64,000 bases of DNA from Liolophura sinensis (Eukaryota; Mollusca; Polyplacophora; Chitonida; Chitonidae), in NCBI RefSeq assembly GCF_032854445.1, contig NC_088295.1, forward strand, positions 95,413,805-95,477,804. The letters are read 5' to 3'. This document shows, in pieces, positions 1-64,000 of the stretch. Position numbers and translations under genes: made by a program. A model generated the notes under the pieces. The model had not been told where the DNA came from. It saw only the letters and a program-made list of their open reading frames with translations, and did no database searches. Each line of letters starts with the position of its first letter. Within the stretch, counting starts at the first letter, position 1.

Positions 1-39
1 CCATTTATTGACACCTGAAATACCTGTACTGTATTTGAC

Positions 40-475
40 ACCGACAACAATATCACATTTGATACCTTAACTAGATCCGACACTTTTTACACATTTGACA
101 CCTGATCAGACACCTGTGCTACATTTGAAACCTGGGCTATATGTAGATCTCACACCTGAGCTATATTTGTCACCTGAGCTACATGTGTCACAGCTGATTT
201 TGATCTGATATCTGCCCCTAAGATCACAAAGTCATAGACTTAATCTTAATTTGTGATATCATTCCTGAGCTTATTTTAGAACTTAAGCGCTGGTGTTTAA
301 GGCCACGAAAAGTATACAACAACTCTTAAGTATTATATAAAAATTACATTTGTCACCTGAGCTAGATTTGGCATCTGTGCTACATCTGACACCTGTGTTA
401 CATTTGACACCTGAGTTACTGGACCAGACACCTATGCTAGATAAGGCATCTTATCTAGGTGTGACGCAAAACACT
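40..475. repeat. 18-20 bp minisatellite upstream of transporter exon
   Basis: Degenerate copies of a unit around ACACCTGAGCTACATTTG recur here, broken at about 195-345 by non-repeated AT-rich sequence. The array lies in the intron 5' of the transporter exon at 584 and runs to within about 60-100 bp of its acceptor. Copies are diverged, which suggests an old array. Confidence 0.75.
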
Positions 476-583
476 TGACACCTGTACTAGATCAGACACC
501 TGTGTTATTTTGGACATATGAAACAGATCAGACACCTGGGGCCGTTAGTAATAACGCTATAAACTTGTTTCTACTGACCACAG

Positions 584-709
584 CTCCCTTCGTATCGCTG
601 CGCTCTGTCATTCTGGTCGAGCTGCTCGGTTTGGACAAACTGACCACCGCCTTCGGACTGGTCATCTTCTCACAGGGTGTGTCGTCCTACCTCGGCTCCC
701 CTATTGCAG
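584..709 (+). CDS. Monocarboxylate transporter-like (SLC16/MCT, MFS) internal exon
   Basis: This 126-nt internal exon encodes a stretch around SLRSVILVELLGLDKLTTAF, then FGLVIFSQGVSSYLGSPIAG. These are highly typical of the C-terminal half of SLC16 monocarboxylate transporters (roughly TM10 to TM11), which move lactate, pyruvate or related solutes across the plasma membrane with protons. The acceptor follows the pyrimidine-rich TTGTTTCTACTGACCACAG and the donor is GCAG|GTAAGC at 709/710. The exon begins inside a codon (two bases complete a GCT, predicted Ala) and ends after the first base of the Gly codon in PIAG. That phase fits the exon at 3212 exactly. Earlier exons must lie left of the window. 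The substrate cannot be told from this fragment. Confidence 0.9.
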
Positions 710-1207
710 GTAAGCTCAGTTCTCTGATGATAGGCAGGTCGTGCTAAAGCTCTTCTATAAACGAGGCCAGCTGGCGCGACAAGCAGGTTTGTTTTCAATA
801 AGGTCTTTAAACACTGAGGCGATCAAAAACCGTACATTTCACGTTAAAAACCTGAATTTGCCCCTCCAACACGTTCCTACGGTGACGTAAATGGAACAAA
901 CTAGTGCATGTATGAAACATGTTTGACCAATCAATTTTATTATTGTTGTAAACATTCCAAAATGGGAAAGTAAACCTAACCTGTGGAGTCAAGCCGACCA
1001 TCGAGCCGGTTTTCCCCATTTGAGTAAAATTTTATCGTCATTTTCCAACAGGCGCATTCACGATCTATTTGATAACTTAATGTTTGATAACATAACCCGC
1101 AGCATAAACACAGCCAACACATACTTAAAAGTCAGGGAAAATTCAGGAAAACTGAAATTCAGGTGAAATTCAAACTATAAAAAGTGATATATTTTACAAT
1201 TTGTTAC

Positions 1208-2795
1208 AGGAGTAGCTATCTGTAATTCGAGTGGCTGACACTGTGATCTGTGTTATAGTTCAGGGTAATCTATCAGCTGTAATTCGGGTGGCTTATACTG
1301 TAATCTGTCTTATAGTTCAGGGTAATCTAACAGCTGTAATCCGGGTAGCTGATATTGTGAACTGGCTTATAGTTCAGGGTAATCTAACGGCTGTAATTCG
1401 GGTGGCTGACACTGTGATCTGTCTTATAGTTCAGGGTAATCTAAAAGTGATCTGTGTTAAAGTTCAGGGTAATCTTACAGCTGTAATTCAGGTGGCTGGT
1501 ACTGTAATCTGTCTGATAGTCCAGGGTAATCTAACAGCTGTATTTCGGGTAGCTGATACTGTGACCTGTCTTATAGTTCAGAGTAATCTAACGGCTGTAA
1601 TTCGGGTGGCTGACACTGACACTTATAGTTCAGGGAAATCTAAAAGCCATCTGTGTTAAAGTTCAGGGTAATCTTACAGCTGTAATTCAGGTGGCTGGTA
1701 CTGTAATCTGTCTGATAGTCCAGGGTAATCTAACAGCTGTATTTCGGGTGGCTAATAATGTGAACTGCTTTACAGTCCAGGATAATCTAACAGCTGTATT
1801 TCGGGTGGCTGATACTGCGATCTGTCTTAGGGTTCAGGGTAATCTAACAGCTGTAATTCGGATGGCTGATACTGCGATCTGTCTTAGGGTTCAGGGTAAT
1901 CTAACAGCTGTAATTCGGGTGGCTAATACTGTTATCTATCTTATTGTTCAGGGTAATCTTAAAGTGATCTGTGTTAAAGTTCAGGGTAATCTAATAGCTG
2001 TAATTTGGGTGACTGATACTGTGACCTGGCTTATAATCCAGGGTAATCTAATGGCTGTAATTTGGGTGGCTGATACGGTGATCTGTCTTTTTTTCAGGGT
2101 AATCTAACAGTGATCTGTGTTATAGTTCAGGGTAATCTAACAGCTGTAATTCGGGTGGCTTATGCTGTGAACTGCCTTATAGTCCAGGATAATCTAACAG
2201 CTGTAATTCGGATGGCTGATACTGTGACCTGGCTTATAATCCAGGGTAATCTAATAGCTGTAATTTGGGTGGCTGATACTGTGATCTGTCTTATACTTCA
2301 GGGTAATTCAACAGCTGTAATTCGGTTGGCTGATACTGTAATCTGTCTTATAGTCCAGGGTGATCTGTCTTATTGTTCAGGGTAATCTAACAGTGATCTG
2401 TCTTATAGTTCAGGGTAATCTAACAGCTGTAATTCGGGTGGCTGATGCCGTAATCCATCTTATAGTTCAGAGTAATCTAACAGCTGTAATTTGGGTGGAT
2501 AATACTTTGATCTTTCTTGTAGTTCAGTGTAACCTAACAGTGATCTGTCTTATAGTTCAAGGTAATCTAACAGCTGTAATTCGGTTGGCTGATACGGTGA
2601 TCTGTCTTATACTTCAGGGTACTTCAACAGCCGTAATTCGGTTGGCTGATAAGGTGATCTGTCGTATAGTCCCGGGTAATCTAACAGCTGTAATTCGGTT
2701 GGCTGATACGGTGATCTGTCTTATGGTTCAGGGTAATCTTACAATGATCTGCTTGATAGTTCAGGGTAACCTAACAGTAACTTTTGTGTAGTACG
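1208..2795. repeat. 57-bp minisatellite in transporter intron
   Basis: About 28 copies of a 57-bp unit with key words TAATTCGGGTGGCTGATACT, GTGATCTGTCTTATAGTTCA and GGGTAATCTAACAGCTG. Some copies have internal deletions. The unit length is a multiple of three, so frames stay open, but the array lies inside the transporter intron (710-3211) and is not coding. On the transcribed strand each unit contains TTCAGG|GTAATC, which resembles a 5' splice site. Confidence 0.93.
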
Positions 2796-2825
2796 GTAAA
2801 CTGACATCTTAAAATCCAATGGTAC

Positions 2826-2972
2826 ATGGGAAGGTCTGTAATCTGCGGATGGTCGTAGGTCTCACCCGGGCTCTGCCTGGTGTCCTCTCACGATAATGCC
2901 GGCCGCCGTCGTAAAAGTGAAATATTCTTGAGTACGGCGTAAAACACCAATCAAATAAATAAATAAAAAAAT
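2826..2972 (+). mobile_element. 5'-truncated SINE (conserved-body family)
   Basis: Reads TCTGCGGATGGTCG, then CCCGGGCTCTGCC, then GTGAAATATTCTTGAGTACG, and ends in CACCAATCAAATAAATAAATA plus an A run. This is the body of the SINE found at seven other places in the window, with the A-rich tail on the right, hence + orientation. The tRNA-like head is missing. It lies in the transporter intron between the 57-bp array and the terminal exon. Confidence 0.8.
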
Positions 2973-3211
2973 AGTGGGACCTCCTATAAGTCACTGGTCG
3001 ACCAAAAAGGTAGATGTCAGATGTTGAATCAGGGCTAGCTGAATTACAGGTTTACCCGTATGTACCCCTTACTACATAAGGAGGCACCAAAGTAAAGAGT
3101 GGGTATCGGTAAAATAGCAGGGTCTGGAAGGTTATTAGGCCTTTGCTAAGCATAGTGATCTGTTGCGTTCGCCCAGGCTAAGCGTTGTTTATTTCATTTT
3201 ACTTTCCACAG

Positions 3212-3390
3212 GTACTCTTTCCGACTCAACAGGAAGTTACAACATCGCCTTTTACATGGCCGGAAGTGCGCTCATAGCCTCTGGAATGATGGGACTCCCA
3301 CTCCGAAGACTGTCAAAGTGGGAAAATCGAAAAAACGCCGGGAAGGACCCAGACCTAAAAACAGTTGAGGAGGCATCGAAACTCATGTGA
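3212..3390 (+). CDS. Monocarboxylate transporter-like (SLC16/MCT) terminal exon
   Basis: The terminal coding exon follows acceptor CATTTTACTTTCCACAG. Its first two bases complete the Gly codon left open at 709, giving PIAG-TLSDSTGSYNIAFYMAG across the junction. In SLC16 proteins the sequence PPIAGxLxDxTGSYxxxFxxAG leads into the last transmembrane helix, so the join is convincing. A hydrophobic segment (FYMAGSALIASGMMGLPL, TM12) follows, then a short basic and acidic cytoplasmic tail ending EEASKLM and a TGA stop at 3388-3390. The tail is short for the family. Intron 710-3211 separates it from the previous exon and holds the 57-bp array and a SINE. Whether the complete gene is functional cannot be judged from two exons. 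Confidence 0.9.
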
Positions 3391-4405
3391 TGTATTTTTC
3401 ATCCGCGTAATTGTTCGTAAGTCGGAAGAATTGGTAGTCAATACAAACTTCATATAGCGAAATAGCATGAAGACGAGTTATATCCCCATTGACTCGACCA
3501 ACTGTATACAGCATGGTAATCCACGGGCAAAGGGAGGCTACTCTAATGTCTACGGGGTGGAGAAGAACCAAGAAAAAATACCGGCTGGTACATGGAGGCA
3601 TGCTGACACCCTGTTTGTTCCTACTGGAATTGCACATGTAGAGCATACCTGTAAACTGTGAAGGCTCACTTACAAGGTGGATGAATGAAGGACTTGCTAA
3701 TTTTGACGCATTATGTGTGAGCGTTTGTCTGGGCGGTTCACGTGTCCGATGTTCTCTCGCAGATTAGTATTATTATTATTATGGCGATTTTTACATGAAT
3801 ATGAGTGTAAGAGTAAATGAAACACATGTGTTACCTCATCACAAGAACTCCGGAGCACAGGTGTCTGATACATTGGCTACAGACTAACTGAGTGTTCAGA
3901 AGGCTTTGATGTAGGTCTACAGATACTTTCTGGCATAGCGAGCCAAGGAAGAACACGCCTCAAAAAGCGAAGCTGACTGTAGCTGTGACTGACATTTGGT
4001 CTTTTCTGTTCTGTCTTTCTTTTTTTGTATTTTTATCTTTTATTTTTCATAAACTACAGAATTAACTACACACTATTAAGGAAAGCCAACTAAACACAAG
4101 ACAAGATTCCTGTTCCAGATAGAATTACCCATCTATGGTTGTTAGATTCACCTGTGTGTAAAGTGTACACAGGTATAATAATGTCTTATGTCGAACCAGG
4201 CATCAGTCATATGAGATCAAATCCAGTCGTTATTTAAAAACAAATACAGGGTACATCTACCTAAGGAATAACACATAACCTGATTATTCAATTTGCAATG
4301 AAAGACTAGTACTCAAACCCACATATTAATATTTATGGGTTTCTCTTTTTTTAACCAAATAAAAGTTTAATGAAACTTGACAAGGTTTCAGCATGTCGCC
4401 ATTAT
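3391..4405 (+). other. 3' flank / probable 3' UTR of the transporter
   Basis: No second gene is seen. The sequence is AT-rich, with an (ATT)n run near 3766-3782 and a possible poly(A) signal AATAAA at 4358-4363, about 970 bp after the stop. Assigning that signal to the transporter is inference. Confidence 0.35.
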
Positions 4406-4409
4406 CGCC

Positions 4410-5155
4410 TGCAAATGCAATCGGGGGATTCTTGGTTCAGGTCACCGTCTCTGGAGGAGATATGCTGACTGCACTGGGGATTCCTGGTTCAGGTCACCGT
4501 CTCTGGAGGAGGTATGCTGACTGCAATGGGGATCCCTGGTTCAGGTCACCGTCTCTGGAGAGGGTATGCTGACTGCAATGGGGATTCCTGGTTCAGGTCA
4601 CCGTCTCTGGAGGGGTATGCTGACTGCAATGGGGATTCCTGGTTCAGGTCATCCTCTCTGGAGGAGGTATGCTGACTGCACTGGGGATCCCTGGTTCAGG
4701 TCACCGTCGCTGACTGCAATGGGGATCCCTGGTTCAGGTCACCGTCTCTGGAGGAGGTATGCTGACTGCAATGGGGATCCCTGGTTCAGGTCACCGTCTC
4801 TGGAGGGGTATGCTGACTGCACTGGGGATTCCTGGTTCAGGTCACCGTCTCTGGAGGAGGTATGCTGACTGCAATGGGGATCCCTGGTTCAGGTCACCGT
4901 CTCTGGAGGAGGTATGCTGACTGCAATGGGGATTCCTGGTTCAGGTCACCGTCTCTGGAGGGGTATGCTGACTGCAATGGGGATTCCTGGTTCAGGTCAC
5001 CGTCTCTGGAGGGGTATGCTGACTGCAATGGGGATCCCTGGTTCAGGTCACCGTCTCTGGAGAGGGTATGCTGACTGCAATGTGGATTCCTGGCTCGCGT
5101 CACCGTCTCTGGAGGAAGTATGCTGACTGCAATGGGGATTCCTGGCTCGCGTCAC
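4410..5155. repeat. ~50-bp minisatellite
   Basis: About 15 copies of a 49-52 bp unit with GACTGCAATGGGGATTCCTG and TTCAGGTCACCGTCTCTGG. Units differ at GGATTCC/GGATCCC (the latter makes BamHI-type GGATCC sites) and in the number of GAG triplets after CTCTG. One copy at about 4707 is internally deleted. The array starts and ends abruptly. Confidence 0.95.
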
Positions 5156-6718
5156 CGATATTATACAGTTAGGTAGTTTAGCAGCTCTTAGCTGTTGCCT
5201 GGTAAATGTCAACATAGAAATAGCTTACAGGAATTTAGGTCTCTATACAAACATATCTTAATTAAACAAAACAAACAACAGTACTACCCTCACAATGAAA
5301 CCTAGCAGTTCAGTTCGGGTTTGAATTTCCAAATAAAGTGCTGTTCCATATGGACACGTTTAGTGGTAGCCTCAGAAAATAAGTTTGAAAAAGATAATAT
5401 TGAGAATTTAATCGTAATATTTTGGGTACATGGCCAAATGTGTTTACTGACTTTAAGATGTTGTAAAGAATCAGCATTGATTTTTAGATAAGTGCACAGT
5501 TGCATAGGTTTGCAACTCTCAGTTGTTGCCTGGTCATAAAAAGATAAATAATTTTTAAAAAAAAAATGAAATAAAACACACAGATACACACACACACACA
5601 CCTCCGGCCGTTCGCTCCGCTCATAAAACTGATGGCTATTAGATGAATGTACTTAAGCTCTTTGCATTGTAAACGCTTTAGAAAAGGACTAACATCATTG
5701 AATTAAAAATCTCCCAAAGGCGGATCCATATTTTTTTAATGTATTTGTAGGTAACGATCATTTAAAAATATACGCTGAAAGTTTGACATAATTCTAGCAG
5801 GGACGTGTTTAGGTCTTTTAATATTTTTTCTCAGGAGAAAAGGGTATTTGAAAATATTTCTGTATGGTGGTATGTAGGACGACCTGTTGGTATACATCGT
5901 CTTTTGCATTATAATGTCCTAAATAAGGACGTGATGCATGTCTAATCAATTTATTTCAATGTAAATTTGTTGTTTATATCCAGAGACATGCATTTTATCT
6001 TAATTATGATAATATTTATGAATATTTAAAGAATATAAATATGATTGAAATCTAAGTTTAGCACATTTGTTAGCTGAGAGAAGCAGACTCTATCATAAAT
6101 ATATTTAACGTGATAATGTGGCATGTGGCAGTGAGCTAGAGCGGCTTTGTACGCATCTCCCCTGGGTTCAGTCCGTCTGATAACAAGATTTAAAGTGTCC
6201 GTCCAGTGCCTGCCTGTGGGAATGTTTGGGCCATTGTGAGATCTTCATCCGCTGTGTCTCTTTATTTTTGGAAATAAACAGTTTGAAACGGAAAATTCCA
6301 GGCAGATTGTGAGGAAAATCAGACCAATGTGGATGTACAACAAGAACAACAGACCACACCCTCCCCAGAAACTCTTGACGAACACTATCAGGTCATCGAC
6401 TAGAAAGACCTGAGTAAGTGCTTCGCAAAACTACGCCACGACTTCTCTCGATAAATCTGTCCAGTAACTGATTACCTGAGTAATATCAAACTGAGCGTGT
6501 GTGAAGTACCAAAAAACATGCTAGTTTGTTGGGAGGGGGAGGGGAGATGTTCTTTTAAGGCATGAAAATGAATTACTTGCTCTAAAAAAAACAACAAATC
6601 GAGTACTAGACAAACGAACGCCTTAAACTTGATATTTGAGGTAGAAAGTGGTAACGTAGAATTCAAAGGAATGCCTCGCTCCGCTAATGAGCAATCCTCG
6701 CTGACAGCGTCTTTTCCG
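5156..6718. other. Unique AT-rich DNA, no gene seen
   Basis: No coding exon, RNA gene or mobile element is recognised on either strand. There is a short (CA)n near 5579-5601 and long A/T runs. Short open frames here show no family features. Confidence 0.5.
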
Positions 6719-6965
6719 ACAATTTATTTATTTCTTTGATTGGGGTATTACGCCGTACTTAAGAATATTATGGTGGGAGGAAGCCGGACAGAGCCCGGGG
6801 GAAAACCCCGAAGATCCCCAGATTGCTGGCAGATCTCCCCACTTACAGCTAAAGGAGAAGATCAGCATGAACTGGACTTGAACTCACAGCGACTGTATTG
6901 GTGGCCGGCTCATGAGTCACTGCGCCGTGCCGGCGTGCTAACCCACTCGGCCCCGCCCATGCCAA
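6719..6965 (-). mobile_element. Near-complete tRNA-derived SINE
   Basis: Read on the minus strand it starts with a tRNA-like head. An A-box-like TGGCCGAGTGG is close to the tRNA-Leu/Ser form, and a B-box-like GAGTTCAAGTCC lies about 65 bp downstream. The shared SINE body follows (GCTCTGTCCGGCTTCC, CCACCATAATATTCTTAAG, TACGGCGTAATACCCCAATC) and the element ends in AAATAAATAAA. It is the only copy in the window that keeps the pol III promoter boxes. Part of the conserved core (the segment with CACTTATACGACGG) is deleted. Confidence 0.8.
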
Positions 6966-7560
6966 ATGAAGGATTTCCTATAGCGACATTTGTCAGAAAA
7001 TGTGCATATCTGGAATTGACTATATATTTGTGTCTATTTACATAGCATAACGATCACCATATCAAAATAATCCCCAGAACGCATAAAATATGCAGGCCAT
7101 ATCAAGACTATACACTAATTAAACTCGACAAGAACGTGCAGAACTTTCTAATTTTTAACCTACCAACATTTATGGAAATTTCTGACAACACCAGTGTCAA
7201 ATTATCATCCAAAGTTTACGGTTGGTCTCTGTTACATTTCTTTAGCTGTTTAATGATATAAAATTCGATATTTTCAAAAAGCACAGGTGGGGTGCCCGTC
7301 AACATAGTGCCGATATTTGACATCTGGAGAAACTGCCTATACCTGATGACAGAGCCCAGCCTGTGTTACTTCAGGCAGTCCTCAGCCTACATAGGGTCAC
7401 AAGAGTGAGGAAAGGGCGATTTGTACGACTTGATGACAGGAACATAGTTCATCAGACCGCTCGCAGACTAAAACAAGGTGTCCCTCCAGATCCACCTGCA
7501 GCCATTTGTTACACTGAAAACAAATCCCTACAATCCGTCAACTGATACCTATGTATTTTC
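6966..7560. other. Unique spacer, no gene seen
   Basis: No family-level similarity is recognised in any frame. The sequence is moderately AT-rich with one short open frame at 7363-7545 that has no recognisable domain. Confidence 0.4.
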
Positions 7561-7564
7561 ACTG

Positions 7565-7842
7565 TAGAAAGCCCAAAACTGACACCATTCTACTTGTAAC
7601 TCTCTAAAGCCACAAACTGTCACCATTTTACTTGTAACTCTCTAAGGCCACAAACTGACACCATTCTACTTGTAACTCTCTAAAGCCACAAACTGACACC
7701 ATTCTACTTGTAACTCTCTAAAGCCACAAACTGACACCATTCTACTTGTAACTTTCTAAAGCCACAAACTCTCACCATTTTGTAACTCTCTAAAGCCACA
7801 AACTGACACCATTCTACTTGTAACTCTCTAAAGCCAGGCTGT
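7565..7842. repeat. 38-bp minisatellite
   Basis: Seven to eight very similar copies of a 38-bp unit (TGTAACTCTCTAAAGCCACA, AACTGACACCATTCTACT). One copy at about 7770-7790 has a short deletion. The array passes directly into the 48-bp array with no unique sequence between. Confidence 0.95.
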
Positions 7843-10325
7843 GTAGTGCCTTTAGTCATGTTTAGTGGGGTGTAGGTCACTCTGGGATGACTAGTGCCTT
7901 CGGTCAGGTTGATTGGGCTGTACTTCATGCTGGGGTGCCCACTGCCTTTAGTCACGTTGATTAGGTTGATGCTCACGTCGGGATACTAGTGCCTTCAGTC
8001 AGGTTTATTGCGGTGTAGCTCATGCTGGCATGACTAGTGCCTTCAGTCAGGTTTATTTGGGTGTAATTTATGCTGGGATGATAACTGCCTTCAATCAGTA
8101 TTTTTTCGGTTGTAACTCTCGCCTGTCTTACTAGTGCCTTCAGGTAGGGTTTTTTGGGAGTAGCTCATGCTGGAATGACAAGTGTTTTCAGTCAGATTAA
8201 TTGTGTTGTAGCTCATGTTGGGGGTGCCTATTGACTTTAGTCTTTTTTTGAGGAGTAGCTCGTGCTGGGGCGACTAGTGTATTCGGTCAGGTTTATTGGT
8301 GTGTAGCTGACGCTGGAAATACTACTGTGTTTAGTCTCTTTTTGGGGGTTGTACCTCATGTGACTAATGCCTTCAGTGAGGCTTTTAGGGTGTAACTCAT
8401 GCTGGGATAGCTAGTGCCCTCAGTCAGGTTTTTTGGGTGTGTCTCATACACGGATGATTAGTGCCTTAGTACGGTTTATTGGAGCGTCTTAATACTGAGC
8501 TGACTAGACCCTTTAGTCAGGTTTATTGGGGTGTGGCTTATAATCAGATGACTAGTGCCCTCAGTTAGGTTTTTTAGGGTGTAGCTAGTGTCTTTATTTA
8601 GGTTTAGTGGGGTGTGGATCATGAACCTTTAGTCAGGTTTATTGGGGTGTGGCTTATAATCAGATGACTAGTGCCCTCAGTTAGGTTTTTAGGGTGTAGC
8701 TTGTGTCTATTTTTAGGTTTAGTGGGGTGTGGATCATGAACCTTTAGTCAGGTTTATTGGGGTGTAGCTTATAATCAGATGACTAGTGCCCTCAGTTAGG
8801 TTTTTTAGGGTGTAGCTAGTGTCTTTATTTAGGTTTAGTGGGGTGTAGATCATGAACCTTTAGTCAGGTTTATTGGGGTGTAGCTTATAATCAGATGACT
8901 AGTGCCCTCAGTTAGGTTTTTTAGGGTGTAGCTAGTGTCTTTATTTAGGTTTAGTGGGGTGTAGATCATGAACCTTTAGTCAGATTTATTGCGGTGTGGC
9001 TTATAATCAGATGACTAGTGCCCTCAGTTAGGTTTTTTAGGGTGTAGCTAGTGTCTTTATTTAGGTTTAGTGGGGTGTGGATCATGAACCTTTAGTCAGG
9101 TTTATTGCGGTGTGGCTTATAATCAGATGACTAGTGCCCTCAGTTAGGTTTTTTAGAGTGTAGCTAGTGTCTTTATTTAGGTTTAGTGGGGTGTGGATCA
9201 TGAACCTTTAGTCAGGTTTATTGGGGTGTGGCTTATAATCAGATGACTAGTGCCCTCAGTTAGGTTTTTAGGGTGTAGCTAGTGTCTTTATTTAGGTTTA
9301 GTGGGGTGTGGATCATGAACCTTTAGTCAGGTTTATTGGGGTGTAGCTTATAATCAGATGACTAGTGCCCTCAGTTAGGTTTTTTTAGGGTGTAGCTAGT
9401 GTCTTTATTTAGGTTTAGTGGGGTGTGGATCATGAACCTTTAGTCAGGTTTATTGGGGTGTAGCTTATAATCAGATGACTAGTGCCCTCAGTTAGGTTTT
9501 TTAGGGTGTAGCTAGTGTCTTTATTTAGGTTTAGTGGGGTGTAGATCATGAACCTTTAGTCAGGTTTATTGGGGTGTAGCTTATAATCAGATGACTAGTG
9601 CCCTCAGTTAGGTTTTTTAGGGTGTAGCTAGTGTCTTTATTTAGGTTTAGTGGGGTGTAGATCATGAACCTTTAGTCAGGTTTATTGGGGTGTGGCTTAT
9701 AATCAGATGACTAGTGCCCTCAGTTAGGTTTTTTAGGGTGTAGCTTGTGTCTTTATTTAGGTTTAGTGGGGTGTGGATCATGAACCTTTAGTCAGGTTTA
9801 TTGGGATGTGGCTTATAATCAGATGACTAGTGCCCTCAGTTAGGTTTTTAGGGTGTAGCTTGTGTCTTTATTTAGGTTTAGTGGGGTGTGGATCATGAAC
9901 CTTTAGTCAGGTTTATTGGGGTGTGGCTTATGCTCGGGTAACTAGTGCCTTGAGGCTGGTTTATTGGGATGTAGCTAATGCTAAGATGATTAGTGCCTTC
10001 GAACTAGTCGGGGTGTAGCTTATGCTGGGTTAACAAGTGTTTTTAGTCCAGTTTTATGTAGTGTAACTCATGTTGGGATTACTAGTGCCTTCAGTTAAAT
10101 TTATTAGGATGTAACTCACGCTGGGCTGTCTAATGCCTTCAGCTGTAGCTAAGCTGTAGCTTATGCTATGATGACAACTGCCTTCAATCATTTCTCTTTT
10201 TTTCGGCTGTAACTTCCGCTGGTCATATTAGTGCCTTCAGCTGGGTTTTTTTGGGGTGTAGCTGATGCTGGGATGACAAGTGTCTTCAGTCAGGTTTATT
10301 GAGTTTTAGCTCATGTAGGGATGAT
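7843..10325. repeat. 48-bp minisatellite, block 1
   Basis: Tandem 48-bp units built on ACTAGTGCCTTCAGTCAGGT, TTATTGGGGTGTAGC and TCATGCTGGGATG. The outer copies are diverged. The centre (about 8505-9915) is homogenised into a higher-order repeat listed separately. The same unit resumes at 10626 and, more diverged, at 17780. Confidence 0.95.
8505..9915. repeat. ~117-bp higher-order repeat inside the 48-bp array
   Basis: About 12 nearly identical copies of a ~117-bp block. Each block contains CTTTAGTCAGGTTTATTGGG, TATAATCAGATGACTAGTG, TTTTTTAGGGTGTAGCTAG and GTGGGGTGTGGATCATGAAC, that is, two and a half diverged monomers. Copies differ mainly at GTGTGG/GTGTAG and in the length of a T run, which indicates recent amplification. 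Confidence 0.92.
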
Positions 10326-10625
10326 GTGAGGCCTCATATACATGTGCAATCTCAGAACAGTGAAGTAACCATCTTTTCTAACATTTTTTTGTTAACTATC
10401 ATTGTGGCACAATTTTCTGTTAGTATTTTTCATAACCTGTAATGAATAACGTAAGGAATGAGTGTTCGTGTGTTTGGGACAGCGTGACTTCAGACGCAAA
10501 GGATTGTGGGATCGCACACTCATTTACCATCCTTGAGACGATCGCCACGTTTTGATTATGTCCTAACGAAATTCCCTTTTTATTCTTCCTCAGAATAAAG
10601 CCATTTGAACGTTATACAGTGTGTC
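10326..10625. other. Unique island splitting the 48-bp array
   Basis: About 300 bp with no monomer similarity (for example GAATAACGTAAGGAATGAGTG). The array resumes on the far side in the same orientation. No gene or mobile-element ends are recognised, so it is either an unidentified insertion or ancestral sequence between two arrays. Confidence 0.5.
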
Positions 10626-12755
10626 ATATGGGTTTTTACAATGGCATGTGCCTTTAGTCAGGTTTCTTAGGGTGTAGCTCATGCTGGGTTGACCAGTGCC
10701 TTTAATCAGGTTTAGTGGGTTTGAGCTCATGCTGGGATAACTAGTGCCCTCAGTCACGTTTCTTGAGTGTGTCTCATGCACGGATGACTAGTACCTTAGT
10801 CCGGTTTATTGGAGCGTTTTAATACTGAGCTGACTAGACCCTTTAGTCAGGTTTATTGGGGTGTAGCTTATAATCGGATGACTAGTGCCCTCAGTTAGGT
10901 TTTTTGGGGTGTAGCTCATATTGATATGGCTAGTGTTTTCATCCGGGTTTATTGGGTTGTAGCTTATGCTTGGAATACTACTGTCTTTAGTCAGGTTTTT
11001 TGGCTTGTACCTCATGTCGGGATTACTAGTGCCTTCAGTTAGGTTTATGAGGTGTAGCTCATGCTGGGATAACTAATGCCCTCAGTCAGGTTTTTTGGGT
11101 GTGTCTCATGCACGGATGACTAGTGCCTTTGTCAGTTAGGTTTTTGGGGTGTATCTCATATTGTGATGACAAGTGTCTTCATTAAGGTTTATTGGGCTGT
11201 AGCTCATGCTAAGAATACTACTGTCTTCAGTCAGGTTTTTGGGTTGTACCTCATGTCTGGATTACTAGTTCCTTCAGTCAGGTTTTTGGGGTGTAGCTCA
11301 TGCTGGGATAACTGGTCCCTTCAGTCAGGTGTTTTGGGTGTGGCTCATGCCTCCATGACTTGTGCCTTTAGTCCGGTTTATTGGAGAATAGATTATAACT
11401 GGACAACTAGTGCTCTCAGTCAGGTTTATTGGGATGTAGCTTATACTCGGATGACCAGTGCCTTTAGTCATGTTTATTGGGGTGTAGCTTATGCTCGGAT
11501 GAATAGTGCCTTTAGTCAGGTTTATTGGGGTGTAGCTTATGCTCGGATGTGCCTTTAGTCAGTGTAGCTCTTGTTGAGTTAACAAGTGTTTTAGTTAGGT
11601 TTTATGGGGTGTAACTCATGTTGGGATTACTAGTGTCTTTAGTCAGGTTTATTGGGGTGTAGCTTATGCTCGGATGACTAGTGCCTTTAGTCAGGTTTAT
11701 TGGGATGTAGCTTATGCTCGGATGACCAGTGCCTTTAGTCAGGTTTATTGGGGTGTAGCTTATGTTCGGATGACCAGTGCCTTTAGTCAGGTTTATTGGG
11801 GTGTAGCTTATACTCGGATGACTAGTGCCTTTAGTCAGGTTTATTGGGGTGTAGCTTATACTCGGATGACCAGTGCCTTTATTCAGGTTTATTGGGGTGT
11901 AGCTTATGTTCGGATGACCAGTGCCTTTATTCAGGTTTATTGGGGTGTAGCTTATGCTCGGATGTGCCTTTACTCAGGTTTATTGGGGTGTAGCTTATGC
12001 TCGGATGTGCCTTTAGTAAGGTTTATTGGGGTGTAGCTCATGCTGGGATGACTAGTGCCTTTAGTCAGGTTTATTGGGGTGTAGCTTATGTTCGGATGAC
12101 TAGTGCCTTTAGTCAGGTTTATTGGGGTGTAGCTTATGCTCGGATGACTAGTGCCTTTAGTCAGGTTTATTGGGGTGTAGCTTATACTCGGATGACCAGT
12201 ACCTTTAGTCAGGTTTATTGGGGTGTAGCTTATGCTCAGATGTGCCTTTAGTCAGGTTTATTGGGGTGTAGCTTATGCTCGGATGTGCCTTTAGTCAGTG
12301 TAGCTCTTGTTGAGTTAACAAATATTTTAGTTAGGTTTTATGGGGTGTAGCTCATGTTGGGATGACAAGTGTTTTCAGTCAGGTTTATTGGGCTGTAGCT
12401 CATGTTGGGATGACTTGTGCTTTGTTAGGTTTTTGGGGTTGTAGCTCACGCTGGAAATACCATTGTCTTTAATCAGGTTTTTTGGGTTGTACCTCATGTC
12501 GGGATGCCTAGCGCCTTCAATCAAGTTTTTGGGGGGTGTGCCTCATGCTCGGATGATTATTACCTTTAGTCCGGTTTATTGGAGTGTAGCTTATAACTGG
12601 ATGACTAGTGCCGTCAGTCAAGTTTATTGGGGTGTAGCTTATGCTGGGAGACTTGTGCTTTCTGTCAGGTTTTATGGGGTGTATCTTAAGTTGGCATGAT
12701 TAGTGCTTTTAGTTGTGTTTATTGGGGTGTACCTCACGGCCTGTCATATCTGGTG
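10626..12755. repeat. 48-bp minisatellite, block 2
   Basis: More than 40 copies of the same 48-bp unit. The most homogeneous part is 11410-12300 (GTGCCTTTAGTCAGGTTTAT, TGGGGTGTAGCTTATGCTCG). Several copies at about 11545, 11965, 12005, 12240 and 12285 have lost a short piece after CTCGGATG. The 16-codon period leaves long open frames, which are not taken as genes. Confidence 0.95.
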
Positions 12756-13045
12756 TCTTCGGGGGGATGTTTCATTTGAAGTAATACATGTACTCATCCT
12801 GCCACAAAAAGACACAATGTACACATAGAGAATAACTCCTCCCATCATCGGCTCTCTCGGGGAGGACTGATTGAATACTGTTTATTCCTGATCCACTGGA
12901 CTCCTTCAAGGAGTACCAAAAATATGTGTTATGTGGTCGAAATTCTAACAATCATTAAATGTTTGTAGATTTTACTATTACCGATACACTATTGCGTCAC
13001 ACATTTTTTACTGCTTGCAATATATTTACTGTTACTGTGTGTAAA
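12756..13045. other. Unique spacer
   Basis: AT-rich unique sequence between the 48-bp array and a SINE. No gene is seen. Confidence 0.4.
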
Positions 13046-13185
13046 TGTATTGATTTATTGATTTATTTATTTGGTGTTTTACGCCGTCCTCAAGAATATT
13101 TGACTTATATGACGGCGGCCAGCATTATGGTGGAAGGAAACCGGGCAGAGCCCTGGGGAACCCACCACCATCCGCAGGTTGAATG
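13046..13185 (-). mobile_element. SINE fragment (conserved-body family)
   Basis: Plus-strand text begins TTTATTTATTTGGTGTTTTA, then CGCCGTCCTCAAGAATATTT, and reaches CCATCCGCAGGTTG. The tail is on the left, so the element is on the minus strand. The head is missing. A (TATC)n and T-rich stretch follows at about 13216-13255. Confidence 0.82.
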
Positions 13186-13440
13186 TAAATGTAGGCCCCT
13201 ACCTATGTGTGAATGTAGGCCCCTATTTATCTATCTATCTATCTTTATTTTTTTTTGTACGCCACAGCAATCTAGGCTGTGGGAAAACAGAACCAAATCT
13301 GTCCGCGGTATGTAAAACATACCTACATCCTTACTGACAGGACCAGCCCATCATTATATGACTAAAACGTCACAACCGGAAGACAGATAGAGCCAGGACA
13401 GACACAAGAAACAAATATCCATTAAAATTAACAGTAAAAC

Positions 13441-13462
13441 TTCCGCCTCAAAATAGGCGGAA
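13441..13462. other. Perfect 8-bp stem hairpin downstream of LINE ORF2
   Basis: TTCCGCCT (13441-13448) is the exact reverse complement of AGGCGGAA (13455-13462), with a 6-nt loop. It lies about 50 bp beyond the ORF2 end, in what would be the 3' UTR of the minus-strand LINE. Stem-loops are known recognition elements in the 3' ends of some LINEs. Its role here is inference. Confidence 0.5.
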
Positions 13463-13510
13463 CTGCTGAAAACGTGAAGTTATGACACCAGGTCACGAAC
13501 AATTGCGAGA

Positions 13511-15640
13511 TTAAAATTGGACAACGGGCCTGCCGTTCTGCAGAACGCAAAGAATAGAATTGCGACACCAGGTGGTCTTGAATGTCGCCAACTTTCCGAG
13601 CCTGCGATGCCGTTCAAAAACAGTCAGCAAGTGGTACTGCAGGTCCCTGTGGAAAAGGCTGGGCACCACCTTAAGATGGTCGATCACGTGATTGTGTGCT
13701 ACCACGTAGCACCGGTGCCTCCAAATTGACCAGATACAAAGAAACACCTGATCTCTGACGACCGGTTTCAATGAAGGCGGCACTTGTCTCAAGTCCCCCC
13801 ACAACACATCTTCCAGGCTGAACGAGAACCCTCGTCCAAGGAGGCGCCCAATTGTCCGTTCCAACATCTGCCACATGCTGGACCCAACCGGGCAATGCCA
13901 CACAAGGTGTTCTACGGTCTCGTCCTGAGACGAGCACAAAGGACAGTCGGCAGATGCAGACAGTCCTGCTCGGACTAACTTATGCCCGACCCACCACTGT
14001 CTGTGCCACAGCAGCCAAACAGCCTCCTTAGCTCGGTTGTCTACCCCAGACTTACAGAGCGATAAAAACAAGTTCCTCCAGGACGATGGCACCGAACCCA
14101 ACTGTTGCCACTTCTGGACTCCGGCGGGGGTTCTGTTGTCCACCAGAAGTATCCGATACCATCTTCTGGAGGAAAGCTGAGAAAGGTCCTGTTGATTAAC
14201 TTGATACCTCGTCCGGCTGGGATTCGTAATAGTATCCGGCAGATTGAACCATGCCTTCGGTATTGCCCTTCGCACAGCTGCTAGGTGAGGCCAATTGACC
14301 GACTCCAAGACCAGCCACACTCTGGTGCCTCCATCCACAATATCCGACAATCGCCGGATACTGGGCGTGGCCGTCTTACCAGGCATCAAGGGTCTTCCAC
14401 CCTCTCCCAAAATTAGGGGATTTCCATACAAATGCTGATCCAGAGCTTCCTGCCAAGAAGCCGGATCAGCCTCAGTCCGTTTCAGCTTAAAGAAGGTCTT
14501 CAGATGGTGGAAGTATCACCGAGGAAGAGAACTGAAACGCGTTGGCGCTTTAAGCAGCCGGAAAAAATCAACCACAGCGTGGGGTTCACTTTTCGACGCC
14601 ACAAGCCTCCGGCCTACCTGAGCCCACCGAGACGAGCTCAACATAAGCCGCTCCAAAAAAGCCAGCTGTAAGGACTGAACCTTCTTGGGGATATCTACGA
14701 GGCCTAGACCTCCAATTGCCTTGGGGAGGGTACAAACTTTGAAAGAGACCAGAGGCTTTGTACTCTTCCACAAAAAATCCCGACACATCCCAACTAATGT
14801 GTGCTCCTTATCCGCCGGCAAGTCAAAAACTGAGGCAACATACCACAATTTCGACATTGCCAGCAAGTTTAATACAAGAACTCGCCCAACAATGCTTAGG
14901 CTTCTCTTGCTCCACCCCTTGAGGGTGCTGCCGACCTTCTGGATGCGGTCATTCCAGTTAACAGCAGCCGCGTTTTTTGCACCTTGTTTTACCCCCAAGA
15001 GTTTGACGTGATCCTGTGACCATTCAATACCCAAAGGAGTATCGGCACGACCCTTCCAAGCACCCAAGAATAACCCTTTTGACTTGGATCTGTTGACTTT
15101 GCAGCCAGACGCTTTCTGGTACTTGTTCAAGATCGTCTCAGTAATGTGGAAGTCTTCATCATCTCCCACGAAGAGAGATGCGTCGTTGCCATACTGGGAG
15201 ATTTTGATCGAATCTTCGACATCAGGGACTCTCACTCCCTTCATGTCAGACCACCCCAAGAACCTCTGCGGCCAGAACGTAAAGCAGGGGAGACAGAGGA
15301 CAGCCCTGGCGAACTCCACGCTCGAGGAGAACAGGGTCACCAATAAAACCATTCACCATTACACGATTTACAGGGGACTTGTAAAGAAGCCGGATCCATT
15401 TACAAAAAACAGGCCCGAACCCCATCCGCTCCAACACTTTGTGCATAAAAACCCATTCCAAACGATCGAAAGCCTTCTCGTTATCAAGGCTTATGATTGC
15501 CGCCTCGATATCCTCGTGTTCGACCAGCTCTATAAGGTCCCGAACAAGGAAGCTATTGGTGAGGATTGACCTCCCTGGCACAGAACAGGTCTGATCACTG
15601 TGAACAACAAGGCCCATCACGGATCCAAGTCTCCCGGAAC
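13511..15640 (-). pseudogene. Tx1-like LINE ORF2 remnant (RT and C-terminal zinc-binding region)
   Basis: The C-terminal half of a non-LTR retrotransposon polyprotein. The first frame (15620-15246) has the RT fingers and palm: HSDQTCSVPGRSILTNSF, then AAIISLDNEKAFDRLEW (motif A) and GVRQGCPLSPLLYVLAAEVL (motif B), which resemble the Tx1 group. A frameshift near 15250 moves to the frame that starts with MKGVRVPDVEDSIKISQYGND. Here the catalytic YADD-type motif C reads YGND, which should be inactive. That frame has an in-frame TGA at 14516-14518 and continues to 13511. A zinc-binding motif CPLCSSQDETVEHLVWHCP lies in the last part. The endonuclease and the first part of the RT are absent. The upstream edge joins the ORF1 remnant at about 15625-15640. 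Confidence 0.88.
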
Positions 15641-16905
15641 GGAATCATCCATTTCCGACGTCGTGTCGTCCATGGGGATAACTGATCCAGAGGCTTCAAT
15701 GCCGCTAACTTGGTCTTTTGGGGTGTCCTAAAAAAATGGCCTCTGAAGCGGTGCTCCATAAGGACTCATTTACATCTTGTTTTGCAGTTGGCTGGGAAAA
15801 GGTAAATGACTGACTCCACAAGTCTTGTGAAGAGTCTTGCTCGGGAGACTGACCGGTCGAGCTGTACGGAACCAACGGTTCAGTGAAACCCAACGATACT
15901 TTCTCCTGTTTGACCTGGCTAGAAACTGATGAAATACCATCATCTGCATTTTTGTCCACATCATTTTCCTCCTCTTTACCCCCTTCATTCCTACCACCCT
16001 CCTGCCCGTCCTTACCATTATCCATAGCATCTTTATCCTTCCCGTCCTCTGCCTCATTCACCTCATTTTTATCATCATTACCCACTACATCATTGCTACT
16101 CTCCTGTCCACCATCCGTATCCCCATTAACCATTTCACAATCATCCTCAGCCTCATTACTATCATCCGTGTCATCGTCACTGTCATCCTTTCCGTCATTA
16201 TCTTCCCGCTCATTGTCATGATCATCATTATTCATATCCTAGTCGTCCTTATTACCATCGTCCTTATCATTACAATTATCATCCATCGCAACTGCGATGT
16301 CATCTTCATCTCCACTACTTCTCCCATTGTCGCTACTCTCAGTGTCCAGATCTTGAGGACAATTCTTTTGGAAATGACCTTCTTGCCTGCAAATCAAACA
16401 TTTGTTTTTCAGTGGGCAGTCATTTTTGAGGTGGTCTGTCGCCTGGCACAGGTGACAAGCTCGCACCTGCCCTCTGTACCAGACTGGTAACCGAAAAGAT
16501 GCTCCCACCCAATGGCTTCAGGAATGGTGGACGAAATGTTGCTCATCCATACTCTCCTAACCCCATTTTGCAAGGTTCTGTCGAACAGGTAGCATTCTCG
16601 TGCGACAGAGTGCACCGTTCAAACTGTTTGAGAATAGCCCCTATCCGTTCATCCGGAATCTCGTAGGGGCTCTTCACCTTCACCAAAGTTCTGGATTGTT
16701 CAACTTCATAAACCGGACAGTTTACTCCATTAAGCACCAGATCTTCATTAAGTAGTTTGTGCTTGACCTTCTCATTGGCGACAGTGACATTCCACAGATC
16801 CCCAGTAACGTGGACCAAACCCCTCAACACTTTGGGTCCGCTGCCGATGCGTTCCTGCAACCCATGATAAACGTCAATCGCTTTTACATTGCCTTTAATT
16901 CGCAA
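15626..16905 (-). pseudogene. LINE ORF1 (gag-like, two CCHC knuckles), decayed
   Basis: Minus-strand ORF1 similar to the one at 57303. The N-terminal part (DVYHGLQERIGSGPKVLRGL, WNVTVANEKVKHKLLNEDL) runs from 16905 and is frameshifted near 16560-16600. Next comes LPVWYRGQVRACHLC and two complete CX2CX4HX4C knuckles (CHLCQATDHLKNDC and CLICRQEGHFQKNC). A long Asp/Glu/Asn-rich region (about 16235-15960) and a Ser-rich end follow. After another shift near 15715 the text reads SGSVIPMDDTTSEMDD and stops at about 15625. It probably encoded the RNA-binding ORF1 protein of a retrotransposon. The coding text is only lightly damaged. Confidence 0.85.
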
Positions 16906-17370
16906 TTAAAGGCTAAGAGGCCTTTTAATCCGGAAAGCCATTCTTGTGGTAAAAAAAAAAAAACCTCGCCCAAAGGAGCCACCTGGCTGACACGTCCAAC
17001 TGTGTGGACGGCCAGTCAGGTACTGCACTGTGTTCTCAACCCCTTGAATGATCAACTGTCAAGTGACAGTGGCCAATGAACTTCGTGCAAGAGTGCACGA
17101 ATTTGCTGCCTGTTAGTGACACAAGCCTTTGTGTGCCCTGCTAGCCCGGGATTAATGGAGCTCGACCGGGCAAGCTGACCTTGTTCACTGTCCTATGTTG
17201 TAACCTGTATAGGCCTCCAACACAGGCCACGACAACCGGTGACCGAGCAAAGCCGCGCGGGCTGGCTCACCGGCCACGCTGGCCAAACACCAAAACGTCC
17301 AAAAAACTGGTCAAAAATATGGAATTTCTGACCACAAACTATATCAATCGACAGCTCGTGCCTGTCTGTG
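16906..17370. other. Probable LINE 5' UTR or flank, no gene seen
   Basis: This is GC-rich compared with its surroundings, with an A13 run at 16952-16964. It may be the 5' UTR of the minus-strand LINE. The 5' boundary cannot be placed by eye. Confidence 0.35.
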
Positions 17371-17375
17371 TCTGT

Positions 17376-17495
17376 GTGTCTGTATGTATGTATGTATGTT
17401 TTGTTTTTTTTGATTGTTGTTTTACGCCGTACTCAAGAATATTTCACTTATACCACGGCGGGTATGTATGCATGTATGTATGTATGTATGGTGAT
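17376..17495 (-). mobile_element. SINE fragment flanked by (TATG)n
   Basis: Between two TATG microsatellites (about 17380-17400 and 17463-17490) lies TTGATTGTTGTTTTACGCC, GTACTCAAGAATATTTCACT and ACCACGGCGG, a short piece of the conserved SINE body in minus orientation. Confidence 0.75.
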
Positions 17496-17778
17496 AACTC
17501 TCACAAAAGACAATCTCGCGTTTTTGTGGTTTGTGACTTATGAAAAGACCTTCATTTGCTTATAGAAGCTGATTTATTCGTATATTTCTGGAACCATTAA
17601 ACACACTTTTAAAAAATAGAACTCATAACCACTTTTGAATTTGTTTTCTCCTGGCCATCCTTAAAAATCTAAGACAAAAACCCAAATAAATGTATTTTCT
17701 TTGTGAAACGCGTTAGACTAAATTGCTAGTCAGCTATCGGATTTAATAGTCAAAGTCAGCCTCAGGCTTTTTGTGAAG
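17496..17778. other. Unique spacer
   Basis: AT-rich unique DNA, downstream of sulfotransferase gene 1 on its strand. No gene is seen. Confidence 0.35.
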
Positions 17779-17779
17779 C

Positions 17780-18095
17780 GAACCCCTAGATTTGTAGTGT
17801 ACCTCAGGCTAGCATGATTAATGCCTGTAGCCACGGTTTTTGGAGTGTACCTCGGGCAAGCATGATTAATGCCTGTAGCCACGATTTTTGGAGTGTACCT
17901 CGGGCAAGCATGATTAATGCCTGTAGCCACGATTTTTGGAATGTACCTCAGGCAAGGAGGACTAGTGCCTGCAGTCAGGGTTTTTCGAGTGGACCTTAGG
18001 CTAGCATGACTAGTGCCAGCGGTCAGGGTTTTTGGAGTTTACCTCAGACATACAAGACTAGTACCTGCAGCTTGGGTTTTAGAGTTGGGCTTCAG
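17780..18095. repeat. 48-bp minisatellite related to the 7.8-12.8 kb array
   Basis: Six to seven units of 48 bp with AGCATGATTAATGCCTGTAG and CCACGATTTTTGGAGTGTAC. The copies near 17950-18050 read ACTAGTGCCTGCAGTCAGGG, which aligns with ACTAGTGCCTTTAGTCAGGT of the larger array at the same period. It is therefore probably a diverged outlier of the same family, lying just 3' of sulfotransferase gene 1. Confidence 0.85.
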
Positions 18096-18177
18096 ATCTC
18101 CCTGGAATATAATTATATGGAGAGTGTCTTATAGTGTGGTCCAAAATTCATTTTCAGCTGTACCTATAATTGTCAAC

Positions 18178-19275
18178 TCAAGGGAAGTAGAATTTCCTCA
18201 TATTCCGTTTTCTCACATTTTCCTCAAACAGCTCAGCGGGCTGCGGATCGTAACCAAAGATGTCAAAGTCTGGTTTGTAAAGTGTTTGCAGTTTCAGCAT
18301 GTCCTCCATTGGCACCTGGCTGTATGCCTCCAATAGAGCTTCTTGTCGGTTTAGCTTGCGTAGGTTTTTATCGCTGTCCCCTTTGTACTTCTGTAAGATA
18401 AACGTCTTCACTTCTTCCTTGGAAACTGATTTATCATGGCTGAACCAATCTGGAAATTCAACAGATTTATTTAGGATGCCGCGCACCTGTTCTTTTCGTA
18501 GAAGTCTCAGCAGTGTTTCTGGTAAAGACATGCAGTTCTGCGCATGTGAGTTATACCGACCGTAGAGACCATACACGTTTTTCTCAAGACGGTCTACCTC
18601 GCTTTCACTTTCCATATCACGAAAAATTATATCATCACCAATGTACTTTTCCAAAATGTAGTTGAGGTCCTGAGAAATTGTCTCCAACTTACCAATGAGG
18701 TCATATTCCACCTCGCAAGGAGAACATACCATGTACATGGGCATCCAGTGCAGGTTAAGACCAGCTTTTGTCTCCACAGTACGGATGACGTGCTTAATAA
18801 ATTCAGGAAACGTGACGTTGTGCCCACAGGATAGTGACAGTTTGTCTGGGTTCTTTCGATTATTGCGGATGATGACTTTCCCAATGTTCCAAAATGATGG
18901 ATTTGTAGTGAAGAATTTATCGATATAACATGCCAGCAGTCTGGAATATGGTTCTCGGACGAATAAAAACGTGGTGAAGTTTTTTAATGTCCAGTGAGCA
19001 ACGCCGAACGGATATTGGCCAAGAGTCGGTTGAGAATTGTCATGGCCAGTTTTCACGTCAAAAGGGCTGAGTCCAGTTTTCGTCCCCGAAGACACCTGGA
19101 ACACCCTTTTCCAAAACGACGAGGCAACTTTAGCAATGGGACAATACAACAGCTTGTGTTTCTCATCCACCGACAGCCTATTGCCGATTAAATCTCTCCC
19201 TCCGTACTCGCTGATTTTGCCTTTGCATGCCTTCAGCAGGGTTTCTCGTCGTTCTCTGTACACACTGTCACTCTT
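18178..19275 (-). CDS. Carbohydrate sulfotransferase (Sulfotransfer_2/CHST8-14-like), gene 1, catalytic exon 3
   Basis: This exon encodes residues 44-408 of a predicted 408-aa type II Golgi sulfotransferase that transfers sulfate from PAPS to a glycan. The PAPS 5'-phosphosulfate motif is CPIAKVASSFWKRV (about residues 88-101). The 3'-phosphate motif is FVREPYSRLLACYIDKF (from about 148). The family-typical stretch HWMPMYMVCSPCEVEYDLIG starts near 219. The acceptor is TTATTTCAG|AAG at 19276/19275, phase 0, and the stop TGA is at 18178-18180. I placed the start in the upstream anchor exon because the frame joins exactly through a 32-nt microexon. Possible N-glycosylation sites include NFT and NVT. 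The length fits the CHST8-14 group. The sugar acceptor cannot be told. No lesion is seen, so the gene looks intact. Confidence 0.92.
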   Translation of the reverse strand, partial: KSDSVYRERRETLLKACKGKISEYGGRDLIGNRLSVDEKHKLLYCPIAKVASSFWKRVFQVSSGTKTGLSPFDVKTGHDNSQPTLGQYPFGVAHWTLKNFTTFLFVREPYSRLLACYIDKFFTTNPSFWNIGKVIIRNNRKNPDKLSLSCGHNVTFPEFIKHVIRTVETKAGLNLHWMPMYMVCSPCEVEYDLIGKLETISQDLNYILEKYIGDDIIFRDMESESEVDRLEKNVYGLYGRYNSHAQNCMSLPETLLRLLRKEQVRGILNKSVEFPDWFSHDKSVSKEEVKTFILQKYKGDSDKNLRKLNRQEALLEAYSQVPMEDMLKLQTLYKPDFDIFGYDPQPAELFEENVRKRNMRKFYFP

Positions 19276-19425
19276 CTGAAATAACTGGGAAAAAACACTG
19301 ACAATGAAGCAATATATAATAACGTGTGAACCCGGGCATTACTATCAAAACATAGGCAAGGTGGCGGTATACATGTACTTCTATGTCTAACTTTAAAGGA
19401 AAAAAGCAATAGTGAAAACTAGGCT
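19276..19425 (-). other. Short unique part of gene 1 intron 2 next to the acceptor
   Basis: Contains the polypyrimidine tract GTGTTTTTTCCCAGTTATTT before the exon-3 acceptor on the minus strand. Nothing else is seen. Confidence 0.5.
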
Positions 19426-19429
19426 GGCA

Positions 19430-19995
19430 GGCCCTCTGATGTACACGAGATCGAATACTGTTACAGTGATCTTGTGCACGAGATTGAATACTCTGATGGG
19501 GATCTTGTACATGTCATCCAATACTGTTATGGCTTGCACACCAGAGCGAATACTGTTACAGTGATCTAGTGCACGAGAATGAATACTGTTACAATGATCT
19601 TGTGCACGAGATTGAATACTCTGATGGGGATCTTGTACACGACATCCAATACTGTTATGGTGAACTTGTAAACCAGAGCGAATACTGTTACAGTGATCTA
19701 GTGCACGAGACTGAATACTGTTATAGTGATTTTGTACACGAGATTGAATATTGTTGTGCACAAGATCGAATACTCTTATAGCCATTTTGTACAACTGATC
19801 GAATACTGTTATGGTGATCTTGTACAGCAGAGCTAATACTGTTATGGTGATCTTGTACACGAGATCGAATACTGTTATAGTGATCTTGTACACGAAATCG
19901 AATACTCTTACAGTGATCTTGCACACCTGATCGAATAGTGATCTTCTACACGAGATCGAGTACTGTTAGTCATCTTGTACACCTGATCTAATGAA
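19430..19995. repeat. 33-bp minisatellite in gene 1 intron 2
   Basis: About 17 copies of a 33-bp unit, GATCTTGTACACGAGATCGA plus ATACTGTTATAGT. The core GATCTTGTACACGAGATC is a near-palindrome. Variants carry ACGAGATTG or ACCAGAGCG. The 11-codon period leaves frames open on both strands, which is not evidence of coding. Confidence 0.93.
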
Positions 19996-20653
19996 AATAA
20001 GACAATTGTCTAAACTTTAGTTTAACTAAACAGATAAGAGTTGTATTGAAAACTTTAGTTTAACTAAATAGGTAATACTTTTAATTTTTATGTTCTTGGC
20101 GAGAGGACACAAGGTGTCAGGTAGTGATGAGGCTGGAGGTCACGACCCTTTCACGTTGCTAGGAATCTCTCTACATTGGTGGGATAGGAAGATCCAGATT
20201 ATGACGGTCAACCTATGTGAAGATTTGAACGGTTACTGTCTCGCAGGCTGATAGGCACCAGGGCTTATTCAGCATGGTTCGATTTTGGCTGAGTTACAGC
20301 TCTAAACGTTGACATTGTCTCTTGTGGAAAATTGAACAGGTGACAAGCCATACATAGCTGCTTCTTGCTGTAGAGGTTGACCTGTGTTTAGGGGAGAATG
20401 GCTGGAATAAACCATTCCACGATGCTTCTTTGGTGAACTGATGAACGAGTTACATGAAAACTAAACAAAAAAAAAAATGGTGCGACAGTCGACCTAGGGT
20501 GAATATTCGGTCATAAGTCCGTTTTTCCACTCATTTTGAAGATTTTGGACACTTTTTTCAAAACTAGCATACGATGGAAGGTGTAATCAAGTATGTCGCA
20601 TGAGCTGATTTGATTGATTGGACTATATGTTTTAGTGTGAGGCAGTCTTTACA

Positions 20654-20655
<2 letters not shown>
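19996..20655. other. Unique part of gene 1 intron 2
   Basis: No exon or repeat is recognised. An 11-13 nt A run lies near 20466-20477. Confidence 0.4.

Positions 20656-20718
<63 letters not shown>
20656..20718. repeat. (TA)n microsatellite
   Basis: A pure AT dinucleotide run of about 60 bp inside gene 1 intron 2. Confidence 0.97.
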
Positions 20719-20720
<2 letters not shown>

Positions 20721-20889
20721 GAATTTCGTTCAATTTTTCTGAATAAATGCGTACAAAGTAGTTAAATTTAACTAGATTTACTAAAACTTGCGTCTGTTGT
20801 TGCTCGACAATATTTACTTAATACATTGCAATTAAACCAGAAAATCAATTTTTAAACTGACAACAATAAATAGAAGCAGGATAATACCA

Positions 20890-21060
20890 TCGTACACCCG
20901 ACGATGACAGAAAGCGATGTTACGATGATGCAAGGCGATGACACCAAGGCGTGTCCTCCCTTCGTGCATTCGCTTCGTGCCATCCCGCCATAGCTTTGTG
21001 CCATCGTGCCATCGCTTTTTGCCATCGCTGGACGATGTTACGATGGTGGCCTTATCCGGC
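20890..21060. repeat. CATCG/CGATG-rich imperfect inverted repeat
   Basis: The left half carries GCGATGTTACGATGATG and GGCGATGACACC. The right half carries CCATCGTGCCATCGC and GACGATGTTACGATGGTG. The opposed words give an imperfect inverted structure of about 170 bp that looks like a MITE or a short mobile-element remnant. It ends about 30 bp from the microexon at 21092. Confidence 0.45.
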
Positions 21061-21091
21061 TACCATACTGTGTGGGCTTCTTTGTACTTAC

Positions 21092-21123
21092 CCTGGAGAA
21101 CAAGGACAGATGAGAAGCATTAC
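21092..21123 (-). CDS. Sulfotransferase gene 1, microexon 2 (32 nt)
   Basis: On the minus strand TTATTTGTTTCAG precedes the 32-nt exon and CCAGG|GTAAGT follows. With the single G carried from exon 1 it encodes G-N-A-S-H-L-S-L-F-S-R and leaves phase 0, which joins exactly to AAG at 19275. It adds an Asn-Ala-Ser sequon to the stem region. The match in position, phase (1 in, 0 out) and ending (TCTCCAGG|GTAAGT) with the 38-nt microexon of gene 2 at 54081-54118 is strong evidence that it is real. Confidence 0.88.
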
Positions 21124-21440
21124 CTGAAACAAATAACGCACTCTACACAACATAGTTCTTGTTTGACAACCTCTTGTTTGGCAAGAGAAGAATGAAGCCA
21201 TTAAAAGTTAAAGCATACCAAAACTATTGCTGATGGCAAGAGGAAACAGATTCTAATGAGGTCATTTGCCATTTTATTTATGCCACGAATAAAATTGGAG
21301 ATTGGAGGTTTGAGTATTGTAGTATGTTTTCCCACTTTTGCTGAACTTATAGGTTAGTTTTTCTCCCACATAATCGATTCGCATCATTCATGTACGTTAA
21401 AACACCTTACTTGACTGTACAAACTGGGTGACACATCGTC
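21124..21440. other. Unique part of gene 1 intron 1
   Basis: Intronic unique sequence between the microexon acceptor and the 72-bp array. No other exon is seen. Confidence 0.45.
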
Positions 21441-21444
21441 ACGT

Positions 21445-22411
21445 TATCACGTATGAATGATGTACAACACAGGCCGGCATCACCGCTTACTCCAGCTTCC
21501 GCACACACACTAACAGTATCACGTAGGGGTAATGTACAAAATTGGCTGGCAGTACCGCTTGTTCCACCTACAGCACACACCCTAGTATCTTGTAGGAGTA
21601 ATGTACAATGCTGGCTGGTAGTACCACTTATTCCACCTTCAGCATACATTCTGATAGTATCACGTATGAGTAATGTACAACACTGGTTGGCAGTACCACT
21701 TATTCCAGCTTCAGCACACACCCTGATAGTATCTCGTAGGGTTAATGTACAACACTGGTTGGCAGTACCACTTATTCCAGCTTCATCACACACCCTGATA
21801 GTATCTCGTAGGGTTAATGTACAACACTGGTTGGCAGTACCACTTATTCCAGCTTCAGCGCACACCCTGTTAGTATGATGTAGGGGTAGTGTACAACACT
21901 GCCAGGCAGTACCGCTTATTCCAGCTTCAGCGCACACCCTGTTAGTATGATGTAGGGGTAGTGTACAACACTGCCAGGCAGTACCGCTTATTCCAGCTTC
22001 ATCACACAACCTGATAGTATCACGTATAAGCAATGTACAACGCTGGCTGGCAGTACCGCTTATTCCAGCTTCAGCACACACCTTGACAGTATAACGTATG
22101 GGTAATGTACAACACTGGCTGGCAGTACCGTTTATTCTAGCTTCAGCACACACCCTGATAGTATCACGTTGGGGTAATGTACAACACGAGCTGTCAGTAG
22201 GCCCCACAGCTTATTCCAGCTTCAGCACACACCCTGTTAGTATAACGTAAAGGTAATGTACAACACAGGCTAGTAGTACCGCTTATAAGGGCTTCCTCAT
22301 ACGCCCTGATAGTATCACGTATGGGTAATGTAAAACACTGACTGGCAGTACGGCTTATTCCAGTTTCAGCACACACTCGGATAGTATCACGTATGAGTAA
22401 TGTATAACAAT
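21445..22411. repeat. 72-bp minisatellite in gene 1 intron 1, abutting the exon-1 donor
   Basis: About 13 copies of a 72-bp unit (plus strand: TAATGTACAACACTGGCTGG, CAGTACCGCTTATTCCAGC, TTCAGCACACACCCTGATAG, TATCACGTATGGG). The last copy starts within a few bases of the exon-1 donor. On the minus strand the donor reads TCATCAG|GTATTGTTATACATTAC and repeat copies read AGTGTTGTACATTACCC. The same array recurs at 42655-42853. Confidence 0.94.
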
Positions 22412-22413
22412 AC

Positions 22414-22510
22414 CTGATGACGTCAGCGTTGTGTTGTAAGATGTCATGATGAATACGAAGGCCAGAATAGCTGCCCCCAGCAAAAGAGTCTTCCGGTTAG
22501 AATGCCCCAT
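22414..22510 (-). CDS. Sulfotransferase gene 1, exon 1 (signal anchor)
   Basis: The ATG at 22510-22508 opens a frame that begins MGHSNRKTLLLGAAILAF and continues with a hydrophobic run (VFIM), then TSYNTTLTSS. This is a short basic cytosolic tail, one membrane-spanning signal anchor and the start of a lumenal stem with an N-T-T sequon, the topology of Golgi type II sulfotransferases. The exon is 97 nt and ends TCATCAG|GTATTG in phase 1, which fits the microexon at 21123. Together exons 1-3 give 408 codons plus stop with no break. The 5' UTR and promoter were not delimited. A 17-bp repeat array starts about 20 bp upstream of the ATG. Confidence 0.87.
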
Positions 22511-22529
22511 CGTATAGCTGATGATTAGG

Positions 22530-22625
22530 CCGATATCCTGCTATGCATATCCTGCTGGGTATATCCCGCTGCTGAGTGTGTCCTGTTGAATACACCCTGC
22601 TGAATATATCCTGCTTAACGAGAAA
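22530..22625. repeat. ~17-bp repeat upstream of gene 1
   Basis: Five to six degenerate copies of TATATCCTGCTGAGTGT-like words just 5' of the gene 1 start codon. The same words follow the exon-1 remnant at 42905-43045, so both were probably copied together. Confidence 0.75.
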
Positions 22626-22729
22626 GACAAAAGTTTCGGTTACCCAAGGGAAGGGGGTGCACATTGAGGACGTGACCTGAGTACCGTGAAACATTTACCC
22701 ACAGACTTAACGATTTGTACAATAACATC

Positions 22730-23035
22730 AAAACACCCCCTCTAGCCAGTAGAAAATACAACTGCAACAGCTTTGTGTTTCAGACATTCACTGTAGCCAG
22801 TGGAGAATACATCTGCCACAGCTTCGTGTTTCAGACATCTGCTGTACTCAGTAGAGAATACAACTGCCACATCTTCGTGTTTCAGACATCCGCTGTACCC
22901 AGTAGAGAATACCACTACCACAGTTTCGTGTTTCAGACATCTGCTGTGACCAGCAGAGAATACAACTGGAACAGCTTTGTGTACCAGACATCCACTGTTG
23001 CCAGGCTACAGCTACAGTACAACTTTGTCTGAGTT
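22730..23035. repeat. ~50-bp minisatellite (CTTCGTGTTTCAGACATC type)
   Basis: About six copies with GCCAGTGGAGAATACATCTG and CACAGCTTCGTGTTTCAGAC, upstream of gene 1. The CTTCGTGTT...CA and GTAGCCAGT words are shared with the array that follows, so the two are probably diverged halves of one array. Confidence 0.9.
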
Positions 23036-23039
23036 TCTT

Positions 23040-24005
23040 GATTCAGACATGCCCGTAGGCAGTGCACAATACCACTACCTGAGCTTCACGTTCCATATAC
23101 ATGCCTGTAGTCAGTACATAATACCACTACCTGAGCTTCGCGTTCCATACATGCCTGTAGCCAGAACAACAATACCATTACCTGAGCTTCGCGTTCCATA
23201 CATGCCTGTAGCCAGTACACAATACCACTACCTGAGCTTCGTGTTCCATACATGCCCATAGCCAGTACACAATACCACTACCTGAGCTTCGCGTTCCATA
23301 TACATGCCTGTAGCCAGAACACAATACCACTACCTGAGCTTCGCGTTCCATACATGCCTGTAGCCAGAACACAATACCATTACCTGAGCTTCGCGTTCCA
23401 TATACATGCCTTTAGTCAGTACATAATACTCCCACCTGAGCTTCGTCTTCCATACATGCCTGTAGCCTGAACACACTACCACTACCTGAGCTTCGTGTTC
23501 CATATACATGCCTGTAGTCCAATACATAATACCACTACCTGAGCTTCGTGGTTCACACATGCCTGTAGCCAGAACACACTACCACTACCTGAGCTTCGCG
23601 TTCCACACATGCCTGTAGTCAGTACACAATATCACCACCTGAGCTTCGCGTTCCATATACATGCATTTAGTCAGTGCATAATACCACTACCTGAGCTTCG
23701 CGTTCCATATACATGCCTGTAGTCAGTACACAATACCACTACCTGAGCTTCGTGTTCCATACATGCCTGTAGCCAGAACACAATATCACTATCTGAGCTT
23801 CGCGTTCCATATACATGCTTTTAGTCAGTACATAATACCACCACCTGAGCTTCGTGTTCCATATACATGCCTGTAGTCAGAACACAGTATCACTACCTGA
23901 GCTTCGTGTTCCATACATGCCTGTATCCAGCCCACAATACCACTATCTGAGCTTCGCGTTCCATACATGCCTGTAGCCAGTATACAATACAACCACCTGA
24001 GCTTT
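23040..24005. repeat. 50-53 bp minisatellite (GAGCTTCGCGTTCCATA type)
   Basis: About 19 copies of CATGCCTGTAGCCAGTACAC, AATACCACTACCTGAGCTTC and GCGTTCCATA. An optional TAC insertion gives 53-bp variants. On the minus strand each unit carries CTCAG|GTAGTGG, a donor-like word. Confidence 0.95.
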
Positions 24006-25507
24006 GCGTAAATATATGTATGTAAAATAGAATTTAAAATTTTCCTTCGTGTTTCTAATTGTCACTCTAAGCATTTAAAGTTTAAAAGACGACTCAGATT
24101 TTGTTTTGTATAGGCATTGAACTCTTGTAGCACTTTCATCACACTGTTGGGCGTCAAGTTAAAGTTTGATAGAGCTACCTTCGACACAAGTGAAAAAAAA
24201 AACTCGCTGCGGAAATCACACTTAAAAATTGTGTTGCTGTCGAATCAGTTCGTTCGATCCACGGATCACGACGACTCGCCCAAAATTCATTCAGCATTCC
24301 CAGTGACTAAAATCTAGCAGATTACGGATTGAAATTGCCATGCAAATAATTTTACGTCTATGAGTCGTGATTCTTTATCCTCAGTTGCATCAAAAAAAGA
24401 GGAAAAAAAAAAGAAAAAAGGGCATGTTTTATTTACTTATTTGAATAATATTTTTGTTATAATTTTTTTTCCTGTTAAAATGTGAACAGCTGTAAAAAGC
24501 CGGCTGTTTTGTTGTAATTTCGAATTCCAGAGTGCAGTCCTGCATAGGCAGATGTTCAGTAATGGCACTAATTGAATTTTAGATAGCGGTATCTATTTTA
24601 GCAACAAGGCGCATTAAATATTGCTGTGAGTGTCTTCAATTATTTTAATGTTTATTGCATTTATTTACAAAACTATGGTATATAAAATGAAAACCGAGCG
24701 GTAAGGTTAAATTAAATTGCGTAATGTTATGGGATTTATAGCGCAGAAGAATAATTAACTGTCAGCAGGTGTATGGCAGGTGGGTTCCGTTTGAGGATGA
24801 TATAGGATGTGGACAGCGGCTATACTTACGTATATATTTAAGGGAAGAGAATGAAAATGTACCATTCAGGTCCGATTAAAGTACTGTTGGTTTTCATCCG
24901 AATGGTGAAGCAAAATTTGAACACATTGGATCTGAGTTTAAATGCTGATTTAACATTTTAGCTCTCCCTGTTATTGTAAACTGTCTTTACAAAACATTTG
25001 TTTTGTTTAGAGAGTTGATTACGTATGCCTCGAAAATCCAGAATAAAGAGGCCAACTGGCTGTCATCAACCGGGCAACTCGCACCTTGACCAAATCGAAC
25101 TCAGCGCACATAGCATCCTGTGTGTGGGCATTAAGGGAGCGGCTTCTTATAAAAAGAAATGTCGAGGCCATTCTCTAATTTAGTGACATGACCATTACTC
25201 TTCAGACATCTAAATGGAATGAGGAACCCATTCTGGGTGACATGGACTTTTTTATGTGCTATCGTCTTTCTTTCTGATCAGAACCGGTTCTTCTGATGCT
25301 CACATTTAAAAATTGTGAAAAGAATCGTCGTATGTAAAATATTCTTCAGCGCAACAAAACATATCGGTCAAAGAATATTCAGATGCCTGCAGCAAGCTTT
25401 TTAGAACTATGAACACGAATCAAGACAAAAAAATACAATAAACGATAGCAAATAAGTAATACATAGGCCAAAGGGCTTCTGCCAGTACAAAACATATAAA
25501 CAATTTT
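24006..25507. other. Unique AT-rich DNA, no gene seen
   Basis: Unique sequence with A/T runs (for example A-rich 24394-24419). No exon with recognisable protein similarity is seen. Confidence 0.5.
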
Positions 25508-25603
25508 TAAAATTTATTTGATTGGTATTTCACGTCTTACTCAAGAATATTGCACTTATATGACGGCAGCCAGCATTATGGTGGAAGAAAACACGGTCTA
25601 AAA
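25508..25603 (-). mobile_element. SINE fragment (conserved-body family)
   Basis: ATTTATTTGATTGGTATTTC, then CTCAAGAATATTGCACTTAT, then GACGGCAGCCAGCATTATGG and GTGGAAGAAAACACGG. Head missing, minus orientation. Confidence 0.8.
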
Positions 25604-26087
25604 TTTGCCCGATATGGAGTCCGTGAGATATTAAGTTAGAAATTAAGACGGCGTGTATACTGTAAATCTTCAACCTTTTCCATCACTAAAGGATTTTTCA
25701 TAGAAATTTGTGCATAGGATTATTATGAAAATGATGCTAAACATGATTTGTTGCACTTAAGATGCAAGTTTATTAAATTGGGCAAATTTTTTCTCTACAT
25801 TCCATAATTACGTCAGAATGTTTCAAAATAATGATCGCAGTGGTGGTTGAAGAACTAGGGTAACGCTAACATGTATATCAGTTGTAAGATAAATGATGTA
25901 TACAGAATTTTTGAAGTTAAACAAAACTACTATTCTGATTTAAGACGGTGTCTTTTATTGCCTTAGACATTTGCTCTAACGCCTGTATTTTAAGACAAAA
26001 CAGCCACGGGGTCTGGAAAGCGGGTTACCAATCTGAGATCATGTAGCAGTTAAGGGTCACACTGAGAAGGCCTTGTACACATGTTCT
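25604..26087. other. Unique spacer between SINE fragments
   Basis: No gene is seen. Confidence 0.4.
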
Positions 26088-26192
26088 ATTTACTTTTTTG
26101 ATTGGTGTTTTACGCCTTACCCAAGAATATTTCACTTACAAGACGGCTCCAACATTATGGTGGGAAGAAACCGGGCACAAATCGGGGGATAC
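26088..26192 (-). mobile_element. SINE fragment (conserved-body family)
   Basis: TTTTTTGATTGGTGTTTTAC, then CCAAGAATATTTCACTTACA, then CAACATTATGGTGGGAAGAA and ACCGGGCACAAATCGGGGGA. Diverged copy, minus orientation, head missing. It may extend to about 26300. Confidence 0.75.
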
Positions 26193-27484
26193 CTTAGTTT
26201 ATAATTCACAGCGGGGGGAGGGGCTGGGAAGACGGATAAACAACACATGGGAGATGACGGACATAAAATCCATTTTTCCCACTCCGTCAGTGATAAGTAA
26301 GCCCCAGGTTGTACCAAAAACATCACGTGAGTTCTGCAAAATCACCTAGACTACCTGGAAAGCTGAAAATTGCACAAATCCAGTATCGTAGACATCGACT
26401 TAAAACTAGGCATTTTCCTACATGGCATTTTGCGGAACGAATTTCTTCACTCACCCTGTTTGTAACCAGGGAAATCGCGTGGTCTATAGCTTCCGCCTTG
26501 TCGTATGGAATAGCATATAATTTCACTCAATTGATAGCATCGGGAGTCATACTTTCCCATGTATCTGAAGAAGAGAACAACTGCGGGCGATTTGACCATA
26601 ACCTAGCGTGCATTATGACAACAGAGGTGTTTACTATATTCATCGGGTCTGTGGGATATGACATCGGCTCTGTCCTCGTAGAAATCGGCTCATCCTGGCA
26701 GCCGACGATAGTTCCTGAAACAATGTCCAGACTTGCCGTACGCTACCCAGGCTTGGTGGCGCCACTACCCGGGTTAAAACAATAGCGAGTCTAACATCGT
26801 GTTCTCTGACAGCGGAGTTTCATATCCCTCCGTCTCTTAATCCCAGCTCAAACATTATTTACTTCAGCTAGCATTTTACACTGTGGGGAAGGGCATCTGT
26901 TTATCAGTTTAGCTTCCCAGTAAATGAAAGACACTGTCATATATTCACGGCATAATTCGTAAGACAAACCTGTCAAATACGAACATTGGACGGAAAGGAT
27001 ATTAACCTAAGCATTTAACGAGAATACAGTAGACTAATGTTTGGTAATGAATATTATAAGCTTAAAGGGATACAGTGGGATGATGGTTAGAATTGAATTG
27101 CTATAAGCTTTGCCTATTTCACCGGCTACACCTGTTACATAATTACTTCCACCGTGTACTGGGGAAACCGTTGTGTTATTTCTCACAAGATCTATCACTG
27201 TGAGCAGATGGGCAATCCACCTGGGGGACAGGGGGTCTCCTAGCTGGATGCAAGGGAGCCCTTTGTTTTGTGTTTTTGTGTGCGTGAGTGTGCGCGCGAG
27301 TGTATGTGTGTGTGTGTGTTAAAAGAGAGACGATTTAAACAGAACCGGTTACGTGTAATATTTAAACCACCTTACATCGTGTTTCAGGCATTTGTGGCTA
27401 GATCTGCTGGGAAAATCAAACTCATGTCAACAGTAAACAGAATAAAAGAAACGAGATCTGATACATTATAATCTGTTTATTATG
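26193..27484. other. Unique DNA, no recognised gene
   Basis: A 158-codon open frame at 26309-26785 has no recognised domain, begins beside the SINE, and has no splice or family support. A (GT)n run lies near 27302-27320. Nothing else is seen. Confidence 0.4.
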
Positions 27485-27830
27485 GGTAAGAAACATCAAG
27501 TGACCCAGGATAGAGCCTTGATCGACTCCATATGAAACGGGAAACGAGACTGACCTGGTATTATTGAAACATACTTGAAACATACAGATAAACTCTAAAC
27601 CTACCGTTAAGTTTCTATATAACCATAATGATTAAGTTCTGATAAGAAAAAATAGTATACCATGATTGTACGTGTAAAACGCCTTTGATAAGTCCAAGAC
27701 ACAAACAGTAATATACTTTATCCTTATACTGGGATTTGCAAGTTGCTCATATAGAGAACGCGCTTCATGAGAAGTTAAGTGGCTTGCTCTAAAACCATAC
27801 TGATTAACCGACATTATTAGCTGATATCAA
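27485..27830 (-). pseudogene. Non-LTR retrotransposon RT relic
   Basis: The minus-strand frame from 27814 reads NQYGFRASHLTSHEARSLYE and VLDLSKAFYTYNHGILF, which match RT motifs of the QYGFR..ST and VFLDLSKAFDTVNHxIL type. After a stop the text continues with NNTRSVSFPVSYGVDQGSIL, then GHLMFL, matching motif B (GVPQGSILGPLLFL). The catalytic Asp of motif A has become Tyr (AFY), and stops interrupt the frame, so this is a dead fragment. The motif style suggests a CR1/jockey/RTE-type element, different from the other two LINEs here. Confidence 0.75.
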
Positions 27831-29095
27831 GTAATGATTCGCTTCGTGGTGAAAACTGGATTTTTTTTTAAGAATCTTACTCAAACTGGAAAATATTGCT
27901 GGGAAGCCGAAAAGGTTCATAGCAAATGAAAGCGAAGTGATTCAGGCACTAACATTCTGATCGACATCGGAATTTCATCTAGCCGAGCCGATGCACTAGA
28001 TCATGGGGAGTGCACAATAATGCTGATACACCTTCACCCATGCAATAACCTCAAACATATACTGCACTTACCTAATCCTACCCATAACCATTAGCATATT
28101 TTATACCCGTGTTTTGCAACCATATCTATATTGTATGAATATACTTGGGTTTTTACTTCGATCGCAACTGAGACACAAATGATATCATCGACAACTTAGA
28201 TGTTGTATGTTCACATACTCTGTTTTCTTGTGGCAGGGCGAGTTCATGCAGTCAAAGTGCTGCTGTATCTAAATTATCATGCCGGAGAAATCAGACATGA
28301 CACCCAACCCACTCACATTACCAGACCTTCGAAGCTGACTCCCAGGGCCGACTCCTCACAAAACGGTTGTATTCAGTATGACCTTGTTTTGATTAAACGT
28401 TATCCTGGCATGTCGTGAACATATACTCAAACCTAGATCTGACCTCCGTTTTGTTCTTTTCTGCTTAACTCTTAGAAATGCAGATCTGTACTTTTCTAGT
28501 CACTAACCTCTAGCTCGATCTTTTGGAGCATACTGTCCACAATATGTCAAAGCTGCACGCTACAAAAACAAGCTTCCTTTTTTCCTGTAGTAATGAATCA
28601 CTATTGTAATGAAAGCCGTAACTCAAGAGCAAACGCCAGTGAACATCATGCATTCCCAGTAAGTCAAACTTCGCTAGCCGCCATTTTCAATTTGAGTTGG
28701 CGGCACTAGGCATATCCCTAAAAAAAGATAAACTCGAACGCTTGGACTGAAATCAAGAAGATGTACTCCATCAGAAAGGCGACAGACAGTTTGCTTAGGA
28801 GTCTTGAATTTAACTTGTGTTTTAATAATAAACAGAAGGAAATATAAGCAACTATTGTGAAAAAAATGATGACAATTTTTGGAAGAGCAGAATAGAAAAA
28901 GTGTCACGTGTCTTGAAAATGGCGACTTATTAGGTTCTGCTGATGACAGAGTGGACGCACCAGTTATATTGGTGTTAATTGTGACATTGTGGCTTTTAGT
29001 ATTCCTCATATCCAAATAAGGGTGATATGAATTCACAAGCTTGGCTGAAAACATGGCCAACCGACCTCGGAGCAAACTGAGTCCTTAGTGTGTAA
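27831..29095. other. Unique DNA, no gene seen
   Basis: No recognisable exon. Short open frames show no family features. Confidence 0.4.
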
Positions 29096-29099
29096 TCAC

Positions 29100-30300
29100 A
29101 AGCATCTGATCTTTGTTCTGTGACCACTAACATATACTGTGATCTTTGTTCTGTGACCACTAACACATGCTATGATCTTTGTTCTGTGACCACTAACATA
29201 TACTATGATCTTTGTTCTGTGACCACTAACATGTACTGTGATCTTTGTTCTGTGGCCACTAACACATGATATGATCTTTGTTCTGTGACCACTAACATGT
29301 ACTGTGATCTTTGTTCTGTGACCATTAACACATGCTATGATCTTTGTTCTGTGACCACTAACATGTACTGTGATCTTTGTTCTGTGACCACTAACATGTA
29401 CTGTGATCTTTGTTCTGTGACCATTAACACATGCTATGATCTTTGTTCTGTGACCACTAACATATACTGTGATCTTTGATCTATGACCACTAACATGTAC
29501 TGTGATCTTTGTTCTGTGACCACTAACATATACTATGATCTTTGTTCTGTGACCATTAACACATGCTATGATCTTTGTTCTGTGACCACTAACATATACT
29601 GTGATCTTTGATCTATGACCACTAACATGTACTGTGATCTTTGTTCTGTGACCACTAACACATGCTATGATCTTTGTTCTGTGACCACTAACATATACTA
29701 TGATCTTTGTTCTGTGACCACTAACATGTACTGTGATCTTTGTTCTGTGGCCACTAACACATGATATGATCTTTGTTCTGTGACCACTAACATGTACTGT
29801 GATCTTTGTTCTGTGACCATTAACACATGCTATGATCTTTGTTCTGTGACCACTAACATGTACTGTGATCTTTGTTCTGTGACCACTAACATGTACTGTG
29901 ATCTTTGTTCTGTGACCATTAACACATGCTATGATCTTTGTTCTGTGACCACTAACATATACTGTGATCTTTGATCTATGACCACTAACATGTACTGTGA
30001 TCTTTGTTCTGTGACCACTAACATATACTATGATCTTTGTTCTGTGACCATTAACACATGCTATGATCTTTGTTCTGTGACCACTAACATATACTGTGAT
30101 CTTTGATCTATGACCACTAACATGTACTGTGATCTTTGTTCTGTGACCACTAACATATACTATGATCTTTGTTCTGTGACCACTAACAGATACTGTGATC
30201 TTTGCTCTGTGACCACTAACATATACTGTGATCTTTGTTCTGTGACCACTAACATATACTGTGATCTTTGATCTATGACCACTAACACATGCTATGATCT
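29100..30300. repeat. 33-bp minisatellite with 495-bp internal duplication
   Basis: About 36 copies of CTGTGACCACTAACATATAC plus TGTGATCTTTGTT. Variants (ATGTACTGTG, ACATGCTATG, ATCTATGACC) serve as markers. The order of variants at 29285-29479 recurs exactly at 29780-29974, an offset of 495 bp or 15 units. Confidence 0.96.
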
Positions 30301-31720
30301 AGGCTTTCAAGAAAGAAAAACATATTCTCCCTAAGTATAAAAATAAAAATTCTTAAAAAAGAAAAAAATGTTCTTCTTTGCTGTGACAATGATCAGGGAA
30401 AAAATCGGGGTATCTTCGCCGTCAGCTGTAACTATTTATTAAATAGTCCTTGCTTGTGATTTTTCCCATGTTGGGTTTTGTAGTCATTTTATTTTGTTAA
30501 CTTTATAATAATAGTGATTAATATTTCAAAATGCTAAATTTCATTTTATTCAGCTGTTTTGGGGAACCAGCATGATAGTTTATAAGGGTTTACAACACTT
30601 CACGTAATTATATTGTTACCTAAGGAAAGCCTGGAATCTGCTTTTCACCTGACTTTTGACTTCCAACAAAATCTATGAATGGCTTGTAACCAGGCGAATA
30701 GTGGTTGTAGTTTAGATTTAAGACAGACTTTCCTGTTTTTCTGCATGAAAAAATGACAGCTCACTACAGCTTCATCATACCTGATATCAGTGTTAAATAC
30801 ACCGTATAGAATTACTCGTAAATTGTTAATAGTGCTACAAAACATCACAAAGATCAAACAGTTTATATCTACCACTGATTCAGCTAGAACCTGATATTTT
30901 TGCCAAACAAAGGAACAATGTACATCTTTTGGTATTAATTGATTTTGGGAAAGATTTAGACCTAAATCCCGACACCAAAGGTATTGAAATAGATGTACTG
31001 AATATAGGCTGGGTGAGTATATATGCAGACGACACGGAGTTCTTCCAGTGAGTGGTCTTTAGAGCAAACCCATCAGTTATACAAATATACTGAGCGGTTT
31101 AAAACACATTGATGTGGATAATTCCACTTGTACATATCGCTCTGTTCAGTTATGTGAGCGGCTAGGCGGCTCTTCAGTCAGTATTCTGGTTGTAAAAACT
31201 GAAACAAGAATAGATAAAACTGAAACCCAACTTTAATTGCAAATCATGAAGACAAAATATAGTTCAGGAATGAAAAAGTTAGCCTATAGGCACATACTAC
31301 ATTAGTGTACAAAAATGGCTCTTCACATAAAAAGTATAAACAATATACCTTTTATATATGGTCACCAATAGAATGTTAGCCGATAGATAAACTGCACCGC
31401 GAAGACCAATTGTCAATGGAAAACGTTTGACTAGACGCAAATGACCCCATAAATAATCTCAACTGCCAGGATAAACAACGGAAAACGTTTGACTGGACTC
31501 AAAAATATGTGAATATAAACTTATCTGTATCCATGTAGGCTTCACTACTTGTGGAATTTCGGGCTCAAGCTAATCTATAACAAAGTATATCAGCGTTGAA
31601 ATTTAAATTTACGAATGATATAAAATGTCCGTGAGACTAGAGAGACATCTGACGTCTTGTGCAGTGATTAGAGATTGGTTGTTTGCAGCAGTCAGTCATA
31701 ATTGTATTGTGCTATTCCGC
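30301..31720. other. Unique AT-rich DNA, no gene seen
   Basis: No coding or RNA feature is recognised. Two related words (GGAAAACGTTTGACTAGACG and GGAAAACGTTTGACTGGACT) lie about 65 bp apart near 31420-31500. Confidence 0.4.
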
Positions 31721-31730
31721 TAAAGCCGCG

Positions 31731-31884
31731 GATTTTTTCGCTTGTAGGGACAAATTTAATCGTCCGCGAAATACGCTGAAGATATTCGCAGAACAGGTGC
31801 AGACACACTATTGTCTATTTCGTTTAGAGAGTCGTCCAATTTCAACTGAAATTCACAAAATATGCCTGTACGAGCGAAAAAATC
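31731..31884. repeat. 154-bp segment bounded by 16-bp inverted repeats
   Basis: GATTTTTTCGCTTGTA (31731-31746) and TACGAGCGAAAAAATC (31869-31884) are inverted copies matching at 15 of 16 positions. A MITE or short DNA-transposon remnant is possible. No target-site duplication was identified by eye. Confidence 0.45.
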
Positions 31885-32044
31885 AGTCCAGTGTGTCCCC
31901 AGCTTAAGTGACATACAGAAGTAAACAACGCGGGAAATCGCCGCCTCTGCTTGTTTACATCAGACACATTTTGACAGTTATAGGAGTGAGTAAGTGCTTG
32001 AAGTTTAAGGTCGTACTTGACAATTTTTTATTCATATGACGACG

Positions 32045-32302
32045 AAGTAGTCCTCAGAGTGCTTGTCATCTGCCGCTTTTATATCTACTGCTGCTTCACT
32101 GAGACGACTTATCGATGGCAAGTAAGCAGCCCCGCCATTATACTTATGCGAGACAACCAGTCGTTGCGCTATCTCCTCCATGCTGAAAGCCACACGAGGA
32201 AGTTACTTCCTCTTTTGAGGTCTTAAGAGTGACCCGACCTAGGATTGACCCTCGATCTACCACCTCCCGATGCGGTTGCTCTACCAACTGTGCTCTCGTG
32301 GA
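32045..32302 (-). mobile_element. tRNA-derived SINE, second family
   Basis: On the minus strand from about 32302: GAGAGCACAGTTGGTAGAGC (A-box region), then CGAGGGTCAATCCTAGGTCG (B-box region) and GGGTCAC. A body follows with CTTCCTCGTGTGGCTTTCAG, CAACGACTGGTTGTCTCGCA, AAGTATAATGGCGGGGCTGC and TCAGTGAAGCAGCAG. I recognise this arrangement as a SINE type frequent in molluscan genomes (from memory). It is a mutated copy. It is tRNA-like over about 75 nt but not a functional tRNA gene. Confidence 0.75.
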
Positions 32303-34684
32303 AATAACAATTATAGGAAAGCTGTAGGAAATGAGAGTCCGATATATTCCTGTAGAAATGGGCCGTTCTTGTCATTCGCCTTGGATAGCTAGTAAACATA
32401 TTGCACTGTGAATATAAGGCTGAAAGAGCCATGCAGTTCTGTCTTGTGGTCTTCGAACAAATCATCGATTAACTGACAGAAATGCTCATTTTATTATTTG
32501 TTATTTTGCTGTAGACCTCGTGACTGAAACAAAAGGCACCAAACCCTCTCTTTCAGACAGACGAGACCTTATGACATAGTCAATGTTTGAGACATAGACA
32601 TACATGTGGACATAGACGGTGGGTCATACTTAGCCTGTGCTACCCTTATTTCGCATCACATCATTGAATGGCAGAACAAAGCCTTTCAGCCCAAGAGGGC
32701 AGTGAATAACGCTGCTTACTTACCTCCTTAAGTGCCCGTATGTACCGTACTGCTCTTGTGTATGCACTTACACTCTGCAGAAGTCCGGTATATCAGTTTA
32801 CAACCTCTCGTACTTGGACAAACCTTACTTTCAACTCCACTTTAAAATGAAGCCATGTCTGATTAAACGCATTAGACCTGTTAACAAATGTACATTCCTT
32901 TTTGAATGATTTCTTTGTGAATAATCCTGTGTTAAGTTATAAGTTATTTGAGGGGAGGTGGGGGGGTGGGGGGTGGAGGGGGTCTCAGCTGTCGCAGACG
33001 CATGGATCTTCCTTTTTTCTGGTAACAGCCTGACGCGCTGTTTACAGTGCAGCCTGTGTTGCCCGCAGACGTGGCGATATAGCTAAGCAAAGCATACATC
33101 ATGTGTTAACTGCCATACACGTGATCAATGGCACGTGTTACAGACTTTTCTTGTTTAGTTTATTGATCTAATATATACATACATTAATAATATGTATATA
33201 TGTTTTAAAATCAACGTGACTACACATAAAACATTATTATCAATTAGCAGACTTGTATATAACAATTTTCTTTAACGTTTGAGAAATACCTACTGAAATT
33301 AGACACTTTGGGGCTTTGGTTCAGTGTGGTTTAAAACCCCAATCGTTTATTTAACGCCTTAATAATCAATAAACTAGTGTAAAAATCATTCATCACTTAT
33401 CATAAATGGTGATATTATTGAATAAATACACAATATAATCCCCTCCTCCACCCTGTCCCACCCACGCACCTCTCACCAGCATACCTCTATCAACCGCTAA
33501 GTGGCTGGCGAAGGGATACCTATCATCCCTCACCTCACCCCAGTCTTCCACTACCCATCGTGCATATGTATTTTCCAGCTGACTATTGCGCAGATTGACT
33601 GATCGACGGCGGAAATGTAACCTCGCCCACATGAAGATGACGTTGGCTAGGTCAGACATACTTTTCTTATGGCCATAGTCCAAAATTAATTTCCAATTTA
33701 CTTTCATGTTAACATTTGGCCTCACAACACCGTCCCTAAAACTGGCGATTCCTGAACGCCCCGGGCGTGATAACTATTGTCCCTTTAAAAAAAAACACCC
33801 CAGTTAAATTCCTGATAGGAGTTCACCGGTGAACCAGAACTTTTTCACTACTTTTGCCTCGTGTGCATCTACCTCCATTTCGTTATAAACCTGATCATTT
33901 TTAGCTAGAATGAAACCTTGAGGCCTGCCCTACCTAATGATATTATTTGACGAGCATAAAAAACAATAAAGGCAGCCCAAAGGAGCAAAAGAAAATATAC
34001 CTAAAAATACCGAGGGATCACGTTAATTGTAGACTGTAGCCCCGTGCAGAGACCCGTAGCCTGCCGCCTGCTATCTCTGTTGAGAGAGCTCACAACCTGA
34101 TACAGATGGCTAATTAACATAATCGTGATTGGCCAAATGGAAATGATTGTAACATCGTACGTAATCCGGCACGCGTTGTTGTTGTACATTTACTGTGAAT
34201 AAACAATGCTGAAGTAGATTTTATTTCGTTGGAAATGCAAGGCTCATGTCCACTTCAGCCAATGAAGAATTTTACTTGCTCGCCAAGGCACTTTTCTCGC
34301 ACGGAGCGTTCACTGAATAACATAGGCTACGTCACCTTTCACTCGTATCAGAAAACCAGATGTCTTTCACAAGAGCATAGAATCCATAGGGGCCAATGGT
34401 CTGTCGTGGAAAGATCAGGTCCGGCACAGAATATAGCCTACCCCTGTGCAGCTGGTAGGGTTACCGTGGAAGAACTGTCGGATAGCATTTCTCCCTCGTT
34501 CTTGCTTGTTTGTGTTGATATCTACAAACATGTACTGTTCACAACATATAGTATAGACATGTAGACTGTGTATAGTTTGGTATTAATATTTTTTTTGCTT
34601 CAATTTTGTTTTCAAAACAATTTGTCATGTTATATTTCTGATAGTGAGGGTCAGTTATGTTATTCTTGCGAAGATGTATGCATC
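32303..34684. other. Unique DNA, no gene seen
   Basis: No exon is recognised. A minus-strand open frame at 33725-33393 (110 codons) has no recognised family. A G-rich tract is listed separately. Confidence 0.4.
32951..32992 (+). other. G-rich tract, G-quadruplex candidate
   Basis: GGGGAGGTGGGGGGGTGGGG continues into further G runs. Five or more G runs separated by 1-4 nt meet the usual G4 pattern. No gene is adjacent. Confidence 0.6.
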
Positions 34685-37600
34685 AGCCACTGTATATATT
34701 AACACGCAGTGAATACACAACATGCTGAGTAAGTGAAATTCCATGCATCAGCTGATTTATACATCAGTCCACATGTATTGTGTACACAGTATGCTGAATA
34801 TCCGAAGTTGTATGCATCAGCTGATTTATACGTCAGTCCACGCATAGTGTGTACACAGTATGCTAAATGTCTGAAGTTGTATGTATCACCTGATTTATAC
34901 ATCAGTCCACACATAGTGTGTACACAGTATGCTGAATATCCGAAGTTGTATGCATCAGCTGATTTATACGTCAGTCCACACGTATTGTGTACACAGTATG
35001 GTGAATGTATGAAGTTGTATGTATCAGCTGATTTATACATCAGTCCACACATAGTGTGTACACAGTATGCTGAATATCCGAAGTTGTATGCATCAGCTGA
35101 TTTATACATCAGTCCACACATAGTGTGTACACAGTAAGCTGAATGTGTGAAGTGGTATGTATCAGCTGATTTATACATCAGTCCACACACAGTGTGTACA
35201 CAGTATGCTGAATATCCGAAGTTGTATGCATCAGCTGATTTATACGTCAGTCCACACATAGTGTGTACAGAGTATGCTGAATGTGTGAAGTTGTATGTAT
35301 CAGCTGATTTATACGTCAGTCCACACATAGTGTGTACACAGTATGGTGAATGTATGAAGTTGTATGTATCAGCTGATTTATACATCAGTCCACACATAGT
35401 GTGTACACAGTATGCTGAATATCCGAAGTTGTATGTATCAGCTGATTTATACATCAGTCCACACATAGTGTGTACACAGTATGCTGAATATCCGAAGTTG
35501 TATGCATCAGCTGATTTATACGTCAGTCCACACGTATTGTGTACACAGTATGCTGAATGTGTGAAATTGTATGTATCAGCTGATTTATACATCAGTCCAC
35601 ACATAGTGTGTACACAGTATGCTGAATATCCGAAGTTGTATGTATCAGCTGATTTATACATCAGTCCACACATAGTGTGTACACAGTATGCTGAATGTGT
35701 GAAGTTGTATGTATCAGCTGATTTATACGTCATTCCACACATAGTGTGTACACAGTATGGTGAATGTATGAAGTTGTATGTATCAGCTGATTTATACATC
35801 AGTCCACACATAGTGTGTACACAGTATGCTGAATGTGTGAAGTTGTATGCATCAGCTGATTTATACATCAGTCCACACATAGTGTGTACACAGTATGCTG
35901 AATGGGTGAAGTTGTATGTATCAGCTGATTTATACATCAGTCCACACATAGTGTGTACAGAGTATGCTGAATATCCGAAGTTGTATGTATCAGCTGATTT
36001 ATACATCAGTCCACACGTATTGTGTACACAGTATGCTGAATATCCGAAGTTGTATGTATCAGCTGATTTATACATCAGTCCACACGTATTGTGTACACAG
36101 TATGCTGAATGTGTGAAGTTGTATGCATCAGCTGATTTATACATCAGTTCACACATAGTGTGTACACAGTATGCTAAATGTGTGAAGTTGTATGTATCAG
36201 CTGATTTATACATCAGTCCACACATAGTGTGTACAGAGTATGCTGAATGTGTGAAGTTGTATGTATCAGCTGATTTATACATCAGTCCACACATAGTGTG
36301 TACACAGTATGCTAAATGTGTGAAGATGTATGTATCAGCTGATTTATACATCAGTCCACACGTATTGTGTACACAGTATGCTGAATATCCGAAGTTATAT
36401 GTATCAGCTGATTTATACATCAGTCCACACATAGTGTGTACACAGTACGCTGAATGTGTGAAGATGTATGTATCAGCTGATTTATACATCAGTCCACACG
36501 TATTGAGTACACAGTATGCTGAATGTATGAAGTTGTATGTATCAGCTGATTTATACATCAGTCCACACATAGTGTGTACACAGTATGCTGAATATCCGAA
36601 GTTGTATGCATCAGCTGATTTATACGTCAGTCCACACGTATTGTGTACAGAGTATGCTGAATGTGTGAAGTTGTATGTATCAGCTGATTTATACATTAGT
36701 CCACACATAGTGTGTACACAGTATGCTGAATGTGTGAAGTTGTATGTATCACCTGATTTATACATCAGTCCACACATATTGTGTACACAGTATGCTGAAT
36801 GTGTGAAGTTGTATGTATCAGCTGATTTATACGTCAGTCCACACATAGTGTGTACACAGTATGGTGAATGTATGAAGTTGTATGTATCAGCTGATTTATA
36901 CATCAGTCCACACATAGTGTGTACACAGTATGCTGAATATCCGAAGTTGTATGTATCAGCTGATTTATACATCAGTCAACACATAGTGTGTATACAGTAT
37001 GCTAAATGTCTGAAGTTGTATGTATCAGCTGATTTATACATCAGTCCACACATAGTGTGTACAGAGTATGCTGAATATCCGAAGTTGTATGTATCAGCTG
37101 ATTTATACATCAGTCCACACGTATTGTGTACACAGTATGCTGAATATCCGAAGTTGTATGTATCAGCTGATTTATACGTCAGTCCACACGTATTGTGTAC
37201 ACAGTATGCTGAATATCCGAAGTTGTATGCATCAGCTGATTTATACATTAGTCCACACATAGTGTGTACACAGTATGCTGAATGTGTGAAGTTGTATGTA
37301 TCAGCTGATTTATACGTCAGTCCACACATAGTGTGTACAGAGTATGCTGAATGTGTGAAGTTGTATGTATCAGCTGATTTATACATCAGTCCACACATAG
37401 TGTGTACACAGTATGTTAAATGTGTGAAGTTGTATGCATCAGCTGATTTATACATCAGTCCACACATAGTGTGTACACAGTATGCTGAATGTGTGAAGTT
37501 GTGTGTATTAGCTGATTTATACATCAGTCCACACACAGTGTGTACACAGTATGCTGAATATCCGAAGTTGTATGCATCAGCTGATTTATACATCAGTCCA

Positions 37601-37880
37601 CACATAGTGTGTACAGAGTATGCTGAATATCCGAAGTTGTATGCATCAGCTGATTTATACGTCAGTCCACACGTATTGTGTACACAGTATGCTGAATGTG
37701 TGAAGTTGTATGTATCAGCTGATTTATACATCAGTCCACACATAGTGTGTACAGAGTATGCTGAATGTGTGAAATTGTATGTATCAGCTGATTTATACAT
37801 CAGTCCACACATAGTGTGTACACAGTATGCTGAATATCCGAAGTTGTATGTATCACCTGATTTATACATCGCAGCTTTCC
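34685..37880. repeat. 69-bp minisatellite, ~46 copies, open on both strands
   Basis: The unit contains TATGCTGAATATCCGAAGTT, GTATGCATCAGCTGATTTAT, ACATCAGTCCACACATAGTG and TGTACACAG. Linker variants ATATCCG, ATGTGTG and ATGTATG alternate irregularly. The period is 23 codons. The + strand is open for 916 codons (35147-37897), and the - strand has open frames of 757 and 297 codons. Each unit has a 10-bp palindrome TGTGTACACA and a hairpin CTGAT-N6-ATCAG. There is no signal for a gene beyond frame openness. Confidence 0.97.
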
Positions 37881-38597
37881 ACTGTCTATTCGGTTAGGGA
37901 ACAAACACCCATCCCGCAGACTAAAGCGATCGAATACCCCCTGACTACACTATACTGAATACATGTAATTATAACATGTAATTACAGGTACGTAATTGAG
38001 CTAACGGTGTACGCGGTACTAAATCTACACACAGCTCAGCTTTAAAACACGTCGTATGCGAGTCCAGATCGTAACTAAACACAGCCATAACCATGTGCAA
38101 GAACTTGATACGTAAATTTTCTCAACAAATTTAGACAATCCAGCTACATCATTTATTTTTCAAGGATTTTTGCAGATATTAGCGATTAGTTAGCTCCCTG
38201 TGTTGTAACCTGCAAATTCAAATGTTTATTGCCGGACAAGATATCTGCCCTGACTGAGGTATTTTAGCGCACTTCCCAATTGGCTACAGATAATTTGGGA
38301 GACGTAGGCGTCATTCGGGCAATTAAGCGTGTACTGGTAGGTGGTATGCGACATGGCATTGTCCTAACCGAATCATCAACCTGTCTGATTGCCATGTATC
38401 TCCGATAGATATTGTTGAGTCATTTCAATCACACAGCTGCGACAGACATTGTGTGAAACGTATCCATCTTACTGTAAGGAACATTTATCGGTGTTAACGT
38501 GCCGCAAGACATCCCCCCGCATATATCCACGTCAGCTGCACGGTCTCTGTGTAACTCAGTAGGGTATCATGGCAATCCGTTCATGAAAAATATTTTT
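37881..38597. other. Unique DNA, no gene seen
   Basis: No recognised feature. Confidence 0.4.
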
Positions 38598-38735
38598 CAT
38601 TTATTTATTTAATTGGTGTTTTAGGCTGTACTTAAGAATATTTCACTTATACGACGGCAGCCAACATTATGATGGGAGGAAACTAGGCAGAGCCCGGGGC
38701 AAACCCACGACCATCCGCAGGTTGCTGCAAAACCT
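38598..38735 (-). mobile_element. SINE fragment (conserved-body family)
   Basis: TTTATTTATTTAATTGGTGT, then GTACTTAAGAATATTTCACT, TATACGACGGCAGCCAACAT and ACCATCCGCAGGTTGCTGC. Good body match, no tRNA head, minus orientation. Confidence 0.85.
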
Positions 38736-39235
38736 TCTCAGGAAAAGTAATCGTTTTCCGAACGTATACCATAGCGGTTAGTGAGTCCACCTCCATCATG
38801 CTGCTTTAACACAACTGACCTTTATCAGTCTAAATGTATGGCGTAATCCAGAGATTATCGTTCTTGACTGATATTTTAGTGTCCGCATTGGTCACGTGAC
38901 AAAGACAAACAGATTGACATTGACACGCCCTTTTGACAGACGTCCTTTTGTGTCAATATGTGTTATTGTCTTTGGCTATTTTTGCTCAGCCCAACCTTTG
39001 AATAGGTTAGTAATTTCGTACAAACATTCGGTTGACCGCGAAAAATGTTCCTATACCGTAAGTCCAACATATCTGGGGCTGTTTCACACCCAAACTATCA
39101 CAATTAACCGCGTTGGTCGAAACTAAAGTTAACCCATTCCGCAACTACTGCGATGTTACGCCACCTGATATACCACCCAGCACCAACTTCTCCTTAGTGG
39201 CACAATCCATAGGCTTATACAGCCTACCGCTTTCA
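38736..39235. other. Unique spacer, no gene seen
   Basis: Short open frames only. Confidence 0.4.
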
Positions 39236-39239
39236 GACA

Positions 39240-42055
39240 CCACGCACGACTTTCCACAAGCTCTGGTATAGCATAGAATATAACCGTACTCCAGTTTTCA
39301 CATCCCACAATACAACAACCGTCCTCTAGTTTTCCCAAGCTACAGTGTAGTACGGAATACAACCACACTTTAGCTTCCACAAACTACCGCCCCATCCTAG
39401 TTTTTACAAGCTACAGTATAGCACGGAATACAACCACACTTTAGCTTCCACAAACTACCGCCCCATCCTAGTTTTACAAGCTACAGTATAGCACGGAATA
39501 CAACCACACTTTAGCTTCCACAAACTACCGCCCCACCCTAGTTTTTACAAGCTACAGTATAGCATGGAATACAACCACACTTTAGCTTCCACAAACTACC
39601 GCCCCACCCTAGTTTTTACAAGCTACAGTATAGCACGGAATACAACCACACTTTAGCTTCCACAAACTACCGACCCCACCCTAGTTTTTACAAGCTACAG
39701 TATAGCATGGAATACAACCACACTTTAGCTTCCACAAACTACCGCCCCACCCTAGTTTTTACAAGCTACAGTATAGCATGGAATACAACCACACTTTAGC
39801 TTCCACAAACTACCGCCCCACCCTAGTTTTTACAAGCTACAACATAGTACAGAATACAACCACATTTTAGTTTTCACAAGTCACAGTCTTGTACGGAATA
39901 CAACGACACCTTCGTTTCCACAAGTCACAGTATAGAGCGAAATACAACTACACCTTAGTTACAACAAGTCACAGTATAGTGCGAAATACAACCACACCTT
40001 AGTTTCCACTAGTCACAGTATAGTGCAAAATACAACTACACCTTAGTTTCCACTAGTCACAGTATAGAATGGAATACACCCACACCTTAGTTTCCACTAG
40101 TCACAGTATAGTGCAAAATACAACTACACCTTAGTTTCCACTAGTCACAGTATAGAATGGAATACAATCACACCTTAGTTTCCACTAGTCACAGTATAGT
40201 GCAAAATACAACTACACCTTAGTTTCCACTAGTCACAGTATAGAATGGAATACACCCACACCTTAGTTTCCACTAGTCACAGTATAGTGCAAAATACAAC
40301 TACACCTTAGTTTCCACTAGTCACAGTATAGAATGGAATACACCCACACCTTAGTTTCCACTAGTCACAGTATAGTGCAAAATACAACTACACCTTAGTT
40401 TCCACTAGTCACAGTATAGAATGGAATACACCCACACCTTAGTTTCCACTAGTCACAGTATAGTGCAAAATACAACTACACCTTAGTTTCCACTAGTCAC
40501 AGTATAGAATGGAATACACCCACACCTTAGTTTCCACTAGTCACAGTATAGTGCAAAATACAACTACACCTTAGTTTCCACTAGTCACAGTATAGAATGG
40601 AATACACCCACACCTTAGTTGTCCACTAGTCACAGTATAGTGCAAAATACAAATACACCTTAGTTTCCACTAGTCACAGTATAGAAATGGAATACAATCA
40701 CACATTACATTCACAAGTCAGAGTATAGTACGGAAAACTACCACTCGTTAGTTTCCACAAATTACAGTATAGTACGGAATACAACCACAGTTTAGTACTA
40801 GGTACAGCCGAGCCTTGATTTTCAAAGCCACAGTGCAGACAGGAGTACAATCGCCCTCTTGTTTTGGCACGGCTAGGTTGACCATCAATTACAGTATATA
40901 GTACGCAATGCAACAATCCTCTAGTTTTCACAAGCTACTGTACAGATCGCACTACAACAATCCTCTAAGCTATTTTACCTAATCGGACTACAACATCGCT
41001 CTAGTTTTCACAAGCCCCAACATAGCACGGATTACAACGTCGCTCTACTTTCCTCAAGCCACACCATAGCACGGACTACAAACGTCGCTCTAGTTTCAAC
41101 AAGCTACACCAAAGCACGGACTACAACGTCGCTTTAGTTTTCACAAGCTACACATACCACGGACTACAACGTCGTTCTAGTTTCCACAAGCTACACCATA
41201 CCACGGACTACAACGTCGCTCTAGTTTCTGCATGCTACCCCATACCACGGACTACAACGTTGCTCCTAGGTTCCACAAGCTCCACCACTGCATGGACTAC
41301 AACAGCGCTCTAGTTTCCACAATCTACACCATAACACGGACAACAAGGTAGCTCTACTTTCCTCAAGCTACACTATAGCACGGACCTTAAGCTACACCAT
41401 AGCACGGGTCTACAACGTCGCCCTAGTTTCCTCAAGCCACACCATAGCACGGACTACAACGTCGCTCTAGTTTCCGCAAGCCACACCACAGCCACGGACT
41501 ACAACGTCGCTCTAGTTTCCACAAGCCTACACCATAGCGTGGAGTACAACAGCGCTCTAGTTTCCACAAGCTACACCATAGCACGGATTACAACGTCGCT
41601 CTAGTTTCCACAAGCTACACCATAGCAAGGACTGCAACAGCGCTCTAGTTTCAACAAGCTACACCATAGCACGGACTACAACGTCGCTCTAGTTTCCTCA
41701 AGCCACACCATACTACGGACTACAACGTCGCTCTAGTTTCCACAAGCTATACCATAGCACGGACTACAACGTCGCTCTAGTTTCCACAAGCTACACCATA
41801 GCACGGACTACAACGTTGCTCTAGTTTCAACAAGCTACACCATAGCACGGACTACAATAGCGCTCTAGTTTCCACAAGCTACCCCATAGCACGGACTACA
41901 ACAACGCTCTAGTTTCCACAAGCTACACCATAGCACGGACTACAGCCGTCGCTCTAGTTTCCACAAGCTACACCATAGCACGGACTACAACGTCGCCTTA
42001 GTTTCCACAAGCTAAACTATGTCAAGGACTACAAGAGCCCTTAAGCGTGCAGGGC
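39240..42055. repeat. 44-bp minisatellite family in three sub-blocks
   Basis: Sub-block 1 (about 39240-39900): ~71-bp composite with ACAAGCTACAGTATAGCACG and TTCCACAAACTACCGCCCCA. Sub-block 2 (about 39900-40690): 44-bp monomers arranged as 88-bp dimers, one with TAGTGCAAAATACAACTACA and the other with TAGAATGGAATACACCCACA. Sub-block 3 (about 40970-42055): 44-bp monomer CTACACCATAGCACGGACTA, CAACGTCGCTCTAGTTTCC. Shared words (CACGGA.TACAAC, TAGTTTCCAC) show one origin. Confidence 0.94.
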
Positions 42056-42650
42056 GTGGCCAATTTCTGGCAGCTCTTTTTGGCCCTCAAGAAGATGTCT
42101 ACCAGCACTAAACAACGATGAACGGAAATAGAGGTTTGTGTAAAGATAATCATGTTCACTAAATGCCAATTTTCACTTGGAACCGACAAGGTTTATGACA
42201 GTGTAATACAGCACCTTTTACACTTTGGTTCATTCTAAAATCACGCCCATCATCAGTGTGAATCGGGCAAATAAGTACATACTTTTGAGCAATATTATGT
42301 TCCTACTAGGCTGGAAGATTGTGGAGGTGTACAAGCTACTGAGATGTTATTATTTTGCAATAGATTAAATATATCTAGCATAAATATATCTACATAGGAA
42401 TCACATGCTAACATACAATTTCAGCGTAAAAGCGGCGTTCAGAATATAAACATACGTGGATAATGCGAGCAGTTTTCCGCTTCGCAGAATGTAAACACAC
42501 TTATTATGTTATGTCTTTTTGGTAAACATCCAAGGCAAACGCAGCACAAAGAAGTACAGGGGAGAAAATACAAACGAACTGAGTGTTTATATTGCATCGT
42601 TACGTCAGGTTACCTACCACTTATTAAAGGTCTTTACAAGGACCAAAAGC
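42056..42650. other. Unique spacer
   Basis: Unique AT-rich sequence. No exon is recognised. Confidence 0.4.
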
Positions 42651-42654
42651 CCTC

Positions 42655-42853
42655 CTTCGGTAAAGTGGTACCCCTTATTCTAGCTTCAGCACATATCCTT
42701 ATAGCATCATGTAATGAGTAATGTACAACACTGACTGGCAGTACCCCTTATTCCAGTTTCAGCACACACCCTGATAGTATCACGTATGGGTAATGTACAA
42801 CACTGACTGACAGTACCCCTTATTCCAGCTTTAGCACATACCCTGATAGTATC
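42655..42853. repeat. 72-bp minisatellite copy (same family as gene 1 intron 1)
   Basis: Nearly three units of the array otherwise found at 21445-22411 (TAATGTACAACACTGACTGG, CACACACCCTGATAGTATCA). It lies directly against the exon-1 remnant, as in gene 1. Confidence 0.92.
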
Positions 42854-42887
42854 AGCAATGGAATCTTCCGCTTAGAAATCCCTATCG
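42854..42887 (-). pseudogene. Decayed sulfotransferase exon-1 remnant
   Basis: These 34 nt match the first part of gene 1 exon 1 (22480-22513) at 27 of 34 positions without gaps. Both are flanked on one side by the 72-bp array and on the other by 17-bp TATATCCTG repeats. The position of the gene 1 ATG reads ATA here. The rest of the exon, with the membrane anchor codons and donor, is deleted and replaced by array sequence. No matching microexon or catalytic exon was found nearby. It is best read as the scar of a third gene copy. Confidence 0.72.
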
Positions 42888-42904
42888 TCTCTGAGGACCT
42901 TGAG

Positions 42905-43045
42905 AATATCCCTCTGTGTATATTGGGCTGAGTACATCTTATTGAGTATATCCTGTCGAGTATATCTTACTGAGTATATCCTGCCGACTATATCCTATTG
43001 AGTATATCCTGCTGTGTATATCCGGTTGAGTATATCCGATGAGTT
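42905..43045. repeat. ~17-bp repeat (TATATCCTG type)
   Basis: Eight or so copies of GAGTATATCCTGCTGAG-like words, shared with 22530-22625. Confidence 0.85.
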
Positions 43046-43084
43046 TTTCGTGTCGAACGCTTATGAAGGCCAATTACCCAAGGT

Positions 43085-43425
43085 AGTTGTGGACGTCACA
43101 CAACCCATAGCATACCTCACACAACCCACAGCATACATCACATAACCCACCGCACACGTCATACAACCCATAGCATACCTCACACAATCCACAGCATACC
43201 TCACATAACCCACCGCACACGTCACACAACCCATAGCATACCTCACACAACCCACAGCATACATCACATAACCCACCGCACACGTCACATAACCCACCGC
43301 ACACGTCACACAACCCATAGCATACCTCACATAACCCACAGCATACCTCACATAACCCACAGCATACCTCACACAACCCACCGCACACGTCACACAACCC
43401 ACCGCACACGTCACACTATCCACTG
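43085..43425. repeat. 21-bp minisatellite
   Basis: About 16 copies of CACACAACCCATAGCATACC and variants (CACCGCACACGTCA, CACAGCATACATCA). Seven-codon period, open in several frames. Cys-rich translations are artefacts of the repeat. Confidence 0.95.
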
Positions 43426-44388
43426 CATGGCACCATTTGTCATAGCCGCAGCTATCATACCTTTTAGTATAATAACTGACTTTAAAACGAAATGTTGTTA
43501 TATGAAAGCGAAAAACTCTATCTACGCTTACAAGACCAAACTGTTTTCCATATCAGAATGTGATTCTCAAAGAGTAATTAGCCGTGAAAAAATGCAATAA
43601 ATTAGCATTTACGTATAAACTGACAAGAAATTGAAAGACTTCAACACTTCCTAATACCAAGACTCTTCCTTCCCGAAGGAAGTGATTTGATCTTTTTGCA
43701 GCCTTAGTTATGCAAATACATTTTCACTGTCTTATAGAGTTTTTCCTTCTTGCATAAATTCATTGCACTGTATCTGTGAAACTTGTGTATAATCTAAATG
43801 TTTAACCGATGACAGACAAGAGAGAAGGAGCAAAGATGTAGAATGGCACCGTGCGTGCCCAAAAGTTGTCCTCATTCTTATAGCACAAACATCCCCAGTG
43901 TTACGATACACGTGCGTAACAAGCACCTCTCCGAATCGTTAAGGCCCTGTCAATCTTCACTGGGGAATGGACAAGGATTATGGTGTTAGATGGGTTACCG
44001 TTGATGAACCAGCCCCTGGGTTAGATTTAAGTCTATGTGTTTATCACATAGGCTGAAGTTAAAAAATAATTTCATGTGGAATAAGTTGAAGCAAAATATA
44101 ATTGTGACCAATAAACACAAATAAAATTATCATACACCTTGACGAGTGTGAATCTATGCGTCGAAACAGACATTCGTGTACCAGCGGTCAACCTAAAAGG
44201 ACGACACAGCGTTTTACATTATTGTGCATACCGGTACAAAGAACAAAGTGATACTGACCTTGCTGTTTACAACTCTACTTGTCTGCTCCCATTCTTGTTG
44301 TGATAAGCCGGGCCTACCGCCGGATCAGTGAGTTAAAGTGATCTACCTGACTCATTGTTTTTAGTTGCTTTAGCTCTTGAATGCATGT

Positions 44389-44426
<38 letters not shown>

Positions 44427-44955
44427 CTATGTCTGTATGTATGTTCGCCTGTGCGTATGTGCGTATTTGTAGGAGATCTGGATGCATGTTCATCTGTTCG
44501 TATTTGTACGAGATCTTTATACATGCTCATCCGTACGTATGTACGTATTTGTAGGAGATCAAGAAAGCAAAATTCCTTACTTAAATAGTTGCAACAGAAC
44601 AGCTATAAAACACTTTTCTTTTAATTGAAATATCAGAAAGCGAATATTGTTTTTTTTTTTCCACACACTGTCTACACATTTTGTAGAGCTTAGAGTGTTG
44701 TTTTTCCTTTGTCTCGGACGACCTTCTCTTTTTGCTTATTGGGGATTTTATGGAAGAAACACTACAACTGTGTTTTCTTAATCCTGCGCCCAGTTGGGCG
44801 CCTCGGCTGTTCTTTTGGTCGCAGTAAGCGCTGTACTGAGCACCGTTGTAGACCGCATTTAAGACATTTTTATTTTGCTAAAAATCAAATGCACACCGTA
44901 TAACTAACACTCCCTTCCGACCTTGACCTAAATACAAAGCTGATGTGCTCATTGT
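43426..44955. other. Unique DNA with (GT)n at 44388-44422
   Basis: No gene is recognised. A (GT)n microsatellite and GTATGTACGTATTTG-like words occupy about 44388-44560. Confidence 0.45.
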
Positions 44956-44959
44956 GTTT

Positions 44960-46745
44960 CTGTATCAATTGTTTGAAGACTGTTTTGGTCCCGCCATTTC
45001 CAGTGTGTTTATGTATCAATTTGTTTGAAGACCGTTTTGACCCTGTCCATTTCCAGTGTGTTTATGTATATCTTGTTTGAAGGCTGTTTTGACCCTGTCC
45101 ATTTCCAGTGTGTTTATGTATATCTTGTTTGAAGAGTGTTTTGGCCCCGTCCATTTCCGTGTGTTTATGTATATCTTGTCTGAAGACTTTTTTGGTCCCG
45201 CCATTTCCAGTGTGTTTATGTATATCTTGTTTGAAGACTGTTTTGACCCTGTCCATTTCCAGTGTGTTTATGTATATCTTGTTTGAAGACTGTTTTGGCC
45301 CCGTCCATTTCCAGTGTGTTTGTGTATATCTTGTCCGAAGACTGTTTTGACCCTGTCCATTTCAAGTGTGTTTATGTATATCTTGTGTGAAGACTGTTTT
45401 GACCCCGTCCATTTCCAGTGTGTTTATGTATATCTTGTTTGAAAACTGTTTTGGCCCCGTCATTTCCAGTGTGTTTATGTATATCTTGTTTGAAGGCTGT
45501 TTTGGCCCCGTCATTTCCAGTGTGTTTATGTATATCTTGTGTGAAGACTGTTTTCGTCCCGTCCATTTCCAGTGTGTTTATGTATATCTTGTCTGAAGAC
45601 TGTTTTGGTCCCGTCCATTTCAAGTGTGTTTATGTATATCTTGTGTGAAGACTGTTTTGGTCCCGCCATTTCCAGTGTGTTTATGTATATCTTGTGTGAA
45701 GACTGTTTTGGCCCCGTCCATTTCCAGTGTGTTTATGTATATCTTGTTTGAAGACTGTTTTGGCCCCGTCATTTCCAGTGTGTTTATGTATATCTTGTGT
45801 GAAGACTGTTTTGGTCCCGCCATTTCCCGTGTGTTTATATATATTTTGTCTGAAGACTGTTTTGGCCCGCCATTTCCAGTGTGTTTATATATATATCTTG
45901 TCTGAAGACTGTTTTGGAGTGGGGGACAATTTCCAGTGTGTTTATGTATATCTTGTGTGAAGATTGTTTTGGCCCCGTCATTTCCAGTGTGTTTATGTAT
46001 ATCTTGTGTGATGACTGTTTTGGCCCCGCCATTTCCGTGTGTTTATGTATATCTTGTTTGAAGACTGTTTTGGGCCCGTCTTTTCCCGTGTGTTTATGTA
46101 TATCTTGTGTGAAGATTGTTTTGGCCCCGCCATTTCCGTGTGTTCATGTATATCTTGTCTGAAGACTGTTTTGGCCCCGCCATTTCCGTGTGTTTATGTA
46201 TATCTTGTCTGAAGGCTGTTTTGGCCCGCCATTTCCAGTGTGTTTATGTATATCTTGTTTGAAGGCTGCTGTGGACTCTCCCATTTTCAATGTGTTTCTA
46301 TATAACATTTTGAGACCTATTTTGGCCCCTTTCATTTCTGTATTTTCTGTATAACTTGTATGACGACTGTTTGGCCCCTCCCACTTCCGGTATATTTCTG
46401 TATATCTTGTTTGAGGACCGTTTTAGCCCCTCCCATTTCTAGTGTTTTTCTGTATAACTTGCTTGAAGACTGTTTTGCCTGATCTCATTTCCAGTGGTTT
46501 TCTCTTTAACTTGTGTGACTGTTTTGGGCTCTCTTACTTCCAGTATGTTTCTGTATAACTTGTTTGAGGAGTGTTTTGGCCCCTCCCATTTCCGGAATGT
46601 TTCTCTGTAGCTTGTTTGGGATGTGTTTTGGCCCCTCTCACATTCAGTATTTTTCTGTATAACGTGTTTAAGGATTGTTTTGGCCCCACCCGATTCCTGT
46701 ATGTTTCTGTACTTGTTTGAGGGCTGTTTTGGCCCTTCCCATTTC
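44960..46745. repeat. ~52-bp minisatellite
   Basis: About 35 copies of GAAGACTGTTTTGGCCCCGT, CCATTTCCAGTGTGTTTATG and TATATCTTGTTT. Period varies from 49 to 52 bp through small deletions. The copies after 46250 are more diverged. Confidence 0.95.
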
Positions 46746-47029
46746 CGGGTACTTTGACAGTACGTGTAGGTTGGATTTGTTTTGTGACACCTAGGCCAAC
46801 TACCGGTACTCATATTGCTATTGGCATATTTTCGTAATAATCTTGTAACTAAAAGTCACAAAATTATCATTACACTCATCTTTAGTCCTTGAGTTATTTT
46901 CTGGATACAAACAAGACACTGTGTGTCAGTTTATACCGTAAGCCCATGTTCCACTTATTACATTTCTGTCTACACAAAGTGTAATAATAACAGATCGAAG
47001 GCAGATGCCGTAATACAAGTGTAAAATGT

Positions 47030-47346
47030 GTCTTTGTTGTGTGGTCTAGCAGATAAATACGTCTTCGTTGTTTGATTTACCAGATAAAAATATCTTCGTT
47101 GTGAGGTTTAGCAGATAAATGCGTCTTCGTTGTATGGTTTAGCAGATATAAACGTCTTCAGTGTGGGATTTCTTCGTTGTGAGGTTTAGCAGGTAAATAC
47201 GTCTTCGTTCCGTGGATAAGCAGGCAGTTAAGTCTTCGTTGTGTGATTTAGCAAATAAATGCGTCTTCGTGGTGTGGTTCAGCAGATAAGTACGTCTTCG
47301 TTCTTTGGTTTAGCAGATAAATACGTCTTCGTTGTGTGGTTAGCAG

Positions 47347-47350
<4 letters not shown>
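47030..47350. repeat. ~30-bp minisatellite
   Basis: About ten copies of CGTCTTCGTTGTGTGGTTTA plus GCAGATAAATA. Confidence 0.92.

Positions 47351-47390
<40 letters not shown>
47350..47390. repeat. (AG)n microsatellite
   Basis: A pure GA run of about 40 bp between two minisatellites. Confidence 0.97.
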
Positions 47391-47392
<2 letters not shown>

Positions 47393-47394
47393 GA

Positions 47395-47792
47395 CACGTA
47401 ATCATGTATGTAGTGGTCACATAGTGGGCATGTAGTTATGTACATAGTGGGCATGTAGGTATGTATATAGTGGGCATGCAGTCATATATATAGTGGGCAT
47501 ATAGTGGTCATGCAGCCATGTATGTAGTGGTCATATAGTCATGTATATAGTGAGCATGTAGTTATGTATATGGTGGACATGTAGTTATGTATATAGTGGG
47601 CATGTAGTCATCTATATAGTGGGCATGTAGACATATATATATTGGGCATGGAGTCACGTATATAATGCACATGTAGTCATGTATACACTGCACATGCAGT
47701 CATGTATATAATGGGCATGTAGTCATGAATATTGTGGGTCTGTAGTCATGTATTTATTCGTCATGTACTCATGTATATAGTGCACATGTAGT

Positions 47793-47847
<55 letters not shown>

Positions 47848-48205
47848 GGCATGTAGTTATGTATATAGTGGGCATAGAGCTATGTATATAGTGGGCATGT
47901 AATTATGTATATATTGGGTATGTAGTCATGTATATAGTGGGCATGTAGTCATGTATACAGTAGTCACGTATTCATGTATATTGTGGGCATGTAGTCACAT
48001 ATATGGTTGGCACATATATAGTGGGAATGTAGTCAAGTAAATAGTGTGCATGTAGTCATCATGCAGTCATATATAGTGGGCATGTAGTCATGAATATAGT
48101 AGTCATGTAGTCATATATATAGGGGGCATGGAGTCATGTATATAGTGGGCATGGAGTCATGTATATAGTGGGCATGGGGTTATGTATATAGTGGGTATGT
48201 AGGTA
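47395..48205. repeat. 23-bp minisatellite with embedded (TA)n
   Basis: About 30 copies of CATGTAGTCATGTATATAGT plus GGG. A (TA)n of about 48 bp sits at 47795-47843, apparently grown from the TATATA core of a unit. Confidence 0.94.
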
Positions 48206-48339
48206 GTGCCCAGTGAAACATTGTGACAATTGAATATAGGCGACTCATAAAAAGAAATGCACCAGAAGAAATAACCGTCTGTAACTTGGCGGGGGCGCCG
48301 AAGGCGCGAAAGGCGCGGTAAAAATGGCCGCTATCAGCT

Positions 48340-48590
48340 ACCATAGGTACCCGTATATGATATATGACAACTCTGTATGGTGTGGCACTTATAAACCGGT
48401 ACCCGTGTATGACATATGACAACTCTGTATGGGGTGGTACTTATATACCGGTACCGGTCTGTGGCATATGACAGCTCTGTATGGGGTGGTACTTATATGC
48501 CGGTACCCGTATATAACACATGACAACTCTGTATGGTGTGGCACTTATATACCAGTGCCCGTATGTGACTATGTGACAACTCTGTATGGA
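48340..48590. repeat. 52-bp minisatellite
   Basis: Five copies of GACAACTCTGTATGGTGTGG, CACTTATATACCGGTACCCG and TATATGACATAT. Between it and the 23-bp array (48206-48339) is unique sequence. Confidence 0.92.
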
Positions 48591-48954
48591 ACTATATTTG
48601 CAACGGCTTTTTATTTTACAGAAGCAAGCTGTCCGAGCAATCACGAGATCTATCAATCAGCCATCTATCAGAGATTTGTCGACTTAAGGACTCGTACCTC
48701 AAGCTTTACTCTAAGCTGCATCATTAACGGTTTTTGTTATTTTCTGTTATTCCTCCCATCAGCATGAATTGATGTTCTCTATGTTTGTTCTAACTGCATT
48801 GTTCGACGTAAAGCTGTCACAACACGAGGAATCTATATTTCGACAACGATAGTACAACACAAGTTTCATTCTTTACAAGTCATCTGATCCCAGGGAATGG
48901 AGCAAACTTCTACGGCAACTGAAGAAAACTGAATCACCGTCCTTATTCAAATTT
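48591..48954. other. Unique spacer
   Basis: No gene is seen. Confidence 0.4.
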
Positions 48955-49040
48955 CCTCCCACCATATTGTTGGCCGCCATCCAGCACGTGAAACATTCTT
49001 CAGCACGGCGTAGGACACCAATCAAATAAACAAATCAAAT
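48955..49040 (+). mobile_element. SINE fragment (conserved-body family)
   Basis: TTTCCTCCCACCATATTGTT, then GGCCGCCATCCAGCACGTGA, CATTCTTCAGCACGGCGTAG and CACCAATCAAATAAACAAAT. Tail on the right, + orientation, 5' truncated. Confidence 0.8.
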
Positions 49041-49044
49041 CAGT

Positions 49045-50165
49045 TAAGTTTAAACCCTCAGGTGACATTGTATACAGTTTACACATCCTCAGGTGACATT
49101 ACAGAAGAGTTTACGCACCTTCTGACGACAAAATATACCATTTACACACCCTCAGATGACAATATATAACGTTTACACCCTCAGATGACATTGTATACAG
49201 ATTGCACATTCTCGGGTGACTTTGTATACATTTAGCGCCGTCAGGTAACTTTTTATACAGTTTGTACATTGTATACAGTTTACACACCCTCAGAGGACAG
49301 TGTATACAGTTTACACCCTCCAAAGACATTGTCTACAGTTTACGCCCCCTTGGGTGACATTTACACCCTCAGGTAGCATTGTATTCAGTTTACACACCCT
49401 CAGTCGACTTTGTATACAGTTTACACACCCTCAGTTGACATTGTATACAGTATACATCCTCAAGTGACATTGTATATAGTTTACACACCCTCAGTTGGCA
49501 TTGCATACCGTTTACACACCCTCAGTTGACACTGTATACAGTTAACATCTCAAGTGACATTGTATACAGTTTACACACCCTCAGTTGGCATTGTATACAA
49601 TTTACACATTCTCACATGACATTGTATACAATTTGCACCCCCATGAGTAACATTTACACAGTCAGGTATCACTGTATACAGTTTACCCACTCTCTGGTGA
49701 CATTGTATGCAGTTTGCATACCCTTACGTGATACTGTATACAGTATACACGTCATCGAGTGATATTGCATAAAGCTTACACCCTCAGATGACAGTGTATA
49801 CAGTTTACGAACTCACAAGTGACATTGTATACAGTTTACACACCCTCAAGCGACAAGTGATTTTGTATACAATTTACACATCCTTAGGTGAAATTGTACA
49901 CAATTTAGACACCCTAATGTGACATTATATAAAGTTTACAAACACTTAGGCGACACAATATACAATTTACACACCCTCAGATGACCCGGTACACAGTTTA
50001 CACACCGTCAAGTGCCGATACGAACAGTTTGCACACCATCAGGTGGCACTGTATATAGTTTACAAAAGCCTCATGACATTGCATATGGTTTAAACACCCT
50101 CGAGGGGACATTTTGTACAGTTTACACACCCTTAGTCGACACAATATCCAGTTTACACTCATGGA
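49045..50165. repeat. ~31-bp minisatellite 3' of gene 2
   Basis: About 33 copies of CATTGTATACAGTTTACACA plus CCCTCAGTTGA, many with small indels. The array ends within about 10 bp of the gene 2 stop codon, so it must be in the 3' UTR or immediate 3' flank. Confidence 0.93.
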
Positions 50166-50173
50166 GATTTCAC

Positions 50174-51274
50174 TCATGAAAAATAGAATTTCCTCATATT
50201 CCGTTTTCTCATATTTTCCTCAAACAGCTCAGCGGGCTGCGGATCGTAACCAAATATGTCAAAGTCTGGTTTGTAAAGTGTTTGCAGTTTCAGCATGTCC
50301 TCCATTGGCACCTGGCTGTATGCCTCCACTAGAGCTTCTTGACGGTTTAGTTTGCGTAGGCTTTTATCGCTGTCCCCTTTGTACTTCTGTAAGATAAACG
50401 TTTTCACTTCTTCCTTGGAAACTGATTTATCATGGCTGAACCAATCTGGAAATTCAACAGATTTATTTAGGATGCCGCGCATCTGTTCTTTTCTGAGGTA
50501 TCTCCTTAAAGACTCAGATAACGGCATACAATCCGCAACATGCGAGTTATTCCGACCGTACACATTCACCAGATTTCTGACAAGATTGTCTACTTCGCTT
50601 TCACTTTCCATGTCATTAAAAATAATGTCATCACCAAAGTGCTTTTCCAAAATGTAGTTGACGTCCTGGGAAATTGTCTCTAACTTACCGACGAGGTCAT
50701 ATTCCACCTCACAAGGAGAACATACCATATACACGGGCATCCAGTGCGAGTCAAGTCCAGATCTTGTCTCCACAGTACGAATGACGTGTTTAATAAATTC
50801 AGGAAATGTGACATTGTGTCCACAGGATAATGACAATTTGTCTGGGTTCCTCCGATAATTCCGGATGATGACTTTCCCAATATTCCAAAACAAGGGGTTT
50901 GTAGTGAAGAATTTATCGATATAGCACGCCAGCAGTCTGGAATATGGTTCTCGGACGAACAAAAACGAAGGGTATGTTGTCAGCATCCATTCAGAAACAT
51001 TTGCAGGATATCTCTCTAATCTGTACAAGGAGCCGTTAGTTCTCCCCACATCATAGGGATTGAGTCGACTTTTCGTACCAAATGATAGGCTTACCCTAAA
51101 TATTCTTTTCCAGAACGTCGAAGCGACTTTATTAACTGGACAATACAGCAGTTTGTGTTTCTCGTCCACGTATAGGCGTCTGCCAGTGGAAACACTGCCT
51201 CCATACTCTGCTCCCTTACAGGCCTTAAGTACGTTTAATCGTCGGTCTAACAGAAGGTCTGCTACATCTGCTTT
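50174..51274 (-). CDS. Carbohydrate sulfotransferase (Sulfotransfer_2/CHST8-14-like), gene 2, catalytic exon 3
   Basis: Encodes residues 40-405 of a predicted 405-aa type II Golgi sulfotransferase, paralogous to gene 1. The 5'-PSB motif is CPVNKVASTFWKRI (about residues 84-97). The 3'-PB motif is FVREPYSRLLACYIDKF (from about 145). HWMPVYMVCSPCEVEYDLVG follows. The acceptor is TTGCACATTTCAG|AAAGCA at 51275/51274, phase 0, and the stop TGA is at 50174-50176. The last ~97 residues differ from gene 1 at about four positions, whereas residues before motif 1 and around LVNVYGRNNSHVADC differ much more. No lesion is visible. The glycan acceptor is unknown. A minisatellite begins about 20 bp upstream of the acceptor and another about 10 bp after the stop. 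Confidence 0.92.
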   Translation of the reverse strand, partial: KADVADLLLDRRLNVLKACKGAEYGGSVSTGRRLYVDEKHKLLYCPVNKVASTFWKRIFRVSLSFGTKSRLNPYDVGRTNGSLYRLERYPANVSEWMLTTYPSFLFVREPYSRLLACYIDKFFTTNPLFWNIGKVIIRNYRRNPDKLSLSCGHNVTFPEFIKHVIRTVETRSGLDSHWMPVYMVCSPCEVEYDLVGKLETISQDVNYILEKHFGDDIIFNDMESESEVDNLVRNLVNVYGRNNSHVADCMPLSESLRRYLRKEQMRGILNKSVEFPDWFSHDKSVSKEEVKTFILQKYKGDSDKSLRKLNRQEALVEAYSQVPMEDMLKLQTLYKPDFDIFGYDPQPAELFEENMRKRNMRKFYFS

Positions 51275-51295
51275 CTGAAATGTGCAATGATGCAA

Positions 51296-52210
51296 TGTTA
51301 TTTACAGAACAGAAATCAGTAGAGAGGGGCTATTCATAGAACAGAAATCATCAGAACGGGATGTTATTCACAGAACAAAAATTAGCAGAGCGGTGTTACT
51401 CACAGGGCAGAAATCAACAGAGAGGTGCTATACACAGGATAGAAAACAGCAGAGTTCTGCTATTCATAGAACAAAAATCAGCAGAGCGCTGGTATTCACA
51501 GAACAGAAATCCGCAGAGCGGTGCTATTCACAGGACGGAAATCATCAGAGAGGTGTTATTTACAGGACGGAAATCATCAGAGAGGTGTATTTACAGGACA
51601 GAAATCAGCAGAACGCTGTTATTTACAGAACGGAAATCATCAGAGAGGTGTTATTCACAGGACAGAAATCAGCAGAGAGGTGCTATTCACAGGACAGAAA
51701 TCAGTTGAGCGGTGTTATTCACAGGACGGAAATCATCAGAGTGGTGTTATTCACAGGACGGAAACCATCAGAGGGGTATTATTTACAGGACAAAAATCAA
51801 CAGAGCGGTGTTATTCACAGGACAGAAATCACCAAAGCGGTGTTCTTAGCAGGACAGAAATCAGTAAAGCGTTGTTATTCAGAGAGCAGGAATCAATAGA
51901 TAGGTTCACAGGACAGAAATCAGCAGATCGGCTTTATTGACAGGACTGAAATCAGTAGAGCGCTGTTCTTTACAGAAAAGAAATCAGTAGAGCGTTGATA
52001 TACACAGGACAGAAATCAGTAGAACGGTGTTATTTACAGGATAGACATCAGTAAAGCCGTTTTATTCAGAAGTCAGAAACCAGTAGAGAGGTGTTATTCG
52101 CAGAAAAGAGGTCAATAGAGCGGTGTAATTCACAGGACAGAAATTAGCAGAGCAGTTCTATTCACATGACAAAAATCAGCACAGCGGCGTTATTCAAAGA
52201 ACAGACATCA
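51296..52210. repeat. 32-bp minisatellite in gene 2 intron 2
   Basis: About 28 copies of TATTCACAGGACAGAAATCA plus GCAGAGCGGTGT. The array reaches to about 20 bp from the exon-3 acceptor. Confidence 0.95.
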
Positions 52211-52219
52211 GTAAAGTGG

Positions 52220-54010
52220 TGTTATGTGAGTGTGGTACAGTACTAGAATGCTTCTAAAGCTCCTGTGAGTGGGCTACAATAGTAGAATGCTGCCAAAGTT
52301 TCTGTGAGTGAGCTACAATATTAGAATGCCGCCAAAGCTCATGTGAGTGTGGTACAGTACTAGAATGCTGCTAAAGCTCCTGTGAGTAAGCTACAATAGT
52401 AGAATGCTGCTAAAGCTCCTGTGAGTGAGCTACAATATTAGAATGCTGCCAAAGCTCATGTGAGTGAGGTACAGTACTAGAATGCTGCTAAAGCTCATGT
52501 GAGTGAGGTACAATATTAGAATGCTGCTAAAGCTCCTGTGAGTGAGGTACAGTACTAGAATGCCGCCAAAGCTACTGTGAGTGAGGTACAGTACTAGAAT
52601 GCTGCCAAAGCTCATGTGAATGAGCTACAATATTACAATGCTGTCAAAGCTCATAAGAGTGACCTACAATAGTAGAATGCTGCTAAAACTCATGTGAGTG
52701 AGGTACAGTACTAGAATGCTGCTAAAGCTCCTGTGAGTGAGCTACAATATTAGAATGCTGCTAAAGCTCATGTGAGTGAGCTACAATAGTAGAATGCTGC
52801 CAAAGCTCATGTGAGTGAGTTACAATATTAAAATGCTGCTAAAGCTCATGTGAGTGAGGTACAGTACTAGAATGCCGCCAAAGCTCATGTGAGTGAGCTA
52901 CAATATTAGAATGCTGCTAAAGCTCATGTGAGTGAGGTACAGTACTAGAATGCTGCTAAAGCTCATGTGAGTAAGCTACAATATTAGAATGCTGCTAAAG
53001 CTCCTGTGAGTGAGCTACAATAGTAGAATGCTGCCAAAGCTCATGTGAGTGAGCTACAATAGTAGAATGCTGCTAAAGCTCATGTGAGTGAGCTACAATA
53101 TTAGAATGCTGCTAAAGCTCCTGTGAGTGAGCTACAATAGTAGAATGCTGCCAAAGCTCATGTGAGTGAGCTACAATATTAGAATGCTGCCAAAGCTCTC
53201 GTGAGTGAGGTACAGTACTAGAATGCTACCAAAGCTCCTGTGAGTGAGCTACAATATTAGAATGCTGCTAAAGCTTCTGTGAGTGTGGTACAGTACTAGA
53301 ATGCCGCCAAAGCTACTGTGAGTGAGGTACAGTACTAGAATGCCGCCAAAGCTCCTGTGAGTGAGCTACAATAGTAGAATGCTGCTAAAGCTTCTGTGAG
53401 TATGGTACAGTACTAGAATGCTGCTAAAGCTTGTGTGAGTGAGCTACAATATTAGAATGCTGCTAAAGCTCGTGTGAGTGAACTACAATATTAGAATGCT
53501 GCTAAAGCTCATCTGAGTGAGGTACAGTACTAGAATCCCTCCGAAGCTACTGTGAGAGAGGTACAGTACTAGAAAGCTGCTAAAGCTCATGTGAGTGTGG
53601 TACAGTACTAGAATGCTGCTAAAGCTCCTGTGAGTGAGTTACAACAGTAGAATGCTGCCAAAGCTCATGTGAGTGAGCTACAATATTAGAATGCTGCTAA
53701 AGCTCCTGTGAGTGAGGTACAGTACTAGAATGCCGCCAAAGCTCATGTGAGTGAGGTACAGTACTAGAATGCTGCTAAAGCTCCTGTGAGTAGGCTACAA
53801 CAGTGGAATGCTGCCAAAGCTCATATGAGTGAGCTACAATATTAGAATGCTGCCAAAGCTCCTGTGAGTGAGCTACAATATTAGAATGCCGTCAAAGCTA
53901 CTGTGAGTGAGCTACACTACTAGAATGCTGCTAAAGCTCATGTGAGTGGGCTACAATGTTGCTAAAGCTACTGTGAGTGAGTTACAATATTAGAAAGCCA
54001 CTAAAGCTCT
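52220..54010. repeat. 39-bp minisatellite in gene 2 intron 2
   Basis: About 46 copies of GTGAGTGAGCTACAATATTA plus GAATGCTGCTAAAGCTCAT. Two alternating forms (GAGCTACAATATT and GAGGTACAGTACT) are mixed irregularly. It abuts the 32-bp array directly. Confidence 0.96.
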
Positions 54011-54080
54011 TATCTAAATCCGAACGACGCGGTGTGAACGCAACAACAAGGAGCCATGTTTTCTATTGAGGTCTACTTAC

Positions 54081-54118
54081 CCTGGAGAATACAGACGCCA
54101 TTGACAAATAGCTGTCAC
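54081..54118 (-). CDS. Sulfotransferase gene 2, microexon 2 (38 nt)
   Basis: On the minus strand CCGTTTATTTCAG precedes the 38-nt exon and CTCCAGG|GTAAGT follows. With the G from exon 1 it encodes G-D-S-Y-L-S-M-A-S-V-F-S-R and ends in phase 0, joining AAAGCA at 51274 in frame. The ending TTCTCCAGG|GTAAGT is shared with the gene 1 microexon, but the rest of the sequence differs and it is two codons longer. It is an island of about 100-130 bp of non-repeated DNA within nearly 13 kb of intron. Confidence 0.88.
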
Positions 54119-54389
54119 CTGAAATAAACGGGACATTTACTGTATAGAAATATGTTATGGCTGGATCAGTGTTTTGTGTCTCTGTTAGAGTATTGCGGAG
54201 GATATGTAAGCTATGTTTTCGAATGGCGCCAGGAACAGTCTTTGTTTCCTGTAAAGTAGTTCATTTACCTGTTTTTTGTAACAACGGATATTATTTGCTT
54301 ACATTCTACAGCCCACATGTACGGTCAGCAATTTGTACGATAAGCTTATCAGCTCTTGGAAGGTAGCTCACTACCATCACCTCGACCTA
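54119..54389. other. Unique part of gene 2 intron 1 next to microexon
   Basis: No other exon is seen. A plus-strand open frame at 54157-54366 lies here but has no recognisable family. Confidence 0.4.
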
Positions 54390-54965
54390 TAATGATGTTA
54401 CAACAGCGATATCACATTTCACCCAGATGTCACATCATTGACAGTGATATCACATTTCACCCAGATGTCAGATGATGAACAACGATATCACATTTCACCC
54501 AGACGTCACATCAAGCACAGCAATATCACATTAAACCCAGATGTCACATTATGGACAGTGATATCACATTAGGACGCAGATGTCACATCATGCACAACAA
54601 TATCACATTTCACACAGATGTTACATCATGTACAGTGATATCATATTTCACCCAGATGTCACATAAACAACAGCGATATCACATTTCACCAAGATGTCAC
54701 ATCATAAACATCAGCGATATCATCCGGATGTCACATCATGGACAGTGATATCATATTTCACCCGATGTCACATCATTGGCAGCGATATCACATTTCACCC
54801 AGATGTTACATGATGAGGCAACGATATCACATTCCACCCAGACGTCACATCAAGCACAACAATATCACATTAAACCCAGATGTCACATCATGGACATTCA
54901 TATCACATTTCACCCAGATGTCACACCATGGACAGTCATACCACATTTCACTCAGATGTCACATC
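54390..54965. repeat. 38-bp minisatellite in gene 2 intron 1
   Basis: About 15 copies of GATATCACATTTCACCCAGA plus TGTCACATCATGAACAGC. Confidence 0.95.
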
Positions 54966-56010
54966 ATCCGTTGTATCTTGTGTGAGATCTGTAAGACATT
55001 AAGTGGGTGTATCTCATGTGAATTCTGTAATACATTACCTTGTTGTATCTTGTGTGGGTTCTGTATACATGCCCTTGTATCTCATGTGAATTCTGTAATA
55101 TATTACCTTGTTGTATCTTGTGTGAGTTCTGTAATACATTACTTTGTTGTATCTCATGTGAATTCTGTAATACATGACCTTGTTGCATCTTGGTGGGTTC
55201 TGTAATACATGACCTTGTTGTATCTCATGTGAATCCTGTAATACACGACCTTGTTTTATCTTGTGTGAGTTGTGTAATACATTACCTTGTTGTATCTCAT
55301 GTGAATTCTGTAATACATGACCTTGTTGTATCTTGTGTGAATTCTGTAATACATTACCTTGTTGTATCTTGTGTGAGTTCCTGTAATTACATGACCTTGT
55401 TGTATCTGTGTGAGTTCTGTAATACACGACCTTGTTGCATCTTGTGTGGTTCAGTAATACATGGACCATTGTTGTATCTCATGTGAATCCTGTAATACAC
55501 GACCTTGTTGTATCTCATGTGAATTCTGTAATACATGACCTTGTTGTATCTTGTGTGAATTCTGTAATACATTACCTTGTTGCATCTTGTGTGAGTTCTG
55601 TAATACATTGCCTTGTTGTATCTTGTGTGAGTTCTGTAATACATTACCTTGTTGTATCTTGTGTGAGTGCTGTAATACATGACCTTGTTGCATCTTGTGT
55701 GGGTTCTGTAATACATGACCTTGTGTATCTTGTGTGAGTTCTGTAATACATTACCTTGTTGTATCTTGTGTGAGTTCTGTAATACATTACCTTGTTGTAT
55801 CTTGTGTGAGTTCTGTAATACATTACCTTGTTGCATCTTGTGTGAATTCTGTAATACATTACCTTGTTGTATCTTGTTTGAGTTCTGTAATACATGACCT
55901 TGTTGTATCTTGTCTGAATTCTGTAATACATTACCTTGTTGTATCTTGTGTGAGTTCTGTAAAAGGTTGTATCTTGTTTGAGTTCTGTAATACATTGCCT
56001 TGTTGCCATT
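54966..56010. repeat. 36-bp minisatellite (TGTAATACATTACCTTG type)
   Basis: About 29 copies of TGTAATACATTACCTTGTTG plus TATCTTGTGTGAGTTC. On the transcribed (minus) strand each unit contains CAACAAG|GTAATGTAT, a 5' splice-site-like word. It abuts both neighbouring arrays. Confidence 0.95.
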
Positions 56011-57085
56011 CTATAATCGTATCTCCTATCAATAATATTTACAATTATCTGATTGCATCTCGTATCAATGCTGTAAACCATTACTTGATCATATCTCGTA
56101 TCAGTACTGTATAGCATTCCCTGACTGCATCTTTCACCATTACTATTTACCTTTACCTGATCGTATCTGGTATCAGTACTGTATACCATTACTTCAGCGT
56201 ATCTAGTATCAATAGGGTACACCATTATCTGATTATATCTCCCATGAGTAGGGTTTACTATTAACTGATTGTATCAGTACAGTATACCATTACCTGAGTA
56301 TATCTGGTATCAGTAGATTGTACCATTATCTGATTGTATCTGGTATTAGAAGGGAATACCATTACCTGAGCGTATCAAGTATCAGTGGGGTATACCATTA
56401 TTTGCTCGTACCTAATATCAGTACTGTATACCATGACCAGATGGTATCTCGTATCAGTACTGTATACCATTACTTCAGCGTATCTCGTATCAATAGGGTA
56501 CACCATTATCTGATTATATCTCCCATGAGTAGGGTTTACTATTAACTGATTGTATCAGTACAGTATACCATTACCCGAATATATCTGGTATCAGTAGATT
56601 GTACCATTATCTGATTGTATCTGGTATTAGAAGGGAATACCATTACCTGAGCGTATCAAGTATCAGTGGGGTATACCATTATTTGCTCGTACCTAATATC
56701 AGTACTCTATACCATAACCTGATCGTATCTCTTATCATTAGTGTATACCATGACCAGGCCGAATCTCGTATCAGTACTGTATACCATTACCTGATCGCAT
56801 CTGGTATTATTTCTATATACCATAACCTGATTGCATCTCGTGTCAGTACTGTATACCATTGCCTGATCGTATCTGGTATCAGTAGGGTCTACTATTACCT
56901 GATCGTATATAATATCAGTACTGTATACTATTGCCTGATCGTATATAATATCAGTACTGTATACTATTGCCTGATCGTATATAATATCAGTACTGTATAC
57001 CATTACCTGATCGTATATAATATCAGTACTGTATACTATTTGCCTGATCGTATATAATATCAGTACTGTATACCATTACCTGAGC
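56011..57085. repeat. 36-bp minisatellite (GTATACCATTACCTGATCG type), left block
   Basis: About 30 copies of GTACTGTATACCATTACCTG plus ATCGTATCTCGTATCA. On the minus strand each unit reads GATCAG|GTAATGG. It is the same array as 62630-63538, separated from it by the LINE at 57086-62620. A ~280-bp block is duplicated: the text at 56318-56440 recurs at about 56599-56721. Confidence 0.95.
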
Positions 57086-57302
57086 TTTTGTTTAGTGGTC
57101 ACCCAATCTGAAGGTGGTGCGACATTACGTTCTGTCGCTCTTAGAGGCAGGACGTATTCACTAGCCTCTCTGTAAATAGCCTGTACATAGTTTTGCGCAT
57201 TTCCACTTTGTATCGTATCTTTTTTGCACTCAGCATCCACACTGTTCCAAACGCATAGTTGTGGTCCTCTCTTTAGGGTAGTAGTTCTCGCCCTGGCCCA
57301 CA

Positions 57303-58824
57303 ATGTTTTGGGCAGGGCGAGTAAATAGACCCTTAAGCCTTAAACTTGTAATACAGGGAGGTGTACAACCGGTTGAAGTATACAATCGGCTAAAGGAGTT
57401 AGTGGGGAGTGGGCCTAATGTCCTAAAGGGACTAATCAATGTCTCTAGAGATGTCTGGAATGTTACAGTGGCTACGCAAACTGTGAAGGAACAGCTGTTG
57501 ACTAGCGGCTTCTCATTCAAAGGGGTAAATTGTCCAATATATGATGTGGAGGAGCAACGGCTCCTGGTTAGATCTCGATGTCCGATCGAGGTGCCCGATG
57601 ACACTATTCGAGGTTTGATGTCCCGGTATGGCACGGTCCATCACGTCAGCCGGGAACATTACCTTTTTGATAGGTCACTTGAGAATGGTATGCGCCGTAT
57701 TTACATGAGTGGTGTCACCGAGATCATTCCACAATTAATTCCGGTTGGCAATTTTAGAATTCCTTTGTGGTACAGAGGTCAGGTCCGTGCCTGTCACATC
57801 TGTGATAGCACAGAACATTTCAAGGCCGACTGTCCTTTAAAGGATAAATGCCTCAAGTGTAAACAGGCAGGCCACTTTCAACGACTTCCCGTTGAGCGAT
57901 GAAAATGACGATGGCGATAATGACGATAACGATTGCAATGATAATGATGATGATGATAAAGATAGTAATGTTTATGAAGTTGAAGGTGACAATAAAGATG
58001 AGAATGAAGGTCGAGGAGATGATGGTGGTAATCATAGTGAGGGACATGGGGATGATATGGAAACTGGGGTTTCTGGCGAGTCTGTTCCTTCCAGTCAACA
58101 AAATAAAGGGACTTTGGATAACTCTGCTGCTGACAGCGAGGGAGCTGGAGAGTGGCAAGTTGTCACTAACTCCATGTCCTCCAGCAAAAAGATTCGAAAT
58201 AAGCCCATTGATGCTACAAATAAGGTCAGGAAGTTAAGCGAATCGCCAGTAGTAGGTGGGCCACAGAGCCTTTGCGAGGCATCCCAGACGTCAAATAGCC
58301 CGGAGTGGGTTGTCAGTATGAGTCAAATTTCGAATACCTCCTCACCCCCTAGACCGTCAGAAATTTCGAATGCTACGCCATCCTGCATTAAGGAGACGCA
58401 ATCCAGTGGCGTGACGCCCTCCAAAGGTGCACTTGGTAAGAGCCCGTCCTTATGGGGTAGCATGTTCAGCCCTGACCCGTCTACAATGTCACAGTTAGAC
58501 ACTAGAGATATAGCAGATTGTCTTGATCCCCGGGGAAGCTCTCAGCAATCTGATATGTCTAGGGCTGGTGGAGAATCCAATATGGAGGAAGCTCTTTCGG
58601 AAATGGATGCACCCGAAGACTTGCCTGCCTATACCAATGGCAAGGGGGAGGTCTTGGTACCTGTCTCAACATCCCTGGGGTCGTATTATCGCACATTGCG
58701 ACGAGACTCTAAAGTTGACAAGGTTAAAAAGCAGAGGAAGTTGATAACGTTGTCACAGGAGGATTTTGCTGAGCGTAGGGCAGCGATGTATAAGAAGTCC
58801 AGAAAAAATCAAAAGAATAAATAA
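57303..58824 (+). pseudogene. LINE ORF1, gag-like with CCHC knuckles and acidic region, frameshifted
   Basis: The first frame (57303-57890) includes VEVYNRLKELVGSGPNVLKG, WNVTVATQTVKEQLL and LWYRGQVRACHICDS. The first knuckle CHICDSTEHFKADC is intact. The second begins CLKCKQAGHFQ, but a one-base shift follows, and in the restored reading the last Cys codon reads TTC (Phe). The second frame (57892-58824) has an Asp/Asn/Glu-rich stretch, a Ser/Pro-rich middle and a basic end (KSRKNQKNK), with stop TAA 10 nt before the ORF2 ATG. It is similar along its length to the ORF1 remnant at 15626-16905. RNA-binding role by family. Confidence 0.85.
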
Positions 58825-58833
58825 ATATTAATA

Positions 58834-61800
58834 ATGGCTACTACAAAGATCTTACAGTGGAATTGTAGAGGACTGAGGTGTAACCTCGCAGAGCTCCAGA
58901 TGCTAGCTCAAGACCTCAACCCTATAGCTTTTAGCTTGCAGGAAACTCTGACTGATCCTAGTTATCAATGTCGAGGTTATGTATCTCACCACGCTGTTGC
59001 CACGTCTACGAATGGAAAGGCATCAGGGGGTTCTTCTCTTTTGATTAGGCAGGGTGTAATACACAATAACACAATAGAATGGCACTGAACACCGATTTGC
59101 AGGCGGTGGCGGTGCGTATCACACTGGGTATAGTATTAACAATCTGTTCTATTTATATACCACCTTCTTCTACTCTTCACCAACAAGAGCTGCAAAATTT
59201 ATATGATCAATTACCTAAACCGTGTCTTCTTTTGGGTGACTTTAATGCCCATAGTGTTCTCTGGGGTGACTCTAAACGTAACCAGAAGGGCTCTGTATTG
59301 GAGGATTTTATATCTAATAACTCTCTATGCATCTTAAATGATGGCACACATACTTACCTTCATCCTGCAAAGGGCATTTATTCGGTCCTTGGCTGACGCA
59401 GGGCTAAGATCGGAATTCAGCTGGAGCGTCCATGATGATCTGTGCGGAAGCGACCACTTCCCCACCATACTTACCCTTGAGGAGCCGGTATCTTCCTCCC
59501 TTCCACGCTTTAATTATGATAAAGCAGACTGGCCCGCTTTGCTGTTCTGTGTGGTGAAACACTTATTAGCGACCTTTTTCTTGATGCAGTTGATCCTATC
59601 CATTTATTCTCGGATCAGCTAATCGATGTAGCCTCCAAATGTATCCCGAAATCTTGTGCGGTTCCCCGTATTAAGAAACCGTGGTTCACGGAGGACTGTA
59701 AACGAGCTAGGCGTTTCAGGAAACGTGCTGAGCGCGTGTACCGATGTAGACCATCTCCCGGTAATTTAGACGATGTTAGGCGTACCCGAGCTAAAGCCCG
59801 TAGGACTATCAAACAGTCCAAAGGTGACTCTTGGAAACGTTATGTTTTAATTAATCATCGTACCCCTATGTCAAAAGTCTGGAATATGATCCACCGCATC
59901 AAAGGCAAGGGATCCAATGTCACTGTCAATCATCTTAAAGACGGGAATAATTCTTTGACAGAAAAACTTGACATAGCCAATAGGTTGGGCGCTTCTTTTG
60001 CGCATCATTCGTCTTCAGATAATTACTTGCCTCAGTTCCAGCGTAACAAGGAACGGACCGAGGCAAGTCCTCTTGATTTTACATCCTCAAATGAAGAATC
60101 CTACAATGTTACATTTTCTCTACATGAACTATCCGAATCCCTGAGCAAGGCCCATGACTCAACTCCAGGGCCAGATGATATCCACTATCAGCTTTTACGA
60201 CACCTTCCAGAATCTTCCTTGAGGGTGCTTCTTGAATTTTCCTGCCTCATGGCAAAACGTTATTATTGTCCCCATCCCAAAGCCCGGAAAGGATTCTACC
60301 GATCCAAATAACTATCGTCCTATTTCCTTAACCAGTTTTGTATGCAAGACTATGGAGAGGATGATTAACGATCGCTTGGTTTGGTTTTTGGAGACTAATG
60401 AGTTGATAAGCGACATTCAATGTTGATTTCGAAAGAATCGCAGTACTGTTGATCACCTTGTTCGTCTAGAATGCTTTATTAAGAACCGTATCGTTAATCG
60501 TGACCATGTCGTATCTGTCTTTTTTGATCTGGAAAAGGCATATGACACTACTTGGAAATATGGCATTATGAAAGATATGCATGGATTTGGACTTAGAGGT
60601 CGGCTTCCTGACTTTATTCGTAAATTCTTAGACCATCGTCACTTCCAAGTTCGGGTTGGGGCTACCCTATCTGACTACTTTGAACAAGATCAGGGGGTTC
60701 CTCAAGGCAGCATTTTATCAGTTACTCTCATTAGCATTAAGATTAATAAACTTTTCAGAGTTTTATCTCCTAGTATGAAATCGTCCCTTTTTGTGGACGA
60801 TCTTGGTATCTCTTGTCGAGGCAAACGTATGCACACTTTTGAGAGACAGCTGAAGATTTGCCTTAACAAAATCCATGCCTGGGCACTGGAGAACGGATTT
60901 AAGTTCTCCAAGTCGAAGACTAACTGTGTACACTTTTGTCGGAAGTACTTCCCCCATGAAGACCCCAAGGTATTTTTAGATGGGTCCCCCATCAAGGTTG
61001 TGTCGGAGGCAAAATTCCTCGGGGTGATCTTCGATAAGCACCTTACATTTAAATCTCACATTAATTACCTTAGAGCCAGATGCCTAAAGGCGCTTGATAT
61101 TTTGAAGGTTGTCTCTAGTGCTCGATGGGGAGGGGATCATGAAACCCTACTTCAGCTCTATCGAGCACTGATTCGTTCTAAGCTAGACTATGCCTGCAGT
61201 GTTTATGGAGGTGCGTCACGCTCCCAGTTGAAGAAACTCAATACTGTACATCACCAGGCCCTACGGTTGTGCTTAGGTGCTTTCCGCGCCTCTCCTGTGG
61301 AGAGTCTGTATGTTGAGGCAAACGAGCCTCCCCTGGAGCTTCGAAGAACTAAACTATCCTTACAGTATATCACCAAGCTTAGAGCCAATCCATCCAACCC
61401 AGCCTTTGATTGTGTCTTCCATCCGGAATTTGAAGACTTATATGCTCAGAAGCCATCCATTGTTCCTCCACTGGGTGTCCACATTCAGGAACATGTGCAA
61501 GCAGCTGGACTTGGGCTGGATACTATCACCCCCATACGCATCCAGGAAGATCCACCGTGGTTATGTCCTGAGCCTCAGGTTGATACCTCGCTCTCCTCCC
61601 TGAAGAAATCTTCCACCAACCCTCTAGTATACCAGCAGGAGTTTAGTAATATGTGTTCAAAGTATCCATTTTATCACCGCATATTCACTGACGGTTCCAA
61701 GAATGATGATGGCGTGGCTTCTGCCGCTGTCCTTGGGCCCAGAACCATTTCAACTCGGTTTCCAAATTCCTGTTCTGTATTTACCGAGGAAGCCAAGGCA

Positions 61801-62451
61801 ATTTTGTGCGCACTTCGGTCCATCTCAGAGATAGGAGGTAGCAGATTTCTCATCTGCTCTGACTCCCTTTCCTGATTCGAGGCAATTCGGGCTAGTTCGC
61901 CTGTACATCCAGACATTCTGTCTATCAGGGAGATGTTTAAACGACTTAATGAAGATTTTATCATTGTCTTTTGTTGGGTGCCCGGGCATATGGGTATCCC
62001 TCGGAATACTGCTGCAGATGAAGCCGCGAAGGCGGCTTTGCATTCCGTGACTACCCAAACTGACGTTCCATATTCGGACTTGCGTTCACTTATTTGCTCC
62101 TATATCAAGCGCTTGTTTCAGGCTCAATGGGATGACCAGACAACCAACAAACTGCATGATATTCGTCAGTTTGTTGGTCCAGCGGCTTCCCTTTCACGGC
62201 ATCGTCTCCGCTCTTGCATTTTGAGGAGGTGTCGTATCGGTCACACACGTGCTACGCATGGGTATTTGTTGAAAGGAGAAGATGCTCCTCATTGCTTTGC
62301 TTGTGATCAACGGTTCACAGTCAAGCACATATTTGCTCCTGTACGAGATTCCTTTTATCACGTGAGCTCTCTTTCAGAACTTTTCAATTCTGTAGAAAGT
62401 GATACTATTTTTGATTTTCTCTCTACCATTGGTATGGCAGGAAAGCTGTGA
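58834..62451 (+). pseudogene. LINE ORF2, APE endonuclease-RT-RNase H, several disruptions
   Basis: The APE domain starts KILQWNCRGLRCNLAEL, with SLQET, LLGDFNAHSVLWG and CGSDHFPT spread over frames shifted near 59080, 59380 and again before 59736. RT: STPGPDDIHYQLLR, then PIPKPGKD..NNYRPISLT, FFDLEKAYDTTW (motif A), GVPQGSILSVTLISIKIN (motif B) and SLFVDDLGI (motif C, catalytic DD intact). RNase H: IFTDGSKND, FTEEAKAIL, ICSDS and CWVPGHMGIPRNTAADEAAK. The C-terminal CFACDQRFTVKHI is a remnant of the usual zinc-binding end. In-frame TGA codons at 60424-60426 and 61873-61875 break the RT and RNase H frames, and a shift lies near 60300. Confidence 0.88.
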
Positions 62452-62629
62452 TTTTAAACTACCGTTTGTGTTTGTTATGTGACTTCTGGTGTCCTTATTT
62501 GACTGAATGGTAAATGAATTATCCGTAGTAGATCGACTACTTGACGTTTTATTGTCGCGATAAAACTGAAATATTGTTGAAAGCGACGTTAAAACTTTCA
62601 CTCACTCACTCACTCAATAGTTTAAACTG

Positions 62630-63538
62630 TTACCAGCTCGTATCTTGTATCAGTACTGTACACCATTGCCTGGCTGCATCTAGCATCAGCACTATATACC
62701 ATTATCTCATCGCATCTCGTATCAGTACTCCATAGGTTTACCTGGTTGTATCTGGTATCAGTACTATACACCATTACCTGGTCAACTCTGGTATGCAGTA
62801 GGGCATTTCATTACCTGATCGTATCAGTGCCGTTTGTATAATATAAGTACTGTGTACCATTACCTGATCGTAACTGGTATCAGTATGGTATATCATTACT
62901 TGATCGTATCCGTAGTGTATACTATTACCCAGTAGGGTATTTCATTACCAGATCGTGTATAACATTAGTACTGTATACCATTACCTGAGCCTGTCTAATA
63001 TCATTAAGGTATACCACCACCTGAGTGCATCTCGTGTCAGTACTGTATACGATCACCTGAGCGCATCTGGTATCAATATTGTACACCATCACCTGAGTGT
63101 ATCTCATTCCAGTGGTGTGTACCATTTCCCTATATTTTATACCATTACGTATCTCGTATCATTACTGTATAGCCTTAAATGAGTGTAACTCGTATCAGTA
63201 CTGTATAGCATTAACTCAGCCTATCTCCTATCAATACTTTAAACCATTATCTGAACATATCTCGTATGGTTACTGTATTCCATTACCTGAAGGTATCTCG
63301 TATCAAGCCTGTACACAATTACCTGAACGTATGTCGTATGAAGACTGTACACCATTACCTGAACGTATCTTGTATCAATACTGTATTCCATTACCTGAGG
63401 GTATCTCGTATCAAGCCTGTACACAATTACCTGAACGTATGCCGTATGAAGACTGTACACCATTACCTGAACGTATCTTGTATCAATACTGTATTCCATT
63501 ATCTGATCGTATCTCATATCATTACTGTATTCCATTAC
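62630..63538. repeat. 36-bp minisatellite, right block, starting at the gene 2 exon-1 donor
   Basis: About 25 copies of the 36-bp unit of 56011-57085. On the minus strand the first unit starts at the splice donor itself: exon end TGTTAG, then GTAATGGAATACAG, and following copies carry TTCAG|GTAATGG at the same register. A 108-bp block (about 63290-63398, repeated at 63398-63506) is a recent triple-unit duplication. Confidence 0.95.
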
Positions 63539-63617
63539 CTAACAGCACACCGATCAGAATGTAGACCCCGAGCAGCAGTGCCACCCATCTCAGTAGTATA
63601 GGCCCGTAGATCTTCAT
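63539..63617 (-). CDS. Sulfotransferase gene 2, exon 1 (signal anchor)
   Basis: The ATG at 63617-63615 opens MKIYGPILLRWVALLLG followed by VYILIGVLL, a very short basic N-tail and a long hydrophobic signal anchor, as in type II Golgi enzymes. The exon is 79 nt and ends TGTTAG|GTAATG in phase 1, as in gene 1, and joins the microexon at 54118 in frame. The complete CDS is 79+38+1101 nt, 405 codons plus stop, with no break. The peptide shares no clear sequence with gene 1 exon 1 beyond its topology. The start is the only ATG that gives this arrangement. Confidence 0.85.
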
Positions 63618-63825
63618 GGAATCGGGGGCGATCGTTTGTGCTGAGAAAACAAAGAAAATCACACGACTAGTGGAAGGGCGCCTAGGAGTCAGGTACGAAA
63701 TTATTCACCGTTCTTTTGCTCATTTGAAACAAATAATACGGGATCTAAAAAGCAGACTCACAGGACAATTGGTAACTTATTATTTGATTTAATCTTGATC
63801 TGAATTTCCCCACCTGATCTCCTTG
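63618..63825 (-). promoter_or_regulatory. Upstream region of gene 2 (5' UTR/promoter not resolved)
   Basis: Unique DNA directly upstream of the gene 2 start codon. It must include the 5' UTR if the start is right. No convincing TATA box or initiator could be placed. Confidence 0.3.
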
Positions 63826-63829
63826 CATA

Positions 63830-64000
63830 AAGGTGGTAAGGTGGTCTGGTGGAAAGGTGGTAAGGTGACCAGGTGGTAAGGTGGTCAGGTGGTCAGGGAG
63901 TAAGGTGGTAAGGTGACTAGGCGGTAAGGTGGCCAGGTGGTAAGGTGACCAGGTGGTAAGGTGGTCAGGTGGTCAGGTGACTAGCTGGTCAGGGAGTAAG
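63830..64000. repeat. Short G-rich tandem repeat (GGTGGTAAGGTGACCA type)
   Basis: Words of 8-10 bp (AAGGTGGT, AAGGTGACC, CAGGTGGT) repeat in changing order up to the window edge, with purine-rich + strand. It lies about 210 bp upstream of the gene 2 ATG and continues off the window. Confidence 0.9.

Follow-up and report, generated by a model that had tools for sequence, protein, structure and literature searches.

Minisatellite arrays at splice junctions in the chiton Liolophura sinensis look like tolerated accidents

Some minisatellite arrays in introns of the chiton Liolophura sinensis start at an exon edge or extend across it and copy the splice signal, which looks like a tolerated accident and not like a device. 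We consider it probable that these arrays are neutral minisatellites, locally born at random points of the intron and tolerated since the outermost splice site is used. We infer both that the outermost site is the one in use and that the arrays have had a neutral history; that the spliceosome would choose the first of several donors is suggested by the reading frame only.

Arrangements of this type have been described in amphioxus as 'mirages', i.e. tandemly duplicated exon-intron boundaries in a number of genes including Adh3, globin and PGBD5; these arrays lie at both 5' and 3' splice junctions, carry splice signals in many of their units and are apparently harmless to splicing (PMC3087553, PMC3902484). 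An earlier note on the DNA analysed here had named this precedent, which proved correct, and the host is indeed a mollusc and not amphioxus. Its assembly was first published as Liolophura japonica (PMC11068029), and the species name was later corrected to L. sinensis (PMC12441733).

A sulfotransferase gene with arrays in its introns

The window, by which we mean the whole stretch of 64,000 nucleotides analysed here, carries on its minus strand a carbohydrate-sulfotransferase gene. Its exons 1, 2 and 3 join in frame, with consistent phases (1, then 0), to give a complete protein of 405 residues with a hydrophobic stretch at the N-terminus. The exons, the arrays and the inserted element are as follows, in the order of transcription (a slash marks the exon-intron or unit boundary).

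63539..63617, minus: exon 1 of the sulfotransferase gene; 79 nt, phase 1, signal-anchor-like MKIYGPILLRWVALLLGVYILIGVLLG, donor TTAG/GTAATGG
62630..63538, minus: array A1, right block; 36-bp units, the first at the donor GT, from the sequence and from Tandem Repeats Finder (62630-63540)
57086..62629, plus: putative non-LTR retrotransposon that splits A1; approximate borders; ACTC-repeat tail
56011..57085, minus: array A1, left block; continuation of A1, Tandem Repeats Finder 56016-57083
54970..56005, minus: array A2; 36-bp units AAG/GTAATGTATTACAG..., related to A1
54400..54967, minus: array A3; 38-bp units, last array of intron 1
54081..54118, minus: exon 2 of cassette 2; 38 nt, flanked by TTTCAG/ and /GTAAGT, joins in frame
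52224..53988, minus: intron 2 array; 39-bp units, begins about 70-90 bp past the exon 2 donor and thus not at the donor
50174..51274, minus: exon 3 of cassette 2; Sulfotransfer_2 domain (PF03567), E 4e-43
21092..21123, minus: exon 2 of cassette 1; 32 nt, resembles the short exon 2 of cassette 2
18178..19275, minus: exon 3 of cassette 1; Sulfotransfer_2 domain, E 2e-41

Apart from the retrotransposon and about 280 bp ahead of exon 2, the content of intron 1 is tandem repeats, and tandem arrays with a period of at least 10 cover 27,510 of the 64,000 bases of the window. The consensus sequences of A2 and A1 are identical at 26 of 36 positions in the same register (maximum of 21 in 2000 shuffles). 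The element at 57086-62629, which we class as a probable non-LTR retrotransposon by reading of its sequence, encodes a zinc knuckle in the open reading frame 57285-57902 and a reverse transcriptase in the open reading frame 60427-61875; in the stretch searched, no target-site duplication of at least 6 bp was found. The idea that A1 is a dispersed satellite was dropped, as the array DNA matched only its own locus and one near-copy locus (15 matches in two places); this search of the 609-Mb genome skips very common words, and its result argues against a dispersed satellite and is no proof.

The near-copy of exon 1 and its donor lies 4.4 Mb from the window, at C1:91,073,693-91,074,073, and is 98% identical over 381 nt including the start of the array. 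At this locus, the array begins at the donor in the same way, A1 runs on into A2 without the retrotransposon, whose 5' 700 bp had no match within the locus, and the lengths of the array blocks differ from those of the window; the near-copy is a separate locus. About 21 kb downstream of the exon-1 copy and on the same strand, at C1:91.05 Mb, lies an exon 3 region with two counterparts in the window; over 1201 nt it shares 98.2% identity with the distal counterpart (19398-18201), compared to 82.7% with the proximal one; the near-copy at C1:91.05-91.07 Mb contains one sulfotransferase domain match, like the distal cassette of the window.

Some further features of the window were seen beside these. 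From 63617 to 18178 on the minus strand, a single exon 1 precedes two cassettes of exon 2 and exon 3 (54118-50174 and 21123-18178), and joining exon 1 to either of them yields a complete reading frame. Since searches for exon 1 found only two copies in the genome, the single exon 1 of the window may serve both cassettes, which would then be alternative terminal exons. Open frames at 13511-16905 on the minus strand resemble, by eye, a second, broken retrotransposon of similar kind, although a Pfam scan of the frame 14516-15352 returned no domain. On the plus strand, an exon at 580-709, which we take to resemble a monocarboxylate-transporter exon, has the donor GCAG/GTAAGC at 710, and the nearest listed downstream array begins about 500 bp further.

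Array edge and donor copies at exon 1

As the earlier note had claimed, exon 1 ends in TTAG/GTAATGG and the 36-bp array starts at the GT of this donor. The edge of the array at AG/GT is sharp: the first 36 bases of the intron match the unit consensus at 33 of 36 positions, compared to 11 of 36 for the last 36 bases of the exon. The array resembles the amphioxus mirages in that it consists of tandem units of minisatellite size (36 bp) and keeps the splice signal in many of them, GT being in register in 57 of the 82 units of A1 and A2, real donor included (17 of 24 in the right block of A1, where the real donor is counted, 16 of 30 in its left block and 24 of 28 in A2). It departs from them in that its units contain no exon sequence beyond the AG and the array therefore does not span the exon-intron boundary.

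In order to compare the donors, we derived a score from 111 sampled ones. On this scale, the real donor of exon 1 reached 4.6, with 12 of the 111 sampled donors as low or lower, whereas the usual unit donor CAG/GTAATG scored 6.0 and CAG/GTAATT 8.3; in A1 and A2 together, 33 of the 82 units, real donor included, equalled or exceeded the score of the real donor. Compared to CAG/GTAAGT, the unit donor CAG/GTAATG matches at 7 of 9 bases, in agreement with the earlier estimate for the U1 consensus, and the real donor TAG/GTAATG at 6. The predicted dozens of decoy donors are thus present, many of them with scores above that of the real one. The accompanying statement that every unit carries a donor applies to the 57 units with GT in register and was too strong for the rest, because already the second unit reads ATAATGG. 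Translation beyond the real donor reaches a stop after five codons (GNGIQ followed by two stops), so that the use of a decoy donor would truncate the protein.

The unit GTs are neither kept nor purged. Ranked by conservation among the 36 columns of the unit, the GT columns occupied places 16, 27, 26, 27 and 28 in the five blocks, and the nine donor columns taken as a block occupied places 1, 10 and 3 in A1 and 32 and 30 in A2. Selection on the unit donors was rejected because the GT columns are not special in conservation, albeit with the high ranks of the nine-column block in A1. A general bias of donor-like array units towards the sense strand was rejected as well (20 sense versus 21 antisense of 49).

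Arrays at other donors and acceptors

Exons of four families, sulfotransferases (PF00685), SNF (PF00209), myosins (PF00063) and kinesins (PF00225), were sampled genome-wide, which gave 171 donors and 138 acceptors. A junction was scored as repeated if its 24-mer (-10 to +14) had at least two further copies matching at 17 or more of the 24 positions. We chose the hits by hand with their flanks still unseen, more or less in the order of the listing and among those free of internal stops. Several were passed over, namely some very long open frames, probable last exons, kinesin hits that stopped where the domain ends and, with no fixed rule, a number of others; for the sulfotransferases, we took hits that were likely to be followed by an intron, and a few extra hits came from pieces already fetched. 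The donor of each exon was identified by its score in the region where the profile match ends, and 6 of the first 117 scored below 2 bits. Many of the sampled exons belong to one gene or to tandem genes and are therefore not independent, the 159 pooled donors corresponding to 87 bins of 60 kb. Since 12 of the 171 donors had too little exon sequence and were left out of the pooled re-test, the expectations given below rest on 159 donors.

The donor junction was repeated downstream at 4 of 117 donors in the first sample and at 0 of 54 in the second (4 of 171 in all), compared to 1 of 2314 and 0 of 1577 mismatched donor controls and 0 of 117 windows in exon interiors. The four are true boundary-spanning arrays, because their units contain about 8 to 38 exon bases.

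L008: sulfotransferase donor; 35-bp unit with about 25 nt of exon; 13 of 17 copies equal or exceed the real donor in score
L066: myosin donor; 66/25-bp unit with about 16 nt of exon; 7 of 14 copies score at least as high
L071: myosin donor; 32-bp unit with about 8 nt of exon; 7 of 17 copies score at least as high
L113: kinesin donor; 63-bp unit with about 38 nt of exon; 0 of 11 copies score at least as high

A fifth donor, at C10:32201851, passed as an automatic match only, with the threshold lowered to 16/24. For acceptors, repetition of the junction upstream was found at 0 of 77 initially, and 2 of 138 were accepted in the enlarged set after inspection; the automatic test gave two positives at 138, and 2 of 1374 mismatched acceptor pairs.

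C9:4628084: acceptor; 27-bp units repeat the pyrimidine tract, CAG and the start of the exon; exon start judged by eye, array open in the exon frame
C10:16007510: acceptor; junction plus about 30 exon bases in triplicate; passes at 16/24 and not at 17/24 in that window

The second of these was retained below the threshold since the triplicated junction is plain in the sequence. Another acceptor, at C1:4562919, passed the automatic test and was dropped, as its array stops short of the true acceptor by a few tens of bp. Units that span the boundary, as in the mirages, were thus found at six sampled junctions, the donors L008, L066, L071 and L113 and the acceptors at C9:4628084 and C10:16007510, and with two acceptor arrays beside the donor arrays both ends of introns are affected.

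Two kinesin loci showed features of their own. In L141 (C9:4627809-4628612), the 27-bp acceptor array is open in the frame of the kinesin exon, in an open frame of 443 residues, so that splicing to an acceptor in one of the upstream units would insert a repeat of 9 residues and no stop. In L114 (C9:760888-761708) and L136 (C9:761729-762627), the units of an intron array repeat the donor-like GCAGA/GTAAGT; this array is seen from 79 bp past the donor, and again until about 33 bp before the next exon match.

Most of the 28 arrays found downstream of donors start elsewhere in the intron than at the donor; in the first 700 bp of the introns, the starts ranged from -38 to +635. The number of junction arrays expected under random birth was calculated from the array density in intron interiors and the mean unit length for 159 donors and 138 acceptors. 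At donors, 4 junction arrays were observed compared to 1.7-1.9 expected of 159 (P 0.09-0.13), at acceptors 2 compared to 1.5 of 138 (P 0.45), and at both ends together 6 compared to 3.2-3.5 (P 0.10-0.14). Array starts between one unit before and 35 bp after the donor numbered 7 compared to 3.1-3.4 expected (P 0.04-0.05, with a cut-off picked after seeing the data); there may be an about two-fold excess of array starts near donors, which is not established. Donors are not clearly special over acceptors, the hit rates of 4 of 171 and 2 of 138 being too small in number to separate the two. The proposal that array starts are enriched at donors, checked here on the sample of four families, and with it a donor-specific rule, thus found no support, because acceptors do likewise and the donor counts are near the random expectation.

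Origin of the arrays and comparison with known systems

According to the reading that we favour as probable, the introns of L. sinensis would be rich in locally born minisatellites, whose tandem duplications would start at roughly random positions along the intron. Where the first or last unit happened to fall on a splice junction, each further unit would copy the splice site. Such an allele would survive if the outermost site, beside the exon, were still used and the copies thereby stayed intronic, and the splice-site copies in the units would then drift, neither kept nor purged. The window array could be such a case, in that it abuts the donor without exon sequence beyond the AG. What counts against this neutral reading is the edge of the window array: it falls at most 2 nt from the junction while the unit is free of exon bases, and simple arithmetic makes this about 7% likely under random placement. 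Further points against it are the excess of array starts near donors, the conservation of the nine-column donor block in A1 and the lower hit rate at acceptors than at donors, the last in numbers too small to separate the two.

The excess of starts near donors (7 compared to 3.1-3.4 expected) speaks for the view of the earlier note that the array grew from the exon-intron junction, which here would mean a process favouring donors, for example an instability that depends on the donor sequence or on splicing. The units at four sampled donors do include exon sequence, with about 8 nt at L071, 16 at L066, 25 at L008 and 38 at L113. The units of the window array, unlike those of these four loci, hold no exon sequence beyond the AG, and growth from the junction is therefore unsupported for this array; moreover, acceptors show arrays too, junction-spanning donor arrays numbered 4 compared to 1.7-1.9 expected (P 0.09-0.13) and the second sample gave 0 of 54, and we regard a donor-favouring process as rather unlikely. 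The sharp edge without exon homology would instead be explained if the array were older than the junction and had supplied the donor, exon 1 ending at the first AGGT of a pre-existing minisatellite. An ordinary first intron unit (33/36) next to an unrelated exon (11/36) and a weak real donor (12 of 111 sampled donors as low or lower) are both consistent with such a capture, and AGGT in tandem repeats is known as a recruited splice site (PMC10809524, PMC3443670). Yet no relative with the intron and without the array was found, as both copies of exon 1 carry it, and we judge a captured donor to be quite unlikely. If it were true, a non-coding tandem repeat would have set the end of an exon, and if it were true across chitons, minisatellites would keep supplying new splice sites to either end of introns.

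The repeated AG/GT sites might also be in use, either for recursive splicing, which would shorten the long intron step by step, or for the binding of U1, which would protect the long transcript. The units do carry AGGT in sense orientation, 57 of 82 with GT in register, and dual-specific AGGT sites in tandem repeats exist in human genes (PMC10809524). We consider such a use very improbable, however, given that the unit GTs are no better conserved than other columns, that by inspection the units lack the pyrimidine tract before the AG that an acceptor needs, and that donor-like units show no general strand bias.

The amphioxus mirages looked like a lancelet oddity, and about 2% of the sampled chiton junctions share the arrangement, which is near the rate of random birth. 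The start of an array at a splice site thus does not by itself imply a special mechanism. If this applies genome-wide, animals with dense intronic minisatellites should have many introns with several to at least 12 near-identical competing splice sites, sometimes stronger than the real one, and such introns would be natural test cases for the choice of the outermost site by the spliceosome.

In the literature on intron repeats of molluscs, chitons and lophotrochozoans, taken at the level of titles and abstract openings and with few subscription journals included, we found no report of repeats at splice sites. A likeness within lophotrochozoans is found in earthworm metallothionein genes, which also carry a large tandem array in intron 1; their monomers have a mean of about 180 bp, and the passages available from that source are silent on an array starting at or copying the donor (PMC12783039). 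The chiton arrays resemble intron gain by tandem genomic duplication in that tandem AGGT copies offer several possible splice sites (PMC3443670), and differ from that model, in which a new intron arises within an exon, in that the chiton repeats sit in introns between exons of known families. With the dual-specific AGGT sites of polyubiquitin and VCX3A they have in common that AGGT recurs in the same register (PMC10809524); the use of those sites is backed by RNA, and in polyubiquitin the repeats belong to the coding sequence, whereas the window repeats, read at the DNA level, have stops in the frame of the exon. The six chiton junctions, four donors and two acceptors, fit the amphioxus mirages at the level of DNA; unlike in amphioxus, the host is a mollusc, and the window array adjoins its donor without spanning the boundary.
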